Shown here piece after piece: positions 1 through 64,000 of a stretch of DNA of 64,000 bases. The first letter of the stretch is position 1. The number at the start of each line of letters is the position of its first letter. The notes under the pieces were generated by a model that saw only the letters and a list, made by a program, of their open reading frames with translations, made no database searches and was not told the origin of the DNA. Position numbers and translations under genes: made by a program. Source of the DNA: Caldifarciminota bacterium (GTDB lineage: Bacteria; Hydrothermota; Hydrothermia; LBFQ01); the NCBI GenBank assembly GCA_027003075.1, contig JALWYV010000055.1, positions 43,200 through 107,199 on the forward strand, in the 5' to 3' direction.

Positions 1-162
1 CGAAGACTTGTCCACCCACGCGTACGTGGGAGCCAGAGAAGAGGTGTCGTCGGATGTAACGGCCACGTAGCCGTAGGGGTCGGTTATTATGTCCAGAGGC
101 CTTATCTCGTAGGCCGTCTGTCCCTTAACACTGAAATATGGCAGTGCTGCTATTAAAAACAT
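1..162 (-). CDS. N-terminus of a secreted/hypothetical protein (partial, runs off window)
   Basis: Reverse-strand open frame from ATG at 162: MFLIAALPYFSVKGQTAYEIRPLDIITDPYGYVAV...; TAGAAT box 10 nt upstream of the ATG. Confidence 0.45.
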   Translation of the reverse strand, partial: MFLIAALPYFSVKGQTAYEIRPLDIITDPYGYVAVTSDDTSSLAPTYAWVDKSS

Positions 163-229
163 ACTCCCCGATATTCTAATGGAGATTCAAGGAGACAAAG
201 TGACACCGTTGTTTCGTAAGTGTTACGCT

Positions 230-1019
230 TCAGGAACTGAGAAAACCACCGTCAACCGGTATAACTGCCCCATGTATATAGGATGCCATATCGCTGGAAA
301 GGAACACCATCACCCTCGCCACCTCGTCGGGGTCACCGAACCTTCCCATAGGTAACCTCTCCATAAACTTCCGGGCTGCAAATATGAATCCTATTCTACC
401 CTTCAAAACCTCCCGCATGGTCCACTTCACCCCTCTGGTCATGATACCTCCCGGTACCACAACGTTGATGCGGTACCTTTTTCTCCCGTACTCACGGGCC
501 AGGGCCCGCGTGAGGGCTATCACTCCGGCCTTGCTTACGGTGTAATGGGCCAGATCCTCCATAAAGGGCAAAAAAGCCTCAATAGAACCTACGTTTATTA
601 TCACTCCACCCTGTTTTCCCCGGAGTTTTATGAAGTTCTGACACATCCATACACCGAGTCCAGATTTACGGCCATCACCTTCCTGTAGAAGTCCTCACTC
701 AGGTCCTCAAACTTCTCAAAGGGGAATATGCCGGCGTTGTTTATAAGAATATCCGGAGGTGAACCCTTTACCCCTTCCCAGAAGCTGTCTATTTCCCTTC
801 TGGATGCCAGATCCACCCTGTAAGTCTCTACGGACGTTCCAAATTCTCACTATCCTCCTTAACCTTACTCAGTTCGTCCTCGTCAAGGTCTATCAGGATG
901 AGATTTGCACCTGCTTCAGCCATCCTCAGGGCCGTCGCCCTGCCTATGCCCGCGGCCGCCCCCGTTATAACGGCCTTTTTCCCCTTCAGTGAGATCAAAT
1001 CCACGGGAGGCTTTTTCAT
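230..1019 (-). pseudogene. SDR-family oxidoreductase broken by two frameshifts
   Basis: Three consecutive ORFs (828-1019, 628-816, 230-646) in three frames give one SDR: GAAAGIGRATA, NNAG, Y-x3-K (YTVSK) and VDGG C-terminus. Confidence 0.75.
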
Positions 1020-1062
1020 CTTCTTATCATTTTAAATCCGAAGGGACGTCCGGATTAATCTA

Positions 1063-2436
1063 TCAGACGTTATCAAGGAGATCTTCAACCACCTTCCTCA
1101 CCTCCCGGGGATCTACCTTTCCCCTGTACTTCCTCATCACCTGACCGACGAAGAAACCTATTACACCTTTCTGTCCCTTACGGTACTTCTCCACCTCCTT
1201 GGGATTATTTTTTATCAACTCCTCAACGAAGGGTCTTATATCCACCTCCTCCACCTTCGGGGCGCTCTCTATTATTTCGCTGAAAGGTTGGCCCCCGCTT
1301 ATGTGCCTCTCTATCCCCTCCTTAAGGTAGTCCCTCAGAAACTTGCCCTCCTTAAAGGCTTTCACGAACTCCCTGAAACCCGAAAGGTCAAAATCCCTTA
1401 AGGATTTACCTGCTTTATTGAGTTTACCTAACACGACGTTCAACAGAAGATCCGCAGTCAGTTTGGGGTCCACATCTTTAATCTTCTCGTAAGCCTCCGA
1501 CAGATCCTTATCGTAGGCCAGAATGCTTGCCAGATGTGCGGGTACCCCTTCCTCCCTGTACCTCTCCTCCTTCTCCCACGGCATCTCAACTAACATCCCT
1601 TCCGCCTCTTCCAGTACGGAGTCGTCCACGTACAGGGGAGGTATGTCCGGCTCCGGGAAGTACCTGTAATCGCTCTCCGTCTCCTTTACCCTCATCGGCT
1701 CCGTACTCTTCCCGTTCCACATACGGGTCTCGTGGCGGATCTCACCCCCGGAGGAGAGGACTTCGCTCTGGCGTTTTATCTCGTACCTTATAGCGTCGGC
1801 TACGGCCTTAAAGGAGTTGAGGTTCTTTATCTCCACCTTGGTGCCGAGACGGTCCGGATCGGGGGATACGGAGACGTTCACGTCTACCCGCATCTGCCCC
1901 TTCTCCATGTGGGCGTCGGATATGCCGAGGAACCTCACCACCGCCTGGAGGGCGACGAGGTAACGTCTGGCCTCTTCCGGATCCCTTATGTCGGGGGCTG
2001 AGACTATCTCCAGAAGGGGGATCCCGGCCCGGTTGAAGTCCAGAAGTACGCTCCCGTCTTCCGTATGCAGGGACTTGGCCGTCTCCTCCTCAAGGTTTAT
2101 CCTCTCTATCCGTACGCCGAGGAGGTTGGCGTTCCGTACTATGGGGACGGAGTACTGGGTTATCTGGTACCCTTTGGGCAGGTCGGGGTAGAAGTAGTTC
2201 TTCCGGTAAAATTGGGATACCCTCGCGATCTTCCCCTTGAGGGCGAGGCCGAGGGCGACGGCGAAGACTACCGCCCCCCGGTTAGGTACGGGGAGGGTTC
2301 CGGGATGCCCCATGCAGACGGGACATACGGCCGTATTCGGCTCCTCCCACTCCCCCACCGGACAGGAGCAGAACATCTTACTCTTCGTCTTCAGTTCAAC
2401 GTGAACTTCCAGACCTACAGTCGGGTAGAACTTCAT
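1063..2436 (-). CDS. gatB: Asp-tRNA(Asn)/Glu-tRNA(Gln) amidotransferase subunit B
   Basis: MKFYPTVGLEVHVELKTKSKMFCSCP... and C-terminal GatB/YqeY region; start trimmed from ORF start 2487 to the conserved MKFYPTVGLEVH. Confidence 0.95.
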   Translation of the reverse strand: MKFYPTVGLEVHVELKTKSKMFCSCPVGEWEEPNTAVCPVCMGHPGTLPVPNRGAVVFAVALGLALKGKIARVSQFYRKNYFYPDLPKGYQITQYSVPIVRNANLLGVRIERINLEEETAKSLHTEDGSVLLDFNRAGIPLLEIVSAPDIRDPEEARRYLVALQAVVRFLGISDAHMEKGQMRVDVNVSVSPDPDRLGTKVEIKNLNSFKAVADAIRYEIKRQSEVLSSGGEIRHETRMWNGKSTEPMRVKETESDYRYFPEPDIPPLYVDDSVLEEAEGMLVEMPWEKEERYREEGVPAHLASILAYDKDLSEAYEKIKDVDPKLTADLLLNVVLGKLNKAGKSLRDFDLSGFREFVKAFKEGKFLRDYLKEGIERHISGGQPFSEIIESAPKVEEVDIRPFVEELIKNNPKEVEKYRKGQKGVIGFFVGQVMRKYRGKVDPREVRKVVEDLLDNV

Positions 2437-2483
2437 CGGGAAGGTAGTATAACGGGGGAGGACGTACGCCCTCCCCCTACCGA

Positions 2484-3356
2484 TCACCTCTTCAGGAGGT
2501 CTTTGAGGAGTTTCGGCACCTCCTCCGGGAGGTCGGCTACGGGAACTCCCACGCTCTCAAACTTCTTTCTCTTCTCCTCGTACGTCCCCTCGGACCCCAT
2601 TATTATGGCACCGGCGTGGCCCATCCGCTTCTCCTTGGGAGCAGTACGGCCGGCTATGAAGGCCACGACCGGTTTGTTGAACTCCTTTGCTATGTAGTCA
2701 GCAGCGTCCTGCTCGTCCGTTCCCCCTATCTCGCCGATAAGGACCACGGCTTCGGTCTGGGGGTCGTCTTTAAAGAGTCTCAGGGCGTCTATGAATTTGG
2801 TTCCGATTATGGGGTCTCCACCTATACCGATGGCCGTACTCTGGCCGAGACCGTTGGCCGTCAGGTGGGAGACGATCTCGTAGGTCAGGGTTCCGCTCCG
2901 GGATACCACCCCGATTCCCCCCTCCTTGAAGATATGGCCGGGCATTATACCCACCTTGGCCTGACCGGGGGTTATGAGGCCGGGGCAGTTGGGCCCTATG
3001 ATCCGGGCGCCCCTCTCCTCGGCGAAGAGCCTGGCCTTCATAACGTCGTTTACGGGGATACCCTCGGTTATGGTGACCACGAGCTTTATGCCGGCGTCTA
3101 TAGCCTCCATCATGGCATCGGCGGCGAACTTCGCCGGCACGAAGATTATGCTGGTGTCTGCTCCGGTCTCCCTGACAGCTTCCTTTACCGTGTTAAAAAC
3201 GGGGACCCCGTGGACTTCCTGTCCACCCTTCCCCGGCGTTACCCCACCGACCACGTTTGTACCGTAGTCAAGCATCAGTTTCGTATGGAAAGATCCGTCT
3301 CTTCCCGTAATTCCCTGAACGATGACGCGGTTGTCCTTGGTTAGAAGTATGGCCAT
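2484..3356 (-). CDS. sucD: succinate--CoA ligase subunit alpha
   Basis: [30 protein letters not shown] and GHAGAI motifs. Confidence 0.93.
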
Positions 3357-3444
3357 AGTCGTCTATTCTACTGTCGGAGCATCCCGCCGATACCGGCTCA
3401 ACGAGGAGTCGTAATCCTAACGGTGGGGACCACGGTCTTCGGGG

Positions 3445-4353
3445 CTACTCCTCCCCTTCCGGGCGATGGTGTGGAGGCGGAGGTGGTGGCGGCTCGTCGG
3501 GGTGATGGTGCGGAGGCGGCGGAGGTGGCTCACCGGGGTGGTGATGTGGTGGATACGTACGCCCGGCCTCCCCGGATATCAGGGTCACCCTCAGGTCTCC
3601 GTCCACTATCCTCCCTTCAAGGAGGCTGCTCCCATCCCCTAAGACTATTCGGCCGGTGCCGTCCATAGGGGCGTTGGCAAGGATCTCGCCGCTCAGGACT
3701 TTCACGTCCACCGTCAGGCCCCTGCCAGAGAACTCCACGTCCACGTCCCCGTCCACGGTAAATACGGACATTCGGGAAAACTTTCCCCTGAACCTCACGC
3801 TCCCGTCCACGGTCTGGGTTATAACCTCACCGTAATCTCCGGACAGGGATACGTCCCCATCAACTACGAAGACGGCGACGCTGGATCCCGGAGGTACTAC
3901 GAGCCTCTTCCTGCGGTACGTTCCCGGCTTAAGGTCGGAATCGGAGGAGGTAATAACCTCAACGTCACCTTCAACGAGTTTGACGACGTAAGCATCTTCA
4001 GGTAAATCAAAGTTCTCCGGTCCGAACCTCTCTATACCTTCGGCCACTTCGGCGAAGACTTTTCCGAATTCACCCATACCGGGAACGGGTATAAAACGGA
4101 AGGTCTGAGAGAGCGTTTTAAAGGTGGCCGAGAGTACTCCCATTACCAGATTGGCTATGGCATCTTCAAACGAGGGTGAACCTTCTCCCCTGCGGCCTCC
4201 GCCTTTTCCTTCCGTACCCCGGCGGCTCTCCCACCTCCATCCGGGTTTCTCCTCCTCCCTCTCCTCTATGGCGTTTATGAGCCTCTCGGCCTCTTCGGCC
4301 GTTATACGGCCTTCCTCCAGCATCCTCAGGATTCTGCGGATTTCCTCTCTCAT
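3445..4353 (-). CDS. DUF4097-like beta-helical protein with SHOCT-like N-terminus and His/Pro-rich tail
   Basis: N-terminal ILRMLEEGRITAEEAERLINAIEE; repeated DGDVxxx strands; tail HHHPGEPPPPPPHHHPDEPPPPPPPHHRPEGEE. Confidence 0.6.
   Translation of the reverse strand: MREEIRRILRMLEEGRITAEEAERLINAIEEREEEKPGWRWESRRGTEGKGGGRRGEGSPSFEDAIANLVMGVLSATFKTLSQTFRFIPVPGMGEFGKVFAEVAEGIERFGPENFDLPEDAYVVKLVEGDVEVITSSDSDLKPGTYRRKRLVVPPGSSVAVFVVDGDVSLSGDYGEVITQTVDGSVRFRGKFSRMSVFTVDGDVDVEFSGRGLTVDVKVLSGEILANAPMDGTGRIVLGDGSSLLEGRIVDGDLRVTLISGEAGRTYPPHHHPGEPPPPPPHHHPDEPPPPPPPHHRPEGEE
3450..3550 (-). repeat. imperfect tandem coding repeat (His-Pro-Glu-polyPro units)
   Basis: Units HHHPGEPPPPPP / HHHPDEPPPPPPP / HHRPEGEE; period roughly 36-39 bp. 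Confidence 0.7.
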
Positions 4354-4612
4354 GATTTAAATATTCTAAAGTTGGGTTTCAAGTTTCTGAAAGCGTCGTT
4401 TGCGAATTTTGTAACAAGCATAAGTGGGGTTCAGATCTGTTGAAAAGAGGGGGTATTTCCATTGTGGTGAATTGAGAAAACCTGTCAGGATCCCTGAAGT
4501 CAAATCAAACATTTCAAAGATTTGTTCTTACGCCTCGTCCAGGGTTAGTTTAATTCTCTGTATTAAGGCGATCCCTTTAAACTCTATCTCCGTGGATATA
4601 GTACCCTCGTAC

Positions 4613-5413
4613 CTACACCAGATCCTCCCCGCCGTCTACCCTTATGACGGCCCCGTTTATCCAGTAGGCCTCCGGACGGGAGAGGAGGGTTATAACGTTG
4701 GCCACGTCCTCGGTCGTGGTGAGCCTTCCGGAGGGATTAACGCTCTTCGCCCACTCCAGCATCTTTTCGTGGCCGGGTATCTTCCTGAGGGCGGGGGTAT
4801 CCGTCACTCCGGCCTGTATGGCGTTCACCCTTATGCCTTTACTTCCCAGCTCAAAGGCCAGCTGGCGTACGTGAGCCTCAAGGACGGCCTTGGCGGCGGA
4901 GACGGGACCGTACGCCGGGTACACCCTGTGGGATCCGGCACTGGTCATGGCGAATACACGGGCGTCCTCGTGGAACAGCCCCGCCCTGTAAACGTCCCTC
5001 ACCCAGTAGACGAGGGAGTTACCCATTATGTCCAGCGTCATCTCTATGTTCTGACGTGTAACGTCCTCCTCCGGACTCTCCCCTATGTAGGGTTTCAAAG
5101 TACCGAAGGCGAGGGAGTGCATGAGTACCTTTATCTTCCCTCCCTCCTTTTCCGTTATCTCCTTTATCTCCTCTATTACCTTCGCCCTCTTTTTGTCGTC
5201 GGCGGCGTTCGTGTTGAAGTACCTGACCTTTACCCCCTTTGACTTCAGTTCCTCTATCATAGCCTCAACCTTAGGCATGGCGGCTCTTCTGTCCAGATGG
5301 ACACCGAATACGTTCAGACCGGCCTCGGCGAGCTTCCTGGCCGTCGCCGCACCAAAACCGGAAGATGCTCCGAGGATCAAAGCCCAGTTCGTACCGTTGT
5401 CAACCTTTATCAT
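4613..5413 (-). CDS. SDR-family oxidoreductase (enoyl-ACP reductase-like)
   Basis: GASSGFGAATARKLAEAG, YGPVSAAKAVLE, NAIQAGVTDTPA; start ATG 5413 has TATAAT 7 nt upstream. Confidence 0.75.
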   Translation of the reverse strand: MIKVDNGTNWALILGASSGFGAATARKLAEAGLNVFGVHLDRRAAMPKVEAMIEELKSKGVKVRYFNTNAADDKKRAKVIEEIKEITEKEGGKIKVLMHSLAFGTLKPYIGESPEEDVTRQNIEMTLDIMGNSLVYWVRDVYRAGLFHEDARVFAMTSAGSHRVYPAYGPVSAAKAVLEAHVRQLAFELGSKGIRVNAIQAGVTDTPALRKIPGHEKMLEWAKSVNPSGRLTTTEDVANVITLLSRPEAYWINGAVIRVDGGEDLV

Positions 5414-5579
5414 AGCCGTTATTATATACGGGCAATACGTGGTTAAGGCGACCTGTCTGTACCCTATTGAATCGGATACGGTGCAGCATTTCGCTCCAAC
5501 CTTATTGTTAGTCCGCATAGCATCCGGATGTGCCGTAATTTAAAAGCGGCTCTGTTTCCCCCCTTTAAAATACCATCTT

Positions 5580-6719
5580 ATGAAGGTAACACTTTCAGTG
5601 ATAAAGGCCGACGTTGGCGGTTACGTTGGACATTCCAGCACCCATCCGGCCCTCATGGATGCCGCATCTCAGGTCCTTGAGGAGGCTAAGACCTCCGGTC
5701 TCCTTATAGACTACGCCGTACTGCGCGTGGGTGACGATATAAACTTCGTAATGACCCACACCAGAGGGGTAGATAACGAGGAGATACACAAACTGGCATG
5801 GGACGCCTTTCTTAAGGCGACCGAAAAGGCCAGGGAACTGAAACTTTACGGTGCGGGTCAGGACCTCCTTTCGGATACCTTCAGCGGGAACGTTAAGGGT
5901 ATGGGACCCGGCGTGGCCGAGATGGAGTTCGTGGAGAGGCCCTCTGAGCCGATCGTCATCTTCATGGCGGACAAGACTTCCCCCTCGGCATGGAACCTTC
6001 CGCTCTACGAGATGTTTGCTAATCCCCAGAACACGGCCGGTCTGGTTATAGACCCCTCAATGCACGAAGGTTTTCGTTTCATCGTCTTAGACGTAAAGAC
6101 CGGTGAAGAGTACGCCGTGGACTGTCCTGAGGAGATGTACGACCTCCTCGCCCTCATCAGTGGCATAGAGAGGTACACCATAAAGGCGGTCTATCGCCGT
6201 AAGGACGGCGAGATAGGTGCCGTGGCCTCCACTCAGAAGCTCTCCCTTATAGCCGGGAAGTACGTGGGTAAGGACGACCCCGTCCTCATAGTCAGGGCAC
6301 AGAGCGGTTTCCCCGCCGTGGGTGAGATCTTAGAGCCTTTCGCCCGTCCCTTCTTCGTTGAGGGGTGGATGAGGGGTAGCCACATGGGTCCCCTCATGCC
6401 CGTACCTTTCCATCACGCCAACCCCTCCAGATTTGACGGTCCCCCAAGGGTCATAGCCGCCGGTTTCCAGCTGGCCAACGGCAAGCTCATAGGCCCGAGG
6501 GACATGTTTGACGATCCGGCATTTGATTACGCCCGCGAGGAGGCCAACCACCTGGCTAACGTTATGAGGAGACACGGTATATTTGAGCCTCACCGTCTAC
6601 CGGAGGAGAGCATGGAGTACACCAACCTCCCCAAGATCCTTAAGAGGCTCCGCCACAAGAAGGGTCTGGAAGAAGGGGAGTACGTGATTGAGCATAACCC
6701 AGAGGAGGAACACGATTGA
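5580..6719 (+). CDS. fructose 1,6-bisphosphate aldolase/phosphatase (archaeal-type bifunctional)
   Basis: MKVTLSVIKADVGGYVGHSSTHP; length 379 aa; typical of the FBPA/P (class V FBPase) family. Confidence 0.93.
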   Translation: MKVTLSVIKADVGGYVGHSSTHPALMDAASQVLEEAKTSGLLIDYAVLRVGDDINFVMTHTRGVDNEEIHKLAWDAFLKATEKARELKLYGAGQDLLSDTFSGNVKGMGPGVAEMEFVERPSEPIVIFMADKTSPSAWNLPLYEMFANPQNTAGLVIDPSMHEGFRFIVLDVKTGEEYAVDCPEEMYDLLALISGIERYTIKAVYRRKDGEIGAVASTQKLSLIAGKYVGKDDPVLIVRAQSGFPAVGEILEPFARPFFVEGWMRGSHMGPLMPVPFHHANPSRFDGPPRVIAAGFQLANGKLIGPRDMFDDPAFDYAREEANHLANVMRRHGIFEPHRLPEESMEYTNLPKILKRLRHKKGLEEGEYVIEHNPEEEHD

Positions 6720-7483
6720 TGCTGTTTAACTCTCTGATGGGGCTCCTCGTTGCGGGGGGCCCCCACCTTACGGGTCTATGGATGATGCCGGATGCTACCC
6801 CCCTGAGAGTATCCTTTGACCCGGCATCCAATCCCAACGCCCTCTCCGTATCCGCCGCTTACAGCCAGTCCTTCCGCATATTCAACGACGCCTTCGTGGG
6901 CGTTGGCTTCAGAGGGTTTGCCCTCGCTTTGGAGGGGAGGTTCGCTCAGCTGGAGGGTGAGTTCAACGGTACGGCGAGCGAGGTAAGCGTGTCCGCCGGT
7001 TACGCCCACGACGTGTTTAAGGGTTTCCGCCTTGGGGCTTCCTTCTCCTACTACCAGCTGAGTACACCTCGCCCGGACGTACCGAGGCTTCAGTCCTTCG
7101 GGGTTCACCTCTCGTCGGCCTTTAAGGTTTACGACAGGTGGAACGTGGGTCTCTTCGCCCGCAACGTGAACGTTCCAGAACTCGGAGGGACTCCCCTGCC
7201 CACCCTTCTCGGCGGGTACATATCCTTCCTGCCCAAGTCCACTATCCGCACGGCCATAGGACTCTACAGGGATCAGTACTCCGAGTTGAACTTCGGCATA
7301 GGGGGAAGCTGGGTGGTTTACGAGATCCTCACCCTTCGCGGGAGCATGAGATACGACGGCGAGTTTCCCACTTTCTACTTCGGTTTCACCCTCCAGACGG
7401 GAGGTATATCCTCCGATATTCTTGTTGGTGCTCATCCGGAGCTCCCTATAAGCACGTACATAGGCCTCAACTACGCCCGTTAG
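6716..7483 (+). CDS. outer-membrane beta-barrel protein (PorV/PorQ-like)
   Basis: Signal-like N-terminus; repeated amphipathic strands such as FAQLEGEFNGTASEVSVSAGYAHDVFKGFRLGASFSYY. Confidence 0.5.
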   Translation: MMLFNSLMGLLVAGGPHLTGLWMMPDATPLRVSFDPASNPNALSVSAAYSQSFRIFNDAFVGVGFRGFALALEGRFAQLEGEFNGTASEVSVSAGYAHDVFKGFRLGASFSYYQLSTPRPDVPRLQSFGVHLSSAFKVYDRWNVGLFARNVNVPELGGTPLPTLLGGYISFLPKSTIRTAIGLYRDQYSELNFGIGGSWVVYEILTLRGSMRYDGEFPTFYFGFTLQTGGISSDILVGAHPELPISTYIGLNYAR

Positions 7484-7506
7484 ACGGCCTTAGAATTAAT
7501 TCCTTC

Positions 7507-7579
7507 GGGGCGGTAGCTCAGGTGGGAGAGCACCTGGTTTGCAACCAGGGGGTCGGGGGTTCGACTCCCCTCCGCTCCA
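7507..7579 (+). tRNA. tRNA-Ala (anticodon TGC)
   Basis: Acceptor GGGGCGG/CCGCTCC, anticodon stem CCTGG-TTTGCAA-CCAGG, T-arm GGGGG-TTCGACT-CCCCT; no encoded CCA. Confidence 0.96.
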
Positions 7580-7581
7580 CT

Positions 7582-8814
7582 TTGGCACAGGGTATTGCTA
7601 AAAAAAAGCGTTATGAGGAGTACGATTTCTTAGGTGTCCCCGCTGGAATGGGGGTTTACGGAATACACAAGTATCCTGCGATGCTCCACTTCAAGTTAGT
7701 ATCAGCGCTGATAGACGAATTCTCAGAAGAGGGTGACGTTGTATACGATCCCTTCTGTGGGAGTGGTACCACTTTAAACGTTGCTATAAGGAAGGGAAGA
7801 CATGCCATAGGGACGGATATAAATCCTGTAGCTCTGCTCATAGCAAGGGTCAGATCGTACTACGGCTTAGATCCCAGAGGGGCTTTAAGGGACTTGATAA
7901 GGGTATGGGACTCCTTAGAACCTGACGTTCCTGAAGTTAAGAACCTTACCTACTGGTTTAAAAAAGACACGATAAGGGATCTAGGTAAATTGCGGAGATT
8001 CCTACTTTCACTTCCGGCAAGTAGGGAGAGAGAGATGCTTCTGGTTGCCTTCTCTCAGACTGTTAGGGACGTTTCCTTAACGCGTAAGGGGGAGTTTAAA
8101 AGGTACAGGATGCCTCAAAGAAGCGTGGAAAACTTCAATCCCGACGTTTTAAAGGTCTTTGTGAACACCGTTAAAGATTATACCCTGAGACTGCGAACCT
8201 TCGGCAGACCGCGGGCATCTATGAGGTTGTACCTTCATGACGTGCGTTATTCCTTACCGTTCTCCGAGAAAGTTGACCTTGTGATAACTTCACCTCCCTA
8301 CGGTGACAGCAGGACTACCGTGGCCTACGGGGATTTCTTCTCCTTTTCCCTTGAATGGATGAGGGGACTTATTGATGTACCGGAAGTTAATATAGACCGG
8401 AGATCTTTAGGTGGGGTAGTGGCAAACGAAACGGATAACCTTCAAGCTCTCCCTTCGTTTCCAACTTTAAGGGGTACGTTGTTTAGCATAGCCAAGAAAG
8501 ATAAAAAGAGAGCCATGGAAGTGGCCTCTTTTTACCACGACCTGTTCAAAAGCGTATTTAACATAGGATCGCAAGTTTCAGAAGGTGGAACGGTGTGTTT
8601 TGTTGTGGGAAACCGAACGGTAAAGGGGACCATCGTACCTATGGACGAGATAGTTAAGGAGATGTTTGAATACCTCGGCTTTAAACACATGGAAACTCGT
8701 GTAAGACGCATAACGAACAAAAGGATGCCTTCCAAAAACTCCCCCTCAAATGTGAGGGGTAAGGTGGGGAACACTATGCATGAAGAGTACATCGTAATCT
8801 TCAGAAAACCATGA
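7582..8814 (+). CDS. site-specific DNA methyltransferase (probable N4-cytosine, motif I before motif IV)
   Basis: DPFCGSGTT (motif I) and ITSPPYGDS (motif IV TSPPY); first in-frame start after the tRNA is TTG at 7582. Confidence 0.85.
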   Translation: MAQGIAKKKRYEEYDFLGVPAGMGVYGIHKYPAMLHFKLVSALIDEFSEEGDVVYDPFCGSGTTLNVAIRKGRHAIGTDINPVALLIARVRSYYGLDPRGALRDLIRVWDSLEPDVPEVKNLTYWFKKDTIRDLGKLRRFLLSLPASREREMLLVAFSQTVRDVSLTRKGEFKRYRMPQRSVENFNPDVLKVFVNTVKDYTLRLRTFGRPRASMRLYLHDVRYSLPFSEKVDLVITSPPYGDSRTTVAYGDFFSFSLEWMRGLIDVPEVNIDRRSLGGVVANETDNLQALPSFPTLRGTLFSIAKKDKKRAMEVASFYHDLFKSVFNIGSQVSEGGTVCFVVGNRTVKGTIVPMDEIVKEMFEYLGFKHMETRVRRITNKRMPSKNSPSNVRGKVGNTMHEEYIVIFRKP

Positions 8815-9545
8815 ACCCCACGTTAAAAGATGAACTGAACCGACTAAAGGGTAACGAATACTTCTCCACAATACTCCCGACTATAGAAGAGTACGTCAAC
8901 AGGTACGGTCCTATAAGATCTTTGGATCGTATAAGCGAAATCATGAGAAAGAGCGAATCTCTCGTTGAAGCCCTCCTTGATAGGAAAGTGAAGTCTGGAA
9001 AGTTACGCGATAAATCTCAAGCACGTAAATCCGTAGCAGGTAACCTGTTTCAAAGTACCGTACTGTACCTACTTATACGGAACGTTGAAAAGGGCAATTT
9101 ACCAAGCCATCTCCTGATATTGAAACGGAAGAGCCATCCGATAGTTCAGAAGTTCGCGGTCGTCCGGGTCGGAGACGAAGAGCAAAAGCCTGACATGGAC
9201 CTTATGGTATTTTCTGAACGCGACGTTAAGCCAGTAATAATATATAGTTGCAAGACCTCCTTAAGGGAAAGGGCGGGACAGACGTACAGATGGAAACTCC
9301 TGGTTGAGGTGTCCCAACACTGTCCTACACTGGTAGAGAAGTACGGCATAGAATACAGCCCTAAGAGGAAGGTGTTGGTTGGACTCATAACGGCGGACTT
9401 TTACGGTGAACTCCGTTCCCCCCAACAGAGGGGTGCTTTAAAGTTCTTTGATTTTACGTACGTGGGTAAGCCCGGCCCCCACGCGCCACCACTGAAACCC
9501 CTATCCACGATAGTGGACGATCTAAAGGGGACGTATGGAAGTTAA
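8811..9545 (+). CDS. type II restriction endonuclease (PD-(D/E)XK, possibly BsaWI-like)
   Basis: KPDMDLMVFSE...VIIYSCKTSLRERAGQTYRWK; overlaps the methyltransferase stop by 4 nt. Confidence 0.75.
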   Translation: MNPTLKDELNRLKGNEYFSTILPTIEEYVNRYGPIRSLDRISEIMRKSESLVEALLDRKVKSGKLRDKSQARKSVAGNLFQSTVLYLLIRNVEKGNLPSHLLILKRKSHPIVQKFAVVRVGDEEQKPDMDLMVFSERDVKPVIIYSCKTSLRERAGQTYRWKLLVEVSQHCPTLVEKYGIEYSPKRKVLVGLITADFYGELRSPQQRGALKFFDFTYVGKPGPHAPPLKPLSTIVDDLKGTYGS

Positions 9546-10140
9546 ATCCAGAACTTTGCCCTTAGTCGTGGAGGTGGTGGTCGTCTCACTCCTATGGGCG
9601 TTTCCTTTCCGTGGGCCCTTCAACTTCTGGTACGCCATCTTCGGCACGGCTCTGGTCATGATTGGCTTCTCCCTACTCCACGGTGTCCCTTCCGTGATAA
9701 GACCGAAGTTCTCCGACATGATTTACGGTGTACTCTGGGGCATCCTCCTGTTCACCTTAACGTGGATCTCCTCTTATATCGTGAGTCACCATTTCCCCTA
9801 TCTAAGTGCCTACGTTGAAGGTACGAAGGCCCTGAGATCCCTCGCACCCAACTACGTTTACGTTCCCGTCGTCTTCACCGTATCAACGGCAGAGGAGTTC
9901 TTCTGGAGGGGGACCGTACAGCGTAATTTGATCCCCGTGTTGGGTAAACTCCCCGGTTATCTCGTGGCCGTCTTCCTCTACGTCCTCGCCCACGTTCTCT
10001 CTGGCAACTGGGCGCTTACTCTCGCCTCCCTCTTCGCCGGACTCTTCTGGGGTTTCCTTTACCTGTACTACAGGGATTTAACTCCCGTATGGGTATCACA
10101 CCTGACGTGGGACGCCTTACTTCTCAGCGTGGGTATATAA
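9535..10140 (+). CDS. CPBP (Abi/CAAX) family intramembrane metalloprotease
   Basis: EEFFWRG (EExxxR motif), HVLSGNW, VWVSHLTWDALL. Confidence 0.85.
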   Translation: MEVKSRTLPLVVEVVVVSLLWAFPFRGPFNFWYAIFGTALVMIGFSLLHGVPSVIRPKFSDMIYGVLWGILLFTLTWISSYIVSHHFPYLSAYVEGTKALRSLAPNYVYVPVVFTVSTAEEFFWRGTVQRNLIPVLGKLPGYLVAVFLYVLAHVLSGNWALTLASLFAGLFWGFLYLYYRDLTPVWVSHLTWDALLLSVGI

Positions 10141-10160
10141 CGGGTGTAGAATAAACGTAT

Positions 10161-12386
10161 ATGTTCCTGTTCGCACTCGGCGTTATTGACGTTTCCATCC
10201 TCAGCGAAGGAAAGGTAATCCCGAAAAATACACCGTGGGTCCTTACCCTGACCTTTTCCCTCTCCTCCTCCTCTGACCCCGTTAACCACGTTGAGATAAA
10301 TCTGGGCGACAGCGCCTCCTTCAGCACCTATACCACGGACGGAGCCTTCAACTACGCGTCCGTCAGCACCACGGCCAACACGATAACCCTATCTTCGTTC
10401 ACCTTTTCACCCGGTGGGAACGCCCGTTTGAGTTTCAGGGATGTCGTGATAAGCAGGAGCGAGGGGTTAAAGAACCTGTCCGTTAAACTGGCCAACAGTA
10501 CGGATACCGTGAATTTAAGCGTTTCGGTTGTGGTAATAAGGGAGGATACCACCGTGCCTCTCAAGTTCTTCCACAACGTACTTTCGGAGAGGCCGGTGCT
10601 TATAAACGAGGTCGTACGTGTAAGGGGAGTCGTCAGCGCAGTATTTGGAAATAAAACCTACGTTCAGGACACCTTCCGGGATACGGTCGCCGGTCTTGTC
10701 CTCTACGGGAGCATCGGCGTCAACCCCGGAGAGCTTATAATCGCGGAGGGTGAGTTTGCTCCTTACAGGGGTCTTGAGGAGATATCCTACCCCACGGTAC
10801 TCTACAGGGAGGTGGTGGGTGTGCCAGAGCCGGTAGTTGTGGACGGGTTGAACAGGGCGAGGGAGAGGTACTCCGGCGTCCTGATAAGGGTGGACAGCGT
10901 CAGGTTTGATACGACTCCCCTCGTCAGGGTCCCGGTGGGTGAGAACGTACCCATAGTTGACAGGTACAACAACTCCGGAAACCTCTACCTTGACAGGTAC
11001 GGGAACGTTGAGAGCTTCCCGCCCCCGGATACCATATTTGACCTCGTGGGTGTAGTGGACGAGGACAGCGGGAGTGCCGGTAACATATACCGCATAGTCC
11101 CCCGTGAGCCTTCGGACCTCATCTTCTACAACTCCGTTATGGTACTCTCTCAGGCACCCTACTTCGTACACAGGGGGCAGGCGTCCACGTGGAAGTTCCA
11201 CCTATCTTCCTTTAACCCCGTGGCGAAACTGCGGGTCTGCTCCGACGGTATAACTCCCTCCGAGATGGGTGCTGCAAAACTGGGAAGCCGATCACCGGAC
11301 AACGTCCTTACTCTGGCGGACACGGCATGTGCCGAGTTCCTGAACCCGGCCTTTACGGCGGACACTCTGACCCTCTCCCTTGATCCTAAAGACGTGGACT
11401 CAATTACCGTTCTCCTCTACTCCGCTCTTGATACGGCCGACATATACAGGCGTTCCGTATTCTCTCCTCGTCTGTACTTCACCACGCCCATATCCGATAT
11501 TCAGGCCTACGGCGAGGATTACTCCTCCAATCTCGTAGGTCAGACCGTAGTGGTCGGAGGTGTGGTTCTGGCGGACGCGTCCGCCTTCAGTACGAGCAAT
11601 ACGTCAACCTACCTCTGGGACGGTACGGGAGGGGTGAACCTCTATTCGTCCCAGTTCCTTGGATTGAAAGAGGGAATGCTAATAGTGGCACTCGGCACGG
11701 TTACGGAGTACAACGGGCTTACCGAGGTACTCTTTTCCTCGGTTAAGGTACTCGGGAACGGGGAGGTCCCCTCCCCCACCAAACTGCAGAAGGGTCAGGC
11801 CCTGAACGAAGATCTGGAGGGCCATCTCGTCAGGGTAGACACGGTTATGGTAACCTCTCCCCCCTCCTACGCCGGCATAGGGAAGTCCTTTACGGTTTAC
11901 AACGGGACTGCTCCCATAACGGTTTACGTTTACCCAACTACGGGTATTGACGTATCCCAGATCAAAGTCGGAGACTACGTCAGCATCACCGGTATCGTTG
12001 GTCAGTACGATAACTCAGCCCCTTACACGTCCGGATACCAGCTCCTGCCCCGCAAGTCCGTGGACCTCATGGCCATTCCCGGAGAGGCATACGAGGCGGA
12101 GAACCTTGAGGTCAAGATATCACGGAACGTCTTCATAGCCGGGAGGGAGACCGCCCGCATAGAGGTTAGAGGCCCCAAGGGTACGTACTCCATCAGGGTG
12201 TACGACGGCATGGGAAGGCTGGTCAAAACGATAGTTGAGGGGGGTGGTGCCGGAATACACGAGTGGGACGGTACGAATATGGCCGGCAGGAGAGTTCCGC
12301 CCGGAATATACGCCCTGGTGGTTGTGGTCAACACCCTTGAGGGTAGCCAGAAGGTCGTACGCCCCATAGTGGTGGTGGCTAAGTAG
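10161..12386 (+). CDS. secreted protein with OB-fold-like repeats and C-terminal FlgD-like/T9SS-like domain
   Basis: C-terminus YSIRVYDGMGRLVKTIVEGGGAGIHEWDGTNMAGRRVPPGIYALVV; TAGAAT 8 nt upstream of ATG. Confidence 0.6.
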   Translation: MFLFALGVIDVSILSEGKVIPKNTPWVLTLTFSLSSSSDPVNHVEINLGDSASFSTYTTDGAFNYASVSTTANTITLSSFTFSPGGNARLSFRDVVISRSEGLKNLSVKLANSTDTVNLSVSVVVIREDTTVPLKFFHNVLSERPVLINEVVRVRGVVSAVFGNKTYVQDTFRDTVAGLVLYGSIGVNPGELIIAEGEFAPYRGLEEISYPTVLYREVVGVPEPVVVDGLNRARERYSGVLIRVDSVRFDTTPLVRVPVGENVPIVDRYNNSGNLYLDRYGNVESFPPPDTIFDLVGVVDEDSGSAGNIYRIVPREPSDLIFYNSVMVLSQAPYFVHRGQASTWKFHLSSFNPVAKLRVCSDGITPSEMGAAKLGSRSPDNVLTLADTACAEFLNPAFTADTLTLSLDPKDVDSITVLLYSALDTADIYRRSVFSPRLYFTTPISDIQAYGEDYSSNLVGQTVVVGGVVLADASAFSTSNTSTYLWDGTGGVNLYSSQFLGLKEGMLIVALGTVTEYNGLTEVLFSSVKVLGNGEVPSPTKLQKGQALNEDLEGHLVRVDTVMVTSPPSYAGIGKSFTVYNGTAPITVYVYPTTGIDVSQIKVGDYVSITGIVGQYDNSAPYTSGYQLLPRKSVDLMAIPGEAYEAENLEVKISRNVFIAGRETARIEVRGPKGTYSIRVYDGMGRLVKTIVEGGGAGIHEWDGTNMAGRRVPPGIYALVVVVNTLEGSQKVVRPIVVVAK

Positions 12387-12406
12387 ACGGGGATAGAATA
12401 GGCGGC

Positions 12407-13339
12407 GTGAAAGTCTTTGTCATAGGACCCTCTTTTGTGGGCAAGAGTACGCTCGTGGAGAGGTTGAGCGGTGGTAAGGGAGTGGGAACCCTCAGCGTTA
12501 TGGACGACAGGTTCCAGAAGTTGGTTCAGGTCTTCAACTCCCGGAAGGCTACTCCCCTTCAGATAACCTTGGTAGATAGCGATGCCCTCGGAAAGGCGTA
12601 CAACGAGAACAAGCCCACGAGGGTCTTTCAGGAACTGGCTGAGGCCGACGCCTTCCTTGAGGTCAGCGGAGGACTGATAGGAGACTTCTTGAGCTTCACG
12701 GATACGACCCTGCGCTTCCTGAGTATTGAGAGCGACGTTATATCAAGGAGGATTGAGCGCCTGAAGAAGGAGGTGGCTACGGGCAAAGGGAGCGAGAAGG
12801 AGCTTCAGGTCCTGACGAAGGCTCTGGGGTTTCTGGAGGAGGGTACTCCCCTCTACGCTGCCGGATTTTCCGAAGAGGAACTTAAGGTCCTGCGGGGTCT
12901 TGGCCTCCTATCCGTGAAGCCGAGGATCGTAGTATTCAACGAGACGGCGGAAAATCACCCTGACGAGGACAGTTTAACCGAGGTGAAGGCTCAGGGTCTC
13001 CCCTTCGTGGTAGTTAACCTCAGGGACGATGATCCGGAGGAACTGAACAGGAAGGTATCCAGGGCGATTCTGGATGCCACCGGAACGATCACGTTCTTCA
13101 CTCCCGGTGAGAAGGAGACGAGGGCATGGCCTTTAAAAAAGGGTAGTACCGTACTTGAGGCGGCCGCAACGATACACAACGACCTCGCTCGCAGGTTCGT
13201 CCGGGCGGAGGTGATAGAGTGGGACAGGCTCGTAGCCGCCGGGGGATGGAAGGAGGCAAAGGAAAAGAACTGGGTACGGCTTGAGGGAAAGGATTACGTC
13301 GTAAAGGACGGGGACTGCGTATACATCAGGGCATCGTGA
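12407..13339 (+). CDS. divergent YchF/OLA1-like P-loop protein with C-terminal TGS-like domain
   Basis: GPSFVGKST P-loop; C-terminal WPLKKGSTVLEAAATIHNDLARRFVRAEVI...GDCVYI resembles YchF DUF933/TGS. Confidence 0.7.
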   Translation: MKVFVIGPSFVGKSTLVERLSGGKGVGTLSVMDDRFQKLVQVFNSRKATPLQITLVDSDALGKAYNENKPTRVFQELAEADAFLEVSGGLIGDFLSFTDTTLRFLSIESDVISRRIERLKKEVATGKGSEKELQVLTKALGFLEEGTPLYAAGFSEEELKVLRGLGLLSVKPRIVVFNETAENHPDEDSLTEVKAQGLPFVVVNLRDDDPEELNRKVSRAILDATGTITFFTPGEKETRAWPLKKGSTVLEAAATIHNDLARRFVRAEVIEWDRLVAAGGWKEAKEKNWVRLEGKDYVVKDGDCVYIRAS

Positions 13340-13700
13340 ACATCCTGAAGAGCAGGGCAGCGACCAGTACGAGCGTGATAACGTTCAAAACGATCAGAAA
13401 GAGTACGGCGGAATCAAGATGACGGAGTTTACTGTAAACCTCGTCTAACTTCCTGTCAAGGTTATCCAACCGTACCTTCAAACTCTCAAGGCTTGCCCTC
13501 AACTCCTCAAAGTTCCTCCCCTCATCGGTTTCCCTACCGATCAGATGATCTATCCTGTTCTCAATAGCGTGCAGATGGTTGTAAATTTCGGCCTTAAACG
13601 CCCCTATCTCTCCTCCGATGAAATGGGTTAAACGGTCAATCTCCCTACGGAAAACTTCCTTTAACTTCTCATGAGTTTTCTCCGACGGCACCCGTTCCAT
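13326..13700 (-). CDS. coiled-coil protein with C-terminal transmembrane helix
   Basis: Heptad-rich region then VLFLIVLNVITLVLVAALLF. Confidence 0.6.
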   Translation of the reverse strand: MERVPSEKTHEKLKEVFRREIDRLTHFIGGEIGAFKAEIYNHLHAIENRIDHLIGRETDEGRNFEELRASLESLKVRLDNLDRKLDEVYSKLRHLDSAVLFLIVLNVITLVLVAALLFRMFTMP

Positions 13701-13724
13701 GCTCTCTGATTCTAAAGTATGCCT

Positions 13725-14204
13725 TTACTCCTTCTCAAACAGGGGCTTGAGTATCCTGTAAGTTTCGTCCATCCCCACCGAGATCACCTTCGTATCTGCT
13801 ATGACGGGCATGAAGTTGGTATCCCCGTTCCATCTCGGTACGACGTGGAGGTGTATATGTCCCTCGTACCCGGCACCCGCCACCTTGCCTATGTTGAAGC
13901 CAACGTTGAAACCGTCGGGTTTGAGGGCAAGCCGGAGGTTCTCTATGCTCCACTGGAGCAGCTCAAACATCTCCGTGTACTCTTCCCTCGTAAGATGTTC
14001 CGGTGAGGATTTGTGGGCGTAGGGGGCTATCATCAGGTGGCCGGAGTTGTACGGAAACAGGTTCAGGATGATGAAGTTGTACTTTCCCCGGTAGAGGATG
14101 TAGACCTCCTCGTCCTTCTCCTTCGGCTTAGTACAGAAGATACACTCGTCCTTCTTAACGTGTAGGATGAACTTCGCCCTCCAGGGCGCCCAGAGCTTTC
14201 GCAT
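13725..14204 (-). CDS. HIT-family hydrolase
   Basis: GHIHLHVVPRW histidine triad; CIFCTKPKEKDEEVYILYRGKYNFIILNLFPYNSGHLMIAPYAH. Confidence 0.93.
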   Translation of the reverse strand: MRKLWAPWRAKFILHVKKDECIFCTKPKEKDEEVYILYRGKYNFIILNLFPYNSGHLMIAPYAHKSSPEHLTREEYTEMFELLQWSIENLRLALKPDGFNVGFNIGKVAGAGYEGHIHLHVVPRWNGDTNFMPVIADTKVISVGMDETYRILKPLFEKE

Positions 14205-14287
14205 ACGGGTATTCTACCGCGGAGGTGTTTTAAGGTGTGGGTGTGCGGAAGGTTATCCGTGAAAGGGGGCCGGAGGCCCCCTATCCC

Positions 14288-14593
14288 TCACTCACACACG
14301 TAGACCTCAGCCGTGCGGCTCGTTAAAAAGCCGCTGGTTAGGAACTCTATGGCAAAGTCCGTCAGGGTGAACTTAGTTTCTACCCGTACCTTCTTGCCCT
14401 TGGGTATTATGTCGTCGGTGGAGTTATCGCCGAGAGGGAAAAGGCCAAGGAGGAACCAGATCTGCTTCTGATTGACCTTCCTGCACACGGCAGACTTCGG
14501 GGCAAGCTGGGCTTCCCCGCTTATGCTTATGGTCGCACAGGAGGAGAACATGAGCGCTCCCCCAATCGTCCCCAGAATTACAAACCTTTTCAT
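14288..14593 (-). CDS. small lipoprotein, Bor-like
   Basis: Lipobox-like MFSSC; QKQIWFLLGLFPLGDNSTDDIIPKGKKVRVETKFTLTDF; Shine-Dalgarno AGGAGGT upstream. Confidence 0.55.
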   Translation of the reverse strand: MKRFVILGTIGGALMFSSCATISISGEAQLAPKSAVCRKVNQKQIWFLLGLFPLGDNSTDDIIPKGKKVRVETKFTLTDFAIEFLTSGFLTSRTAEVYVCE

Positions 14594-14607
14594 GGTTCTA
14601 CCTCCTT

Positions 14608-15000
14608 TTACTTCGCCGTCATCTTTACATAGACGTCGGCATCCTTTTCGGAGGGGAGAGAGCCGTTAAACGTCCGCCATCCGTTGTTCAGTATCACGGC
14701 GAACTCGCCGGTTTTAGGGGCCGTGAAGGTGTAGGTTTTGCTCTTGGCTCCGGTGGTTGAACAGCACGTATAGACGTCTATACTCGTACTTGTGGTATCC
14801 TCCCAGACGGAGAGGTCCGAAGCGTCTATGAGCAGGACGTCTATGGCCTGATCGTTCTGGACCTTTACTTCGGTCTCAACCTCTGTTCCCTCCTCCAGCG
14901 AGAGGGTGTAGGAGACGGAGCCGTTCTGCGGTACGACCGTGGTTTCTTCAAGGAGAACCGTAGGCTCCCCTTTACATCCGGCAAGTGCTACCCAAAACAA
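14608..15000 (-). CDS. hypothetical secreted/lipoprotein
   Basis: N-terminal hydrophobic segment with AGCKGEP lipobox-like motif. Confidence 0.45.
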   Translation of the reverse strand: MFWVALAGCKGEPTVLLEETTVVPQNGSVSYTLSLEEGTEVETEVKVQNDQAIDVLLIDASDLSVWEDTTSTSIDVYTCCSTTGAKSKTYTFTAPKTGEFAVILNNGWRTFNGSLPSEKDADVYVKMTAK

Positions 15001-15141
15001 AGGGCAGAAAAAAGAATCGCTTTAGCATAGTCATAAGGAAAGAATAATGGTTGTAGTAACTTGATTTGTCAAGTAATTAGTAGTAGACAAGTAACATATG
15101 CGAAAATTATCCCACCTTCGGCGTCTTTACAATTTGCATCC

Positions 15142-15468
15142 GTGAAGCGGGTGTATATCTGGGAGTACAGGAACCTCGTTGAAGGGTACCTTGATAGCCC
15201 TGCGGTCCGGAAGATAGTCAATCTGTTCGCGAAGTACAACAACCGGTGGCTCTCCCCTTCCGACTTCTACAGGCACGGTATACATACCACCATAGCGTAC
15301 TACCTCAAGGCCATGGCCGATGCTGGGTTCCTTGAAAGCAAATCCGAAAATCGCCGTATGTACTACAGGTTCAGGAAAGAGTACGTTCCCCTGATAAAGA
15401 AACTGTACGAGAAATGGAGTGAGATAGAGGCGCTCGCCGAGAACGAAAGTACGGATTTTGCATCTTAA
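15142..15468 (+). CDS. winged-helix (MarR/ArsR-like) transcriptional regulator
   Basis: WLSPSDFYRHGIHTTIAYYLKAMADAGFLESKSENRRMYYRF; GTG start 8 nt after TACAAT. Confidence 0.55.
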   Translation: MKRVYIWEYRNLVEGYLDSPAVRKIVNLFAKYNNRWLSPSDFYRHGIHTTIAYYLKAMADAGFLESKSENRRMYYRFRKEYVPLIKKLYEKWSEIEALAENESTDFAS

Positions 15469-15616
15469 GATTCTAACGGTTAAGGAAATCGGTGATCTCA
15501 CTCAGGTTTATTTTGATGGTCAGATCCATATTCAAGAACGCAATTGCATCGGACATTCCGTTCAAAGGTAGGAACTCGTTGAAGGAAATTCGGTATGAGT
15601 GTCACAAACGTATTAT

Positions 15617-15671
15617 GTGAAAAAATTTTTCACGCGTTATAAACCCTTTGAAAATTTTCTTAATTTTTCAC
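15617..15671. promoter_or_regulatory. candidate operator: GTGAAAAAATTTTTCAC near-palindrome plus downstream TTTTTCAC half-site
   Basis: Inverted repeat 15617-15633; second half-site 15664-15671 upstream of the promoter of the 15706 gene. Confidence 0.4.
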
Positions 15672-15705
15672 TCCAAACCTCAATACACCTGTAAAATTGC
15701 CACTC

Positions 15706-16521
15706 ATGAAGAGGGTTTTGCTTCTTTCAGGTATTCTCGCGCTGGGCGTGGTGGGATGTAAGAAGGCATCCCCGACGGCCTTTATAAAGGCCATAAGCAT
15801 GTACCTCAACGACTACGATGGCCAGCAGAGCAGCCTGCACCGGTTTTATCTACTAACCACCAGCCCCAACTACAAGCCCACCATCATGTTCAACAACAGG
15901 ACGGTGCCTGACGACAGGATAGACGCCAGTCTGGGAGACTACACGGGATGGGACACGCTTCCGAGCGTATCTCCAAACACCGAGGTGGAGCTGAAGGTAA
16001 CCTACTACAACCTCAACGACGAGAAGAAGGAGGCCTCCTCAAAGGTGAAGCTCCCTGCTGAGCCTGCTGGCATGGCCCTGAGCATAAGCGGAGGGGAGGT
16101 GAACGTCTCCTGGAACAAGCCTGACAAGGCCACCACAGACTTCGTCTATGTGGGCATTTACGCCGGCTGTACGGACGGAAGCTCCACACAGTACGCCTTC
16201 GTTGACACTGTAATAACCGACATAGAAAACGTAACGTCCGTAAGTAGGACCCTTGGAAGCATATGTGACGAGATCAGCAATATCCTCGCTGCGTCCGTCT
16301 ACGCCGGAGTGTACAACATGAAGGGTCCCTGGGGCGGTAGTAAGGACAACGTAAAGGGCGCCAAAGGGCAGTACTACGGCGGAGCCGGAAAGGCCGATAC
16401 CACGAGCTACATGCCCACAAAGGGGAACTACAACCTCTCCATACCTGAGGTTGACTGGTCCAGCAGGATCCTTAATGCCCTCGGTGGCCCGGTTGACGGT
16501 GGAGAGTGGATAGAGAGATAG
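15706..16521 (+). CDS. lipoprotein of unknown function
   Basis: MKRVLLLSGILALGVVGCKKASP signal peptide II; ATG 8 nt after TAAAAT. Confidence 0.6.
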   Translation: MKRVLLLSGILALGVVGCKKASPTAFIKAISMYLNDYDGQQSSLHRFYLLTTSPNYKPTIMFNNRTVPDDRIDASLGDYTGWDTLPSVSPNTEVELKVTYYNLNDEKKEASSKVKLPAEPAGMALSISGGEVNVSWNKPDKATTDFVYVGIYAGCTDGSSTQYAFVDTVITDIENVTSVSRTLGSICDEISNILAASVYAGVYNMKGPWGGSKDNVKGAKGQYYGGAGKADTTSYMPTKGNYNLSIPEVDWSSRILNALGGPVDGGEWIER

Positions 16522-16543
16522 GTGGAAAACGCGTAAAGCGGTC

Positions 16544-16568
16544 GGGGGGCTATTGCCCCCCTTTTTTA
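16544..16568 (+). terminator. rho-independent terminator
   Basis: GGGGGGC-TATT-GCCCCCC followed by TTTTTT. Confidence 0.88.
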
Positions 16569-16601
16569 TTTAACACCCGTACGTCCTTAGAATAGAGCAT
16601 C

Positions 16602-17573
16602 TTGAAGGTAGCCGTAGTAGGTGCAACCGGTCTCGTTGGACGAACGATGTTGCAGGTCCTTGAGGAGAGGATAGCCCCCAGGGAGCCGGTGGAACTGTAT
16701 CCGTTAGCGACCCGGAGATCCGCTGGAAAGAAGGTGGGATTCTTCGGCAGGGAATACGTGGTAAGGGACATAGATGAGGGTATACCGAAAGTGGATTTTG
16801 CACTGTTCTCAGCTGGATCTGAGGCGTCTAAGAGGTACGCACCCGCCTTCGTAACCCGTGGGGCCGTAGTAATAGATAACTCCTCAGCCTTCAGGATGGA
16901 TCCGAAGGTTCCCTTAGTGGTACCTCAGGTCAATCCGGAGGACGCCTTCAAGCACGCGGGTATAATCGCCAATCCCAACTGCTCCACGATTCAGATGGTG
17001 ATCTTCCTGAAACCTCTGCTTGACGCCTTCGGTATAGAGGAGGTGAACGTCGTGACGTTTCAGGCCGTCTCCGGTGCCGGATACAAAGGCATATTCGCCC
17101 TTGAGGCCGAGGAGGAGGGGGGATTCTACGACAACACCCCCTTTGCTAAGCGCATACACCGGAACGTAATACCCCAGATAGGTGACTTCTCCGAAGGGTA
17201 CACCACGGAGGAATGGAAGATGATAAGAGAGACCAAAAAGATCCTACACTCCGACATCCCCGTCAATCCGACCACGGTAAGGGTTCCCGTTCTCGTAGGT
17301 CACAGCGAGGCCGTTCACGTTCTCCTTGACAGCGCCCCACCTATAGAGGACGTATACGGTGTTCTGGAAAAGTTTCCGGGTCTCGTGCTTCTCAAGGACG
17401 ACTACGTTACACCCATGGACGTAGAGGGAAGGGACGAAGTCTTCGTGGGGAGGGTAAGGTTCCACCCCGACAACCCCCGTCTGCTCAGTGCGTGGGTCGT
17501 GGCCGACAACCTCCGCAGGGGAGCGGCCACAAATGCCGTTGAGATAATGCAACTCCTGATGGGAGGGAAGTGA
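16602..17573 (+). CDS. asd: aspartate-semialdehyde dehydrogenase
   Basis: KVAVVGATGLVGRTMLQVLEER, NPNCSTIQMV, HSEAVHV; TTG start with TAGAAT 8 nt upstream. Confidence 0.93.
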   Translation: MKVAVVGATGLVGRTMLQVLEERIAPREPVELYPLATRRSAGKKVGFFGREYVVRDIDEGIPKVDFALFSAGSEASKRYAPAFVTRGAVVIDNSSAFRMDPKVPLVVPQVNPEDAFKHAGIIANPNCSTIQMVIFLKPLLDAFGIEEVNVVTFQAVSGAGYKGIFALEAEEEGGFYDNTPFAKRIHRNVIPQIGDFSEGYTTEEWKMIRETKKILHSDIPVNPTTVRVPVLVGHSEAVHVLLDSAPPIEDVYGVLEKFPGLVLLKDDYVTPMDVEGRDEVFVGRVRFHPDNPRLLSAWVVADNLRRGAATNAVEIMQLLMGGK

Positions 17574-18289
17574 TGGACGAGTGGAGGTGGGAGGAGTGGA
17601 TACCCCATCTTGAGGAGTTGAGGGTAAGGCTCATACGGGCCATAATCGTTTACCTGATCGTTGTGGGGGTTATGTGGTTCTTTCACAAGCCTATCCTTGA
17701 CTTCATAGCACGGCCGGTGGGTAAACTCTACCTCTTCAACGTTCAGGACCCCTTCTTCGTGAGGTTAAAGATAGCCTTCATTTCGGCCCTTTTTTTCGTG
17801 TTCCCCTACTTCATCTGGGAGATATGGAGGTTCGTTGAGCCAGCCCTGTACCCCCATGAGAAGAAGGCTGCCGCCCTCGTACTTCTAAGCGCCCTCCTGC
17901 TCTTTTACTCCGGGTCCCTGATGTCCGTCCTCGTTATAGTGCCGAGGGCCGTCCAGTTCCTCCTATCCTTTTCGGAGGGATTTACGACCATGGTAAACGC
18001 CAACCAGTACCTGAACTTCGTTTTCTGGAGTACGGTGGTTTTCGGCGTCGTTTTTGAACTCCCCGTCGCTATAGGGATACTGGCGAGGATGGGGATAGTT
18101 AGGTCTTCCTTCCTTGCGAAACGTAGGAGGGAAATAATCGTTGCTATAGTGATACTTACCGCCGTTATATCCCCCACGGTGGATATGTTCAGTCTCCTCC
18201 TGATGTCCCTGCCCCTCATACTCCTGTTTGAGGTCAGTATCTGGGTCGCCCGGGCGTTGGAGCCGAAGGGTGAAGGTTCGGGGGTATAA
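17570..18289 (+). CDS. tatC: Sec-independent protein translocase TatC
   Basis: HLEELRVRLIRAII, multiple TM segments, FGVVFELPVAI. Confidence 0.93.
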   Translation: MMDEWRWEEWIPHLEELRVRLIRAIIVYLIVVGVMWFFHKPILDFIARPVGKLYLFNVQDPFFVRLKIAFISALFFVFPYFIWEIWRFVEPALYPHEKKAAALVLLSALLLFYSGSLMSVLVIVPRAVQFLLSFSEGFTTMVNANQYLNFVFWSTVVFGVVFELPVAIGILARMGIVRSSFLAKRRREIIVAIVILTAVISPTVDMFSLLLMSLPLILLFEVSIWVARALEPKGEGSGV

Positions 18290-18296
18290 TCGTCAT

Positions 18297-19046
18297 GTGC
18301 GCACACCGCTTTTGATAACAATATTTGTAGGGTTGGTTCTCTCCTGCGGAAGGGAAAGTAAGGTGAAAGAACCGTCTCGGAGAACGCTTCTACCCTTTGA
18401 AAGCGACTCCGGATGGGGAGCCATGGACACGGACGGGAAGGTAGTATTCGTCATAAAGGGCGCGAAACATCTGGGGTGGTTCTCCGAAGGCCTCGCCCCT
18501 TTTTCCCCCGACGGGCTAACCTACGGGTACGTAGACACTGCCGGAAAGGTAGTGATACCCGCAAGGTTCAGGTCTGCCGGAGAGTTCAGGGATGGAATGG
18601 CTATCGTGAAAGGGGAGCGGTGGGGAGTAATAGACATGAACGGGCGGTACGTGGTGAAACCGGAATACATCGCCATAATTCCCGCCGGGTACGGTCTATT
18701 TTGGGTGAGGCTCAGGAACGCCTGGAGATTAATAGATACGACCGGTAAATTCATTGGCGACTACTTCATGCACGTTTACCCCTTCAACCGGGAGGGATGG
18801 GCTAAAGTTGAGGGACCGGGAGGATGGGGGGTGATAGATACTGCCGGTAGGTGGATAGTTGAGCCGAAGTACGCCATGGTGGATACGGCTGTTGGAGGGG
18901 TATTCCTCGTCAGGGATACTACCGGATGGGGGTACGTGAGGGACGGTAAGGTGATCTACTGGAGAGAGACACAACGCCTGTCCCTGGACAGCCTGAGGGT
19001 TGCACCGGAGGTTAAGATAAAGTTATCCCCACCGAAGATTCAATAG
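18297..19046 (+). CDS. WG-repeat lipoprotein
   Basis: Repeats GWGAMDTDGKVVF, YGYVDTAGKVVIP, RWGVIDMNGRYVVKPEY, GWGVIDTAGRWIVEPKY; lipobox VLSCG from GTG 18297, 6 nt after TATAAT. Confidence 0.75.
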   Translation: MRTPLLITIFVGLVLSCGRESKVKEPSRRTLLPFESDSGWGAMDTDGKVVFVIKGAKHLGWFSEGLAPFSPDGLTYGYVDTAGKVVIPARFRSAGEFRDGMAIVKGERWGVIDMNGRYVVKPEYIAIIPAGYGLFWVRLRNAWRLIDTTGKFIGDYFMHVYPFNREGWAKVEGPGGWGVIDTAGRWIVEPKYAMVDTAVGGVFLVRDTTGWGYVRDGKVIYWRETQRLSLDSLRVAPEVKIKLSPPKIQ

Positions 19047-19248
19047 CGTGATCCCAGATGTGCCCTCTGTTGTTGCTCGCAAATATACTTATCGTCCAGA
19101 ACTTATTAGGCCAGTTTCTGCTTAGTACTGCTGCCACTAAATAGCCATTGTTAAGTGCGAGGTCCCCTTCAAGGTAACTCTGGTAGCAGTAGTTGGGTAT
19201 ATCGCTGTTTATACGTGTAGCGAAGAAGGAGACTGCTAACGGCAGCAC
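19012..19248 (-). CDS. short hypothetical protein, possibly a truncated BNR/sialidase-like N-terminus
   Basis: GTG start preceded by AGGAGGTGA; SIFASNNRGHIWDHAI resembles an Asp-box-like turn, then a stop. Confidence 0.35.
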   Translation of the reverse strand: MLPLAVSFFATRINSDIPNYCYQSYLEGDLALNNGYLVAAVLSRNWPNKFWTISIFASNNRGHIWDHAIESSVGITLS

Positions 19249-19258
19249 GTTTCACCTC

Positions 19259-19882
19259 CTACCTCACGAGATATATCGGGCTTAGTTCTATCTCGTACTC
19301 GTAGGTTCCAAAGGTGTCGGCGAGGGGGGCTATATAAATCATAAAAGGTTTAGGCTTCCCATTTCCATACGAGCAAGGAAGAGATCCATGCCATCCAACG
19401 TCCGGCGGATTATAGACGTCGTATTTAGCCTCCACGCTGTCAAGGTTAACTACCATCTTTTTCCACGTCGTATCAAGAGAGAAGACACCTATTCGTGTGC
19501 CTTTGCACATACCTTTATATACGAAAGTCACTCCGGATTGATACCTTCCCTTCCCTCTTATATAAAAGACGAGATACCTCCCCCAGTCAAGGAGGTCAAG
19601 GGGGTAGCCTCTGAGGATAGATCCGAGAGCAGGTTTGAACTCCCTTGTTTTCCAGTCTCTTTTGTAGTACTCCCACTTACCTTTGATGTGTAGGGGGCCG
19701 TAGTCGTCTATCACCCTGTACTCGCCGTCGGGTACGGGTATGCTATCACTAACAGGCAGGGGGTCAAAGTTCTTGACGTCCCAACCGTGATAGTGGAACT
19801 CCACCACTCCCCACGACTTCACTATGCTGTCCGCCTGCCTGCCCTCGTCAAGATCGGCAAAGAGATAAACGAAAAGTGGCAT
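19259..19882 (-). CDS. hypothetical protein
   Basis: 207 aa ORF; ATG 8 nt after TAAAAT. Confidence 0.5.
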   Translation of the reverse strand: MPLFVYLFADLDEGRQADSIVKSWGVVEFHYHGWDVKNFDPLPVSDSIPVPDGEYRVIDDYGPLHIKGKWEYYKRDWKTREFKPALGSILRGYPLDLLDWGRYLVFYIRGKGRYQSGVTFVYKGMCKGTRIGVFSLDTTWKKMVVNLDSVEAKYDVYNPPDVGWHGSLPCSYGNGKPKPFMIYIAPLADTFGTYEYEIELSPIYLVR

Positions 19883-20081
19883 AAAGTCATATTTTAAGAG
19901 TGAATTGATATGCGTACAAGTGTCATACTGGCCGTGTAGCGAAATGAATAACCAAGGTGTGAAAGAATGTGAGGCATAAACTAAAATCGTTTGAATGGCC
20001 TTTCAGATTTCAAAGATCCGATATCAACGTAAAATACAACATTCGTTACGCAAACACGACCACGCCCTTAAAATCCCTTAA

Positions 20082-20681
20082 GTGGAGAGAAGAAAGGTCC
20101 CCGGAAGGGAATGGAGCGTGAGCATGTGGGCGGTTAATACCCTTATAAAGGTGGGGGTGTCGGCCAACGGGGCCTCCGTAATAGGTATGCTCTTCGGTAT
20201 ACTTTCGGGCATTCTCTTTTACCTCACGAACTTCCACCCTCTCTTCTACGTCGCCGGGGCGCTGGCGGTTTTTCTAAGGTCTGCTTTCAACATATTTGAT
20301 GGGATGATCGCCCACAGGACGGGGAACCTTACGCCGCTTGGAGCCTTCCTGAACGACTTCACGGACAGGGTGGCGGACGTCTCCATGCTCGTGGGCTACG
20401 GCTACGCCTACGGCTCCTCCCCGTTCTGGGGCTTCGTGGCATGCATAGGTGCTTTATTAACGGCCGCAGTAAGGCTGGCCGGCAAAGTGGCGGGGGCAAA
20501 GATGTACTACGGGGGTATAATGTCAAAACCCGTGCGGATGTACACCCTCATCCTCTCCGTGCCGCTCGTTCTTCTCCTACCCGGTTTGCCCGTGGCGAAG
20601 TACACCCTTGTGATCGTGGCTATGGGTAGTTTTATAACCGTTCTGCAAAGAACATGGTGGATCTTGCGGGAACTATCCTGA
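20082..20681 (+). CDS. CDP-alcohol phosphatidyltransferase family protein
   Basis: DGMIAHRTGNLTPLGAFLNDFTDR matches the CDP-OH-P signature; GTG start 7 nt after TAAAAT. Confidence 0.85.
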   Translation: MERRKVPGREWSVSMWAVNTLIKVGVSANGASVIGMLFGILSGILFYLTNFHPLFYVAGALAVFLRSAFNIFDGMIAHRTGNLTPLGAFLNDFTDRVADVSMLVGYGYAYGSSPFWGFVACIGALLTAAVRLAGKVAGAKMYYGGIMSKPVRMYTLILSVPLVLLLPGLPVAKYTLVIVAMGSFITVLQRTWWILRELS

Positions 20682-21646
20682 GGGTACCCCAGTCGGCCAG
20701 ACTCCTTCTGGCCTTTATATTTGTAGCCTTGGTTCTGGCGAGCGTTCTGACCTATCTCCTCAGGAACGTCCTGCCTAAAGACCTGTACACGGACCTGAAG
20801 AACCGTATAAGGGCGTGGTGGCTCATGGTCCTCGTTCAGGTCGTGGTTGTAAGCATCCATCCGAAGGGCAGTATACTCCTGTTCGCCTTCGTCAGCTTCT
20901 GGGCTTTGAAGGAGTACTTTACCGCCATACGGATAAGGCCGGAGGAGAGGCTCGCCCTCTTCGTAGCCTTCTTCGTTATCCTCCCTCTCAACTACCTATG
21001 GATATGGACGGAGTGGTACGTCATGTTCCTGATATTCGTACCGGTGTACGGTTTCCTCAGTATACCCTTCTTCCTGCTCATGGGGAAGGACCCCAAAGGG
21101 TTTACGGTGTCTGCAGGCAGGATCCACTGGGGACTCATGGCCTTCGTCTACGGTATAGGCCATATAGCCTATCTGGTTAACCTCCGCCACCTCTACGACC
21201 CCAACGCCCCTTACAACGGCCTTACCCTGATGATGTTCCTCATCTTCGTGGTTGAGATGAGCGACGTCTTCCAGTACGTCTTCGGCAAGCTCTTCGGCAG
21301 GCGTAAGGTATGGCCCTCTATAAGCCCCGGAAAGACGTGGGAGGGTCTTATCGGTGGGATAGCAACGGCCGTGCTTCTGGGGTACCTATTCCGGTTTTTA
21401 ACCCCCTTCTCACCCCTTGAGAGCGTCCTCGTGTCCTTCCTCATAACCTCCCTCGGCTTCATCGGTGGCGGCGTTATGTCCGCCGTAAAGAGGGACCTGG
21501 GTAAAAAGGACTTCGGGTACGTCCTCCCCGGCCACGGTGGCATAATAGACCGTATAGACTCCCTCTGCTGGGCCGCCCCCGTCTACTTCCACTACATCGC
21601 CTACTTCCACGGCCATTACCTCCTGATAACGGGGACTAAGAGTTGA
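20654..21646 (+). CDS. cdsA: phosphatidate cytidylyltransferase
   Basis: SPGKTWEGLIGG, VKRDLGKKDFGYVLPGHGGIIDRIDSL signature. Confidence 0.92.
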   Translation: MVDLAGTILRVPQSARLLLAFIFVALVLASVLTYLLRNVLPKDLYTDLKNRIRAWWLMVLVQVVVVSIHPKGSILLFAFVSFWALKEYFTAIRIRPEERLALFVAFFVILPLNYLWIWTEWYVMFLIFVPVYGFLSIPFFLLMGKDPKGFTVSAGRIHWGLMAFVYGIGHIAYLVNLRHLYDPNAPYNGLTLMMFLIFVVEMSDVFQYVFGKLFGRRKVWPSISPGKTWEGLIGGIATAVLLGYLFRFLTPFSPLESVLVSFLITSLGFIGGGVMSAVKRDLGKKDFGYVLPGHGGIIDRIDSLCWAAPVYFHYIAYFHGHYLLITGTKS

Positions 21647-22167
21647 TGAGGGTACTGCTCTTCTTGTGGGGGTTTGCCGAGGCAACTCTGTTCTTTGTAG
21701 TTCCGGACGTCCCCGTGAGTTTTCTGGCCACCGGAGGGGTAAAACGGGCTTTAACGGGAGCGGTATGGGCGGCCTTCGGTGCCGTCCTCGGTGGGGCGCT
21801 GATGTACTCCCTCGCTGCGGTATGGCCCGATACCATCCTTGCTGTAGTTGAGAAGGTTCCGGCCGTATCAACGGCCATGGTGGAGGGGGTACGGGGTCAG
21901 GTTCAACACATGGGAGCGTGGGCTATGTTTAAAGGGGCTTTCTCCGGTGTCCCCTACAAGGTTTACGCCTCCGTCTTCGGAGCAGTCCGTTTTAACTTCC
22001 TGCTTTTTCTCCTCCTGAGTTTTCCGGCAAGGCTCCTGAGGTTCGTCTTAGTTGCCCTCCTTATAAACGCCATGGCGAGGATCATCCCGAAACGCCTTCA
22101 TATTCCCCTTCTTGCCGCCGGATGGACGATTTTTTACCTCCTATTCTGGTACCTCATGCCATGGTAA
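21643..22167 (+). CDS. DedA/VTT-like integral membrane protein
   Basis: GFAEATLFFVVPDVPVSFLA...AAFGAVLGGALMYSLA. Confidence 0.5.
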   Translation: MMRVLLFLWGFAEATLFFVVPDVPVSFLATGGVKRALTGAVWAAFGAVLGGALMYSLAAVWPDTILAVVEKVPAVSTAMVEGVRGQVQHMGAWAMFKGAFSGVPYKVYASVFGAVRFNFLLFLLLSFPARLLRFVLVALLINAMARIIPKRLHIPLLAAGWTIFYLLFWYLMPW

Positions 22168-22778
22168 GAGAACTGATATTCGCCCTTATCGTCAGACCCT
22201 TCGTAATGTTCTTCATAGGTGTAAGGAAGGTGGGGGAGTTAAATCTGCCCGAAGGTCGGTTCATTATCGTTTCCAACCACGCCAGCCACGTTGACACCCT
22301 CGTCCTTCTGTCCATCATCCCACTCAGGAGGCTCAGAGAGGTAAGACCGGTTGCCGCGGCCGACTACTGGACGAAGAATAAACTGGTGTACGCTATTGTC
22401 TCCTTCCTCTTTAACATTCTGCCCATACCACGTAGGCCGTCCGTAAGGAACAACCCTCTCAGGATAATGGAAAGTGCCCTTGATGAGGGGTACTCCCTGA
22501 TCGTGTACCCGGAAGGGACCCGTGGGTACGGCGAGAGCGTTGGCCCGTTTAAGAGCGGTGTCGCCCACCTCATAAAGAGGCGTCCGGACGTGACCGTTAT
22601 ACCCGTCTTCATAGAGAACACCTGGAACGTACTTCCCAAAGGCCATCCGGTACCCGTTCCCCTCTTCGTGAGTGTGGCCATAGGCGAGCCTCTGAAGTTC
22701 ACCGGAGAGGAAGACAGGGAGGAGATCCTGAACGCCCTCTACCGGGCGGTCGTGGACCTTAGGACGAGGTTAAACTGA
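22161..22778 (+). CDS. plsC: 1-acyl-sn-glycerol-3-phosphate acyltransferase
   Basis: NHASHVD and YPEGTRG motifs; start trimmed to MVRELIFALI. Confidence 0.88.
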   Translation: MVRELIFALIVRPFVMFFIGVRKVGELNLPEGRFIIVSNHASHVDTLVLLSIIPLRRLREVRPVAAADYWTKNKLVYAIVSFLFNILPIPRRPSVRNNPLRIMESALDEGYSLIVYPEGTRGYGESVGPFKSGVAHLIKRRPDVTVIPVFIENTWNVLPKGHPVPVPLFVSVAIGEPLKFTGEEDREEILNALYRAVVDLRTRLN

Positions 22779-22824
22779 CGGAAAGCACATACAATACTGG
22801 GCGATCTGCCGTACAATCGTATTT

Positions 22825-23247
22825 ATGAAAAGATTAACGCTTTTACTGATACTGCCCGCGCTTTCGTGCATGCCGGGTGGATGCCAGCAGAAGATCGCCG
22901 AGAAGGTGGCCGAAAAGGCCGTGGAGGCACAGGGTGGTGGTAAGGTAGACCTTAACGTGGGATCCGGTTCGGTAAATATAACCGGGGACCTGAAGGATAT
23001 CGTATATCCGGGTGCCAGGGTGGAGGCCACGTACGAGGCGGAGGATGGGAAGGCTATGGCCATGTCCACGGACAAATCACCGGAGGAGGTGGCGGCGTTC
23101 TACGTTAAGAAGTTCGGAAAACCCGCCGTGAAGGCCATGCAGGAGAACGGTATATCCATGGTATGGGAGAACGGCCTGTCCGTGACGGCGGTGGCCGATA
23201 AAGATGGCGGTATTACCCGTATCATGGTCGGCCGTAGTACCAGGTAA
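22825..23247 (+). CDS. lipoprotein of unknown function
   Basis: MKRLTLLLILPALSCMPGGCQQ; TACAAT 7 nt upstream of ATG. Confidence 0.6.
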   Translation: MKRLTLLLILPALSCMPGGCQQKIAEKVAEKAVEAQGGGKVDLNVGSGSVNITGDLKDIVYPGARVEATYEAEDGKAMAMSTDKSPEEVAAFYVKKFGKPAVKAMQENGISMVWENGLSVTAVADKDGGITRIMVGRSTR

Positions 23248-23524
23248 GGCAACCGGGGGCGATTCTCCACTCGTCTATTATCATACCATCGCCCGGTACC
23301 TTCCATTTTCAAATATCTGAAGGAGGTGAATGAGGTTCATCATTTACAGCCACACAGTGTCCCACCCGCGGTGAGTTTATTATTCACAGCAGTTAGTGCC
23401 TGCTTGTGTCGTGTACCCCGATCAAAGATAGGGACATTTTGGAGTGGAAAGAGAGTAAGCGTAATTTAACGAAGAAACGTAACACCTCACTTCTACACAA
23501 GTACACCTATATAATATCCAAATT

Positions 23525-24205
23525 ATGAGGAGAGCATCTTTATTAACACTCTCACTTGTATGGCTTACCGGCGGATGTGCCTCCCTTATAACGGTGGACA
23601 AGACTGAGATAAAGGAGGGGGAAGGCAGGATACTTCTACAAGGGGGTGGTGGTGTGGATATCGTATCCGAACGGAGTACTGATCCTTACACGGGTGAAAG
23701 CTCAACGTACAGCATAACGACGTTTACGATAGAGGGAGGTGGCGGTTATTCATATGGCTTTTCCAAAATGCTCGCCGCGGGTGTAGATCTGCCTTTAGGA
23801 ATATCGTTTATGAACGTTGAGGGTGCATCCTTCACGGCCTTCCAGTCTATGCCTCGCGGATACGCGAAGTTGGTCTTGGGTGGGGAAAACGCACGTTTAG
23901 CCTTTAAAGGGGGATTGGGTCTCTATATGGGCACCTATAACATATCATCCTTAACGGGTGATACGACTGTTTCTTCCACAAGCTTCGGTGCTTATCCCGG
24001 TTTCTTTGCCGCCATTATGCTGGGATTCGGTTCACCTGAGAGGTTCACGATAGCCCTTCAGTCTACGCCTCTGATGTTATGGGGTGCGTATCATTTGAAC
24101 GATAAGGTATCCGTATGGATGGGGATCATGGGGTACGCATGGGGTGGCGATGGCAGTAGCGTTAGCTATCTGTCCCTACACGGAGGAGTGGGTTACTGGT
24201 TCTGA
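23525..24205 (+). CDS. outer-membrane-associated lipoprotein
   Basis: Lipobox LTGGCAS; glycine-rich beta-strand pattern; TATAAT 9-10 nt upstream. Confidence 0.5.
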   Translation: MRRASLLTLSLVWLTGGCASLITVDKTEIKEGEGRILLQGGGGVDIVSERSTDPYTGESSTYSITTFTIEGGGGYSYGFSKMLAAGVDLPLGISFMNVEGASFTAFQSMPRGYAKLVLGGENARLAFKGGLGLYMGTYNISSLTGDTTVSSTSFGAYPGFFAAIMLGFGSPERFTIALQSTPLMLWGAYHLNDKVSVWMGIMGYAWGGDGSSVSYLSLHGGVGYWF

Positions 24206-24292
24206 ACAGGACCCTACAGGTTATAAGGAACGTTAAGAGCGGAAATTTCCGGGAATTACCACCAGGGGCGATTTCCCCGTTAGAATACGTCC

Positions 24293-25078
24293 ATGCTCCT
24301 GATATTAGGATACGCCTACGATATCTTTAACATGGGCTACTCTCCGTGGGAGATGGAAGGGATAGCCCAGCCCGATTACACCTTTTACTCCTCCGTTTTC
24401 AACTACGCCGCCGGCACGTACGGTGGGGTACTGGGAGGAAACTACAGGGAGTACGGGGCAAGGTTAAAGTTCTTTACGTCCGGAAGCATGACCATGACGG
24501 ACGAGAACGGAGACTCCATAGGGGTTTTCTCCTCCAACTTCGTCGCCCTTGACGGTCTTTACTCCTTCTCCTTCAGAGACGTAAAGGTTAAGGCGGGTCC
24601 CTCCCTGAGGTACGCATCCCTATCCCCGAAGATCAGGGGTATAGCCCTCGCGGTCGTACTGTACGCCTATCGGGACTTTATCAAGGACTGGGGATACTTT
24701 AACGTTTACGCCTCAGTGGACGGCGTGGGATACGAGGCCCTTCCGGTCGGTCTGAAACGGACTCCCACGTCCTTCAGGGCGTACGCCGGCGGTAAGGTAA
24801 GGTACTCCCATCTCGTAGGACGAATTCAGGGGGGGTACTACTCCGTAGGTGGCCCGGCCATATCCGGATCCGTAGGGTTGGAGTACGACCTCTTACAGTT
24901 CAGGGTAGGGTACGACTCCCATTACGCCTCCCTCTACGGCGGATACGGAAGGGACAGGATAGCCGGCTCCTACTTCCTCATAGGGCTAAACTACCGTAAC
25001 TTTACCTTCTCCTACGCCTACAACCCTCTGGGACTCTTTGGGGACAGGCACGTGGTAGGTATAGCGTACAACAGATGA
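24293..25078 (+). CDS. hypothetical outer-membrane beta-barrel-like protein
   Basis: Alternating aromatic strands (YDSHYASLYGGYGRDRIAGSYFLIGLNYRNFTFSYAY). Confidence 0.45.
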   Translation: MLLILGYAYDIFNMGYSPWEMEGIAQPDYTFYSSVFNYAAGTYGGVLGGNYREYGARLKFFTSGSMTMTDENGDSIGVFSSNFVALDGLYSFSFRDVKVKAGPSLRYASLSPKIRGIALAVVLYAYRDFIKDWGYFNVYASVDGVGYEALPVGLKRTPTSFRAYAGGKVRYSHLVGRIQGGYYSVGGPAISGSVGLEYDLLQFRVGYDSHYASLYGGYGRDRIAGSYFLIGLNYRNFTFSYAYNPLGLFGDRHVVGIAYNR

Positions 25079-26004
25079 AGGTCGTTGTGGCCCTCGGAGG
25101 GAACGCCCTCCGGAAGAAAGGGGAGGGTTTTGATTACGAGACCCATTACGAAAACGCCCTGCTGACCTTCAGAAAACTTGCCGAGAGCGGTTTCTTCTCC
25201 CCCGAAAGGAAGGTGATCGTAACCCACGGCAACGGTCCCCAGGTGGGTATGGAGTTCATGAGGCACTTTCTAACCAAGGATCGCTATCCGATGTACCCCC
25301 TACACGCTCTCACGGCCTCCACTCAGGGGTGGATAGGTTACATCCTGGAGCAGGCCCTCAGGAAGGTACTTATGGAGAGGGGAATATCCCGCGAGGTGGC
25401 GACGGTGGTGACCTTGGTTGAGGTATCGCCAGATGATCCCGCACTCAAAAACCCGGAAAAGCCCATAGGGGAGTTCATGAGCCGGGAGAGGGCAATGGAG
25501 TTATCCATACTTACCGGACTCCCGGTTAAGGAGGATGCCAACAGGGGGTGGAGGCTGGTCGTGGGTTCTCCCCGACCCCTGAAGGTCATAAATTCCCGGA
25601 TAATAGGCGCCCTCGCCGAGGTGGGGGTTGTCGTGATAGGCGTGGGAGGGGGTGGAATCCCCGTAACGGGGAAACTGTCCGGTGTCCCGGCCGTAATAGA
25701 CAAGGATCGGGCCAGCTCCCTTCTTGCCAGAGAGGTGGGGGCGGATGCCCTTTATATCCTCACTCAGGTTCCCTTCGTGTACGTGAACTACGGAAAGCCC
25801 ACTCAGAAACCTTTACGGAAGGTGCGGGTGAAAGATCTGGAGAGGTACATGGAGGAGGGACACTTTGCCCCCGGCAGCATGCTTCCGAAGGTGGAAGCCG
25901 CCATAGATTTCCTCAAAAACGGAGGTAAAAGGGTTGTGATAACCTCTCCGGATTACCTCCCGGAGACCGAAAGGGGGGATGCCGGTACGGTCGTCCTGCC
26001 ATGA
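25075..26004 (+). CDS. arcC: carbamate kinase
   Basis: MKVVVALGGNALRKKGEG, VTHGNGPQVG, GGGGIPV, IDKDRASSLLA. Confidence 0.93.
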   Translation: MKVVVALGGNALRKKGEGFDYETHYENALLTFRKLAESGFFSPERKVIVTHGNGPQVGMEFMRHFLTKDRYPMYPLHALTASTQGWIGYILEQALRKVLMERGISREVATVVTLVEVSPDDPALKNPEKPIGEFMSRERAMELSILTGLPVKEDANRGWRLVVGSPRPLKVINSRIIGALAEVGVVVIGVGGGGIPVTGKLSGVPAVIDKDRASSLLAREVGADALYILTQVPFVYVNYGKPTQKPLRKVRVKDLERYMEEGHFAPGSMLPKVEAAIDFLKNGGKRVVITSPDYLPETERGDAGTVVLP

Positions 26005-27464
26005 GGAACCTCGTTAGACGATCTCTTTCCGACCCCTACCTCCTGATCCTTCTGGCCATATTCGTCTTCTCCCGGATATTTCTCCGTATTGTACTCGGAG
26101 TAAGGTTTGATATGTCCTCCCTCACGTGGGCGTGGCAACTCCTTGACCCCGCATGGTTGAAGTCCGATCCCCTGACCTCAATATGGTACATGCACATGCA
26201 ACCTCCCCTCTTCAACCTCCTCACGGCCTTTGCCCTCAGAACGCCCTTTCCTTCCGTCCTACTTGACGCTCTTTTCCTGACGTTCGGCTTCCTCATCACG
26301 GTTATCCTCTACAGGCTGGCTATATGGTTCGGACTTTCCCGTCCCCTTTCGGCCATAGCCGTGGCCGTGGTATTCGTCCTCAACCCCTCATCTTTCCTTT
26401 ACGAGACGTGGTACTTCTACACGTATCCCGTCCTATTTCTCACGGCTCTTTTCTCTCTCCTCCTCGTCAGAGCCATCCGTAACCCCACGTTCTGGCGGTT
26501 GACGGCCGCACTATCCGTCTTAACGGTGATCACCCTCACCCGGTCCAGCTATCACCTGATAACGTTCGTCATCGTGGGTCTGGGGCTGGTGTGGTTCCTC
26601 AGGAAAAAGTGGAGAACAGTTATCCTCGCGGTCGCGATAACCTCTCTCCCTACCTTCCTATGGTACTTCCGGAATTACGTTATGTTCGGCACCTTCTCCC
26701 CCACCAGCTGGACGGGTATGAACCTCACCCGTCTCGTATGGAACATGCCCGGCTGGGGAGAGGAGAGGTTCAGGGAACTCCACAAGGAAGGTATCGTTTC
26801 CGCCCTTATGACCACCTACCCCTTCTCCCCTCCCGATGTGTACGTTCGGCTTCTGAGTTTCAAGGAGCGTACGGGTGTGGAGGTGCTGGACTCCTTTTAC
26901 GAGCCGACTACGGGAGGCCCCAACTACAACCACGCCGTCTATCCCGTGGTCTCCGGGGTACTTCTCAGGGACAACATCAATCTCGCACGGCGTTATCCGT
27001 ACGTTTACATCCGGGCTGTGGCATCCGCCTTCAAGAACTTCACGTACCCCCCCTACGCCTACGTGTATATGGGCAGGTTCCACCTACTCTTTGATGAAAA
27101 CAACCTGCGAATATTTCACAGTCTCAAACCCTTTCTGCGGGTTTACGACCTCCTCTACGGATGGCCGGGAAAAAAGTTTCCGGGTATAACCGTCCTCCTC
27201 CTCATTATGGCCTTTCTTTTACTTCTGCCCCGCCTTCTGAAACGGCCGGAGACAGGGGTTCTGAGCCTGTTCCTGCTCTACCTGATAGGCGTACACACGG
27301 CCTTTGAGAGGAGGGAGAACATGAGGTTCAGGTTCCAGTTTGAGGCCGTTCTTGTACTTTTGATAATGGCCGGCATCACTCAATCTATCAACTCCGCGAA
27401 CTCCCTTCCCAGAAATTCTATGAATTCGGGGGAATCGGATGCCCGCGATATGGGGCCGTCGTAA
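26001..27464 (+). CDS. integral membrane glycosyltransferase-like protein (GT39/GT83-like)
   Basis: Multi-TM; MHMQPPLFNLL; NYVMFGTFSPTSWTGMN. Confidence 0.6.
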   Translation: MRNLVRRSLSDPYLLILLAIFVFSRIFLRIVLGVRFDMSSLTWAWQLLDPAWLKSDPLTSIWYMHMQPPLFNLLTAFALRTPFPSVLLDALFLTFGFLITVILYRLAIWFGLSRPLSAIAVAVVFVLNPSSFLYETWYFYTYPVLFLTALFSLLLVRAIRNPTFWRLTAALSVLTVITLTRSSYHLITFVIVGLGLVWFLRKKWRTVILAVAITSLPTFLWYFRNYVMFGTFSPTSWTGMNLTRLVWNMPGWGEERFRELHKEGIVSALMTTYPFSPPDVYVRLLSFKERTGVEVLDSFYEPTTGGPNYNHAVYPVVSGVLLRDNINLARRYPYVYIRAVASAFKNFTYPPYAYVYMGRFHLLFDENNLRIFHSLKPFLRVYDLLYGWPGKKFPGITVLLLIMAFLLLLPRLLKRPETGVLSLFLLYLIGVHTAFERRENMRFRFQFEAVLVLLIMAGITQSINSANSLPRNSMNSGESDARDMGPS

Positions 27465-28111
27465 ACGATCTTCCCCTTTTCCAGAAATATCACCCTATGC
27501 CCGAACCTCCTCGCAAGGACTATGTCGTGGGATATGATCACGGTGGTGGCGTCCAGCTCCTCGTCCAGCTTCTGCATGAGGTCGTATATCATCCGGGAGG
27601 TCATAGGATCAAGGCCACTCGTCGGCTCGTCGTAAAAGATGTACTCCGGATCCACTGCTATGGCCCTTGCTATACCTACCCGCTTACGCATGCCACCGGA
27701 CAGTTCCGAAGGGTACTTCGTATACGCGTCCTTAAGACCCACATGCTCAAGAGCCTCCATCGCCCTCTCCGTGGCCTCTTTTGAAGGTATTCCGGACTCT
27801 ATCAGGGGGAGCCTGACGTTCTCAAGGACGGTCATCCAGTCAAAAAGGGCGGCCCCCTGAAATACGTACCCGAACTTCTTCCTGAGTTTACTCAGTGTAC
27901 CCCAGTCGGCCGTGTCCACCCTCACGCCGTTTACCCACACCTCCCCCTCGGTTGGCTTAAGCAGGCCGACTATACACTTCAGGAGAACGGACTTCCCCAC
28001 GCCGCTCCTTCCCAGTACCACGACCGTATCCCCGTCGGGTATCTCAAGGTCTATCCCGTCCAGAACCTTCAGTTCTCCGAAGTACTTTTTGAGCCTTTTA
28101 AGCAGGATCAA
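27380..28111 (-). CDS. mlaF: ABC transporter ATP-binding protein (MlaF-type)
   Basis: GRSGVGKSVLLKCIVGLLKP Walker A, LSGGMRKRVGIARA, DEPTSGLDP; TTG start. Confidence 0.85.
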   Translation of the reverse strand: MILLKRLKKYFGELKVLDGIDLEIPDGDTVVVLGRSGVGKSVLLKCIVGLLKPTEGEVWVNGVRVDTADWGTLSKLRKKFGYVFQGAALFDWMTVLENVRLPLIESGIPSKEATERAMEALEHVGLKDAYTKYPSELSGGMRKRVGIARAIAVDPEYIFYDEPTSGLDPMTSRMIYDLMQKLDEELDATTVIISHDIVLARRFGHRVIFLEKGKIVYDGPISRASDSPEFIEFLGREFAELID

Positions 28112-28242
28112 GAGGCAATTTTAAGGTAGCCGTAGACGACCGTATAGGTAGCCGAGATTGAGGGTAGGCCATCTATCCCCCTGATGCGGAGACCCCTACG
28201 CCGAAGTAGTATGGCCTTCACCTCTTTCTTACGCATCCGCAT
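28108..28242 (-). CDS. small 44-aa basic protein, possibly HTH-like, not in the ORF track
   Basis: MRMRKKEVKAILLRRRGLRIRGIDGLPSISATYTVVYGYLKIAS*; GGAGGT upstream; stop overlaps the TTG start of mlaF (TTGA). Confidence 0.4.
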   Translation of the reverse strand: MRMRKKEVKAILLRRRGLRIRGIDGLPSISATYTVVYGYLKIAS

Positions 28243-28693
28243 CCTCTACCTCCGGGTTTTTTACAACCAAAATCCCTTTTAAGGGAGGAACTTCAAGGTG
28301 TTTGGGAATGGATAGAACCCACTCGTATCTATCAACCTTATAGTCGGCACGCTCAACATACTCCTGCGTGTTTTCGTATTTTCTTTTTAGAATGTCAGGG
28401 TCTATTCTGGGGCTACTCTTAGCCTCCACTATACGGGCAACGACCTTGCCGTCCTTATCCTCGTAGATATAAACGGCATCGGCATACTTTTTGCGACTCT
28501 CAAGGTCTGGTTTAAGAACCACCTTAACGTTTCGGGGTTTTACCTTAGAGCTTCCAACAAGGTGTAATTCCCTGTGCCATACTTCACTCTCCATTAGATC
28601 CCTTATATCAAGTAGGATTTGGGCGATAATACGGAGGTCTGGATTCTGAATCTGGTTTATGAGATCATCGGGATTCACGTTAAGATTATACAT
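28229..28693 (-). CDS. PD-(D/E)XK nuclease-like protein
   Basis: YADAVYIYEDKDGKVVARIVEAKSS; the frame stays open upstream of the ATG (ELYDFLTEAAEKYRQTSIRERLNFFASSNPEH). Confidence 0.45.
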   Translation of the reverse strand: MYNLNVNPDDLINQIQNPDLRIIAQILLDIRDLMESEVWHRELHLVGSSKVKPRNVKVVLKPDLESRKKYADAVYIYEDKDGKVVARIVEAKSSPRIDPDILKRKYENTQEYVERADYKVDRYEWVLSIPKHLEVPPLKGILVVKNPEVEDADA

Positions 28694-28823
28694 ATGTTCG
28701 GGGTTTGAGGAGGCGAAGAAGTTAAGCCTTTCACGGATAGAAGTCTGCCTGTACTTCTCTGCGGCTTCGGTAAGGAAGTCGTAAAGTTCTCTCCTACCCC
28801 CAATTCGGGTCTATAATTTCAAT

Positions 28824-29222
28824 ATGAAAGTCATATGGGATGATTTTGCCCTGCTCTTTTTGAGGGTTTCGGTCTCGGCCATGATGATGGTACACGGTGT
28901 AGGTAAACTCTCCGACCCCGGCTCCTTCGTTAACCTCATAGAGATGAGCCTTAAGGCGGGTTCCCTATCCGTTCCCCTGGCGTACGCCTCCATACTGGCC
29001 GAAACCCTATTCCCCCTCCTGATTGTCCTCGGTATTATGGTGAGGGTATCCGCCCTCATATCGGCCATCAATATGCTCGTTGCGGCTTTCGTCTTCCACA
29101 TTATGGTCAAGGGGGATCCGTTCTTTGCATGGGAAAAGGCCGCCCTTTACGCTGTGGTCTTCCTCTACCTCGCTATAGTGGGAGGCGGAAGGTATACCGT
29201 TTTTAGATTTTTACGGGTTTAG
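28824..29222 (+). CDS. DoxX family membrane protein
   Basis: RVSVSAMMMVHGVGKLSDPGSF, LAETLFPLLIVLG; TATAAT 6 nt upstream of ATG. Confidence 0.85.
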   Translation: MKVIWDDFALLFLRVSVSAMMMVHGVGKLSDPGSFVNLIEMSLKAGSLSVPLAYASILAETLFPLLIVLGIMVRVSALISAINMLVAAFVFHIMVKGDPFFAWEKAALYAVVFLYLAIVGGGRYTVFRFLRV

Positions 29223-29234
29223 AATGAACACGTT

Positions 29235-29585
29235 ATGACAGATAAGAAAGGATGGTGGATCTTAGTTGACAAAGATGGCCTGATCATAGCCGGCGAAGGG
29301 CGATCCAAGGAGGATCTGGAGTACTTTGCCGCAGTGATAACCTTCGCTATAATAAGCCTGCGTAAAGCCATACGGGAAGAGATGGGCTCCGAAATATCGG
29401 AGATTTCCTTTAAAGTACCCGAACGTGGCCTCGTTTTTCACGTCCTTTCGCTCAAAGGGGGTAATCTCTTTCTGATAACTGCAATGCCGGAGTCCATGCC
29501 TCTTGGCATGATTCGTCTTAAGACGAAGGAGATATACGAGCGGGCAGAGAAGATAGTGGAGTCTCTGGGAACCAGAAAAGGATAA
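29235..29585 (+). CDS. Roadblock/LC7-like domain protein
   Basis: WILVDKDGLIIAGEGRSKEDLEYFAAVITFAII; length 116 aa. Confidence 0.55.
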   Translation: MTDKKGWWILVDKDGLIIAGEGRSKEDLEYFAAVITFAIISLRKAIREEMGSEISEISFKVPERGLVFHVLSLKGGNLFLITAMPESMPLGMIRLKTKEIYERAEKIVESLGTRKG

Positions 29586-29589
29586 AGCC

Positions 29590-30045
29590 ATGATACAGTG
29601 GAGCGAAAAGGTAGCGACCGGCGTTCCGAAGATAGACGTTCAACACAGGGTTCTCATCAGGAACTTCAACCTCCTTGAGGAACATATCAACAACAGAACC
29701 CTGAGTTACGATGAACTTAACGAGTTACTGCTCTTTCTTCTCAAGTACGCCGAATGGCACTTCGGTAGGGAGGAGGAGTGTGTGGAAGAGACCGGATGTT
29801 ACATAGCCGAACTTAACAAAAAACAGCACGAGTGGTACATAAAACACTTCACCCAGTTGTACGAGGAGTTTAAGGCTATCAAGGACTGGACCGAGGAGAA
29901 ACTCTACGAGTGGGCCTCAAGGGTCCATAAAGAACTGAGCGAGTGGCTCCTAAAACACGTTATAAGGACGGACAGACATATCGGTGTGTGCATGGGTAAA
30001 TTGAAACCGGAGGAAGTTCCTCCCCCCGAAGAGAATCTGACGTAA
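29590..30045 (+). CDS. bacteriohemerythrin
   Basis: WSEKVATGVPKIDVQHRVLI, HFGREEE, KQHEWYIKHF, WLLKHVIRTDRHIG. Confidence 0.93.
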   Translation: MIQWSEKVATGVPKIDVQHRVLIRNFNLLEEHINNRTLSYDELNELLLFLLKYAEWHFGREEECVEETGCYIAELNKKQHEWYIKHFTQLYEEFKAIKDWTEEKLYEWASRVHKELSEWLLKHVIRTDRHIGVCMGKLKPEEVPPPEENLT

Positions 30046-30046
30046 A

Positions 30047-30119
30047 TGCCCCGGGAGGGACTTGAACCCCCGACCCGCGGATTAAGAATCCGCTGCTCTG
30101 CCTGCTGAGCTACCGGGGC
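30047..30119 (-). tRNA. tRNA-Lys (anticodon CTT)
   Basis: Reverse complement GCCCCGGTAGCTCAGC...GCGGA-TTCTTAA-TCCGC...GGGGG-TTCAAGT-CCCTC-CCGGGGC-A. Confidence 0.96.
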
Positions 30120-30120
30120 A

Positions 30121-30550
30121 ACTACGGGTGGCCATAAGCCGGGTTCTGTACTCGGTGGTCATCTATCTGGCCCCACCGGTTACCCGATGAGGTCCGTCGC
30201 GGCCTACCCGGCGCTCAGGGGGTGCGGGCCACACCCCGGACCCGGAAGGGTCCTTCGCGCCTTATTTGGCCTTGCTCCGGGGGGCGGTCACCAGAGCCAG
30301 CCTTACGGCCAGCCGGGGGCCTTTCACCCCCTCACCCCGCATTGCTGCGGAGCCGGTGGGCTCTTACCCCACCCTTTCACCCTTGCCTCCATGACCCTTC
30401 CCCTTTCGGGGAAGGCGGATCGGCGGTCTTGTTTCTGTGGCCCTGCCGTGTGGGGAAAACCCCCACCCCGGGCGTTACCCGGCACCCTGCCCTCTGGAGC
30501 CCGGACTTTCCTCCCCCGCCGAAGCGGAGGCGACCACCGGCCACCCGTGG
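30121..30550 (-). ncRNA. rnpB: RNase P RNA (bacterial)
   Basis: Reverse strand GGAGGAAAGTCCGGGCTCC near the 5' end and ACAGAACCCGGCTTAT at the 3' end; P1 ACGGGTGGCC/GGCCACCCGT pairs perfectly. Confidence 0.95.
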
Positions 30551-30555
30551 AAACA

Positions 30556-30561
30556 ATTATA
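30556..30561 (-). promoter_or_regulatory. -10 box (TATAAT) of rnpB
   Basis: TATAAT-TGTTTC directly before the 5' end of P1. Confidence 0.8.
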
Positions 30562-30606
30562 AAGCGGAACAGCTCTCAACCTATCACCCCTCCTTAAAAT
30601 GGGGAC

Positions 30607-32622
30607 GTGATTTACGACCTCTTAGACGCCGTATCCGCCGGAGATCACGACAAGATAAGGCAGTACATGGGACAGCTGGAGGATCCGAACCTGACCGAGA
30701 ACGGACGCGTCCTCCTGTGCGAGGTATTTGACCTGCCGGAGGTCCCTCCCCCCGAATCCCTGAACACCCTGGTGGAGATGGGGGCGAACCTCAACATCAG
30801 GATCGTATATTTCAAGGAGAGAAGGGACCTCTTTGCCACTCCCCTCAACTGCCTCGTGGAACGGATGGTGAGCCTCTGGGCGGCGAAGGACGATAGACTC
30901 AAGAAGTTGTGGAGGTTGTTTGAGAGGGCAATAGAACTGGGGGCGGACCCCACCCTACCCACCTTGAGCATGTACGGTGAGGCCGTTCGGTACGGTTATA
31001 CGGAACTCGTTGAGAGGCTCCATCAGCTCGGCGCCGACCCCAACGCCCTGGCCCTGGCCAAGGTCCCCGTCCCCACCGTAACCCTTAGCCGGAATACGAA
31101 GGTAGCAAGGATGTTGGAGGGTATGGGGGCGGACCCCATGGCTAAGGACTTCCTCGGCAGAGGCCCCCTCTTCAGCCTTATGGACTCCTTCAACCGGACC
31201 CGTGCCATCAACGACTGCTACGTCGCCCCCATCAGCGTCGTAAAGTGGTTCGTCAGGAAGGGGGCCGACCCGTACGAGGTCCTGGAGGGAGGGATAACCG
31301 TCGCCCACCTCGCCGCCCGTGGGGGAAACGCTAAGGCCCTGAAGTACTTCGCCTCGCTCGGTGTGGATCCCAACCGCAGGGACGACGAGGACAAAGCCCC
31401 CATACATTGGGCGGCCTCAAATTACGGTCTGACCTGGAGGAGGTCCTACCTGAAGGTCTTTGACGTCCTCGCCGAACTCGGTGTGTCCCTTGACGAACCG
31501 GACGGTGAGGGGAACCCACCCCTACACATAGCCGCGCGGAAGAAGGCCTACGAGACCGTCCTCCACCTCCTGAAGTTGGGCGCCAACCCGGAGGTAAGGG
31601 ATTCCGGGGGGATGACGCTCTGGGATATACTCGCCCAGCAGGGAAAGGTCCTCCGCTCTGGAAGGATCGTCAGCGTGGATTACGACGTACCCCAGCGGAT
31701 AAGGGACGTAGATAGGGCTGCTTCCACCCTCAAGGAGGTGCTTGAGGAGGTGGGCATCTCCCTACCCACCCGTAAGGCCCTCGTCCTCTATCCGGACCTG
31801 AAGGCGTCTCCGGACTTGATGAAGGTGGGCGGGATACCTCCGGGGATAGGGAGGGACAGGTGGCCGGTCGCACGGAAGGAGGTCTTCATGGCCATACTTG
31901 AGGAGGAGGGGGTAAAGCGGCGGGAGAGGTGGTGGAAGAAGTGGAGGGAGAGGTACGGGGATTACCCGGAGGGGTTCCTCCCCATGGAGCATTTCCTGAC
32001 CCTTGACCTCCGCCCCCTCGGATACCTGCCGGAGGGCCTCCCTGAAGGTACGGTAGCCGTCTCCCTCTTCTTCCCGCTGGTCAGATCCAACCTCAAGGAG
32101 TACCTCGCGTGGGGTAAGGAAACCCTGAAGACCTCGGAGTTCTACGCCCTCGTCCCCTTGAGTGAGGAGGACGTCGCCCGTGGCCCCCTCCTGATAGAGG
32201 AGGAAGTGCCGAGGTATTCGGCAAACAAACCGCCCTACGCCCTAACCTACAGGGAGGTGGAGGTCCCCCTGATACTGAAGGAGTTCTTCTATATGGAGGA
32301 TTACGACTCCGCCATCGTCAAGGGGGATGAGGGGACCCTCCGCGAGATCGCCCCGTCCCTCCTCAACGCTCTGTTGAGCATGAGGGGGGAGGACCGCCTG
32401 AAGGTGATACGGGCGATTCACGATCTGGAGCATGCCCTACTCCAGACCTCCTTCATCGGAGGCGTCCCCATATACACGCAGGAAAACAAGGGGGACCCGC
32501 TTGAGAGGTTCGTAGCCCAGTTGGGGGACGATATAACCGAGTACGGGGACCTGATCTGGAGCAACTTCGGCCTGGCCGTCGTATATGTCTTCACCCACCG
32601 GACGTTCGCCCAGAGGTACTGA
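30607..32622 (+). CDS. ankyrin-repeat protein with C-terminal YwqG/DUF1963-like region
   Basis: Repeated GADPxxxDxxGxxPLHxAA-type units; C-terminal GGVPIYTQENKGDPLERFVAQLGDDITEYGDLIWSNFGLAVVYVFTH; GTG start 6 nt after TAAAAT. Confidence 0.8.
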   Translation: MIYDLLDAVSAGDHDKIRQYMGQLEDPNLTENGRVLLCEVFDLPEVPPPESLNTLVEMGANLNIRIVYFKERRDLFATPLNCLVERMVSLWAAKDDRLKKLWRLFERAIELGADPTLPTLSMYGEAVRYGYTELVERLHQLGADPNALALAKVPVPTVTLSRNTKVARMLEGMGADPMAKDFLGRGPLFSLMDSFNRTRAINDCYVAPISVVKWFVRKGADPYEVLEGGITVAHLAARGGNAKALKYFASLGVDPNRRDDEDKAPIHWAASNYGLTWRRSYLKVFDVLAELGVSLDEPDGEGNPPLHIAARKKAYETVLHLLKLGANPEVRDSGGMTLWDILAQQGKVLRSGRIVSVDYDVPQRIRDVDRAASTLKEVLEEVGISLPTRKALVLYPDLKASPDLMKVGGIPPGIGRDRWPVARKEVFMAILEEEGVKRRERWWKKWRERYGDYPEGFLPMEHFLTLDLRPLGYLPEGLPEGTVAVSLFFPLVRSNLKEYLAWGKETLKTSEFYALVPLSEEDVARGPLLIEEEVPRYSANKPPYALTYREVEVPLILKEFFYMEDYDSAIVKGDEGTLREIAPSLLNALLSMRGEDRLKVIRAIHDLEHALLQTSFIGGVPIYTQENKGDPLERFVAQLGDDITEYGDLIWSNFGLAVVYVFTHRTFAQRY

Positions 32623-32623
32623 A

Positions 32624-32650
32624 AAAAGGGGGGCCTTCCGGCCCCCTTTC
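32624..32650. terminator. bidirectional terminator between convergent genes
   Basis: AAAAAAGGGGGGCCTTCCGGCCCCCTTT hairpin; T-run on the minus strand. Confidence 0.75.
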
Positions 32651-32652
32651 CG

Positions 32653-33831
32653 TCAGATCATCTCAAATATCCCTGCTGCTCCCATACCTCCACCGATGCA
32701 CATCGTGACCATACCGAGCTGGCCCCCTATCCTCTGCAGCTCGTACAGGAGTTTGGCCGTCAGGATGGCACCCGTCGCGCCGAGCGGGTGGCCGAGGGCT
32801 ATGGCTCCGCCGTTGGGATTCACCCTCTCGTAGGGAAGGTTAAGCTCCCTTATAACTGCGAGGGACTGGGCGGCGAAGGCCTCGTTCAGCTCTATCACGT
32901 CCATGTCCTCAACAGTCAGGCCGGCCAGTTTCAGGGCCTTGGGTATGGCCTTTATGGGGCCTATCCCCATTATCTCCGGGGGTACACCGGCGACGGCGTA
33001 GGACTTGAAGTAGGCGGCCGGTCCCTTTATGCCGAGGGCCTTGGCCTTCTCCTCGGACATCACTATGACGGCCGCGGCCCCATCGCTCGTCTGGGAGGAG
33101 TTCCCGGCCGTCACCGTACCGCCCTGCTTGAAGACCGGCTTCAGTTTGGCCATCTTCTCAAGGGAGGTGTCGTACCGCACACCCTCGTCCACCTCAAACA
33201 CTATCTCCTGTACGTACGGGTTCCCGTCCTCGTCCTTTCTGATGACGCGGGTCTTTACGGGGACTATCTGCTCCTTGAACCTGCCCTCCTTTATGGCGCG
33301 GGCAGCCTTCATGTGGCTCTCGTACCCGAACTTGTCCTGATCCTCGCGGGAGATGTTGTACATCTCCGCCACCCTCTCGGCCGTCAGGCCCATGGACATA
33401 TAGACTTCCGGATGGTTGTCCATAAGGTACGGGTTGGGTGACGTCTTTATCCCTCCCATGGGTACCTTGCTCATGGACTCAACGCCACCGGCGATGATGA
33501 GGTCGGCCCATCCGGCCATGATCCACTGGGCGGCTATAGCGATAGACTGGAGACCTGAGGAACAGAAACGGTTTATGGTCATACCGGGCACGTCCACGGG
33601 CAGCCCCGCCCGCAGGAGGGCCACACGGGCCACGTTCATTCCCTGCTCCGCCTCCGGGAAGGCACACCCCATTATTACGTCGTCTATCTCTTTGGGGTCT
33701 ATGCCGGACCTCCTGACCACCTCCCCTATCACGAGGGCAGCCAGCTCGTCCGGCCGCGTGTCCTTCAAGCTCCCCCTCGGAGCCTTTCCGATCGGCGTCC
33801 TCACGGGGTAAGCGACGACTACCTTTCTCAT
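32653..33831 (-). CDS. acetyl-CoA acetyltransferase (thiolase)
   Basis: [56 protein letters not shown]; start trimmed to MRKVVVAYP with SD AAGGAGGAAA. Confidence 0.95.
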
Positions 33832-33842
33832 TTTTTCCTCCT

Positions 33843-36209
33843 TCAGTTTCTTAAAACTTTGCCCGTATTCAGCATGTGGATTATGCGCTGCTGGGTCTTC
33901 TCGGTGCCGCAAAGCCTCAGGAAGGCTTCCCTCTCAAGGTCAAGGATGTCCCACTCGTCCAGCTCCATGCCGTAGGGGACGTCCCCTCCCGTCAGTACTC
34001 TGGCGATCTGCTCGGCTATGAAGGCGTCGTGTTCGGTTATCCATTTACCTTCAACCATGTTGTATATCATCATCTTCAGGTAGCCGAAGCCGGATCTTCC
34101 GGTGACCTTTATCTTTCTGGGAACGGGGGGCTGGAAACCGGTACGGGCCATCTGCAGGGCGGTCTGCTTGGCCTCGTAGATAAGAAGGTCCTGGTTGTAG
34201 GTGACGCCGTCCCCCTCGCGGAGGTACCTGTACTTCCTGGCCTCGTAGGCGCTCATGGAGACCTTGGCCATCCCTATGGTCAGGAGGGCCTCCTTCAGGT
34301 AGGGGTACGGGTCCCCCTCTCCCCTCTCCATGGCGTCCTGGGTCCAACGTATCAGCATCTCCTTTGTGCCACCGCCGGCCGGTAGGAGTCCCACGGCCAC
34401 CTCAACCAGTCCCATGTAGGTTTCGGCAGCCGCCTGCGCTCTGTGGGAGTGCATAACAAACTCCGTTCCACCACCGAGGGTCCGTCCGAAGGGAGCGGCT
34501 ACTATGGGTTTTTCAAAGTACTTGAGGGCCATTACAGCCTTCTGGAACTCCTTCACCATCATGTCCAGCTCTTCCCACTCCTCTTCGGCTATAGTCTGGA
34601 GGATGAGGGCGAGGTTGGCTCCGGCGGAGAAGTGGCGTCCCTGGTTGCCTATTACCAGAGCGTCAAAGTCGCTACGCACCTTCTCAAGGCTCTGATGCAC
34701 CATCTGGATGATTCCGGGGCCTATGGCGTTGGCCTTGGTGTGGAACTCAAGGAGGGCCACTCCGTCCCCCAGGTCTATCAGGCTGGCCTCGTTGTTCTCC
34801 ATCACCACCTTACCGGCGTTCTTCAGGTACTTGAGAACGATAACGCCCTTCGGCAGCTCCTCCGGTACGTAATCCTTTCTGGTGAAGTCAAAGTAGAGCC
34901 TGCGGGTAGGCTCCTGAAGGTAAAAGCTTTCCTTACCAGCATCAAGCAGAGCCTGAACGTTCTTCGGCACCTCCCGCCCTTCCTCCGTTATCCTCTGGAC
35001 GAACTCCTTAACTCCTACGGCGTCGTAGGTCTCAAAGGGGCCGAGGCGGAAGTTGAAGCCCCACTTTATGGCGTTATCAACGTTGAGGATGTCGTCGGCT
35101 ATCTCCGGTATGCGGTTGGCAGCGTATATGAGGTAGGCGGACAGGATCTTCCAGGCGAACTCCGCCGCCTTGTCCTTGCCGTTTATGAGGGTCTTTATCC
35201 GCTTTCCGGGGTCCTCCTCCATCAGGGCGGCCTCAACGGAGGCGAACTTGGGCTTGGTCGCCTCCCTGTACTCCAACGTCTTCCAGTCTATGACGTACTT
35301 CTTGCCGTTTACCCTCTTGTAGAAGCCAGCGCCCGTCTTGTCGCCGAGGAGACCCTTCTCCACCATCTTCAGGAGGAACTCCGGGGGCTTGAATATCTCC
35401 CGCATCTCGTCGTTGGGGGCGTTCTCGTAGACGTTCCGGGCCACGTGGAGGAGGACGTCAAGGCCAACCATATCTACGGTGCGGAAGGTGGCGGACCTCG
35501 GCCTACCCATCGCCCTACCGGTTATGGCGTCCACCTCCTCCACCGTCAGGTCCATCTCCATCATGGTGTGGATGGTGTGGAAGATGTGGAAGACGGCGAG
35601 ACGGTTCCCGATGAAGTTGGGGGTATCCTTGGCCATCACCACGCCCTTACCGAGGCGGCGCATGGCGAAGTCCCTCATAAACTCAACGACCTCCGGATCC
35701 GTCTCCTTGCCGGGGATAAGCTCAAGGAGCTTCATGAATCGGGGTGGGTTGAAGAAGTGGGTGCCGAGAAAGTGCCTACGGAAGTCCTCGCTCCGGCCTT
35801 CGGCTATGGCGTTTATGGAGAGACCGGAGGTGTTCGTGGAGACTATGGTACCGGGCCTCCTGTACTTCTCCACCTTCTCAAAGAGGCTCCTCTTGATGTC
35901 TAACCTCTCAACCACGGCCTCAACGATCCAGTCGGCGTCGGCTATCTTGGGCATATCGTCCTCAAAGTTGCCGATGGTGATGCGGCTGGCGAACTCCGGG
36001 GCGTAGAAGGGGGGTATCTTCTTCTCCTTCAGCATCCGCTGAAGGGCCATCCGTGGAAAGCGGTTGCGATCCTTCTCGTCCTTGGCGTCCTTCGGCACTA
36101 TGTCCAACAGGAGAACTTCCACGCCCACGTTGGCGAGGTGGGCGGCTATCTGGCTCCCCATGACACCAGCACCAAGGACCGCTGCCTTTTTAATACGGTA
36201 CTTGCTCAT
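33843..36209 (-). CDS. 3-hydroxyacyl-CoA dehydrogenase/enoyl-CoA hydratase fusion
   Basis: [44 protein letters not shown], crotonase segment [16 protein letters not shown]; start trimmed to MSKYRIKK. Confidence 0.93.
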
Positions 36210-36388
36210 TCTTGCAGGGATTATACGGCGGGAGTACGGGATGCAACCTCCGGTCACGTGGAAAGTGTTTCGGGGTATAATTAAAATTCATAACCTCCAG
36301 AAGGGACAGGGCACTCATAAGTCTCCATGAACTTCGGGTGATATTTGTGGGTTAAAAATGTGGATATGTCCCCCCCTATAATAACCTG

Positions 36389-36595
36389 TAAAGGGTATCA
36401 AAGGCCGAGTAAGTGGCGAAGGGCAGAGAGACCGTAAGCCCGTCCCCGGGAGAGAGACAGAGGAGGCAGGGGAGGGGCAGGGAGCCGCCGGGAAGTGCGT
36501 GCCTACAGCGGGTGGTCGCCTGAGAGCGGCCTATGGGAGGGACCGGCCCCAGTACCGGCTGGGGGCTGTGAGGCACGAGGCGGCAAAGTTTTGGG
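36389..36595 (+). ncRNA. candidate structured non-coding RNA, class not recognised
   Basis: TATAAT at 36377-36382; helices 36484-36489/36579-36584, 36499-36509/36565-36576, hairpins 36514-36531 and 36547-36564; no convincing protein. Confidence 0.5.
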
Positions 36596-36720
36596 GTATT
36601 AACTCTTGGGACGGGTCTGTAAATTCACAAATTTTCAAAGAGGCAGGACCGGAGGTTCAGCAAAAATTGGGGAAAATGAGGGGGTGTAAGTTTGAAAATT
36701 ATTCATCTGACAGAACGGGG

Positions 36721-36812
36721 CTGAAATCTACCTTGTGGAATTTAAACGTCGCCTATCTTCACCAACAGGCGGGGGTCCTCCTATTCTCAAATCTACCTTG
36801 TGGAATTTGAAC
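36721..36812 (+). CRISPR. two-repeat/one-spacer CRISPR-like remnant, no cas genes in window
   Basis: CTGAAATCTACCTTGTGGAATTTAAAC (36721-36747) and CTCAAATCTACCTTGTGGAATTTGAAC (36786-36812): 25/27 identical, 38-nt spacer, 65-nt period, partly palindromic ends. Confidence 0.5.
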
Positions 36813-37572
36813 CTTTTGGCAAAAAGATGATGTTGTCATAGAGCGGGACGTTGTCGTACTCCTTCACCGGCTCCATCTCCGACACCCTTCGCTTGGTACC
36901 CTTGAGAACGAACGGACGGTACCCCATTTCCAGCAGATACATGTACCCGCCCAGAAAGAGCGGCCCCTTCTCTATTACAAGTATAGACCTTGACCTCTCA
37001 ATCGTTTTGGCCATTCCCTTCAGAACCTCGTTCTCCCACCCCTCAACGTCTATCTTCACCATACGAACATTCTCTATTCCCAGATCGTTTAACACGTCGT
37101 CCAGCCTCCTGACCCTCACACGGAACCTCTTTCCACTCCGATTAGTCTCTATTAGCGTGGTCTCGCTCACGGGTCTGTTATCGTACATGGAGAGGTAACG
37201 GTACTCCTCCCTGCTTCCCAGCGCTACGTTCAGGGCGATCACGTTTTTTACAGAGTTCATTTTGAGATTCCTCAAAAGTACCCTGTAGGCCAGTGGGTTA
37301 GGTTCAAAGGCGAGAACTTTCCCTTCTCTGCCCACCTTTATGGCAGCGTACATGCTGAAGAAACCTACGTACGCTCCTACATCCACGAAAACGTCCCCAC
37401 GTCCCAAAAATCTGTTCAGAACGCTAAGCGTTCCCACCTCCTCTCTGCTCAAAAAATACTCCTCTCCTATACCTTCCATCACCACCATCTTCGCCCCGTA
37501 AACGTTCTTGAAGGTCATAGGAATTTTCAGGTACCTTAGAGCGTTTAGCAGTACTCTCCTGATCCTACGCAT
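36793..37572 (-). CDS. FkbM-family methyltransferase
   Basis: DVFVDVGAYVGFFSMYAAIKVGREGKVLAFEPNP, VRMVKIDVEGWENEVLKG; start MRRIRRVLLN proposed from TAAAAT 10 nt upstream. Confidence 0.88.
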   Translation of the reverse strand: MRRIRRVLLNALRYLKIPMTFKNVYGAKMVVMEGIGEEYFLSREEVGTLSVLNRFLGRGDVFVDVGAYVGFFSMYAAIKVGREGKVLAFEPNPLAYRVLLRNLKMNSVKNVIALNVALGSREEYRYLSMYDNRPVSETTLIETNRSGKRFRVRVRRLDDVLNDLGIENVRMVKIDVEGWENEVLKGMAKTIERSRSILVIEKGPLFLGGYMYLLEMGYRPFVLKGTKRRVSEMEPVKEYDNVPLYDNIIFLPKGSNSTR

Positions 37573-37717
37573 GTAAGCCGTTATTTTAAACGGATAAAGG
37601 GGGAGTGCTCCACGTAAACGGAACATTTTGATAGTTTGGTGTTGGTAAAGTGGAGCCGCATAACGGTTTCATCCACGTTCCGAACTTATGTTGCACCCTT
37701 AGAATAAAGACAGGTCA

Positions 37718-39448
37718 ATGTTTTTATACCTTTTATCCGCAACCTATCAGGTGATCAGTACGGGGGATAACAACTCCCCCGGAACGTTTAGATGGGCCAT
37801 AGACCAGGCCAATTCATCCCCCGGTCCCGATACGATCACGTTCAACATCCCCGACACCGACCCCGGATACGTATGCTCCTCCGGGAACTGCTGGTGGAGG
37901 ATAACCCTGACCTCCAAACTCCCGATCATAACCGACCCCGTCCTCATAGACGGGTGGAGCCAGACGGCTAACCGTGGAAATACCAACCTGTGCCATCCCT
38001 CCTACAGGGCGGCCCCGGATTCGGCCGGGTGGACCGGCGTTCAGAACTCGTACCCCCGTACCGTCGGAACCCTCGGAGCTACCTTACCGTACTTCCCCTG
38101 CCCCGAAGTTGAGGTAGACCTGAACGGCGTTTCTTATAGTTATGGGATCGTACAAATAGATGCTTCAGACGTCCTCGTAAAGGGCATGGCCCTCTTCAAC
38201 GGAGGGGGAAGCTCCGGGAGTCAGGTGATACGCGTAAGGCCGGGCAGTTATAACGTAACCCTCCGAGAGCTATTCGTGGGTCTTCCGGCCGACGGTAGCG
38301 AGCCGGCGGACTCAACCCGTTCGGATTGCGTGTTTGTTGATAGTACTACGTCCGGAAAATTCTCCCGTCTGTACGTCGGCTTCTGCGGTTCCCATGGCAT
38401 TAAGTTCGGAAACACTTCTGCCACGACATCTTCCGGCTGGGTGGTGGACTCCTCAGAAATATTCGCCAGTGCGTGGTACTTTGATCAGGGAGACAACGTT
38501 AACGTTTACTTCAGGAACGTTACCCTGCGACGCAACCTCATACACTCGTCCAACAACCCCGGAGGGTCCGACATCAGGGTCTTCGGCGCCGGCATAGAGG
38601 TACGGTACGACGCCGATACGACCGTTATCACGGAGAATACCGTATACGGTAACGGGACCAAGGGCGTATTTGTAGACGGGGGGTCCGACTACGTGGAGAT
38701 ATCCTACAACCGCATATACGGAAACGGGTGGAACCTGCCCGGACCGGGCGTGGGTGTGGGCGAAAAGAGGGGTATATCCACGAACGTCCTAATTACCCGG
38801 AACTATTTCTCAGATAACGGAGGCCTCGCCATAGATCTGGACTCGTCGGGTGCCTCAGGATCCGCAGGGGACGGTGTAACGTGTAACGACGGCCTGAGAC
38901 AGACCAACAACCCCAACGTCCTTATTGACTACCCCTATCTGGACTCGGCGAGGCTCTACGTGTCTTCGGGAGATACTACCCTTCTGGTATGGGGAAGGGC
39001 TTACACGGGAGCAGACAGCGTTGAGGTCTACGTCGTCTCCACGCTTGATAACGAGAACTGTCCGGGTGAGGTGAACGGTCACGGAGAGGGGGGAACCTTC
39101 CTTACGGCGGTCCCGGTGGTACTCAACTCCTTCAACGTATCCCTGAAGGTGGACAGCCTCGGTCCGGACTGGGGGTCGGGGTCCCTCTACCTCACGGCCT
39201 TGAGCCGGGATAACCTGTGGAACACGTCCGAATTCTCAGAGAATCTCCCCGTACCCCTGCCGGTTGGTTCATCCGGTGAACTGGTGGTACATGAGAGTGG
39301 GGCTATAGATTACACTTACGGCGAAGTGGAGGTGTACGACCCGTCGGGCAGACTCGTATACCGGGGAGACCTGAAAGGGTTTAGAGGGAAAAAGGGAATT
39401 TACTTCGTAGTATCCGGTGGGAAAGTAGTTCGCAAAATAGTCAGGTAG
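37718..39448 (+). CDS. secreted right-handed parallel beta-helix protein with T9SS-like C-terminus
   Basis: ITENTVYGNGTKGVFVDGGSDYVEISYNRIYGNG; C-terminus EVYDPSGRLVYRGDLKGFRGKKGIYFVVSGGKVVRKIVR. Confidence 0.75.
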   Translation: MFLYLLSATYQVISTGDNNSPGTFRWAIDQANSSPGPDTITFNIPDTDPGYVCSSGNCWWRITLTSKLPIITDPVLIDGWSQTANRGNTNLCHPSYRAAPDSAGWTGVQNSYPRTVGTLGATLPYFPCPEVEVDLNGVSYSYGIVQIDASDVLVKGMALFNGGGSSGSQVIRVRPGSYNVTLRELFVGLPADGSEPADSTRSDCVFVDSTTSGKFSRLYVGFCGSHGIKFGNTSATTSSGWVVDSSEIFASAWYFDQGDNVNVYFRNVTLRRNLIHSSNNPGGSDIRVFGAGIEVRYDADTTVITENTVYGNGTKGVFVDGGSDYVEISYNRIYGNGWNLPGPGVGVGEKRGISTNVLITRNYFSDNGGLAIDLDSSGASGSAGDGVTCNDGLRQTNNPNVLIDYPYLDSARLYVSSGDTTLLVWGRAYTGADSVEVYVVSTLDNENCPGEVNGHGEGGTFLTAVPVVLNSFNVSLKVDSLGPDWGSGSLYLTALSRDNLWNTSEFSENLPVPLPVGSSGELVVHESGAIDYTYGEVEVYDPSGRLVYRGDLKGFRGKKGIYFVVSGGKVVRKIVR

Positions 39449-39466
39449 CCCCCGTAAAATGTCCGT

Positions 39467-40630
39467 GTGCTACTCGGAGCCGCTACGAGCTCCCATCAGA
39501 TAGAGGGCAATACCTTCAACGACTGGACGTTATGGGAGAGGGAGGGGAAGGCTCCCCCGGTGGGGGAGGCGTGCAACGGCTGGGAGAAGATGGAGGAGGA
39601 CATAGACCTCCTCCTGAAAATCGGGGCGAACGCCTACCGCTTCAGCCTTGAGTGGAGCAGGATAGAGGTGGAGGACGGGGTATTTAATCTGAAGAATCTC
39701 CTCAGATACAGGCGGTTCGTGGACGCCCTTCAGAGGGCCGGAATAACACCCATCCTTACCCTTCACCACTTTACGAACCCCGTCTGGTTCTACGAGTCCG
39801 GTGGTTGGTTGAGGAAGGATGCCCCTGAGATCTTCGGGAGATACGCCGATCTCGTCAGCCGTTACTTCTCAGACGTAAAGCTCTGGATAACCGTAAACGA
39901 ACCCAACGTCTACGCCTACAGGGGCTACGTCGCTGGAGACTGGCCACCCGGTGAAAGGTCCATCTTCAAGGCCATGAAGGTGGTAAGGAACATGCTACGC
40001 GCCCACTCACAGGCCTACGCCGCCATAAAGGCCAACGTGAGGAGGGCTAAGGTCGGTATAGCCCACCACCTGAGGGTTTTTACCCCCGTAGGGACGCCCG
40101 GAAGGATACCGGCTTACCTGAGGGAGTACCTGTTCAACTTCCTGCCCATATACTCCGAAATATCCGGCAAAATACCACCTCCAGCGGCCTTCATGGAGAG
40201 CATACACCCCGGAGGGGACTTCATCGGTATAAACTACTACACGAGGGACAGGGTGAGGTTCTCGCTCCTTCAGCCCTTCGGTGTGGAGGAGTTTCCGGAA
40301 GGTGTGTGGAGGAACTCCCTCGGATGGGAGGTCTTCCCGGAGGGCCTGTACATGCTCCTCAAGAAGTACAACTTCAACAGACCGGTCATAATAACCGAAA
40401 ACGGGATAGCTACGGAGAGCCACGAGGAGAGGGTCAGGTTCATAAGGGAACACCTCAAACAGGTAAAGCGTGCCATAGACGAGGGAGTAGAGGTGGCGGG
40501 TTACCTGTACTGGAGTCTCATGGACAACTACGAGTGGCTTGAGGGTTATAAGGCGAAGTTCGGAATATTCACCAGAGACAGGAGGAGCAAGGGGAAACTT
40601 AACCTCCGGGAGATCTGGTTTAGTATTTGA
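39467..40630 (+). CDS. glycoside hydrolase family 1 (beta-glycosidase)
   Basis: LLGAATSSHQIEG, YRFSLEWSRIE, TVNEPNVYAY, IITENGIA, YWSLMDNYEWLEGY. Confidence 0.94.
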   Translation: MLLGAATSSHQIEGNTFNDWTLWEREGKAPPVGEACNGWEKMEEDIDLLLKIGANAYRFSLEWSRIEVEDGVFNLKNLLRYRRFVDALQRAGITPILTLHHFTNPVWFYESGGWLRKDAPEIFGRYADLVSRYFSDVKLWITVNEPNVYAYRGYVAGDWPPGERSIFKAMKVVRNMLRAHSQAYAAIKANVRRAKVGIAHHLRVFTPVGTPGRIPAYLREYLFNFLPIYSEISGKIPPPAAFMESIHPGGDFIGINYYTRDRVRFSLLQPFGVEEFPEGVWRNSLGWEVFPEGLYMLLKKYNFNRPVIITENGIATESHEERVRFIREHLKQVKRAIDEGVEVAGYLYWSLMDNYEWLEGYKAKFGIFTRDRRSKGKLNLREIWFSI

Positions 40631-40669
40631 ACGTCCGCTTCCCTTATCAATCAACCTTAAATTTGGAGG

Positions 40670-41359
40670 ATGCTCCGTATTATAGGCAGAATCGTGCTTC
40701 TGGTTATGGGCTTTCTCTCGCTTATTTCCGTCTTCCGTTTCCCATCCTATACACCGATCCTCCTCGCGTCCCTTCTGGTGTTTATAACCGTAGTATGGGC
40801 CATCAAGGCGACGGTAGAACTCGGTCTGGACAACGTACGTGGACAGTTCTACATGATCATGGCGATAGCCTTCCTCTCTCAGGGAATAGGTTTCGCCTTC
40901 ACGAACATAGGTGACGTAATAACTCTCCCGTTCGTAAGCGTAATCACGTACATCCTTGCGAGGTTCTTCCTGTTCATCGGCAACGTGAGGTACATAGTTT
41001 ACTTCCAGTCCCTCGGATACAGGTTGAACTTAACGAGGTTCCTTATGGTCCTCCTCCTGACCCTCCTCCTCATCGGTATGACCGTCCTCGTTCCCAACGT
41101 CGTTGAGATCTTCAGGACGCTATCCCCGTACGCCCTCTTTATAGCGCTGGACGTCGGTATGGCCTTTATCATATTCTACAACCTACTGCTCCTGTGGGGG
41201 AGCGAGATAGCGAAGAAGTGGGCGATAGGGTCCGTAGCCATAGGTACGTACCTCCTCGGAGACGCCCTTTTCATAGGACGGGCTTCACCTACCTATACGC
41301 TTACGCTCTGGACACTGGCGTCCGTTATGATGGGCTTTATAGCGACCCTTGAGGGGTAG
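40670..41359 (+). CDS. multi-pass membrane protein of unknown function
   Basis: About 7 predicted hydrophobic segments over 229 aa. Confidence 0.55.
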   Translation: MLRIIGRIVLLVMGFLSLISVFRFPSYTPILLASLLVFITVVWAIKATVELGLDNVRGQFYMIMAIAFLSQGIGFAFTNIGDVITLPFVSVITYILARFFLFIGNVRYIVYFQSLGYRLNLTRFLMVLLLTLLLIGMTVLVPNVVEIFRTLSPYALFIALDVGMAFIIFYNLLLLWGSEIAKKWAIGSVAIGTYLLGDALFIGRASPTYTLTLWTLASVMMGFIATLEG

Positions 41360-41386
41360 AGGTTTCAACTTTAAAATTGTAGGGCG

Positions 41387-42274
41387 ATGAGGGAGGTCGT
41401 TGCGGAGTTTAAGGCTTATCTGGTGATGAAGAACAGTTCGGTCAATACGCTTAAGGCGTACGAACACGACCTCAACCTCTTTGCGGAGTTCCTTGAGAGG
41501 AGGGGGTACGACTATCTGAAGTTCGGTCCCAGGGAGTACGACGAGTTCATCGCGGAGTTAATGGACAGGAAGCTGTCGCCCGCCACGGTTCAGAGGATCG
41601 CGGCGACGGTGAAATCCTTTTACAAGTTCCTCACCCTGTACGAGCGCCTCCCCTACAACCCCCTTGAGGAGGTACCCCTTCCGGCGTACGAGAAACCCCT
41701 TCCCAAGGCCCTGTCCTACGAGGAGGTGATGGCTATACTCGGAGCCGTTGAACTCTCCGACGAGCTCAGGATGAGGGACAAGGTCCTGTTGGAGCTCCTC
41801 TATGCCACGGGTATCCGCATATCCGAGGCCCTCTCCCTCAACGTCTTAGACGTCTCTCTGGAGGAGAGGTACCTGAGGGTCGTGGGTAAGGGGAACAAGG
41901 AGAGGGTGGTACCTTTCCACGGGCGTATGGCCCGGCTCTTAAACGAGTACCTGAGCGAGTCCCATCCGATCTTAAGTAAAGGGAAGCCCATGCTCTTTCC
42001 CAACGCGAGGGGAGGGAGGCTGAGCCGGGTGGGGGCGTGGAAGATAGTGAAGTTCTACGCGGCGAAGGTGGGACTTTCCCATAAGGTGCATCCCCACGTC
42101 TTCCGCCATACTTTCGCCACCCACATGCTCATAGGGGGGTGCGATATCCGTACCCTTCAGGAGCTTCTCGGCCATACGTCCGTCACCACCACGGAGCGGT
42201 ACCTGAAGACCTTCCTCCCGCAGATATACGAGGTGTACCTGAGCAGCCACCCACTCGCCAGAATTGAAGGTTAG
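41387..42274 (+). CDS. tyrosine recombinase, XerC/XerD-like
   Basis: LLYATGIRISEALSL, KGNKERVVPF, HPHVFRHTFATHML, LQELLGHTSVTTTERY. Confidence 0.9.
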   Translation: MREVVAEFKAYLVMKNSSVNTLKAYEHDLNLFAEFLERRGYDYLKFGPREYDEFIAELMDRKLSPATVQRIAATVKSFYKFLTLYERLPYNPLEEVPLPAYEKPLPKALSYEEVMAILGAVELSDELRMRDKVLLELLYATGIRISEALSLNVLDVSLEERYLRVVGKGNKERVVPFHGRMARLLNEYLSESHPILSKGKPMLFPNARGGRLSRVGAWKIVKFYAAKVGLSHKVHPHVFRHTFATHMLIGGCDIRTLQELLGHTSVTTTERYLKTFLPQIYEVYLSSHPLARIEG

Positions 42275-42851
42275 GGTAATAAAGGGGTTCGCCAACACCT
42301 ACATCGTGGAGGATGAGGGGGAGTATATGGTTATAGATCCCGGGAACCCTCCTCCGGAGAATGTGGAGAAGGTGTCGGTCCTCGTCCTGACCCACGGTCA
42401 CTTTGACCACTACATGCACGCCGAAGACTGGGTGAGGCTCTCAGGAAAGGGGGTACTCCTGCATCCGGCTGATCTGCCCATGATGGAGGAGGCGCCGGAG
42501 TGGGTCATGAGGTACTTCGGAATACCCGTACCTCCCCCTCCGGAGGTGGAGGGGTACCTGAAGGAGGGGGACACGGTGAGGGTGGGGAGTTTGACATTTA
42601 CGGTGTGGGAGATCCCCGGCCACTCCTCCGGAAGTATAGCCTTAGTAGGCGACGGTGTGGTCTTCACCGGAGACCTCATATTTGAGATGGGAGGGGTCGG
42701 CCGTACGGACCTTCCCGGTGGGGATGAGGACGCCCTCTTCCGCTCTATAAGGCGGGTCCTGTCCCTTCCCGAATCCACCTTAGTATATCCGGGTCACGGT
42801 AATTCCTTCACCGTGGCGGAGGCGAAGAGATGGTTTCCTGTACAGTCGTAA
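42264..42851 (+). CDS. MBL-fold metallohydrolase
   Basis: LTHGHFDHYMHAED, GHSSGSIALVGDGVVFTGDLIF, YPGHG. Confidence 0.9.
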   Translation: MKVRVIKGFANTYIVEDEGEYMVIDPGNPPPENVEKVSVLVLTHGHFDHYMHAEDWVRLSGKGVLLHPADLPMMEEAPEWVMRYFGIPVPPPPEVEGYLKEGDTVRVGSLTFTVWEIPGHSSGSIALVGDGVVFTGDLIFEMGGVGRTDLPGGDEDALFRSIRRVLSLPESTLVYPGHGNSFTVAEAKRWFPVQS

Positions 42852-43600
42852 TAAGGGACGACCTGACGACCGACGAGGTCAGGGGTTACGTGGAGCGGAT
42901 AGGAAGGGTTTTTCGCGTTGTGGACGTTGTGGAGGCCGGGCGCTATCCGGAGACCGGGAGGGAGGCCGACCTCTACGTCGCCATCGGGGGGGACGGAACC
43001 TTCCTGTGGGCGATAAGGCTGGCCAACGGCAGGCCGGTCGTGGGTTTCAAGAGGGGCAGGATAGGTTTTCTCGCCACGTTTAAACTTAGCGAGATGGAGG
43101 AGGTACTGAGGGCTATAAAGAGGGGGGAACTACAGCCGGAGGAGAGGACACGTCTCCACGTTGACGGGTACGACGCCCTCAACGACGTCACGGTCAACAC
43201 GACGGCTGCCCGCATGATAGAGGTATCCTTTACGGTTGACGGTCAGAGACCCATAACCTTCAGGGGAGACGGACTGATAGTGTCCACACCGACGGGTTCA
43301 ACGGCCTACAACCTGGCCGCGGGTGGCCCGATAGTTCTGCCCGACATCCCGGCCTTCATAATAACGCCCCTCGCTCCCCACAGCCTCTCTCTGAGGTCCG
43401 TGGTAGTCAGCTCCCGGTACGATATACGGGTTAGGGTGAGGTTCAGGCACGAGAGCCTTCCCCTCCTATCTGCCGACGGCATACCCATACGGCACCTGAA
43501 AAACGGTGAGGAGATCGTAATAACCAAAGGGAAACCCGCCCTCATGTACACCACCCCCGACTTCTTCTCCAACCTCTTTGCCCACCTGACCTATCCCTGA
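42830..43600 (+). CDS. nadK: NAD kinase
   Basis: AIGGDGTFLWAIR, FRGDGLIVSTPTGSTAYNLAAGGPIV. Confidence 0.94.
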   Translation: MVSCTVVIRDDLTTDEVRGYVERIGRVFRVVDVVEAGRYPETGREADLYVAIGGDGTFLWAIRLANGRPVVGFKRGRIGFLATFKLSEMEEVLRAIKRGELQPEERTRLHVDGYDALNDVTVNTTAARMIEVSFTVDGQRPITFRGDGLIVSTPTGSTAYNLAAGGPIVLPDIPAFIITPLAPHSLSLRSVVVSSRYDIRVRVRFRHESLPLLSADGIPIRHLKNGEEIVITKGKPALMYTTPDFFSNLFAHLTYP

Positions 43601-44397
43601 AAGCTCTCTCTAATCCTGAGTTTTATCCACGGCAGAATTTCGTCTATCAAAGACGGACCGTAGTGGGCGAGAGTATCACCTTCAAGGACCATGACTCTGT
43701 GTTCCCCCAACCTCTCCTTAAGGAAAGCCCTTATCTTTTCCCCGTCGTACCTCCTTTCGGGTTTCGGTTCGTAGAGGATGAGATCAAAGTCAAGTCTCCG
43801 GGTCTCATAGTCGTCCGGCTGAAAGTACGGCTCCTTACGGAAGGCGTAAACGTTCCTGAGGCCCATGAGGTGGAGGGCGTCGGTTATGTAGGAGGGCGCA
43901 CCGGCGGTTATGGGGCCTCCGAGATCCACCTCGTAGTAAACCTTAAAGGAAAGAGGGTTCTCCGTAAGTTCTATCAGATCGTTCAGGAGCCTGCGGTTCA
44001 ACTCCTCGGCCCTGTGAAGGGTGTCGGTCAGGAGTGCAACCTTCCGTACGTTGTCCAGTATACCGAAAACGGACGTGGGGACCGGTATTATTCCGGCGGG
44101 AATACCCCTGTTAAGTATCTCCTCGGCCACCCCTCTCTGGGCGCCCGTGGTCAGGAAGACGAGGTCCGGTTCCAGGGCCTCTAACCGATCCCACAGGACC
44201 TTCAGGTAGGAGCCGACGCGGGGCATATCTCTGGGGATATCCTTTGGCCTGTTGCAGTAGAGACTTACCCCCACGACCCTGTCTCCGAGGCCGAGGCGAA
44301 AGAGGGTATCCGTCACGTTGGGTGCGAGGGAGACTATACGGGTAGGTCTGTCCGGAACCTCAACGTACCTGCCAAGAAACTCGGAGAAGTATCGCAT
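43591..44397 (-). CDS. BtuF-like periplasmic-binding-fold protein without signal peptide
   Basis: PTRIVSLAPNVTDTLFRLGLGDRVVGVSLYCNRP, LEALEPDLVFLTTG; N-terminus MRYFSEFLGRYVEVPD. Confidence 0.8.
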   Translation of the reverse strand: MRYFSEFLGRYVEVPDRPTRIVSLAPNVTDTLFRLGLGDRVVGVSLYCNRPKDIPRDMPRVGSYLKVLWDRLEALEPDLVFLTTGAQRGVAEEILNRGIPAGIIPVPTSVFGILDNVRKVALLTDTLHRAEELNRRLLNDLIELTENPLSFKVYYEVDLGGPITAGAPSYITDALHLMGLRNVYAFRKEPYFQPDDYETRRLDFDLILYEPKPERRYDGEKIRAFLKERLGEHRVMVLEGDTLAHYGPSLIDEILPWIKLRIRESFQG

Positions 44398-44421
44398 CCG
44401 ATTGGATTCTAACGGTGTAAG

Positions 44422-45207
44422 TCATGCCCCCATGGCCGAATACCGGGCAAGCCCCATCCTCCAGAGCAGGCGATTTACGGCGAGGATTATCACGAGCCAT
44501 CCTCCCATAATGAGGAGGCCTCTCACGAGGTCAACCTCCTTTCCGAGAAGCAGGTTAACGGGGAAACTTATCATGTACGGGAAAGGGGTCCAGAGTACGA
44601 TCTCCCGGACTGTATCCGGGAAGAGTTCAAGGGGGGCGACGTAGCCAGAGAGGAAGAGGAAGACGAGGAAGTGGAGGTCCTCAAAGGCCACTACCCTTTC
44701 CACATAGAAGGCGAGCATGGCTATGCTGTACTGGATAAGGAACCTGAGGACGAAGGCGAAATTGGCGGTCAGAAGGAACAGGATAACGTCCCCGATGGAG
44801 GGGATCCAGAGGGCATCGGGATAGATGAAGAAGAAGATGAGGATAAGGAGAAGGAGGAAGGGGAAGCGGGAGAACCTCTCGGCTATATGGGTAGATACGT
44901 ACCGCCATATAGGATCCATAGGCTGAAGCAGGTAATGGGAGAGGTGACCGTAAAGGACGTCCTCCTCAAACTCCCATATGACCCATACGGCTATCATCTG
45001 ATGGGTGAGGAAAACGGCGAGGTAGTACCGGGCAAACTCAACGGGGGAAAGGCCGTAGTTATGCTGGGACGATGCCGCCATCCATACGGCCATCAGGATG
45101 AAGGGCAGGACGCCGGAGAGCATCCACAGGACTATCTCAGCCCTGTACTCTAACATGTAGGCGTAGTAAACCGATATTAAGGTTGAGATCTTTCGGAGGA
45201 ACTTCAA
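44422..45207 (-). CDS. ABC-2 type transporter permease
   Basis: 6-TM pattern, FLTHQMIAVWVIWEFEEDVLYGHLSHYLLQPMDPIWRYV. Confidence 0.75.
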   Translation of the reverse strand: MKFLRKISTLISVYYAYMLEYRAEIVLWMLSGVLPFILMAVWMAASSQHNYGLSPVEFARYYLAVFLTHQMIAVWVIWEFEEDVLYGHLSHYLLQPMDPIWRYVSTHIAERFSRFPFLLLLILIFFFIYPDALWIPSIGDVILFLLTANFAFVLRFLIQYSIAMLAFYVERVVAFEDLHFLVFLFLSGYVAPLELFPDTVREIVLWTPFPYMISFPVNLLLGKEVDLVRGLLIMGGWLVIILAVNRLLWRMGLARYSAMGA

Positions 45208-47264
45208 GATTCACTCTGATAGTTTTCGGCCGGCCTGAAGGTTATGTCCTTTATATCGTAGGTGGCCCTGCCCTTAGATGCAGAGCGGAGGTTGTCGGCG
45301 AGGTCAAAGGTGTTCCTGAGGGGCAGGATCGCCTCTATAACCTGATAACCGAACTCCTCCGTAATGTTCTTTATTTCCCCTCCGAGGGTGCGGAGGGTAT
45401 CCATTATTCCACCGAGGTACTCCGGAGGGGTCTGTACTAATACCCTTGCGTAGGGTTCAAGAAGTATGGGTTCTGCCTTATTTAAGGCTTCCGTTAGAGC
45501 CTTGAGGGTGGCGGCACGGGCTCCGAGGGGGGTTATCTCCTCCGGATTCTCAACTATCACCCTGACCTTAACGCCCTTCAGGGGATAGCCCATGAGGGGA
45601 CCGAACTCCATGGCCTCGTAGAACGTACTCCTTATGGCCTCATCAACCGGCCCCATTTCCACCCCTTCAATCTCAAGTACGTTGTCCTCCCTTTCCGAAG
45701 GCTCAACCACAACCCTGACCCTGCCCCTGTGGATGGTGTCGGCGGTCTCCTGATGGAACTCACCGTACCCCTCCGCCCTACGGGAGATCGTCTCCCGGTA
45801 CGAAACGAAGGGTTTACCCGTATGAACCTCAAGGTTCATGTCCTCTTTGAGACGGCTCACGATTACGTCAAGGTGGAGTTTGCCCATACCGGTGAGGACT
45901 ATCTGCCCCGTACTCTCGTCCTTTCTGACCTTCAGGGAGGGGTCCTCAACCTCAAGGAAATGAAGGGCCTCCTCAAGAGCCTCGGCGTCCTTAGAGTACT
46001 TCGGCTCCACCCTTATGGATACGAGGGGCTGGGGTATATCCATCCTCTCCAGTACGATGGGCTCTTCCTTAACTGTCAGGGTGTCCCCCGTTTCCGTCCT
46101 GTCCGACAGGCCTACGAGGGCGACTATATCCCCGGCGCGGGCCACCTGTAGCTGCTCCTTACGGTTGGCGAACATCCGGTAAATCCGGGTAGCCCTCATG
46201 GTCTCACCCGTGCGGGGGTTGTAAAGCCGGGTCATGAAGGTTATCTCACCGCGGTATACGCGCACGTAGAAGAGCTTCTGCTTCCCCTTAGGGTCAACCT
46301 GCACCTTGAACACCTGAGCGACCAGAGGCCCTTCCCCCGTCTTAACCTCCACTATATCGCCGTCCTTCATCCCCGTGACCGGAGGAACGTCCAGAGGGGA
46401 GGGCAGGAGGTCCACTATGGCGTCTATGAGGGGCTGAATACCCTTGTTCCTCAGGGCTGACCCTATAAAAACGGGGAATATCTCCTTCCTTATGACGGCC
46501 TCGCGGAGGGCCCTCTTCAGGCGGGAGGGTTCCACACGTCCCTTCTCCTCGTACTCCTCAAAGATGGTGGGGTCGTAGTCGGCCAGTTTTATTATTATGT
46601 CCTCGTAGTAGGGGAGGATATCCTCCGTTAACTCCAGATCCTCCGTCCTGTACTTCTCACCCGTCTCGTCTATGTCCCAGATGTACTCCTTCAGGTCTAT
46701 CAGGTGTTTTACACCTATGAACCCGTGTTCCTCCCCTATGGGCAGGGTTATGAGGAGGGGGTCCACACCGAGGCGTTTCCGCATCCCCTCTATCGTCCTC
46801 TCGTGGCTCGCCCCTATGCGATCCATCTTGTTTATGAACACGATACGGGCCACCCCGTACTTGTTAGCCTGACGCCATACGGTTTCGCTCTGAGGCTCCA
46901 CACCCTCTACGGCACTGAAAATGACGACGAGACCGTCAAGGACCTTGAGGGCCCGCTCCACCTCAACCGTGAAGTCTATATGCCCCGGCGTATCTATTAT
47001 GTTTATCTGGTGTCCCTTCCAGAAGGTGGTAACGGCGGCTGAGGTTATCGTTATCCCCCTCTCCTTCTCCTGCTTCATCCAGTCGGTGGTCGCCGTTCCC
47101 GTATCCACGCTACCCAGCTTATGGGTCCTTCCCGTGTAGTAAAGGACCCTTTCCGTCGTTGTTGTTTTACCGGCATCTATATGGGCGATAAAACCTATGT
47201 TCCTTATCTTACTGAGATCGTACTCCTCACCACCTTTCGGAGTTTTCCCCTTCTTCTTCCCCAT
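45204..47264 (-). CDS. fusA: elongation factor G
   Basis: IAHIDAGKTTTTERVLYYTG, DTPGHIDFTVEVERAL, FINKMDRIGA. Confidence 0.96.
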   Translation of the reverse strand: MGKKKGKTPKGGEEYDLSKIRNIGFIAHIDAGKTTTTERVLYYTGRTHKLGSVDTGTATTDWMKQEKERGITITSAAVTTFWKGHQINIIDTPGHIDFTVEVERALKVLDGLVVIFSAVEGVEPQSETVWRQANKYGVARIVFINKMDRIGASHERTIEGMRKRLGVDPLLITLPIGEEHGFIGVKHLIDLKEYIWDIDETGEKYRTEDLELTEDILPYYEDIIIKLADYDPTIFEEYEEKGRVEPSRLKRALREAVIRKEIFPVFIGSALRNKGIQPLIDAIVDLLPSPLDVPPVTGMKDGDIVEVKTGEGPLVAQVFKVQVDPKGKQKLFYVRVYRGEITFMTRLYNPRTGETMRATRIYRMFANRKEQLQVARAGDIVALVGLSDRTETGDTLTVKEEPIVLERMDIPQPLVSIRVEPKYSKDAEALEEALHFLEVEDPSLKVRKDESTGQIVLTGMGKLHLDVIVSRLKEDMNLEVHTGKPFVSYRETISRRAEGYGEFHQETADTIHRGRVRVVVEPSEREDNVLEIEGVEMGPVDEAIRSTFYEAMEFGPLMGYPLKGVKVRVIVENPEEITPLGARAATLKALTEALNKAEPILLEPYARVLVQTPPEYLGGIMDTLRTLGGEIKNITEEFGYQVIEAILPLRNTFDLADNLRSASKGRATYDIKDITFRPAENYQSES

Positions 47265-47283
47265 GGCCGCCTTTTAAAGTTCG

Positions 47284-47418
47284 CTATACCGTGAGCCTCT
47301 TGCGACCCTTTCTGCGACGGCGCTTCAGCACTTTCCTGCCGCCGGGGGTCCTCATTCTCGCCCTGAAACCGTGCGTTCTCTTCCTCTTACGCCGTGAAGG
47401 TCTGTAGGTTATGGACAT
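47284..47418 (-). CDS. rpmH: 50S ribosomal protein L34 (44 aa, not in ORF track)
   Basis: [44 protein letters not shown]. Confidence 0.96.
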
Positions 47419-47426
47419 AGGCGGCT

Positions 47427-47432
47427 ATTATA
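47427..47432 (-). promoter_or_regulatory. -10 box TATAAT of rpmH, 8 nt from ATG
   Basis: TATAAT-AGCCGCCT-ATG. Confidence 0.65.
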
Positions 47433-47725
47433 CTGCTGAAGGGTTGGGGGGTCTCCTGCGGGTTCACGGGGGGCCTATCTGACTATCACTATTGCAAAAG
47501 TACAAACACATTTTTCTTCCTATTACCCGTCCCGACTTCAAAGAATTTGAAAAGATAGGGAACTCATTTACAGCCTTTCTCTGCATTTCATTTTCCTACA
47601 GTAGTAGCCCTGTGATCCGTCAACAGGGGGAGGTTTTAAACATCTCTGTTATCTATCCTCAAACTCCCTTTGTATCTTCAGCAAAGCACTCAGGTATTCC
47701 CCCGGTTATGTGGAGAAGCGATCCT

Positions 47726-50389
47726 TCACCCCACTATGACGTTTATCAACCTCCCCGGAACGTATATGACTCGCTTTATCTCCTTCCCCTCAAGGTACCT
47801 GCTCAGCTTCGGATGCTCCCGCAGGAGGTTGAGGACGGTCTCCTCGTCGGCGTCCCTGGGTACGTTTATGCTGCCGCGGGTCTTACCGTTGAACTGCACC
47901 CCGATACTCACCTCCTCCTCCTCAACCCCGCTGACCACCTCCGGTAAGGGTACCCTGAAGACGCTCTCCTTCCCGAAGAGGGAGTTTATACCGAACTCGT
48001 GATAAAGCTCCTCGGCGAGGTGGGGGGCGAAGGGGGCGAGGAGCCTGACGAAGACCTGCAGGGCCCAACCGAGGTTGTGGGGGGAGTACTTTTCCGGCTT
48101 CAGCTCGGAGAGCATCACCATCAGCTTGGACAGGGCGGTGTTGAACTTGAAGCGGTCCAGATCCTCCCTCACCCCGACAATAGTGCGGTTGGCCAGCAGG
48201 AGGAGGTCCTTATCCTTCGTAGTGTCCGGCTCCGCCTTCGGGGTTATCCCGGCCTCCTTCAGGGCGTAGAAGGTGCGCCAGACCCGGTTGAGGAAGTTGA
48301 TCGCCGACCTCTTTATGGCGTCGGTCCACTCAAAGTCCTGCTCCGGCGGGGCGGCGAAGAGTATGGCTATGCGGGCGGCGTCCGCCCCGTACTCCCGCAC
48401 GAAGGGGCCGAGGGGTACGACGTTCCCGCGGGATTTGGACATCATCTCAACGAGCCAGATCACTTCGTGCGGCCCCTCCGGGGTGTCGTGGTACCCCTTC
48501 TTCTCGTTCCCCTCCTCGTAGATGTCGTAGACCTCGTCCTCCTCTATCCTCCGGTTGCACGTCTTACACCACCAGAACCCCATCAGGACGAGGCCCTGGG
48601 TGAAGAGGTTGGAGAAAGGCTCGTCGTACTTCAGGAGGCCGGCATCGTAAAGGACCTTGGTTATGAAGCGGGCGTATATGAGGTGTTTGGTGGCATGCTC
48701 CGCCCCTCCGATGTACTGATCCACGGGCATCCAGGTGTTGGCCTTCTCCGGGGAGAACATCTCCCGGTCGTTATGGGGGTCGGTGAAGCGGAGGAAGTAC
48801 CAGGAGGAGTCTACGAAGGTGTCCATCGTGTCCGGGTCCCTCCTGGCGGGGCCTCCGCACCTGGGGCAGGTGGTGTTTATGAACTCCGGGACGTTCTCAA
48901 GGGGGGACCTCCCCTTCGGTTTGAAGTCCTCAACGTCGGGCAGAAGTACGGGTAGCTGGTCCTCCGGTACGGGTACCACCCCGCACCTCTCGCAGTGGAC
49001 GACGGGTATGGGCGCCCCCCAGTACCTCTGGCGGGAGACGAGCCAGTCCCTGAGGCGGTAGGAGACGGTGGGGCCTCCCAGTCCCATCTCCTTCAACCTC
49101 TCTCCTATCCTCTTGATGGCCTCGTCGGAGGTGAGGCCGGTGAATTCTCCGGAGTTTTTGAGGATCCCCTTCCCCTCGTAGGCCCTCTTCATCCGGCAGC
49201 TGTACCTCTTTCCCCTGTACTCAAGGGTGAAGTCCTCGCTGTCCGTCTCCTCGCACGTGGCGCTTAGGAACTCCTCCATCGCCTCCGGGTCGCTGTCGGG
49301 CGGGAATATCACGACCTTTATGGGGAGGTTGAACTGGCGGGCGAACTCGTAGTCCCTCTGGTCGTGGGCGGGTACCCCCATGACGGCGCCGGTGCCGTAC
49401 TCACCGAGGACGTAGTCGGCTACGAAGATGGGTACGCTCTCCTTCGTGAAGGGGTGGGTGGCGTACAGGCCGGTGAATACCCCCGTCTTGCTCTTCGTCC
49501 TCTCCTCCGGTGAGGTGAGGAGGGCCTTCTGGATGTAGTCCTCTATCTTCCCCCTGACCTCCGGGGATACCCTCTTGAGGATCTCCTCAATTACGGGGCC
49601 GTCGGGGGCAATGCTAAGGAAGGTCACGCCGAAGAGGGTGTCGGCCCTCGTCGTGAATACCCTTATGGGCAGATCCCCTTCCATAAAGACTATCTCCGTC
49701 CCCTCGCTCCTCCCTATCCAGTTCCTCTGCTGCTTTATGACGCTCTCCGGCCAGTGTCCCTCAAGTTTCTTCAGGTCCTCAAGGAGCCTGTCGGCGTAGG
49801 CCGTTATCTTGAAGTACCACTGCGTCAGCCTCTTCTTTACGACGGGAGTCTTACACCTCTCGCACTTCCCGTCTATCACCTGCTCGTTGGCAAGGACAGT
49901 CTTACACGTAGGACACCAGTTTACCCATCCCCCCTTCCTGTAGGCCAGCCCCCTCTCGTAAAGCAGGAGGAAGAGCCTCTGGGTCCAGCGGTAGTATTCG
50001 GGGTCGGAGGTGGCGAACTCCCTGTCCCAGTCGTAGGATATGCCCATCATCTTGAGCTGGGACCTGAAGCCCTCTATGTTCTTGTACGTCCATTCCCTCG
50101 GATGGACACCGTACTTTATGGCGGCGTTCTCGGCCGGCAGGCCGAAGGAGTCCCAACCCATGGGGTGGAGGACGTCGTACCCCTCCATCATCTTGGTGCG
50201 GGCGACGGCGTCGCCGATGGTGTAGTTCTTGAGGTGGCCCATGTGCAGGTCCTTACCGGAGGGGTAGGGGAACATCTCAAGGACGTAGTACTTGCGTTTG
50301 GGCGGCTCCGGGGTCCTGTAGAGCTTCCTCTCCTCCCAGAATCTCTGCCACTTCTCCTCTATCCTGCGAGGGTTGTACTCTCTCTCCAT
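47726..50389 (-). CDS. leuS: leucyl-tRNA synthetase
   Basis: MFPYPSGKDLHMGHLKNYTIGD (HIGH-like), KMSKSRGN-like MMSKSRGNVV, CP1 editing domain. Confidence 0.96.
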   Translation of the reverse strand: MEREYNPRRIEEKWQRFWEERKLYRTPEPPKRKYYVLEMFPYPSGKDLHMGHLKNYTIGDAVARTKMMEGYDVLHPMGWDSFGLPAENAAIKYGVHPREWTYKNIEGFRSQLKMMGISYDWDREFATSDPEYYRWTQRLFLLLYERGLAYRKGGWVNWCPTCKTVLANEQVIDGKCERCKTPVVKKRLTQWYFKITAYADRLLEDLKKLEGHWPESVIKQQRNWIGRSEGTEIVFMEGDLPIRVFTTRADTLFGVTFLSIAPDGPVIEEILKRVSPEVRGKIEDYIQKALLTSPEERTKSKTGVFTGLYATHPFTKESVPIFVADYVLGEYGTGAVMGVPAHDQRDYEFARQFNLPIKVVIFPPDSDPEAMEEFLSATCEETDSEDFTLEYRGKRYSCRMKRAYEGKGILKNSGEFTGLTSDEAIKRIGERLKEMGLGGPTVSYRLRDWLVSRQRYWGAPIPVVHCERCGVVPVPEDQLPVLLPDVEDFKPKGRSPLENVPEFINTTCPRCGGPARRDPDTMDTFVDSSWYFLRFTDPHNDREMFSPEKANTWMPVDQYIGGAEHATKHLIYARFITKVLYDAGLLKYDEPFSNLFTQGLVLMGFWWCKTCNRRIEEDEVYDIYEEGNEKKGYHDTPEGPHEVIWLVEMMSKSRGNVVPLGPFVREYGADAARIAILFAAPPEQDFEWTDAIKRSAINFLNRVWRTFYALKEAGITPKAEPDTTKDKDLLLLANRTIVGVREDLDRFKFNTALSKLMVMLSELKPEKYSPHNLGWALQVFVRLLAPFAPHLAEELYHEFGINSLFGKESVFRVPLPEVVSGVEEEEVSIGVQFNGKTRGSINVPRDADEETVLNLLREHPKLSRYLEGKEIKRVIYVPGRLINVIVG

Positions 50390-50693
50390 CAGGTGGGGAT
50401 TTTAACGGGGCGAAGGGGGAGGGTGGGGCTCACAATCACCAGTTCTAATAAAAAGGTAAAAGGTACTGGTGTGTATCAACCCTCTTCCCAAAATTGGTAT
50501 ATATGGAAAAATTATAAACTTTACAGAATGTACGTAGACAAACTTAAAAAATTTCTCAGGCCGTGATAGAAAAGGGGGGAAAGGAACACCTATTTCATGC
50601 AGTACCCTTTCCCCTACAAGCCTCTTCCTCAACTCTCTTTCGTTTTTGTCCTGATAAGCATGCGTCCATTAGACGACAGATATAGTATAAGAT

Positions 50694-51701
50694 TTACGGC
50701 TCAACCACTCCGAGATAGGGATACACCCCCACACCCTGCCCGTCCTCGCCAAACAATTCGTACTTCTTCAAGGCAGCCGCTCCGATCATGGCGGCGTTGT
50801 CCGTGCAGTACTTCGGATCGGAGAACAGTACCCTATCTCCGAAACGCTCAGTAAAAATCTCCCTCAAACGGCTGTTCAGGGCCACACCGCCCACCACGGC
50901 AAGCCTCGGGGGATCAAGTTCCCTTACCGCCCTTTCAACCACCTCCAGAAGATGGGAGACTATGGCCTCCTGATAGGATGCTGCTATGTGGTGCAGATTT
51001 TCTTTTACGAAATCCTCTCCCTTTTGCCGTACGTAGTGGAGCAGGGCGGTTTTAAGGCCGCTAAAGCTGAAGTAGTAGCCTCGCCTCTTAATCTTCGGTT
51101 TGGGAAAGCGGTGAAACTCCCTGTTCCCCTCACGGGCGAGGCGGTCTATCCTGGGTCCGGCCGGATAACCGAGACCGAGGGTCCTTCCCCCCTTGTCAAA
51201 GGCCTCGCCGGCGGCGTCGTCCAGAGTATGGCCGAGGAGACGGAAGGAGTACCAGTCCTCCACCCAGACGAGTTCCGTATGTCCACCGGAGACTATCAGG
51301 GTGAGGAACGGGGGGCGGAGGTCGGGATCCGTAAGGTACGCCGAGTATACGTGACCTATGAGGTGGTTGACCCCGACGAACGGCTTTCCGACGGCGAGGG
51401 CGACCGTTTTGGCGAACTGAACGCCCACTATCAGGGAAGCGGCCAGTCCGGGTCCTTTGGTTGCGGCCACGAGATCCAGACTTTCAGGGCGCACACCGGC
51501 ATCTTCCAGAGACTTTCTGACGACGTCGTATATGACCTCAACGTGGGCACGGGCGGCCAGCTCCGGGACTATTCCCCCGAACTCCTCGTGTACGACCTGC
51601 GACCTGACGACGAGGGACAGGACCTTAAACCTATCCTCCATCATCTCAACGACGGAGGCGGAGGTCTCGTCGCAGGACGTCTCTATGGCCAGAACCTTCA
51701 T
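50694..51701 (-). CDS. tsaD: tRNA N6-threonylcarbamoyladenosine biosynthesis protein TsaD
   Basis: LAIETSCDETSASVV, GVNHLIGHVYS, GGVALNSRLRE. Confidence 0.96.
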   Translation of the reverse strand: MKVLAIETSCDETSASVVEMMEDRFKVLSLVVRSQVVHEEFGGIVPELAARAHVEVIYDVVRKSLEDAGVRPESLDLVAATKGPGLAASLIVGVQFAKTVALAVGKPFVGVNHLIGHVYSAYLTDPDLRPPFLTLIVSGGHTELVWVEDWYSFRLLGHTLDDAAGEAFDKGGRTLGLGYPAGPRIDRLAREGNREFHRFPKPKIKRRGYYFSFSGLKTALLHYVRQKGEDFVKENLHHIAASYQEAIVSHLLEVVERAVRELDPPRLAVVGGVALNSRLREIFTERFGDRVLFSDPKYCTDNAAMIGAAALKKYELFGEDGQGVGVYPYLGVVEP

Positions 51702-52816
51702 TCTACGTGCCTGCCGTAAAGTCCCCAGAATGCGGCCGTAGATAGGGAGAGGATGGCCGCCCAGAAGAAGGGAGCAGCGTAATGGAGACCGTAGAGGTAT
51801 CCGGCTATGGGGGGGCCAACTATCCTGCCGAAGGAACTGGCCGACTGGTAGGTCCCCATGACCAGACCTCTCTCCTTTACACCTCTGGAGAGCAGACTGA
51901 GGACGGAGGGCTGGGTTATACCCGATGCTATAACGAGGATCACAACGAGGGCCCCGAGGGCGTAGAAGTTGGGTGAAAAGGGAACCAGGACGGAGATCAC
52001 GGTTGATATGAGGAGACCGAGGAGTATCGCCGTCTTTTCGTGTATTACCTTACTTATCCTGCCCATGTTCCCCTGAACGGCCGCACCGAACAGCCCGGCC
52101 ACGCCCATCAGGTATCCGACCTCCCTAGCACCGAGACCGAACCTATCCTTTATGAGGAGGGCGAGGATGGCCTCAAAGTTGACCATAATGAGCATACCCA
52201 CAAAACCCATGAACACCAGAATACGCTTGTCGGCAGGAAGGGAGAGGATACCGATCCTGCGACGGGGTAGGTGGGCCTTAACGTTCCGGACGGTAAAGAG
52301 CGCCACGGTGAAGGCTATCAGGGCTATCGCTCCGGAGACGAAGAAAGGCACGAGGAGGCCGAAGTTGGCCGCGAGGCCACCGAGGAATGGGCCGAACACC
52401 ATACCGCTACCGAGGGCGGCGCCGTAGAAGCCGAAGTTCCGGGTGACCTTATCCGGAGGGGAAACGGCCCCGATGTAGGCACTGGAGGAGGGAAGGGCGG
52501 CGGCGGATATCAGGCCGCCGAGGAACCTTATGAGTATCAGGTACCAGACCGCCGGGATCAGCGGTATCAAAAAGGAAGTGATGGCAAAACCGAGTGTTCC
52601 GATAGTTATACCCCACTTGTATCCGAACCTGTCGGAGAACTTCCCCCACAGGGGTGCGGAGACGAACTGGGCTACGGGATAGGCTGCGAATATTAAACCG
52701 ATCTGAAAGGGGGTGGCTCCGAGGTTCAACGCCCAGAACGGAAGTATGGGAAAGAGGAGGGAGAAACCCATCATCACGATGAACACCACAACGACCACCG
52801 TCAGTATGCCGGCCAT
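51698..52816 (-). CDS. MFS transporter
   Basis: 12-TM pattern, GKFSDRFGYKWGITIGTLGF. Confidence 0.88.
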   Translation of the reverse strand: MAGILTVVVVVFIVMMGFSLLFPILPFWALNLGATPFQIGLIFAAYPVAQFVSAPLWGKFSDRFGYKWGITIGTLGFAITSFLIPLIPAVWYLILIRFLGGLISAAALPSSSAYIGAVSPPDKVTRNFGFYGAALGSGMVFGPFLGGLAANFGLLVPFFVSGAIALIAFTVALFTVRNVKAHLPRRRIGILSLPADKRILVFMGFVGMLIMVNFEAILALLIKDRFGLGAREVGYLMGVAGLFGAAVQGNMGRISKVIHEKTAILLGLLISTVISVLVPFSPNFYALGALVVILVIASGITQPSVLSLLSRGVKERGLVMGTYQSASSFGRIVGPPIAGYLYGLHYAAPFFWAAILSLSTAAFWGLYGRHVE

Positions 52817-52874
52817 AATCCGGGCATTCTAAAGTTGCCCCTTTTACTCACCTTCCGTGCTATAATAGACGCAT

Positions 52875-53234
52875 ATGGGCCGCCTTAACAGATGTCCGGT
52901 ATGCGGTGGGGATTTAGTCGTCCGGGTTCTGGAGTGCAGGGAGTGTGGAACCCGCATTGAGGGACGGTTTGAGAGATCCCCCTTTGAAAGGCTTGAGAAG
53001 GATCAGATTGACTTTCTAATTGAGTTTCTAAAGAGTGAAGGGAACTTCTCCGATCTGGCGAGAAAGCTGGATCTCTCTTTCCCCACGGTAAAGGCGAGGT
53101 TTCACGCCATACTTAAAACGATGGGTATCGTGCCCGAAGGGACAGAGAGGGCGGAAATTTCCGATATACTGAATATGCTTGAAAAGGGAGAAATAACCGT
53201 GGACGAAGCCGAAAAACTCCTTAAGGGCGGGTAA
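52875..53234 (+). CDS. DUF2089-like zinc-ribbon/HTH regulator with SHOCT-like tail
   Basis: CPVCGGDLVVRVLECRECGTRIEG; FSDLARKLDLSFPTVKARFHAIL; ILNMLEKGEITVDEAEKLL. Confidence 0.8.
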   Translation: MGRLNRCPVCGGDLVVRVLECRECGTRIEGRFERSPFERLEKDQIDFLIEFLKSEGNFSDLARKLDLSFPTVKARFHAILKTMGIVPEGTERAEISDILNMLEKGEITVDEAEKLLKGG

Positions 53235-53237
53235 CCC

Positions 53238-53594
53238 TCAGTCCAGCCACCTTATGGCGCCCTTACCGAGGGCGTACAGGTAGGCCACTATCAGGATAAG
53301 GAGGAATATACCACCCTCTACGGCAGCGATAATCTTCAGATCCCCCACCTTTACTGCCCACGGAAAGAGTACGGCAGCCTCAACGTCAAATACGAGGAAG
53401 ATCAGGGCGACCAGAAAGTACTTTATGGCCACTCTGCCGTGGGCGTCCCCCCGTATCTGTATACCCGATTCGTAAGGGTAGTTCTTCGTCTTATTCGGGC
53501 GACGGGGACCCAGCACGAGGGACACGAGGATGCCACCGTAGGCTACCAGAAGACCTACAACGAGCATTATACCGAGCTTCCAGAGTTCACCCAT
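53238..53594 (-). CDS. nuoA: NADH-quinone oxidoreductase subunit A
   Basis: YPYESGIQIRGDAHGRVAIKYFLVALIFLVFDVEAAVLFPWAV; start MGELWKLG with TAGAAT 7 nt upstream. Confidence 0.92.
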   Translation of the reverse strand: MGELWKLGIMLVVGLLVAYGGILVSLVLGPRRPNKTKNYPYESGIQIRGDAHGRVAIKYFLVALIFLVFDVEAAVLFPWAVKVGDLKIIAAVEGGIFLLILIVAYLYALGKGAIRWLD

Positions 53595-53721
53595 GGAGGG
53601 TATTCTAAGGGAGTAGACTCTACCTGAGATACTCACCGGTGGGAGGATGATGTTTACCCCTATTAGCTTTGCTACGGAGATGTACCACGTCGTTCCTCTG
53701 TTCGCCGAATACTTTACTCCT

Positions 53722-53741
53722 GTGGAATCGGATCGTTCCAC
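53722..53741. promoter_or_regulatory. GTGGAA-N8-TTCCAC inverted repeat (possible operator)
   Basis: 6-bp perfect arms between divergent nuoA and accC. Confidence 0.3.
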
Positions 53742-53839
53742 GGGTTCTGTCCATTCAGAGGGTGATAAAAACCACCCTGCGATTTACGTAAAGACAACCG
53801 GCATACCTTATCCGCAGGTTCTCGCTTAAAATAGCCACC

Positions 53840-55186
53840 GTGTCCCGTGAAATAACCCGTATCCTCGTGGCCAACCGGGGGGAGATAGCCGTACGCATCA
53901 TATACGCCGCAAGGGAACTCGGAATAGAGACCATCGCCATATACAGCGAGGCGGACGAGAATAGCCTCCACGTTCAACTGGCCGACTACGCCGTCCGTAT
54001 AGGGGGACCATCCCCACAGGAGAGTTATCTAAACATTCCCAACATAATAGCAGCAGCGGAGGCGTGGGGGGCCGACGCCATACACCCCGGCTACGGCTTT
54101 CTGGCCGAAAACCCCTCCTTCGCCCGGATAGTGGAATCCCACGATCTCATCTTTATAGGGCCAAAGGCCGAACATATTGAGATGATGGGAGATAAGGTGG
54201 AGGCCAAGCGGGTAGCCCGGAGGGCGGGAGTACCCCTGGTCCCCGGTACGGACAGCCCCATAGAGAGCGTTGAGGAGGCTAAGAGGATAGCCGCCGAGAT
54301 AGGGTACCCCGTACTCCTGAAGGCAGCCGCCGGAGGAGGAGGCAGGGGTATGAGGGTGGTGGAGAGTGAGAAGGAGATGGAGAACCGTTTCCTCGCAGCG
54401 TCTGCGGAGGCCGAGGCGGCCTTTGGGGACGGTCGCCTCTACCTTGAGAAGTTCATAATGAGACCGAAGCATATAGAAGTCCAGGTCTTCGGGGACGAGT
54501 ACGGCAACGCCACCCACCTCTACGAGAGGGAATGCTCCCTTCAGAGGAGACACCAGAAGATACTTGAGGAGGCCCCCAGCCCCTCCATAAACGATGAGAA
54601 ACGCAGGGAGGTCATAGATTACGCCCTCAGGCTCGTCAGAGAGATAGGGTACGTAAACGCCGGTACGGTGGAGTTCCTGTACGACGAGGACGGCAACTTC
54701 TACTTCATAGAGATGAACACGCGGGTACAGGTGGAACACCCGGTTACAGAGATGATAACGGGTGTGGATATAATAAAGTCCCAGATACTGGTGGCCATGG
54801 GGGAGAGGTTACCCTTCAACGGGGACGACATACCCATAAGGGGGCATTCCATAGAGGCCCGTATAAACGCCGAGGATCCCGAAAATAACTTCTCCCCGTC
54901 ACCGGGGAAGATAGAACTCCTTCACAAGCCGGGAGGTTTCGGTATAAGGGTGGATTCGCACGTGTATCAGGGTTACGTTATACCTCCCCATTACGACTCC
55001 ATGGTGGCAAAGTTAATATCGTGGGGGAACAGCCGTAAGGAAGCCATAAGCAGGATGCGGAGAGCACTTGACGAGTTCGTCCTTGAAGGCATAAAGACCA
55101 CGATCCCCCTCCACCTGCGTATACTGGAGCGTAAAGAGTTCATTGAGGGGAAATTCTATACGAACTCTCTGGAGAAATGGCTTTGA
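53840..55186 (+). CDS. accC: acetyl-CoA carboxylase biotin carboxylase subunit
   Basis: RILVANRGEIAVRIIYAARELGIETIAIYSEAD, AAAGGGGRGMR, EMNTRVQVEHPVTE; GTG start 7 nt after TAAAAT. Confidence 0.94.
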   Translation: MSREITRILVANRGEIAVRIIYAARELGIETIAIYSEADENSLHVQLADYAVRIGGPSPQESYLNIPNIIAAAEAWGADAIHPGYGFLAENPSFARIVESHDLIFIGPKAEHIEMMGDKVEAKRVARRAGVPLVPGTDSPIESVEEAKRIAAEIGYPVLLKAAAGGGGRGMRVVESEKEMENRFLAASAEAEAAFGDGRLYLEKFIMRPKHIEVQVFGDEYGNATHLYERECSLQRRHQKILEEAPSPSINDEKRREVIDYALRLVREIGYVNAGTVEFLYDEDGNFYFIEMNTRVQVEHPVTEMITGVDIIKSQILVAMGERLPFNGDDIPIRGHSIEARINAEDPENNFSPSPGKIELLHKPGGFGIRVDSHVYQGYVIPPHYDSMVAKLISWGNSRKEAISRMRRALDEFVLEGIKTTIPLHLRILERKEFIEGKFYTNSLEKWL

Positions 55187-55926
55187 TCCTGTCGTGGGTA
55201 AACGCTGTTGGCGAGTTCGCCCTCCTCATTTGGAACACCCTGAAGGCCGTAAAGGAGATTCATAAGAGTTTCGGGGAAATCGTTCGGCAAATTGCCGCCA
55301 TAGGTTACGGATCACTCACGATAGTCATGGGGAGCGCCACGTTCGTGGGTCTGGTCTCAGGTGTACTCATCTCCTATCAGATAAAGGACTTCGTACCCGC
55401 CAACATCATAGGCCTCGGCATATGGAAAGGGGTGTCCACCGAGCTAGCACCTGTACTCACAGCCCTCGTCGTGGCCGGAAGGGTGGGGGGTGGTCTGGCC
55501 TCCGAAATAGGCACCATGAGGGTAACCGAGCAGATAGACGCCCTTGAAGTTATGGGCATAAACCCCTACCGGTTCATAGTCCTTCCCCGTATAGTGGCGG
55601 GAACGATCTCAATACCCCTGCTCACCATAGTCGCCACCTTTATAGCCGTTCTGGCCGCCCTCTTCCTGACCGTGTACGTCTACTCCCTGCCCGCCAACCC
55701 CCTGATCAACGGGATAAAGGGGAGCTTTATACCCAGAGACCTCGTAGTCGGAGGGACCAAGTCCTTCGTATTCGGAGTGATCATATCCCTCGTGAGTTGC
55801 TACTTCGGATATTACACAAGGGGAGGGGCGGTGGGTGTTGGAAGGTCGGCCATGAACGCCGTGGTCGCTTCGGCCATCCTGATACTCGCGGCCGACTTCC
55901 TCATATCCATGTACTTCTACTCCTGA
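55177..55926 (+). CDS. mlaE: MlaE-family lipid ABC transporter permease
   Basis: LVVAGRVGGGLASEIGTMRVTEQIDALEVMGINPYRFIVLPR. Confidence 0.94.
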   Translation: MALILSWVNAVGEFALLIWNTLKAVKEIHKSFGEIVRQIAAIGYGSLTIVMGSATFVGLVSGVLISYQIKDFVPANIIGLGIWKGVSTELAPVLTALVVAGRVGGGLASEIGTMRVTEQIDALEVMGINPYRFIVLPRIVAGTISIPLLTIVATFIAVLAALFLTVYVYSLPANPLINGIKGSFIPRDLVVGGTKSFVFGVIISLVSCYFGYYTRGGAVGVGRSAMNAVVASAILILAADFLISMYFYS

Positions 55927-55959
55927 CGGGTCCCCTCTCCGCCCTATAATAACGGTGTC

Positions 55960-58116
55960 ATGTTTACGGTGCTGATAGGCGGATGGGTTCTGGTCAACGG
56001 TGAAGGCGTGGATGCCGGAACTCTGAGATCGTACGGTGTACGAGTGTACGAATACGTTCCGGGTTACGGATACATAGCAGACGTCCCGGAGGGCCTCAAA
56101 CTCCGTGGGGCGAACGTGCGTCCCGTTCCGGAGAACCTGAAGGTGAGCGAGCTCCTGTACCAGGGGAAGATAGAGGACGCCGTGTACAACGGTAAGGTCC
56201 GTCTGATAGTCTCCGGTTATCCGGGAGAGGACGAGGGGGATCTGTTCAACGCCATATCTTCCTTCGGCCTGACACCTGAGAGGTTCCCATCGTCCCACAT
56301 GCCGAGATTTAAGGTCTCCGTTCCTCCGGGAGATGCCCTGTACGTGGCCCGTCGTCTGGCCTCCATGGACGCAGTATCTAAGGTAGAACCCGATCTTAGA
56401 AAGTACCTGTGGAACAACCATACCCGATGGTACATACAGACCCGCGTTGAAGGGGATTCCCTCGTATGGGCGCACGGTATAAACGGTGAGGGTGAAATCG
56501 GTGGTGTTATGGATACAGGCCTGGACTACTACTCATGCTTCTTCAGGGATACTACGGTGATAACCCCCGGACCCACCCACAGGAAGGTTCTGGATTACAT
56601 GGTGTTATCCAGCTATGCCGACGATTTCGCATCGTGCAGCTATTCCCACGGAACGCACGTGAGCGGCACTTTCCTCGGTAATCCTGATTCTGCAAGTGCC
56701 ATCTTCTACAACTACAAGGGTATGGCCTACGGTGCCAAAATCGTATTCGGAGATGCCGGAGGGCCCTCCTGTGGTAGCTGCGGTAGTGTATGTTACAGCT
56801 CGTCTATATACGATATCCTGACCGACTTCTACACCCGTGGGGCGAGGGTGATAAACTTCTCCTGGGGGTCATCCTTTAACACTTACAGTTCCTCAGCCCG
56901 TGACGTAGACGCCTTTATGTGGGACAATCCCGATGCTCTCGTCTCTATTTCTTCCGGTAACAGCAGTTCCTCCGGGGCGTCCGAGGACGGTACTGTGGGG
57001 TCTCCTGCTACGGCTAAGAACGCCCTTACCGTGGGGGCAACGGGTGCTTTTGACGAGTTCACCAAGCCCCACGAGCGTCGTGCTTACTACTCGTCGCAGG
57101 GTCCCACATACGACGGTAGGATCAAACCTGAGATCCTGACTCCCGGAGGAGATTACAACTACTCGCCTTCCTTCATAGCGTCCGCCCGGAACCGTACGGA
57201 CAGGACCTACTCCTGCTCCGTTGTAAGTAGCGGTTTTCAGGGTACATCCATGGCCTCTCCTGCGGCGGCCGGTGCCGCCCTTCTCGTACGTCAGTACTTC
57301 CGCGAGGGGTGGTATCCGAGCGGTACGAAGGATACGGCCAACGGTTTTATTCCGCAGGGTTCCCTGCTTAAGGCCATGCTCATAGCCTCCGCCCAGCCTC
57401 TGGAGTACGAACCTGTACCACCGAACAGTGAGATAGGGTTTGGAGGTATAAACCTGAGCCGGGCGCTCTACTTCGCGGACATGCCTCCGGAGTACCGCCA
57501 TCGCCTCTTTGTCGTTGACGACAGCATAGGCATATCTGCTGGCGATACGGCCGTCTACGACGTCACCGTCGGCTGTAATACGTCCATGTACACGGACTAC
57601 GTCAAGATAGTTCTGGTGTGGACGGACGCTCCCGGCACCTACCTCCAGAACGACCTTGACCTCATAGTTGAGGGGGCGGACGGGAACGTGTACCACGGTA
57701 ACGTCTTCAACGACGGTGTCTCGGTACCCAACCCCAGTGGCAGGGACTACCTGAACCCCGTTGAGGTCGTGTACGTCGCTCCCGCAAAGCGGGGTACCTG
57801 GAGGGTGAAGGTCTACGGCAGGGCGCTTAACAACCCCAAGCCCGGCGGAGTACAGCCCTACAGCCTCGTCGTGGTGGATGCGGGGCCGTGCGGTAACGAC
57901 GAGGGGCTATCCGTTAAGGAGACTCCGAGGTCAGGGGTGAACGCTCTACCTTATACGGTTTCGGGAAGAAGCGTACGGTTTGCAAAGGATGCCAAGGTTT
58001 ACGCGGTTGACGGCCGCCTGATAGGGAGATTTACCTCCGGCCAGAGGGTTACCCTCGGAAGGGGAGTGTACTTCGTCGTCAGCGGAGACCGGAGCTACAG
58101 GATCACGATCCGCTGA
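55960..58116 (+). CDS. secreted S8 subtilisin-like serine protease with T9SS-like C-terminus
   Basis: VMDTGLDYY, SHGTHVSGTFLG, GTSMASPAAAGAA catalytic regions; C-terminal VYAVDGRLIGRF...GRGVYFVVSGDRSYRITIR. Confidence 0.93.
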   Translation: MFTVLIGGWVLVNGEGVDAGTLRSYGVRVYEYVPGYGYIADVPEGLKLRGANVRPVPENLKVSELLYQGKIEDAVYNGKVRLIVSGYPGEDEGDLFNAISSFGLTPERFPSSHMPRFKVSVPPGDALYVARRLASMDAVSKVEPDLRKYLWNNHTRWYIQTRVEGDSLVWAHGINGEGEIGGVMDTGLDYYSCFFRDTTVITPGPTHRKVLDYMVLSSYADDFASCSYSHGTHVSGTFLGNPDSASAIFYNYKGMAYGAKIVFGDAGGPSCGSCGSVCYSSSIYDILTDFYTRGARVINFSWGSSFNTYSSSARDVDAFMWDNPDALVSISSGNSSSSGASEDGTVGSPATAKNALTVGATGAFDEFTKPHERRAYYSSQGPTYDGRIKPEILTPGGDYNYSPSFIASARNRTDRTYSCSVVSSGFQGTSMASPAAAGAALLVRQYFREGWYPSGTKDTANGFIPQGSLLKAMLIASAQPLEYEPVPPNSEIGFGGINLSRALYFADMPPEYRHRLFVVDDSIGISAGDTAVYDVTVGCNTSMYTDYVKIVLVWTDAPGTYLQNDLDLIVEGADGNVYHGNVFNDGVSVPNPSGRDYLNPVEVVYVAPAKRGTWRVKVYGRALNNPKPGGVQPYSLVVVDAGPCGNDEGLSVKETPRSGVNALPYTVSGRSVRFAKDAKVYAVDGRLIGRFTSGQRVTLGRGVYFVVSGDRSYRITIR

Positions 58117-58140
58117 TACCTGACGCATAACCGTCTTAAA

Positions 58141-58164
58141 GGGGGGCGATCGCCCCCCTTTTTC
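58141..58164 (+). terminator. rho-independent terminator
   Basis: Perfect palindrome GGGGGGCGATCGCCCCCC followed by TTTTT. Confidence 0.88.
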
Positions 58165-58198
58165 TTCTTTAGAATGGGAACAGGCATGGGTCTAATCC

Positions 58199-58735
58199 AT
58201 GGTGACGTTTGAAGAGGTTTACCGGAGACATTACGGGGACGTGTTCCGGTTCGTGTACTCAAAGGTCAGGGATTACAACGATGCCCTTGACCTCACGTCG
58301 GAGGTCTTTCTGAAAGCCCTGAAGGGTTTTAAAGGTTTTAAGGGACTATCCTCGGTTAAAACCTGGCTCTTCAGCATAGCCGTAAACGTCGTTAAGGATT
58401 ACTGGTCCTACAGGAATCGTTACCTTCCTCTACTGCCGGCGCCGTACTCGGACGAGGCCGACGATCTGGATAACCCTCTACTCGCCCGCGAGGACGAGTA
58501 CGAAGGGGAAGAGGAGACTCCGGACTTCGCCGTACCTTTAAACGCTTTCAAGAGGGCCTACTACTCCCTGCCCGAACCTTACAGGGAAGTACTATACCTA
58601 TTCTACGTTGAGAAGATGACCTACAGGGAGATAGCAGAGGCTCTCGGTGTGAGTATGGGGACGGTGAAGTCCCGACTTAACAGGGCGAAGGGGAAACTTA
58701 AAAGGCTTGTAAAGGAGGAGGAAAATGACCCATAG
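58199..58735 (+). CDS. ECF-type RNA polymerase sigma factor
   Basis: Region 2 DALDLTSEVFLKALKGF and region 4 LFYVEKMTYREIAEALGVSMGTVKSRLNRAKGKLK. Confidence 0.92.
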   Translation: MVTFEEVYRRHYGDVFRFVYSKVRDYNDALDLTSEVFLKALKGFKGFKGLSSVKTWLFSIAVNVVKDYWSYRNRYLPLLPAPYSDEADDLDNPLLAREDEYEGEEETPDFAVPLNAFKRAYYSLPEPYREVLYLFYVEKMTYREIAEALGVSMGTVKSRLNRAKGKLKRLVKEEENDP

Positions 58736-59315
58736 AGAGATAAAGGAGCTTATACCGCTTCTAGCCATAGGGAGGTTAGAAGGGGAGGAGAAGAGGAAGG
58801 TGATGGATCACCTCCGGACGTGTGAGGAGTGCCGCAGGATCTACGAGAACGAAAGGAATCTCCTTGCCCTGATGGAGGGTACGGCCTCCGAGGTAATCCC
58901 TCCTCCCCTGCCCACCGTAAGGCGTAGAGGTTTCAGTGGACGCGTCCTCACCCTTGCCCTATCCGGTATCGCCGTTGCCACCCTTCTCGTCGTGCTTTTC
59001 CTCGTAAAGGGGTACTTCGGTGAAACGGAAGAAGGTACTAAGGCACCCGTACCGGTGGAGATAGTGGGGCTTGATGACCTCTGGGATGGTTACGTCCTCG
59101 TTCAGGGCGATGGCGAGATATCGGTTAAGGTTACCGTTGATGGTAAGGTGGTCGCTACGGAGAAGGGGAAAGATTACGTGTATCTGGAGCCGGACGTGGA
59201 TAGGGGAGAGCATTACGTTAAGGTTACGGTAGTCTACCACGGTGATACGGTTGAGGTGGACCGGGTGGTCCTTTACGACCCCGAGACCTACGCCATGGCT
59301 ACAGGTGAAGAATGA
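58725..59315 (+). CDS. anti-sigma factor (zinc-finger type) with TM segment
   Basis: VMDHLRTCEECRRIYENERN; TM VLTLALSGIAVATLLVVLFLV; SD AAAGGAGGA upstream. Confidence 0.82.
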   Translation: MTHREIKELIPLLAIGRLEGEEKRKVMDHLRTCEECRRIYENERNLLALMEGTASEVIPPPLPTVRRRGFSGRVLTLALSGIAVATLLVVLFLVKGYFGETEEGTKAPVPVEIVGLDDLWDGYVLVQGDGEISVKVTVDGKVVATEKGKDYVYLEPDVDRGEHYVKVTVVYHGDTVEVDRVVLYDPETYAMATGEE

Positions 59316-60657
59316 CCCTTGATATGGTGAAGTAGAGGGTGAGGGTGAGGGCATCGTTGAGGGTGGCGTTCAGGGGCGCCGATATGCTGGCAGGGTCTAT
59401 ACCCAGTCTCTTTGCTATGAGGGGAAGGAAGAAACCGATCGTATTGGCCACGAGGACGGCCACCACCATGGTGAGGGCGACGACGGCGGTTATAACTGGA
59501 TCGTGTGTGCGGAAAAAGGCACTACCCGCTGCTATGAGGGATAGGGGAAGGGCCAGACCGAGCAGTACCCCCACCATCTCCTTTATCCACAGTTTTACAA
59601 CTTCCCTGACGTTCAGGGTGATCTCTCCAGTAGCGAGGGCCCGTATAACGAAACTCGCACACTGAGAACCCGTATTACCGGCCGTTCCGTTCAGGATGGG
59701 TATGAAGGCCGCGAGTATAACCGCTTCCTTCAGGACGTCGGAGTACGCGCCGATTATGAGGGAGGAGACGTTCGCAAGTAGGGCCAGACCTGCCAGCCAG
59801 GGCAGACGCTTCTTCACCCTCTCCCATACGGGAAGCAGGAAGTAGTTGTCCTCCGGATCGCTTACGGCGGCGAACTTAAGGAAGTCCTCCGTACTCTCCT
59901 CAACTATCACGTCCACCACGTCGTCTATGGTTATCACACCTAACATGCGGTTGGAGTTGTCCACCACGGGTATGGCGAGGAGGTCGTAATCGGCCATTAT
60001 CCTGGCAGCCTTCCATGCCGGGTCGTAAGCTGATACGAAGGGGACCTTCTCCGCGAGCTTCCCTATGGGAACGTTCTCGTCGGACTTCACCAGACGGGTC
60101 AACTTCACCTGCCCCCTGAGGCGGTGGGCGTCGTCCACGGCGTATATGGTCAGGAGGACCTCGTCCGGGTAATCGCTCTTTCGCAACTTCTCCAGAGCCT
60201 TTTTAACCGGTATGTTCCGGTTCAGGGCCACGAACTCCGTGTTCATGAGACGGCCGCACGAGTCTTCGGGGTAGTTGAGGAGGGTGAGGGCCACCTCCCT
60301 CTCCTCGGGAGGCAGGAGCGAGAGGATCTTCCGCACAAGATCCGGAGGAAGTTCTTCAAAGAGGGCGGTGCGGTCGTCGTCGTCCATCTCCTCAATTATC
60401 TCAAGTAGTTGTTTATCGGAAAATCCCGCGATTATCTTGTCTATGTTGTGGGTATGGAGGTTGGATATCACCTCTGCCGCCTTCTCCGGAGGAAGTAACT
60501 TCAGAAGCAGGACGGCCTCCGAGGGCTTTAGTTCAGATATGATATCCTCAATTTCGGCCGGATGTAATTCGGAAAGCAACAACTTCAAAGATTTGAACTC
60601 CCGATTCTTAAGGAGTTCTCTTATCTCCGGAAGAAAGGCGAGGGCTATCCTGAGCAA
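59299..60657 (-). CDS. mgtE: magnesium transporter MgtE
   Basis: N-domain, CBS pair, C-terminal NGTAGNTGSQCASFVIRALATGEI. Confidence 0.94.
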   Translation of the reverse strand: MLRIALAFLPEIRELLKNREFKSLKLLLSELHPAEIEDIISELKPSEAVLLLKLLPPEKAAEVISNLHTHNIDKIIAGFSDKQLLEIIEEMDDDDRTALFEELPPDLVRKILSLLPPEEREVALTLLNYPEDSCGRLMNTEFVALNRNIPVKKALEKLRKSDYPDEVLLTIYAVDDAHRLRGQVKLTRLVKSDENVPIGKLAEKVPFVSAYDPAWKAARIMADYDLLAIPVVDNSNRMLGVITIDDVVDVIVEESTEDFLKFAAVSDPEDNYFLLPVWERVKKRLPWLAGLALLANVSSLIIGAYSDVLKEAVILAAFIPILNGTAGNTGSQCASFVIRALATGEITLNVREVVKLWIKEMVGVLLGLALPLSLIAAGSAFFRTHDPVITAVVALTMVVAVLVANTIGFFLPLIAKRLGIDPASISAPLNATLNDALTLTLYFTISRVILHL

Positions 60658-60726
60658 CTGCCAATTGTACGGGTGTTAAAACCGGCAGGTTTCGGCACTT
60701 AACTCCCGCGTATAATACACTTATAG

Positions 60727-61896
60727 ATGAGGACTGAGGTATCGGTGGATGACCTTCTGGCCAACGCTCAGGTGGAGAAGGCGAAGAGGATAGCCTACGC
60801 AAGAGTCAGGGAGGAGTTCAACGAAAGGAACGTTCTCAACCTGCTGCGGGTACTTGCCACGGGCAGGGACGTAAGGGGAATGAAGCGTGTATTCAACAGA
60901 TGGAAGAAAACCTACGGCGAATTTCCCGATAGCTTTGCGGAGGTACTGGGTATATACTACATGCTCACGTTACAGACCGACAGGCTCCTTGAAATCATAT
61001 CTGCGATCCCTGAGCATGTGGCTTTCTGGCTTCTCACAACTCTGGGATACACGGAGGAAGCAAAGAAATATAACATAGAAGCACCGGCAAGGAGAGCAAC
61101 GATTAATCTCCTTGAGGGACACGACTACGAGCCTCCGGGGGACATACCACCTATTGAGAGGCTCTTCTTCCTGTTTTTCAACGGCAAGAGGTACCTCGTG
61201 GGGGGAGAAATAAACCGGGCGCTCGTTTACCTGAACGAGGTTCTCTCTATGAGCCTTAAACAGGGGGCGATGGGTATAGCCCTGAACTCCATGATACTGA
61301 GAGGGGCGTTTCAGATGCAGATTGCGGATATAGAGGTGGCCCGATACGTCTCCCAGAACCTCGGGGATCGCATGGGATACACGGTGGCTTCAATATACGC
61401 CGGATTGGTGGAAGGGTACGTCCCCGAACTGGAGATACCGGAGACTTTCCCAATACTGAAGGTGATGTACGATTATCTCAGGTACGTGGTGCGGAACGAA
61501 GGGGTATTCCGTCCCGTTGATGGATTGCGATCCCTGTACAACATGTGGTGGTACCTTGACAAGATAAAGAAGGACCGGGTGTACATAACCTTTGCCGGAC
61601 GCCTGCGTGTGATGAAGGGCATGGAGACCCTTAAAGTTCCCCAGAAACACGTTCTCTGCGTGGCCTTCGTGAAGATCGGAGATAAGGAGTTGCTCAACAA
61701 GTACGCCCATCTGCTCTTCCCCGAAAGCAAGGATCCGAAGCGTCGGGCATTGGAAAACCTTTCACGGGCGTCGGACCTGCGCTTCGTACCCTCCGATATG
61801 TACATGACCCTGCGGTTCGGGAACTTCCTGAGGGATGAGGACGAGGAGTGGGCAAAGGTGCTGCGGGAGGAGGCTATTAAGAGACTTAGAGCCTGA
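60727..61896 (+). CDS. alpha-helical (TPR-like) protein of unknown function
   Basis: 389 aa open frame with helical repeats; TATAAT 10 nt upstream of ATG. Confidence 0.5.
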   Translation: MRTEVSVDDLLANAQVEKAKRIAYARVREEFNERNVLNLLRVLATGRDVRGMKRVFNRWKKTYGEFPDSFAEVLGIYYMLTLQTDRLLEIISAIPEHVAFWLLTTLGYTEEAKKYNIEAPARRATINLLEGHDYEPPGDIPPIERLFFLFFNGKRYLVGGEINRALVYLNEVLSMSLKQGAMGIALNSMILRGAFQMQIADIEVARYVSQNLGDRMGYTVASIYAGLVEGYVPELEIPETFPILKVMYDYLRYVVRNEGVFRPVDGLRSLYNMWWYLDKIKKDRVYITFAGRLRVMKGMETLKVPQKHVLCVAFVKIGDKELLNKYAHLLFPESKDPKRRALENLSRASDLRFVPSDMYMTLRFGNFLRDEDEEWAKVLREEAIKRLRA

Positions 61897-62416
61897 TCCT
61901 CTTTCCCCACAGCCACCCCACGTGTACGCCCACGGTCGGGTAGGAGATGTGCGGGGCCTTACTCTCACCGGTTTTTAACGGGACGGTCACCGGTTTTACG
62001 GGATAGAGGAAGTCTACGCCTACGTAGGCTCTGATGCTCTTTACAAAGGTGAGCCGGATGTTATAGAATCCGCCCACGCCGTAGGTATATGCCCCTGTCC
62101 GGTATTCGTACTTCTCGGTATAACCGTCCCTGTACACCGTATACTTGCCGCTGTTCAAAACACACAGGGGAGATGCGATTAACCCCAGCTCGTGATTTCC
62201 GAGGAGCAGGGATGCCCTACCCCTTACCCAGTTGTCAACGCACGTCCCCGCACTCTGTACGTTGGGGTAAAGGGAGAACTGAAGCGTGAACGTACGGGCC
62301 AGCATGAGGCCAAAGTGGATGTCGGCGCCGAGAGCTATACTACCCCGTGGCAAAGGCTCCCTCACCTCACCTCCGCTCAGTCCGAAACCGAGCCATATCC
62401 CCCAGATCAGGCTCAT
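61886..62416 (-). CDS. hypothetical membrane/beta-barrel protein
   Basis: Beta-strand alternation; SD GGGAGGTAA upstream; overlaps upstream gene by 4 nt. Confidence 0.45.
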   Translation of the reverse strand: MSLIWGIWLGFGLSGGEVREPLPRGSIALGADIHFGLMLARTFTLQFSLYPNVQSAGTCVDNWVRGRASLLLGNHELGLIASPLCVLNSGKYTVYRDGYTEKYEYRTGAYTYGVGGFYNIRLTFVKSIRAYVGVDFLYPVKPVTVPLKTGESKAPHISYPTVGVHVGWLWGKRIRL

Positions 62417-62985
62417 GGGTTACCTCCCGTGTTTACTTTAGTACACTTCTCGGAAGAAACGAAGACCGTATACGTATCCCCGCCCATCACTAACAGGTAC
62501 CTGCCCGGCAGGAGGCTGTCCACGTAAAACGCCCTTACCCTGTCCGTTTCGTAAACGGGCAGGCACCTATCCCCCATCTTGACGGCCACGGGCCTTTCCC
62601 ACGTGAGGACGTCTATTATCGTGGTTCTCCGGGTCTCCATGGAATCGCAGTCGGGACACCCACCGGATGTAGAAGGGGTATCCGGGACCACAACCACACC
62701 GCACCCCGTGGACGACAACTCCACGTCGGCACGGGCGCACCCGTACCCGGTGGGCAGATACACTTTCAAGTTCCCGTACCTGTTCCCGGCGTAGTAGGAG
62801 GTCTTGTAGAAGGTCCTCACGTTCCCCTCGTAAACCGTCTCCCCATCCCTGATCAGCACAATGGACGTGATACTCGTATCCTGCACCTCAACGTAGATCC
62901 GACCCGGCAACAACCTCTCCGTATACTTCCGCTCTGTACAGGATGGGAGGGTAAGCAACACTACGATAACCGCAAACCTGCGCAT
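62413..62985 (-). CDS. hypothetical lipoprotein
   Basis: MRRFAVIVVLLTLPSCTER lipobox; TAAAAT 10 nt upstream. Confidence 0.55.
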   Translation of the reverse strand: MRRFAVIVVLLTLPSCTERKYTERLLPGRIYVEVQDTSITSIVLIRDGETVYEGNVRTFYKTSYYAGNRYGNLKVYLPTGYGCARADVELSSTGCGVVVVPDTPSTSGGCPDCDSMETRRTTIIDVLTWERPVAVKMGDRCLPVYETDRVRAFYVDSLLPGRYLLVMGGDTYTVFVSSEKCTKVNTGGNP

Positions 62986-63018
62986 TCCCCCGATAATTTT
63001 ACGGACGATAACCGTACC

Positions 63019-63822
63019 CTACCGTCCCGTTGCCGATCTCTCTGCAAGGCATACGGCTACCCTCTCCAGTTCCTCCCTCATGGGTAGCCTGCTTATCCAC
63101 TCTTTCGGTATACCGCGAACGGTGTGGTATATGCCGGCGAGTCCTCCCACGATCGCGCCCACCGTATCCGTATCCCCTCCGAGGTTTACGGCCCGCAGGA
63201 CCGTATCCCGAAAACTTCCTCCCTGCATAAGCACCCAGAGGGCGGCCTCAAGGGTGTGGACGACGTAACCGCCCGACCGCACGTCTTTTTCCCTGAGGTC
63301 CGGTAGCGAACCGTCAAGTATGCGGGAGAAGTGCCTTAACTCCTCCTCTCCTTCGTAGAGCCTGCGTATTTCTCTTACCGTTCTGAAGTAAGCCTCTCCG
63401 GGTGTACTCCCTCCGTAGAGGTACATACCGAACAGGACGTACGTGTGGCATGCTATTATGCTTCGCATGTGGGCGTGCGTGATAGAGGAGTACGCCCGGA
63501 CGACCTCCTTAACCTCCGTCTCTGGCCTCCCGTACAGGTAGAATATCAGGGGAAGCATCCTCATGAGGGAACCGTTCCCGTTGTCCCTCTCCCCCCTGCC
63601 ACCGGCCATGAGGGGCGGTATGCCGGATGCTATCCGTTTTACGGCCTCGTAAGTGGTCCTCCCTACACCCACGGCCTTCCCGTTGGGTGTACACTCCCCC
63701 TTCTCCAGCCATCCGACCAGTCGGCGGGCGAAATCCTCGGGGTCAATCCCCCTTTCACACAGGTTCCGGGCCGTACACAGGACGAGGGCCGTGTCGTCTG
63801 ACGGCATAACCCTATCCGGCAT
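63019..63822 (-). CDS. ADP-ribosylglycohydrolase family protein (N-terminus uncertain)
   Basis: SDDTALVL, GNGSLMRMLP, NLGGDTDTVGAIVGGLAG; frame stays open upstream (PYEGTPRSVLKFRPVTD) but GDxxG is absent. Confidence 0.82.
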   Translation of the reverse strand: MPDRVMPSDDTALVLCTARNLCERGIDPEDFARRLVGWLEKGECTPNGKAVGVGRTTYEAVKRIASGIPPLMAGGRGERDNGNGSLMRMLPLIFYLYGRPETEVKEVVRAYSSITHAHMRSIIACHTYVLFGMYLYGGSTPGEAYFRTVREIRRLYEGEEELRHFSRILDGSLPDLREKDVRSGGYVVHTLEAALWVLMQGGSFRDTVLRAVNLGGDTDTVGAIVGGLAGIYHTVRGIPKEWISRLPMREELERVAVCLAERSATGR

Positions 63823-64000
63823 GTCCGTTACCGGTCTGAATTTCAGAACACTCCTCGGGGTTCCTTCATAGGGCAGTAGTTTCGCGCTTAGACAGAGAAG
63901 AGGGGATTACGTTGAGGCTGAAGAGCGGCCCTGCCATACCATCGTAATCGTTGCTGAAGGGAGAAAGGGGAAATACCCTTAAAGAGTCTAAGCCTCTCAA

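Follow-up and report, generated by a model that had tools for sequence, protein, structure and literature searches.

In the window, the 64,000-nucleotide stretch of contig JALWYV010000055.1 analysed here, the RNase P RNA gene (rnpB) is followed after only four nucleotides by a tRNA-Lys(CTT) gene on the same strand. The two genes probably give one transcript that would be cut at tRNA +1 by RNase P, most likely in trans. The junction is a bacterial variant of the tRNA-punctuated stable-RNA transcript; it is real, well formed and mildly novel. Its elements are as follows.

30556-30561, minus strand: TATAAT, the -10-like box of rnpB by sequence, 7 nt (30555-30549) before the first P1 nucleotide
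30120-30548, minus strand: rnpB, class A RNase P RNA by its RF00010 match, 4-nt 3' tail included
30539-30548, minus strand: 5' strand of P1, ACGGGUGGCC (ACGGGTGGCC), from the cmscan alignment and the MFE fold
30124-30133, minus strand: 3' strand of P1, GGCCACCCGU (GGCCACCCGT), from the cmscan alignment and the MFE fold
30120-30123, minus strand: linker AGTT, predicted to serve as single-stranded 3' tail to the P RNA and as 5' leader to the tRNA, with U at -1
30047-30119, minus strand: tRNA-Lys(CTT), from RF00005, ARAGORN and paralogues; discriminator A73, CCA not encoded
30007-30029, minus strand: terminator-like hairpin of 10 pairs, 6 of them G-C, followed by a T-rich tail, where the rnpB-tRNA transcript is predicted to end

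Both RNAs are intact. The cmscan match to RF00010 (30548-30120, minus strand) scores 189.1 bits against a gathering score of 100, with an E-value of 1.4e-59, and is complete, covering model positions 1-367. By this full-length match, the rnpB of the window is identified as a bacterial class A RNase P RNA. It is the only RF00010 match in the source genome bin (2.11 Mb in 62 contigs, 93% complete), which also encodes RnpA (PF00825, 59.6 bits, in a 134-aa open frame); a genome search found no PIN_5 (HARP) protein there. The tRNA matches RF00005 at 30119-30047 on the minus strand with 69.5 bits. The ARAGORN call, tRNA-Lys(CTT) at 30046-30120, is one base wider at each end, and since its tRNA start is one base early, the automatic P1 caller makes the linker in the window 1 nt too short. 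An earlier note had described rnpB as adjoining tRNA-Lys(CTT) across AGTT with no terminator between them, and cmscan, ARAGORN and a scan for terminator-like sites confirm this arrangement. The MFE fold preserves P1 and is elsewhere only a rough model of the P RNA. P1 has changed in sequence yet kept its pairing in a congener (G001) and in a sister genus (G006).

The linker AGTT is followed directly by G1 of the tRNA and is the same in a second species (G002, below). The last four positions of the Rfam class A model are AGUU, unpaired, so that the predicted RNase P cut at the tRNA coincides with the end of the family model. This coincidence supports the proposal in the earlier note that a cut at the tRNA 5' end would also yield the 3' end of the P RNA. 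The 3' end of the E. coli P RNA, ACCU, likewise lies 4 nt past P1.

The TATAAT box places the predicted transcript start at or beside P1. Its context, CCGCTTTATAAT, matches tRNA promoters of the genus (e.g. L086), and a -10-like box is also present 5' of rnpB in G001, G003, G004, G005, G006 and G007, the aligned family members that reach far enough upstream. A promoter scan found no consensus -35 for rnpB. According to the earlier note, an independent tRNA-Lys promoter with termination inside the 4-nt gap would speak against a joint transcript; consensus scans between rnpB and the tRNA found neither a sigma-70-like promoter nor a terminator-like site, and the 32 nt upstream of tRNA-Lys contain no -10-like hexamer. 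Elsewhere in the source genome, 29 of 34 sampled tRNA genes have a TATAAT-like box, most ending 8-14 nt before the tRNA, which implies leaders of only a few nucleotides. The five genes that lack a box are Val(TAC) behind Ala, Ile(GAT) behind Phe, Thr(GGT) behind Pro, Arg(CCT) behind tmRNA, and Trp(CCA); four of them thus sit directly behind another tRNA or tmRNA. With short tandem spacers, for example the TAC that separates Ala from Val, the RNase P of this organism must already be cutting a few nucleotides past a structured RNA. The rnpB-linked tRNA-Lys, itself without a box, fits this class of downstream cistrons.

The tRNA genes of the source genome (L099-L129) are mostly single units, often with a TTCCGC-like stretch directly upstream. 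At five loci of the same genus (L070, L071, L074, L075 and L087), tmRNA, with the tag peptide ANASYALAA, is followed after a few nucleotides by tRNA-Arg(CCT).

Terminator-like hairpins occur only downstream of the tRNA, the best at 30029-30007, where it is largely preserved in G002; two such sites were found against 1.0 expected in shuffled sequence, which makes the hairpin weak evidence by itself. It falls within the final codons of a hemerythrin-domain gene (29590-30045) that is read towards the tRNA and ends with its stop codon one base away from the last tRNA base; the two convergent transcripts would therefore overlap. Read in order, the signals are those of a dicistronic unit: a promoter before rnpB, none before the tRNA, no intervening terminator, and a terminator-like hairpin after the tRNA. 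Because rnpB has a box and the tRNA has none while most other tRNAs do, co-transcription is the simplest reading, and we infer the single rnpB-tRNA transcript that the earlier note had predicted.

The cloverleaf of the rnpB-linked tRNA scores above cut-off, with intact stems and the anticodon CTT. Its acceptor pair 7:66 is G-C, as against C-G in the stand-alone paralogues, a compensatory swap that argues for retained tRNA function; together with the intact stems it rules out a pseudo-tRNA. Judged by its stems and paralogues, the gene is an additional, functional tRNA-Lys(CTT). The genome contains at least one other tRNA-Lys(CTT) with its own TATAAT, as well as a tRNA-Lys(TTT). One stand-alone copy (G000:C5:37047-37119) has flanks very similar to those around the only stand-alone copy of G002. 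Another (G000:C29:507-579) may be a true third copy or may reflect bin contamination, estimated at 3.9%. The C5 and C29 loci have similar DNA downstream, yet just 78% identity. The stand-alone copies exclude the rnpB-linked gene as the sole source of tRNA-Lys(CTT). Supply is therefore not tied solely to rnpB, and the statement in the earlier note that tRNA-Lys output would be tied to rnpB transcription was too strong.

An identical junction is found in a second species of the same genus (G002, WFXS01000095.1, candidate division WOR-3 bacterium), with 93% identity over 3.1 kb, which rules out an assembly or binning artefact. Synteny in relatives, to which the earlier note had pointed, holds for G002 and fails in G001, G003, G004 and G005, in which a T-run follows P1 directly or within 4 nt and no tRNA is present. 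The junction thus occurs in two of the six genus genomes, which excludes genus-wide conservation. In these congeners (L056, L031, L029 and L057), a T-run so close to P1 suggests that the rnpB terminator stem is either P1 or a local pairing of GGGUAGGCC with GGCCACCC. Given the T-run in these four congeners, RNase P is not the genus-wide means of ending the P RNA. The most economical history, whose direction we infer from this distribution, would be an ancestral rnpB T-run in the genus that was lost once a tRNA had landed behind the gene. In a sister genus, a tRNA-Leu(CAA) begins 3 nt after P1 in one genome (G006), and no tRNA lies behind rnpB in another (G007). As tRNA-Leu(CAA) differs from tRNA-Lys(CTT), the G006 junction is an independent event. 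A pattern scan of the phylum detected rnpB-tRNA in 3 of 147 genomes.

In the mechanism that we propose, transcription would start from the TATAAT box at the 5' edge of P1, cover rnpB, the AGTT linker and the tRNA in one pass, and stop at the hairpin just downstream. RNase P, composed of the RNA and the RnpA protein, would then cut at tRNA +1, giving the 5' end of tRNA-Lys as the downstream product and a P RNA ending 4 nt past P1 as the upstream product. Such a cut in an intact tRNA precursor is routine RNase P chemistry. A second RNase P molecule, acting in trans, would most likely make the cut, which would replace the end-making role that the T-run after P1 appears to play in the sister species. 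The AGTT leader provides a U at -1, and in the complex of E. coli RNase P with pre-tRNA this residue is in contact with A248 (PMC11221534). RNase P protein contacts leader residues -4 to -8 (PMC12710915), and since these start inside P1 here, cleavage may be slow; E. coli P RNA does cleave substrates whose N-4 to N-8 equivalents are helical (PMC12710915). Alternatively, the 3' end of the P RNA could be formed by exonucleases or by a different endonuclease.

Scanning about 85,000 species with an exact pattern, whose sensitivity is incomplete, returned 24 rnpB-tRNA loci, and ARAGORN confirmed a tRNA behind rnpB at 23 of them, the exception being L049. Some are loose, with the tRNA 18-22 nt from P1 (Gemmatimonadales L038, Chloroflexia L043), and at L051 and a few A+T-rich loci the automatic caller does not place P1 reliably. 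Two groups are clustered, Cardiobacteriaceae with tRNA-Arg(CCT) and Blattabacterium with tRNA-Ser(GGA); the rest are scattered over Clostridia and further phyla. In five strains of Blattabacterium cuenoti (L041, L045, L048, L051 and L053), tRNA-Ser(GGA) follows rnpB within a few to ~15 nt. The order of Cardiobacterium has the pattern in 10 of 32 genomes, and Cardiobacteriaceae loci of this kind comprise L050, L042, L032, L034, L035, L039 and L136-L145. Their spacers, counted from the P1 end (GGC...CTC), are either 4-6 nt (ACCT, AACT, AACCC, ATCTGC) or ~13-16 nt and often T-rich. The tightest junctions, 3-4 nt after P1, represent three independent cases: the genus of the window (G000 and G002), G006, and Cardiobacteriaceae. 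A tRNA-Arg(CCT) pattern, run on six Cardiobacteriaceae genomes, matches nothing but the rnpB-linked gene.

The earlier note had allowed self-maturation of the ribozyme in cis or in trans; trans cleavage stands as the default, and the cis part lacks support. A natural cis-acting ribozyme, in which the nascent P RNA would fold, dock its own 3'-attached tRNA and cleave itself, is very unlikely, despite the very short linker and a tRNA that, with its U at -1, is a genuine substrate. A 4-nt tether beyond the 10-bp P1 is presumably difficult on steric grounds and would require partial opening of P1. Crystal structures put the P4 active site tens of angstroms away from the distal end of such a 10-bp helix. 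The linker beyond P1 ranges from 3 to ~16 nt when independent cases and the members of Cardiobacteriaceae are compared; there is thus no sign in other lineages of a constrained tether, a feature expected of a cis conjugate although not strictly required. Engineered P RNA-pre-tRNA conjugates do cleave in cis, according to two sources (PMC13022451, PMC11221534), but the constructs described in PMC13022451 are circularly permuted, and their two parts meet in the L15 region through extra single-stranded segments rather than 4 nt past P1. Varying natural linker lengths and published conjugates joined elsewhere leave cis cleavage unsupported. Still more doubtful is a scenario in which 3'-end maturation of the P RNA occurs in cis while it is being transcribed, and in which the tRNA linkage was selected as a feedback that has new P RNA finished by RNase P activity. 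We consider least probable that the tRNA is transcribed from its own promoter in the 3' part of rnpB, with rnpB ended earlier by a Rho-dependent or unrecognised mechanism. The scans used consensus signals only, and the promoters of this phylum are not characterised, which leaves some room for such a start; the stretch of 32 nt upstream of the tRNA, however, is devoid of the hexamer found at 29 of the 34 sampled tRNAs, and its sequence is constrained by P1 and the conserved ACAGAACCCGGCUUA element.

A separate question, compatible with the co-transcript mechanism, is whether the linkage was ever selected. We judge it an evenly balanced matter whether this is a neutral chance juxtaposition, in which a redundant tRNA copy came to lie behind rnpB. 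With 47 tRNAs in 2.11 Mb, the chance that a tRNA on the same strand begins no more than 10 nt from rnpB is, for one genome, ~1e-4 under uniform placement and, by our own estimate, up to ~1e-3 when only intergenic DNA is open to tRNAs. For about 85,000 species some 10 to 80 cases are expected by chance. The 24 loci observed are of the same order, as random tRNA placement would give, and show no sign of worldwide selection for adjacency; a worldwide enrichment is accordingly not supported. The junction is surprising in one genome and not across about 85,000. Neutrality also agrees with the status of the tRNA as an extra Lys(CTT) copy and with the four of six genus genomes that lack the junction. 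Against it speak the intact tRNA, with its compensatory acceptor pair, and the retention of the arrangement in two species; in addition, two independent events in one WOR-3 family of 8 genomes exceed expectation, although these were counted post hoc. Even with the adjacency unselected, the P RNA 3' end must come from processing once the T-run has been lost, which leaves the consequence for the mechanism intact. The rnpB-tRNA junction is a tolerated, recurrent arrangement with precedents rather than a new system.

Among known systems, the yeast mitochondrial unit comprising tRNA-fMet, RPM1 (the RNase P RNA) and tRNA-Pro (PMC3797045) shares the placement of an RNase P RNA in one transcription unit with tRNA genes. 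It differs in being mitochondrial, in that mature RPM1 is in fragments (PMC3797045), and in having no 4-nt junction past a class A P1. The engineered conjugates of Frank, Harris and Pace (1994) and of Pulukkunat and Gopalan resemble the window in the covalent joining of ribozyme and substrate, with cleavage in vitro; as portrayed in PMC13022451, they are artificial and permuted, with linkers near the active site, whereas the tRNA of the window is on the natural 3' end, where cleavage in trans suffices. Bacterial tandem tRNA and tmRNA-tRNA transcripts, represented in this genome and genus by Ala-Val, Phe-Ile, Pro-Thr and tmRNA-Arg, are alike in that an RNase P cut at the downstream tRNA +1 frees the upstream RNA, but the upstream RNA in the window is the catalytic RNA of RNase P itself. 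The Cardiobacteriaceae junctions also place a tRNA 4-6 nt after P1 in several species; the tRNA and the phylum are different, and some species have the longer, often T-rich spacer. In the literature searched, which is incomplete and does not establish priority, no paper on bacterial rnpB-tRNA co-transcription was found.

Provided that the joint transcript exists, one end of the catalytic RNA is made by RNase P itself, which amounts to a closed loop; the precedents in the literature searched are the organellar co-transcript and the engineered conjugates only. Cardiobacterium hominis, C. valvarum and Rappaport israeli are cultured relatives of the second case and make the loop testable. In Cardiobacteriaceae an essential ribozyme and the sole tRNA-Arg(CCT) detected may both come from one transcript. 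The junction also suggests how a processing site can replace a terminator in evolution.

A different fate of RNase P is probable in a sister family of the same order (f2; G008-G011, two genera, 86-96% complete). These four genomes contain no RF00010 match above noise (best 9.3 bits) and no detectable RnpA, and all four encode a PIN_5 (PF08745) protein with E-values of 4e-37 to 4e-45. The HARP-type PF08745 loci are L150 (1483-2049, minus strand), L151 (1492-2079, plus strand), L152 and L153. The L150 protein (188 aa) matches solved RNA-free RNase P enzymes with E-values down to 4.9e-37 and scores above the TIGR03875 cut-off. In the genomes searched from the family of the window (G000, G001 and G006), rnpB is present and PIN_5 was not found. 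RNA-based RNase P has been wholly replaced by HARP in Aquificaceae (PMC10941002), and f2 probably represents a second such wholesale replacement, outside Aquificaceae. A genome from another family of the class (G013; L149, L011) encodes both an RF00010 RNA and a PIN_5/HARP-type protein (211 bits).
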